Assembly (NCBI GenBank): GCA_900754805.1
Contig: CAAEEE010000105.1
Coordinates: forward strand, 1 to 7,270
DNA from: Clostridia bacterium
Lineage (GTDB): Bacteria; Bacillota; Clostridia; Peptostreptococcales; Anaerovoracaceae
DNA length: 7,270 bases
Reading direction: 5' to 3'
Numbering within the stretch: the stretch's first letter is position 1; every line of letters starts with the position of its first letter. Below the pieces are notes generated by a model. The model was not told the origin of the DNA and searched no databases. It was given only the letters and a program-made list of their open reading frames with translations. Positions 1 through 7,270 of the stretch are shown piece by piece. A program made the translations under genes and the position numbers.

Positions 1-1
1 G

Positions 2-1078
2 ACCAACCCGTACCTCGAAAAAGGCGTGATTACGGGCTGCCTTAGAATCAGCAAGGAAAGCATTTTTACAGGGCTGAACAATTTGGAAGTGGACAGCGTA
101 CTTCATACGCGCTACGGAGACAGCTTCGGCTTTACCGAAAGGGAAGTGGAAGAAATGCTTGCGTATTATGATTTGCAGGCGGAACTGCCGGAGGTAAAAC
201 GCTGGTATGACGGATATCTGTTTAATGACATCGAAATCTATAATCCGTGGAGCATTCTTAAATATGTCAATGACCAAAAAGATCATGTAACGCAGTTTGC
301 GCTTCCATATTGGTCGAATACATCGTCAAACAGCATCGTGCATGAGATGGTGGAAAATGCGGATGATAGTGCAAGGCGCGATCTGGAAACACTTATGGAC
401 AGCGGAACCATTGAAAAAACAGTTCACGAAGAGATTACCTACGGCGACATCCATAAATCACAGGATAACCTTTGGAACTTCTTGTTCTTTACGGGCTATC
501 TGAAAAAGGTCGGCGAACGGAAGGACAAGGAGGGAGATATTCACCTTCAAATGGCGATTCCGAACATGGAGATAAAGAAGATCTATCGGGAATCAATTGC
601 TTGGTGGTTCGATAAGAAGATTGAAAAACTCGACCGCAGCCCACTTGTGCACGCTCTGGAGACGGGAGACTGCGAAGCCGCACAACACTTCCTGAATGAG
701 CAGCTGCTTGACACGATCAGCTATTTCGACTATGCAGAGAGTTACTATCACGGCTTCATGGCGGGACTTCTGAGCAACGCGGGCAGATACCGTGTCTACT
801 CCAATCGCGAGAGCGGAAACGGCAGGCCGGATATCGTTCTGACGGAGCTGAAATTCATGGGCAGGGCGATGATTCTGGAACTGAAGATTTCGGATACATT
901 TCGCGGCATGGAGAAAAAGTGCGAGGAGGCACTCGCACAAATCGAGGAGCAGAAGTACGCGAGCCCGTTGGAAGACGACGGCTACCAGGAAATACTCAAA
1001 TATGCTGTCTGCTTCTTTAAGAAAGGCTGCATGGTGAAGAAAGCGACCGGTATCCATCAGCACAAAGACGAACAATAA
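2..1078 (+). CDS. AAA-ATPase_like / PD-(D/E)XK nuclease-like protein, 5'-truncated by window edge
   Basis: The open frame runs from the window edge, and the 358 visible residues are the C-terminal part of the protein. The frame is open upstream of the GTG at 26, so that codon is not the true start; Walker A and B would lie outside the window. Family hallmarks of AAA-ATPase_like (PF09820) are visible: NPYLEKGVITGCLRISKESIF at the start, WYDGY near residue 68, YNPWSI shortly after, and YWSNTSSNS. The C-terminal third matches PDDEXK_9 (PF08011): RYRVYSNRESGNGRPD followed by ILELK puts candidate catalytic residues at D277, E293 and K295 of the visible fragment. These proteins occur in many copies in anaerobic Firmicutes and Bacteroidetes. 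Their role is unsettled; mobile-element or defence links are proposed. The gene is more G+C-rich than the rest of the window and shows no operon link to the next gene, 127 bp downstream. The family call is firm; the function is not known. Confidence 0.9.
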   Translation, partial: TNPYLEKGVITGCLRISKESIFTGLNNLEVDSVLHTRYGDSFGFTEREVEEMLAYYDLQAELPEVKRWYDGYLFNDIEIYNPWSILKYVNDQKDHVTQFALPYWSNTSSNSIVHEMVENADDSARRDLETLMDSGTIEKTVHEEITYGDIHKSQDNLWNFLFFTGYLKKVGERKDKEGDIHLQMAIPNMEIKKIYRESIAWWFDKKIEKLDRSPLVHALETGDCEAAQHFLNEQLLDTISYFDYAESYYHGFMAGLLSNAGRYRVYSNRESGNGRPDIVLTELKFMGRAMILELKISDTFRGMEKKCEEALAQIEEQKYASPLEDDGYQEILKYAVCFFKKGCMVKKATGIHQHKDEQ

Positions 1079-1106
1079 TCGGATGGAAACAATGATTGAC
1101 AACTGA

Positions 1107-1122
1107 CATCGGTATCCCGGTG
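1107..1122 (+). other. Short stem-loop after the AAA/PD-(D/E)XK gene
   Basis: CATCGG (1107-1112) and CCGGTG (1117-1122) form a 6-bp stem with one G-T wobble and a 4-nt TATC loop, 29 bp past the stop codon. No T-run follows (the next bases are ATTTCGATAAAAT), so this is at best a weak or Rho-assisted 3' end and not a convincing intrinsic terminator. Confidence 0.3.
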
Positions 1123-1142
1123 ATTTCGATAAAATAATGTAA

Positions 1143-1175
1143 AAGTATGGATACTTGTAGGAACTAAAACTACAA
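1143..1175. repeat. Two adjacent inverted repeats upstream of the two-component operon
   Basis: AAGTAT-GG-ATACTT (1143-1156) is a perfect 6-bp inverted repeat with a 2-bp centre. It runs directly into TTGTAG (1155-1160), which is the inverse of CTACAA (1170-1175) across a 9-bp spacer. Both sit in the 127-bp gap before the sensor gene, about 30-60 bp ahead of its ATG, where an operator or 5'-UTR hairpin would be expected. I could not identify a convincing -35/-10 pair in this gap, nor LytTR-type direct repeats. Confidence 0.4.
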
Positions 1176-1205
1176 AAATATAAAGGAAAAAGAAGGGAGA
1201 GGAAA

Positions 1206-2048
1206 ATGAATATCAATCGGTTAATTGAGACAGGAATCTATCTGTTTTTTTCTGTAATTCTATTTATGTCACTATATAAACAGTGGTTTCAATTCTCCCC
1301 AAAAGCAACTTTCACTGTGGCTTCCGGACTCGCATTTGCAGATGCATTTATACCAATGGCTGCGCCTCCCGGCCGAGGATGGATAATTGCACTTGTTTCC
1401 TGTTCCACCATTTTTATCGGAGCATTTATGATGCGAAAAGGAACACGATGCAAGATGCTGATTCTATACATAATTCAAGTTTTCGTATACAATATTTTAG
1501 GTGTAGCAATGATTGCAGTTATGACTGTTTGCTATGGTTTGTTGACAGGGAAAAGCAGTCAGACGTGGTTTGTAGACACGACGATGACACAAACCGATCA
1601 CTTCATGAAATGGATTGGGATGGTACTTTCTTATTGTGCTGCACTTTGGATATGCAAAAAATGCATTTCTCTGTTAGAGTCTTTGAGCAAGAAGGAACAG
1701 TGGTTTTTTTCAAGCGCTCTGATTATTCCGGATGTTCTTTTTTTAGCTGCGTCGAGAAGTTTTATTGTAAGTGATGATCAGATGCTTGCGGGAATTTTTG
1801 TGACTTTGTATGGAATTTTTACGATATGGCTTGCGATTGTTATAAGCCTTGTGTTGCTGATTCCGTTTCTTCGTTTGAGAAGAGAAAATCATCTGCTTCA
1901 GGAGCAGATGGAAGCGCAATATCTTTATTATACGAAAGTGCTGGAAATGCAGTCGCAATTACGAGAAATACGACATGATTTAAAAAATAGACTTATAGCA
2001 GAGAATATGCTGAGAGAGGAAGCCCGAAATGACAGATGCACAGATTAG
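1206..2048 (+). CDS. Polytopic membrane sensor ending in an HPK10-type H-box, without an ATPase domain
   Basis: This 280-residue protein starts at ATG 1206 behind a strong ribosome site (GGGAGAGG, about 4 nt spacing). It has six to seven hydrophobic segments: roughly residues 10-23, 35-52, 58-75, 83-110, 135-150, 166-183 and 194-223. A charged helical linker follows, and then IRHDLKNRL with the presumed phospho-acceptor at H257. This is the layout of AgrC-like HPK10 sensor kinases, where a multi-pass module senses a peptide or membrane signal and the RHDxKN motif is phosphorylated. The protein stops only 23 residues after the histidine, so it has no N-box and no ATP-binding domain. The next gene overlaps it by 20 bp and supplies a GHKL ATPase. 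I infer a split kinase acting in trans. The alternative is a truncated relic. The sensed ligand is unknown; no agrB- or agrD-like gene is in the window. Confidence 0.8.
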   Translation: MNINRLIETGIYLFFSVILFMSLYKQWFQFSPKATFTVASGLAFADAFIPMAAPPGRGWIIALVSCSTIFIGAFMMRKGTRCKMLILYIIQVFVYNILGVAMIAVMTVCYGLLTGKSSQTWFVDTTMTQTDHFMKWIGMVLSYCAALWICKKCISLLESLSKKEQWFFSSALIIPDVLFLAASRSFIVSDDQMLAGIFVTLYGIFTIWLAIVISLVLLIPFLRLRRENHLLQEQMEAQYLYYTKVLEMQSQLREIRHDLKNRLIAENMLREEARNDRCTD

Positions 2049-2619
2049 AAGCACAATTATTATAGTGGGCACAGTACTGTTTATTGTTGTAGTGATGATT
2101 CTTTTCAGAACGGTTAGAACAAAAGAACATAATCAGCATTTGCATGTGCAAAAAAAACTTCGTGAGTCGCAGCAGCGGGAACTTGAGGGATATGAGACAA
2201 GTATTCAGAACTTGATCGCCGAAATCGCAAATAAACCGTATGATGCTGAGGCAGCATTGGCTTTGTCTGAACAATGTCAAGACTATATAGGGATAAAGTT
2301 GACCGGGCAGCCGACTGTAGACGCATTGCTGGCATATAAAAGAAAAATTTGTGCTGATAAAAATATATTGTTCCGAATCAATGCAATTAATTTTCCGGTA
2401 GACTTTTTGCTTGACGATGAGTATGTGGGTATTTTCGGAAATCTGTTGGATAATGCGATAGAGGCGGCAGAGAAAACATTATCTCCATGGATATGCTTGA
2501 AAAGCTTTACTGCATCGGGGCAGTGGATTTTGGAGGTAACAAATTCTAAGTCTGTCAATGAGGCACCTCTGGAGAGGAATATGGAAACCATAAAAGAAGA
2601 TAAAAAAATCACGGTTTAG
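2029..2619 (+). CDS. Single-pass membrane GHKL ATPase subunit of a split histidine kinase, C-terminus frameshifted
   Basis: ATG 2029 lies inside the end of the sensor gene (20-bp overlap) and has its own ribosome site, GAGAGG, about 9-10 nt upstream, consistent with translational coupling. Residues 9-26 form one transmembrane helix (IIIVGTVLFIVVVMILF), followed by a probable coiled coil (about 31-66). TGQPTVDALLAYK (92-104) is the conserved HPK10 segment before the ATPase. The N-box GNLLDNAIEAAEK (137-149, with N138 and N142) and LEVTNSK identify a HATPase_c_5/GHKL fold. No histidine sits where the H-box should be; residues near 55-66 (YETSIQNLIAEI) look like a degenerate version. As sequenced, the frame ends with ITV-stop at 196 residues, because the A7 run at 2602-2608 is one base short of keeping the G2 box in frame. 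With one extra A the protein would be 246 residues. It is either a pseudogene, a sequence error, or the site of -1 slippage. Confidence 0.8.
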   Translation: MTDAQIRSTIIIVGTVLFIVVVMILFRTVRTKEHNQHLHVQKKLRESQQRELEGYETSIQNLIAEIANKPYDAEAALALSEQCQDYIGIKLTGQPTVDALLAYKRKICADKNILFRINAINFPVDFLLDDEYVGIFGNLLDNAIEAAEKTLSPWICLKSFTASGQWILEVTNSKSVNEAPLERNMETIKEDKKITV

Positions 2620-2768
2620 GTGTAAAAATCGTGAAACGAATCGTTAAGAAATACAGGGGCGTAGTAAACTACAGAGATTATGAGGATTCTTTCGAGGTGA
2701 TGATCGCAATACCGCTTGCGGAAATTGAAGGAAGGAATACCGGAAATGTGGAATGTTGTAATTTGTGA
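2607..2768 (+). pseudogene. Out-of-frame C-terminal tail (G2 box) of the GHKL ATPase gene
   Basis: In the -1 frame relative to the ATPase gene, this stretch reads NHGLGVKIVKRIVKKY, then a beta-strand-rich end (VVNYRDYEDSFEVMIAIPL), and stops at TGA 2766-2768. NHGLGVKIV is the HPK10 G2/ATP-lid motif (NHGxGLxxI in relatives) that must follow the N-box. Reading D-K-K into N-H-G-L-G needs exactly one more A in the run at 2602-2608. The tail overlaps the response-regulator start by 23 bp, mirroring the 20-bp overlap at the other end of the gene. This supports the tail being the original C-terminus and not chance coding. Confidence 0.8.
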
Positions 2769-3486
2769 CGATCAGGCTGAAATGCTCAGAAATGTGGCAC
2801 AGAAGCTGAACAGTTTAAAGATGGAGGAAATCAGGAGTATTATATGCTTTCAATATGCTGATTTTATGATTGGCGAATTGGAAGAACAGCGCTTCGATGC
2901 AGGCATCTTTATTCTTGATGTGAAACTGAAAGAGATGAATGGCATCGATTTAGCAGGGAGGATTTTGAGACTTCATCCAAACAGTCAGATTATCTTTATG
3001 TCGGGGTATGACGACTATTTTGAAGACGCATATGAAGTGGAACACTGTTTTTTTCTGAGAAAACCGGTTACGGATGTGAAACTCGAGAAAGCCGTGCGGC
3101 GAGCCATCAAAAATTTAGGCGACAAGAAGAAAAACTTTTTTTACGTCGAAAACAAATCGGGTCAATATGTAATTGACTGCAGTGAGATTTTCATAATTGA
3201 AAGGAGAAAACGAAAACTACTGGTGATGGGGGAAAATGGCAAGCTGCTGTGCAGCTTCTACGGGAAATTAGAGGAAGCAGGAGCAAAGCTGCCGGATCAT
3301 TTCTTCCAATGCCATAACAGCATCCTGGTTAATTTCAAGAAGGCGCGTTCGATTAGCGGCGAGGCATTTTTAATGGTAGACGGAAGCAAGGTAGTTATAA
3401 GCCGCAGTCATAAAAATGAATGCAAAAGCAGCTTCGCGAGATTTTGCAGTGAAAGGCGTACGAAGGCGGAAGCTAAAGAGGAATAG
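2746..3486 (+). CDS. LytTR-family response regulator (AgrA/LytR-like)
   Basis: The start is ATG 2746, preceded by AAGGAAGG with about 10 nt spacing. A TTG in the same frame at 2716 is rejected because it adds residues before the conserved first strand. The protein has 246 residues. The receiver domain spans about 1-115: acidic pair D8-D9, phospho-acceptor D58 in ILDVKLKEMNG, S86 in FMSGYDDY, and K106 in RKP, so all phosphorylation residues are present. The LytTR DNA-binding domain covers about 128-235, with the typical FFQCHNSILVNFKKA and VISRSHKNECKSSF segments. The architecture and length are normal for the family. It is the cognate partner of the two preceding kinase genes, whose 3' end it overlaps. 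LytTR regulators bind paired direct repeats about 21 bp apart; such a pair lies at 3583-3615, just past this operon's terminator. Confidence 0.93.
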   Translation: MWNVVICDDQAEMLRNVAQKLNSLKMEEIRSIICFQYADFMIGELEEQRFDAGIFILDVKLKEMNGIDLAGRILRLHPNSQIIFMSGYDDYFEDAYEVEHCFFLRKPVTDVKLEKAVRRAIKNLGDKKKNFFYVENKSGQYVIDCSEIFIIERRKRKLLVMGENGKLLCSFYGKLEEAGAKLPDHFFQCHNSILVNFKKARSISGEAFLMVDGSKVVISRSHKNECKSSFARFCSERRTKAEAKEE

Positions 3487-3500
3487 GACGAGGAAGAAGA

Positions 3501-3546
3501 AACAGTCGGTGATTTTAAAAAATGAAGTCGACCGGCTGTTTTTTTT
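3501..3546 (+). terminator. Rho-independent terminator of the two-component operon
   Basis: AACAGTCGGT (3501-3510) pairs with ACCGGCTGTT (3531-3540) through one G-T wobble. The inner GATTT/AAGTC bases extend the stem after a one-base bulge, and a run of eight T (3539-3546) follows directly. It begins 15 bp after the response-regulator stop and separates that operon from the downstream promoter. Confidence 0.9.
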
Positions 3547-3582
3547 ATTCACAGTATCGACACGATTCGACGAAATTCTGCA

Positions 3583-3615
3583 AAAAGGTACATCATACAT
3601 ACCAAAAGTTACATC
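3583..3615 (+). promoter_or_regulatory. Candidate LytTR binding site: direct repeats with 21-bp period
   Basis: AAAAGGTACATC (3583-3594) and AAAAGTTACATC (3604-3615) are identical at 11 of 12 positions and start exactly 21 bp apart, two helical turns. LytTR regulators such as AgrA bind two 9-bp direct repeats separated by about 12 bp, with a core of the form WMMGTTNRK. The second repeat fits the first seven positions (AAAGTTA), and the first differs by one base in the GTT. The downstream repeat ends 1 bp before the proposed -35 element, the usual place for an activator. A LytTR gene lies immediately upstream. Binding itself is inferred. Confidence 0.6.
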
Positions 3616-3616
3616 G

Positions 3617-3646
3617 CTCACACAAAAAAACTTATTGTGCTATGAT
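3617..3646 (+). promoter_or_regulatory. Extended -10 promoter for the vWA/tubulin-like genes
   Basis: TATGAT (3641-3646) is preceded by TGC (3638-3640), giving the TGn extended -10 motif. The matching -35 region, CTCACA (3617-3622, 18-bp spacer), is poor, which is typical of activator-dependent promoters. Transcription would start near 3653 and leave a leader of about 160 nt before the vWA ATG. Confidence 0.55.
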
Positions 3647-3764
3647 AAGAATGGATAGGCAATAACGAAAAACAATGATAAAAGTAAGAAAAAAATTTGA
3701 AATTAAAAAAATAAATACGAGTTTAATCGTTGTAATGTATAAGGAAATCCACAGAGAAACAAAT

Positions 3765-3792
3765 AGAAGGAGGAAGGTTGCTAGAAATTTGA
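3765..3792 (+). other. Second Shine-Dalgarno-like sequence with a four-codon mini-ORF in the leader
   Basis: A strong AGAAGGAGG (3765-3773) stands 39 bp ahead of the real start site. It is followed after 4 nt by TTG CTA GAA ATT TGA (3778-3792). It could be a leader peptide, a ribosome standby site, or a chance purine run. Nothing else in the 266-bp gap (3547-3812) looks coding; the rest of the leader is A/T-rich. Confidence 0.2.
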
Positions 3793-3812
3793 ATCATAGC
3801 AGGAGAGGAACA

Positions 3813-5888
3813 ATGAAAAACAGATTTTTTGCAGGAATAATTATTACTTGTATGGTAATTTGTATGATATGTCCTATGGTGGCTTTTGGTGAAATGAGCA
3901 AGGACATGGTGAAAGCGACACATTTTAATGTTGCGTTGGCTGTAGATGGAAGCCCCTCACTTGTGGGTAAAAAAGGAACAGATCCCAATGGAGTGAGATA
4001 TGAGGCAGTAGAGCTCTTTATGGGACTGCTTACAGATAAAGGAAATAATGTCGGGGCGATAGTCTTTAACGGGACAGATCCGTTGGCTTTAAATACAGGA
4101 CTTAACGAAGCCTCTGGATTTAAAGCTAAAAACGAGATTCTGAAACAAATAAAAAATACCGGTATCGATAAATATACCGATGTTGGTACGGCGGCACTGG
4201 AGGCGGTAAATACATTAAAGAATGTAAAGAATGACATGCCATCCGTCGTTATACTTATGACTGACGGCAAAACAGAAATGGAAACGGACGATAAACTGAA
4301 CCAGTCACTTGCAAACAAGGAAAAAGCGATAGAAAAAGCCAATGAATATGATATACCGATTTACTGCATATGCTTGAACAAGAACGACTCTGCGGCAACA
4401 GAAGAAATCAAAGAGATTGCAGACAGAACAAGCGGAGAATATGTTGAAGTTAAAAATGCAAAAGATCTGAAGAAGGCATATATGTCGTTTTACGAACTCA
4501 TATATAAGGCACCTAGCACTTCAGAAGAAGCTACAATAGGAAACAAAGGCTACATTGATAAGACTTTTTATGTTCCTGACAAGGGGGTTGAAGAGGTGAA
4601 CCTTGTAATATCCTCATCAGGTGAACTGAAATCGATTGCAGTGACAAAGCCTGACGGTACAGTTTTAGGAGCAAGTGACTTCGGAGACAATATAGTTAAG
4701 ACTAAAACTTTTAACCTTATAAAAATAGTCGACCCGGAAGGCGGCGACTGGAATGTCAAAGTCAAGGGGGATAAAGGCACAAAGGTAGGCTTTAATATAG
4801 TATACAATTCTCTTATATCCGCAGATATTTATGTAGCGGATGCAAAGAAGGAATACGAGCTTGACAGCAGTCTGGAGTTTCATGCGACACTTCTCAATGA
4901 GAACAATCTTGTCACTAAAGAAGAAGATTACGACGGATACAAGGCACAGCTTGTTATTAAAAACAAAGCAACAGGTAAAGAGCAGACAGTGAATATGGAG
5001 CTCAGCGAAAAAGCGGAAGAAGGTTTTGTTGCCGAAAGAAAGTTTACTGAAGCGGGAGCATATCAGGTATATGCAGTTCTCAAAGCAGAAGAATATGAAG
5101 AAAAAACAAAGACGATTCAAATCAATGTTGCACATGGAGCGCCGACCCCGGTATCCGAAAAACTGAAATTTACGAAACTTGTATTTCCATTTTCAAAAAC
5201 ACAGATACAGGTAGATTTAAGCCAGCAGTTTGAAGATGCTGATACTCCGGCGGACGAGCTGTCATATAGTATCAAATCAAATGGCCTTAAAAACGAAAAC
5301 GTATCGCTTGATGGCAGTCAGCTTACAATCGGCGGCAAGGGCGTAGGAAGCGGCAAGATCATAGTTGAATGTACCGATCCTCTCGGAGGGAGCGGAGAGT
5401 GCATAGTTGTCATAAGAGTAATACATATGCTGCCTATTATTGCAATAGTGCTTGCGGTGGTAATTATTGTATTTTTGGCACTTAAAGGGATACAAGATAG
5501 AAAAGCTCGCAACTACAGATTTAACGGAAACATAGAATTTAAAATTTTGCCGGTGAATGATGACGGTAGTATTGACAGATATAGCAGCGAAAAAACTATA
5601 AGTAGTATAGAGCCTGTAGGTCCATTTAGATACAGTAAAAAACTGAGTCCTTACGGAGAGTGGAAAGATTTCATCAAGAAGGGCAGTCGTGTAGATGCAA
5701 CAGCTAAGAATAATGAAGTTGTTATTGTTCTTAAAAACAGGGTTTACGAAAAAACAAACAATAAATTCATAGGAATAAAGAAACTGAAAATGCGTATAGG
5801 TCAGACGAAGATTTTATATGGAAAAAATAAAAATGATAGCCGTGTAATGGTTATCTCAGTTTCACACGAGGGATTTAACGATTGGTAA
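3813..5888 (+). CDS. Secreted/membrane-anchored vWA-domain protein with Ig-like repeats, one TM helix and cytoplasmic tail
   Basis: The start is ATG 3813, preceded by AGGAGAGG with 4 nt spacing and opening a clear signal peptide (about residues 1-26, hydrophobic core ending P-M-V-A-F-G). The open frame extends back to 3675, but that extension is basic, lacks a ribosome site and would bury the signal peptide. The product has 691 residues. The vWA domain covers about 38-231 with a complete metal-ion-dependent adhesion site: D45-G-S47-P-S49, T122 in TDVGTAAL, and D151 in MTDGKTE, so it should bind a divalent metal and a protein ligand. Three beta-rich regions follow: about 238-335, 336-440, and a cadherin-like one at 458-537 (FEDADTPADELSYSI, then TDPLGGSG). 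One transmembrane helix lies at about 539-557, and a 134-residue cytoplasmic tail rich in K and beta-strands completes the protein. The N-terminus would be outside and the tail inside. The next gene is a tubulin-like GTPase 88 bp away, suggesting a shared function. No specific family name is recognised for the whole protein. Confidence 0.88.
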   Translation: MKNRFFAGIIITCMVICMICPMVAFGEMSKDMVKATHFNVALAVDGSPSLVGKKGTDPNGVRYEAVELFMGLLTDKGNNVGAIVFNGTDPLALNTGLNEASGFKAKNEILKQIKNTGIDKYTDVGTAALEAVNTLKNVKNDMPSVVILMTDGKTEMETDDKLNQSLANKEKAIEKANEYDIPIYCICLNKNDSAATEEIKEIADRTSGEYVEVKNAKDLKKAYMSFYELIYKAPSTSEEATIGNKGYIDKTFYVPDKGVEEVNLVISSSGELKSIAVTKPDGTVLGASDFGDNIVKTKTFNLIKIVDPEGGDWNVKVKGDKGTKVGFNIVYNSLISADIYVADAKKEYELDSSLEFHATLLNENNLVTKEEDYDGYKAQLVIKNKATGKEQTVNMELSEKAEEGFVAERKFTEAGAYQVYAVLKAEEYEEKTKTIQINVAHGAPTPVSEKLKFTKLVFPFSKTQIQVDLSQQFEDADTPADELSYSIKSNGLKNENVSLDGSQLTIGGKGVGSGKIIVECTDPLGGSGECIVVIRVIHMLPIIAIVLAVVIIVFLALKGIQDRKARNYRFNGNIEFKILPVNDDGSIDRYSSEKTISSIEPVGPFRYSKKLSPYGEWKDFIKKGSRVDATAKNNEVVIVLKNRVYEKTNNKFIGIKKLKMRIGQTKILYGKNKNDSRVMVISVSHEGFNDW

Positions 5889-5896
5889 CATATGAT

Positions 5897-5937
5897 GGGC
5901 AGAAAGTCCACGAAAGCCTAAACTCCGAACTGCCAAT
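5897..5937 (+). other. Candidate structured RNA element between the vWA and tubulin-like genes
   Basis: GGCAG (5898-5902) pairs with CTGCC (5930-5934) around a 27-nt loop containing AAAGTCCACGAAAGCC and TAAACTCCG. CCAAT (5933-5937) can alternatively pair with ATTGG (5881-5885) at the end of the vWA gene, so two exclusive helices are possible. No T-run follows, so it is not an intrinsic terminator. It fills most of the 88-bp gap ahead of the tubulin-like ribosome site. It matches no RNA family I can name. Confidence 0.3.
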
Positions 5938-5963
5938 ACGAGATTATTTTAATGAGGAGATAT

Positions 5964-5969
5964 AGGAGG
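5964..5969 (+). promoter_or_regulatory. Shine-Dalgarno AGGAGG that decides the tubulin-like start
   Basis: AGGAGG ends 1 nt before ATG 5971 but 7 nt before the in-frame ATG 5977. The latter is normal spacing, so 5977 is preferred. A second weaker GAGGAG at 5954-5959 could serve 5971 at about 11 nt. Confidence 0.6.
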
Positions 5970-5976
5970 AATGAAA

Positions 5977-7270
5977 ATGTACGAAGGATTATTATTATCA
6001 ACAGGTGGAGGAATAATTACCGACCTCAAAAAATCTGCACAGCAGGGTGATCCTACTATAATCATAGGCTTAGGTGGCACAGGAATTGATGCCCTGAAAG
6101 TAGTAAAAAGGAAAGTCTATGAACAACTGATACCAGACAATCCCAATGGCGAGATACCTGAATATGAGAATATAGGTTTTCTAGCAATAGATACTGACAC
6201 AATAACTACCGGTAACGGCGCTAATAGCCTATATGACCTTGAAGCCGCTGAGTGTCTCAGTATACGAGTTAATGATTTAGCTGCAAAAATGAGAAACGAT
6301 ATAGCCGTGAAAAAAACAGAGTTTGCATGGCTGCAGCCGGAATTGAATTTTCTCGGGGTTGTTAGACCGGCAAGACAGATAGGCAGATACTGTCTCTTTA
6401 AAAATATTGATAAGATTATTGCTAAAATTAGCGATTTGCGAGCTGCCGTGACTAAAAGAACAAGCAACAACAAAGTAAATGTACATATACTGGCAGGTAT
6501 ATCCGGCGGCACAGGCAGCGGCATCTTTATAGATATGTGCTATATTATCAGGGACTTGCTAGGTGGAGACGCAACCTTATTCGGGTATTTCTTCATGCCA
6601 GATGTGAATTTAAATAAGGCTGGAATTGCAGGCAACCCTTTAATTATGAACAGAATTAAAAGTAACGGATATGCGGCACTGAAAGAGCTTGATTATACTA
6701 TGAGCTTAACCGAATCAGGCGATAGCTTTTCACAGTATTATGGTGGTGTGAGACTGTATTCTATCGAAAAAACCTCGGAGCCTCCAGTTGACCTCTGCCA
6801 TCTAATTTCCACCACTGGAACACCTATTCCTAACGGATATAGGTACAGTATGAATGTTGTAGGCGAGTATATATTATCCCATTTGGCGCAGGTTCAAGGC
6901 AACCATGGTGCTGGTATGCAGCACGCTCTGGAGCATCACCTTGTTCCCAAACCACATTTGATAGACATGATTGAAAAAAAACATGGTGCGAATTTAAACT
7001 ACCATATACTCGGAGCTTCTACTGCAGAACTTCCAACCAAAGAGATAGGAACATATTTAGCAGCAAAGCTGTATCAAAAAATAGGAAGCGGATTGACAGA
7101 AAATGTACCTACATATAATGATGTGGAAATGCATGCAAAAAAAATAGGCCTTACCTTATATAAGATAACGGAAAGCCTGCGTGGTGACAAAGAGTGGAGA
7201 GTGACGGGGTCTGATGCTATAAGATGGCAGGGAAGATATGATTTTTCAATTGAAGATGCATGCGATACAA
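5977..7270 (+). CDS. Tubulin/FtsZ-like GTPase (Tubulin_2 type), 3'-truncated by window edge
   Basis: The frame is open from ATG 5977 (or ATG 5971, two codons earlier) to the window end, giving about 431 residues. The N-terminal Rossmann loop IIIGLGGTGIDAL has GLGGTG at residues 31-36. IGFLAIDTDTITT follows at the expected next strand. The tubulin signature loop GGTGSG lies at 177-182 in AGISGGTGSGIFIDM, the nucleotide phosphate-binding motif of tubulin, FtsZ and TubZ. NRIKSNGYAALKELDYTM, further on, is characteristic of the Tubulin_2 family (PF13809), whose members are large, often about 1000 residues, so more than half may lie beyond the edge. The protein has no signal peptide and is expected to be cytoplasmic. 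It lies 88 bp after the membrane-anchored vWA gene on the same strand with no terminator between, so co-transcription is likely. The cytoplasmic tail of the vWA protein is a plausible docking partner. A membrane-remodelling or filament role is inferred from the superfamily and is not shown here. Confidence 0.87.
   Translation, partial: MYEGLLLSTGGGIITDLKKSAQQGDPTIIIGLGGTGIDALKVVKRKVYEQLIPDNPNGEIPEYENIGFLAIDTDTITTGNGANSLYDLEAAECLSIRVNDLAAKMRNDIAVKKTEFAWLQPELNFLGVVRPARQIGRYCLFKNIDKIIAKISDLRAAVTKRTSNNKVNVHILAGISGGTGSGIFIDMCYIIRDLLGGDATLFGYFFMPDVNLNKAGIAGNPLIMNRIKSNGYAALKELDYTMSLTESGDSFSQYYGGVRLYSIEKTSEPPVDLCHLISTTGTPIPNGYRYSMNVVGEYILSHLAQVQGNHGAGMQHALEHHLVPKPHLIDMIEKKHGANLNYHILGASTAELPTKEIGTYLAAKLYQKIGSGLTENVPTYNDVEMHAKKIGLTLYKITESLRGDKEWRVTGSDAIRWQGRYDFSIEDACDT

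Follow-up and report, generated by a model that had tools for sequence, protein, structure and literature searches.

A vWA membrane protein gene paired with an FtsZl1 tubulin gene in a Clostridia bacterium, and a lineage split in the tubulin T7 region

In a 7,270-nucleotide stretch of a Clostridia bacterium (contig CAAEEE010000105.1 of assembly GCA_900754805.1, positions 1 to 7,270, here called the window), we find a gene for a receptor-like membrane protein with a von Willebrand factor A (vWA) domain directly upstream of a gene of the Tubulin_2 or FtsZl1 family of tubulin-like proteins. We consider the chances about even that the vWA receptor, likely sensing a ligand in the envelope or outside the cell, anchors a tubulin-fold protein, predicted to bind GTP, at the cytoplasmic side of the membrane. 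The evidence comes from the domain architecture of the two proteins, the sequence of the tubulin T7 region and the gene neighborhoods of their relatives. All features described below lie on the forward (+) strand.

Architecture of the two proteins

The vWA gene (3813..5888; ATG at 3813, stop at 5886-5888) encodes 691 amino acids, of which residues 39-221 match Pfam VWA (E 1.6e-12). The AlphaFold model (mean pLDDT 82.8) consists of a helix at residues 2-23, predicted to be a signal peptide (3816..3881); the vWA domain at 39-231 (3927..4505); a beta-rich ectodomain at 235-538 (4515..5426); a predicted transmembrane helix at 539-566 (5427..5510); and a beta-rich unit at 573-684 within a predicted cytoplasmic tail of 125 residues (567-691; 5511..5885). 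The MIDAS, formed by D45-x-S47-x-S49 (DxSxS at 3945-3959), T122 and D151, is intact; in an alignment of 46 sequences D45, S49, T122 and D151 are invariant and S47 is retained in at least 90%. The original prediction of a signal peptide, an intact MIDAS vWA domain, a single transmembrane segment and a cytoplasmic tail thus agrees with the profile, alignment and model, the topology being a predicted one. In the ectodomain a Pfam GBD_Hemicentin match over residues 249-320 scores 23.1 bits, under the cut-off of 27 bits. The tail has diverged among close relatives, whose ectodomains stay near-identical while their tails differ; these mosaic tails are a new observation. A distance-matrix comparison of the vWA protein parts with the tubulin (50 pairs) scored the tail highest against the first tubulin domain (r 0.90); as the first beta region came close (r 0.86) and the vWA domain gave r 0.81, the tail was not singled out and the score is not taken as a sign of contact between tail and tubulin.

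The junction between the genes has the form originally described, namely a shared strand, 88 bp of spacing and no terminator. The tubulin more likely starts at the ATG at 5977 than at that at 5971, because a ribosome-binding site, AGGAGG, lies at 5964-5969 and three homologues, including the 1019-residue protein P0059 (the others being P0001 and P0002), begin with MYE; the gap is therefore 88 bp (5889..5976). A + strand scan recovered no terminator-like site between the genes, and the gap RNA (5889-5970) folds no better than its shuffled versions (z -0.42).

The tubulin gene (5977..7270) continues beyond the 3' edge of the window, which holds its first 431 residues. Pfam Tubulin_2 (PF13809) matches residues 30-370 with an E of 1.4e-54 and 186 bits against a cut-off of 27, and both nucleotide loops are intact: GLGGTG of T1, conserved in the tubulin alignment, at residue 33 (6067..6084) and GGTGSG of T4 at residue 179 (6505..6522), counting from the ATG at 5971. 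The assignment as a Tubulin_2-type protein with these two loops is thereby confirmed, and from the sequence the protein is predicted to bind GTP. P0059 is identical to it at 344 of 382 aligned positions over residues 1-385 and at 47 of 48 over residues 386-433, pointing to a likely full length of about 1019 residues. A profile of the tubulin gave no match by sequence among solved structures. The confident model of a full-length relative holds the whole tubulin/CetZ fold, aligning with nearly all of CetZ2; the fold is thus predicted at full length in that relative, and its absence had been named as evidence against the assignment. In this model the second domain is apparently split by a coiled-coil insertion, with a 69-residue helix at 550-618 and more long helices after it, a part of the protein that lies past the end of the window. 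This predicted complete tubulin fold with its interrupted second domain is new here.

A lineage split in the T7 region

In tubulin and FtsZ the acid at the T7/H8 position is catalytic. The T7-loop region of the window tubulin, QVQGNHGAGMQHALEHHLVPKP (6889..6954), does not have the motif of most relatives; its position was placed by the order of elements in the model of the relative and not by residue-level superposition. With the motif defined after viewing the same sequences on which it was counted, the expected catalytic-acid position is Asp in 14 of 14 proteins of the Paenibacillus/Clostridium group, whereas of the 52 proteins outside this group that are the single or last copy at their locus 1 is acidic there; the motif is missing from the window tubulin and from 11 of 12 earlier tandem copies. 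This split between a lineage with an acid at the T7 position and lineages without one is new here. The window protein, as judged from the model, likely lacks the usual GTP-breakdown site through a predicted loss of the catalytic acid. It does have a glutamate near the motif-less region (HALEHHL), and some D or E occurs within the stretch 320-334 in 38 of 46 aligned rows, the remaining 8 having none; an acid could therefore act from another place.

Gene neighborhoods and a LytTR-site-like repeat

Related loci came from an alignment scan of genome contigs; a single-protein scan gave none. The 75 loci are not independent, since some lie in one genome and several are closely related to each other. 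In 59 of them the tubulin gene is immediately preceded, on the same strand, by a vWA gene, and these loci include Clostridia, Paenibacillus, Lactococcus and Bifidobacterium among others. The pairing originally described is therefore supported, the genes being commonly and not rarely adjacent. No vWA gene is directly upstream in 2 of 7 class-wide neighborhoods, one of them a locus (L076) whose fetched DNA contains a Tubulin_2 gene but nothing that matches a vWA profile. At least two Tubulin_2 ORFs of over 600 residues are present in 10 of the 75 loci, and the window ends inside its first. Relatives of either protein were absent from viral contigs, and plasmids gave four distant matches only, covering 37-76% of the query.

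Downstream genes are known from the relatives alone, as the window ends within the tubulin. One relative locus (L020) encodes a DO-GTPase2 (E 1.1e-9), and hmmscan of clostridial proteins detected GAP1-N2 in 7 and GAP1-M in 6 of the 16 members of one family; GAP1-N2 also occurs (E 1.8e-45) in the genome of a Paenibacillus locus. With the PF20013 (GAP1-N2) profile this genome was the only match among 24, 12 of which carry Tubulin_2; the profile probably misses the clostridial versions because they have diverged too far from it. The clostridial loci add a 630-residue protein, a 220-residue protein and a kinase-like protein. The 630-residue protein may conceivably be a degenerate tubulin, since of 16 members of its family one has a Tubulin_2 match (E 4.2e-5) and profile comparison paired two separate regions weakly. 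The expectation of more components downstream is thus supported in relatives by DO-GTPase, GAP1-N2 and GAP1-M, the window's own downstream part being beyond its edge, and the pair likely stands at the start of a cluster that is already known.

Upstream of the pair lies a gene for a LytTR-family response regulator (2746..3486; Pfam Response_reg 1.6e-13, LytTR 9.1e-13), which we propose as its regulator. Between the two is a LytTR-site-like direct repeat, AAAAGGTACATC / AAAAGTTACATC (3583..3615), with 11 of 12 bases alike and a 21-bp period; no other pair in the window matches like this at offset 21, and the repeat is a new observation. When the 326-bp gap was resampled 5000 times under a Markov-1 model, 0.4% of the resamples reached the match of the repeat, in a test made after it had been spotted by eye. 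Directly after the repeat a consensus scan marks a promoter-like site (CTCACA, 18, TATGAT; 3617..3646), weak alone given 7 promoter-like sites in the region versus a shuffle mean of 7.3. We infer that the LytTR regulator controls the pair. At E 1e-5 nothing related to the PDDEXK, kinase and regulator proteins encoded upstream appeared among the proteins called in the first 75 loci, and we therefore place them outside the conserved cluster; a repeat of the search at E 10 gave one match (E 0.001), to the upstream regulator.

Functional readings and known systems

That the two genes are chance neighbors of unrelated function, as the Tubulin_2 gene of L076 might suggest, is hardly credible, since it is already contradicted by their adjacency on one strand in 59 of 75 loci and by their association in two papers (PMC2875224, PMC7159879). 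The original model, a surface adhesin joined to a dynamic internal cytoskeleton, fits the outside-to-inside anatomy and could draw on the top two Foldseek matches of the vWA protein, the pilus adhesins PitA and SpaC, and on its VIA matches, a list filled by vWA rows that includes integrin I domains along with further vWA receptors. We think it quite improbable: the matches may reflect the common vWA fold, the PitA and SpaC TM-scores are 0.21-0.24, Pfam recognizes no cell-wall anchor domain in the protein and the T7 changes speak against a dynamic filament.

A membrane-remodelling or vesicle machine run by GTP-dependent polymer turnover (compare Makarova and Koonin 2010, PMC2875224) would account for the tubulin fold, the membrane-anchored vWA partner and the conserved cluster, and it suits the Paenibacillus/Clostridium-group proteins that all keep the T7 acid. 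The absence of this acid from the window protein and from 51 of the 52 proteins that are the single or last copy at another locus argues against ordinary GTP turnover in those proteins, and no known membrane-deforming component was found among the scanned proteins; we regard this reading as unlikely. Somewhat more room is left for a biological-conflict system, that is defence or programmed death, in which tubulin and vWA protein would be regulated parts of a GTPase/GAP1-N2 switch answering invasion. Kaur et al. (2020, PMC7159879) frame such clusters in this way, the relatives have the same components, Tubulin_2 is patchily spread (of 291 genomes in the class, 9 score above cut-off), and the paralogs are diversified and the tails mosaic. 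However, a PADLOC scan of ten proteins including the pair gave one weak match (Csm2, E 0.0045), the PADLOC models gave no match at E 0.01 to the window proteins, from a library that may simply lack the system, no toxin-like effector appeared among the Pfam-scanned proteins, and an extracellular vWA receptor suits envelope sensing at least equally. This conflict role is possible, but we would not expect it.

For the preferred reading, a receptor-tethered tubulin, we propose that the vWA ectodomain binds its ligand via the MIDAS metal and that the tail contacts the tubulin, which would assemble, alone or with tandem paralogs, into a scaffold. With no acid at T7, the GTP of this scaffold would escape the normal turnover. 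The GTPase and GAP1-N2 protein downstream in relatives might then serve as timing switch and output, and the LytTR regulator might activate the cluster by way of the paired repeats. Such a system would produce a polymer or oligomer that stays stable beneath the membrane, tethered by the receptor, and not a treadmilling division ring. More speculatively, and rather doubtfully, the tubulins encoded after the vWA gene and before the last tubulin copy, keeping the fold and losing the T7 motif, may be tandem paralogs with hypervariable T7 interfaces that, with exchanged receptor tails and timing ceded to DO-GTPase/GAP1, form LytTR-switched, heteromeric, hydrolysis-arrested filaments. Within the tubulin superfamily FtsZl1 forms a widespread branch, and the predicted fold, the T7 split and the receptor neighbor raise the questions of whether it forms filaments and whether an outside signal controls it.

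The suggestion that the pair belongs to an undescribed system does not stand: vWA/FtsZl1 operons were reported by Makarova and Koonin (2010, PMC2875224), and firmicute tubulins were grouped with vWA, GTPase and GAP1-N2 genes by Kaur et al. (2020, PMC7159879). The literature searched, in the parts accessible, showed no experimental study of FtsZl1, and we judge the pair in the window to be a variant of a known, apparently experimentally untried system with an inferred function. BatA/BatB-type vWA membrane proteins (4jdu, 3ibs) differ in ectodomain and neighborhood, and the NCBIfam BatA model scores the window vWA protein at 26.6 bits, far under its cut-off of 380. CetZ, an archaeal tubulin-like protein (e.g. 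4b45), has 17% identity to the model of the relative, which unlike CetZ has roughly 370 extra residues inserted into its second domain (from secondary structure) and has vWA and GTPase gene neighbors. The FtsZl1 proteins of PMC2875224 share with this system the N-terminal FtsZ-like domain, the GTP-binding loop and a length of about 1000 residues, and have an extended coiled coil and a helical C-terminal part; most of their operons include a vWA gene, some with a signal peptide or transmembrane segment and most with an intact MIDAS, as here. T6-H7 and the second tubulin domain could not be placed in that study, whereas the alignment of the relative's model spans CetZ2 almost completely and the model has the long-helix insertion. 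The firmicute theme of PMC7159879 combines tubulin with vWA, DO-GTPase and GAP1-N2, as do the relatives of the window; it has two tubulin genes and a vWA domain fused to YtkA, which Pfam does not recognize at E 0.1 in the window's vWA protein, where beta-rich domains are predicted in that part, and the clostridial loci described here differ from it by the 630-residue, 220-residue and kinase-like proteins.

Gene organization and possible local regulation

Six plus-strand reading frames of relevance were recognized in the window: a PDDEXK_9 protein with its 5' end missing (2-1078), a membrane-protein-like frame without a Pfam match (1206-2048), a piece of a GHKL kinase (2029-2619), a LytTR response regulator (2746-3486), the vWA gene (3813-5888; Pfam VWA, E 1.6e-12) and a Tubulin_2 gene that begins at 5977 and is cut by the window edge (Pfam Tubulin_2, E 1.4e-54). 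The GHKL frame ends shortly past an A-rich run near 2602, and past that run GHKL-like coding apparently resumes in a different frame, pointing to a frameshift or a sequencing error. NCBIfam searches with the vWA protein recovered nothing specific to the pair (top match BatA at 26.6 bits, well short of its 380-bit cut-off), and those with the window tubulin gave no match. An AGGAGG at 5964-5969 leaves only one base before the ATG at 5971; homologues start with MYE, as would a product initiated at 5977, and the latter ATG is the better-spaced candidate start. The 88 bp originally proposed to separate the two genes (5888 to 5977) holds, and a plus-strand scan of the gap found no terminator-like site, in keeping with the proposed lack of a terminator; RNA folding of the gap was no different from that of its shuffles.

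LytTR regulators bind spaced direct repeats resembling AAAAGGTACATC / AAAAGTTACATC, which has a period of exactly 21 bp, lies at 3583-3615 between the LytTR regulator and vWA genes and is the sole such pair in the window. This repeat was spotted before its significance was computed, and an equivalent pair was reached by 0.4% of 5000 resampled gaps, or 1.3% of 600 when offsets of 20-22 were allowed. A promoter-like site lies directly 3' of it, such sites being no commoner in the region than in shuffles. A search at E 1e-5 of the proteins called in the first 75 loci recovered no relative of the window regulator, so LytTR control would be local wiring.

Conservation of the vWA-tubulin pair

The alignment scan confirmed 432 relatives, from which 75 loci were kept. 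The predicted pairing was borne out: a vWA gene, called at >60 bits against a profile built from the window protein and its homologues P0048-P0058, lies directly upstream of the tubulin in 59 of these 75 loci (57 by script, plus L034 and L039), which are non-independent, some coming from one genome and several being closely related. One small ORF intervenes in L011, L036 and L072. Among the 13 loci that remain, 11 have less than 1.7 kb of sequence ahead of the first tubulin recovered (L003, L005, L013, L024, L028, L038, L047, L054, L059, L063 and L067), and L048 and L050 are extra tubulin copies on contigs that carry the pair at other loci (L036 and L020, respectively).

Since these loci were picked by query similarity, a second, class-wide sample was drawn. 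Of the 291 genomes of one class, 9 carry a Tubulin_2 match above the cut-off, yielding seven neighborhoods (L076-L082), with G001 already represented by L020 and G270, a 28-bit fragment, left out. In L077 and L082 the gene directly upstream of the Tubulin_2 gene matches the vWA profile. In L079, L080 and L081 this position is taken by a DxSGS-motif protein with an N-terminal and a later hydrophobic segment (hydropathy script), of which that of L080 alone matches a vWA family in Pfam at E 0.01; in L078 such a gene lies four genes upstream. No vWA profile match was found in the L076 neighborhood, three proteins of which were also scanned with Pfam. There, a Tubulin_2 frame of ~843 codons is followed by a clostripain-family gene.

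GTP-site loops and mosaic segments

The predicted structure of a full-length relative, which has the tubulin/CetZ fold, places H7 at 299-315, followed by a loop and H8 at 324-336. Within residues 320-334 every column is acidic in at most one third of the rows; an acid occurs somewhere in this stretch in 38 of 46 rows and nowhere in 8, and residue 319, just outside it, is acidic in 17 of 42. We defined the T7 motif, after inspecting the same sequences, as any residue followed by [HYQFWL][ILVFMH][SATG]N. Its first position, which we take to match that of the acid completing the neighbor's GTPase site in tubulin and FtsZ, is Asp in 14/14 proteins of the Paenibacillus/Clostridium group, among which are one Clostridiaceae MAG and one Saccharibacillus. 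The 52 single or last copies from the other loci instead show Ser (29), Gln (8), Gly (7), Ala (1) or Glu (1) there, and 6 of them lack the motif.

Ten loci (L001, L014, L015, L022, L031, L032, L040, L045, L049 and L054) encode two to four Tubulin_2 ORFs of >600 aa, and the T4 and T7 loops of their earlier copies are mostly altered. The motif is absent in 11/12 earlier copies of multi-tubulin loci, with T4 altered in 8/12; the corresponding counts are 9/9 and 5/9 for the subset of these 12 located between a vWA gene and the last tubulin, 6/6 and 4/6 for six further copies (L048, L050, L054), and 11/17 and 7/17 for proteins of the window's group that are complete or nearly so. As earlier tandem copies appear more diverged overall, relaxed constraint may partly account for the motif loss. 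The window tubulin has intact T1 and T4 loops and lacks the T7 motif. It looks able to bind GTP, and ordinary turnover of the nucleotide appears unlikely, making the window a variant of the known system.

Identity between the window vWA protein and P0048 is 98-99% across residues 36-538 but falls to 89% in the helix and to 74% in the tail; the same regions of P0049 and P0050 are 97-99%, 71% and 70% identical, and P0048 and P0050 share 87-91% outside, yet 85% in the tail. Tubulin residues 386-433 switch similarly: P0061 is 86% identical before this segment and 42% within it, against 84% and 96% for P0060. The segment (window 7126-7269, counted from ATG 5971) lies past the GTPase half and occurs in at least two types, which do not track similarity elsewhere in the protein. 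Both patterns are consistent with exchange between paralogs, and the mosaicism suggests that pairing specificity may reside in the tail and tubulin rather than in the ectodomain.

Downstream cluster and relation to published systems

Counting fragments, the tubulins of the 75 loci are followed by a 630-aa protein in 54 (including its longer Paenibacillus form), a GAP1-type protein in 51, a DO-GTPase-type protein in 47, a 220-aa protein in 38 and a kinase-like protein in 22. These names derive from matches to DO-GTPase2 (E 1.1e-9 in L020), GAP1-N2 (7/16 members) and GAP1-M (6/16), and Pkinase (4/12 scanned, best E 0.0021). The ~340-aa kinase-like protein, possibly a pseudokinase, is the final gene of the cluster in L012, L020 and others.

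The system is known and, so far as literature searches show, experimentally untried. The suggestion that it was undescribed is not supported, as Makarova and Koonin 2010 (PMC2875224) already present the vWA/FtsZl1 operon, and gene order in the relatives agrees with the firmicute tubulin theme of Kaur et al. 2020 (PMC7159879).
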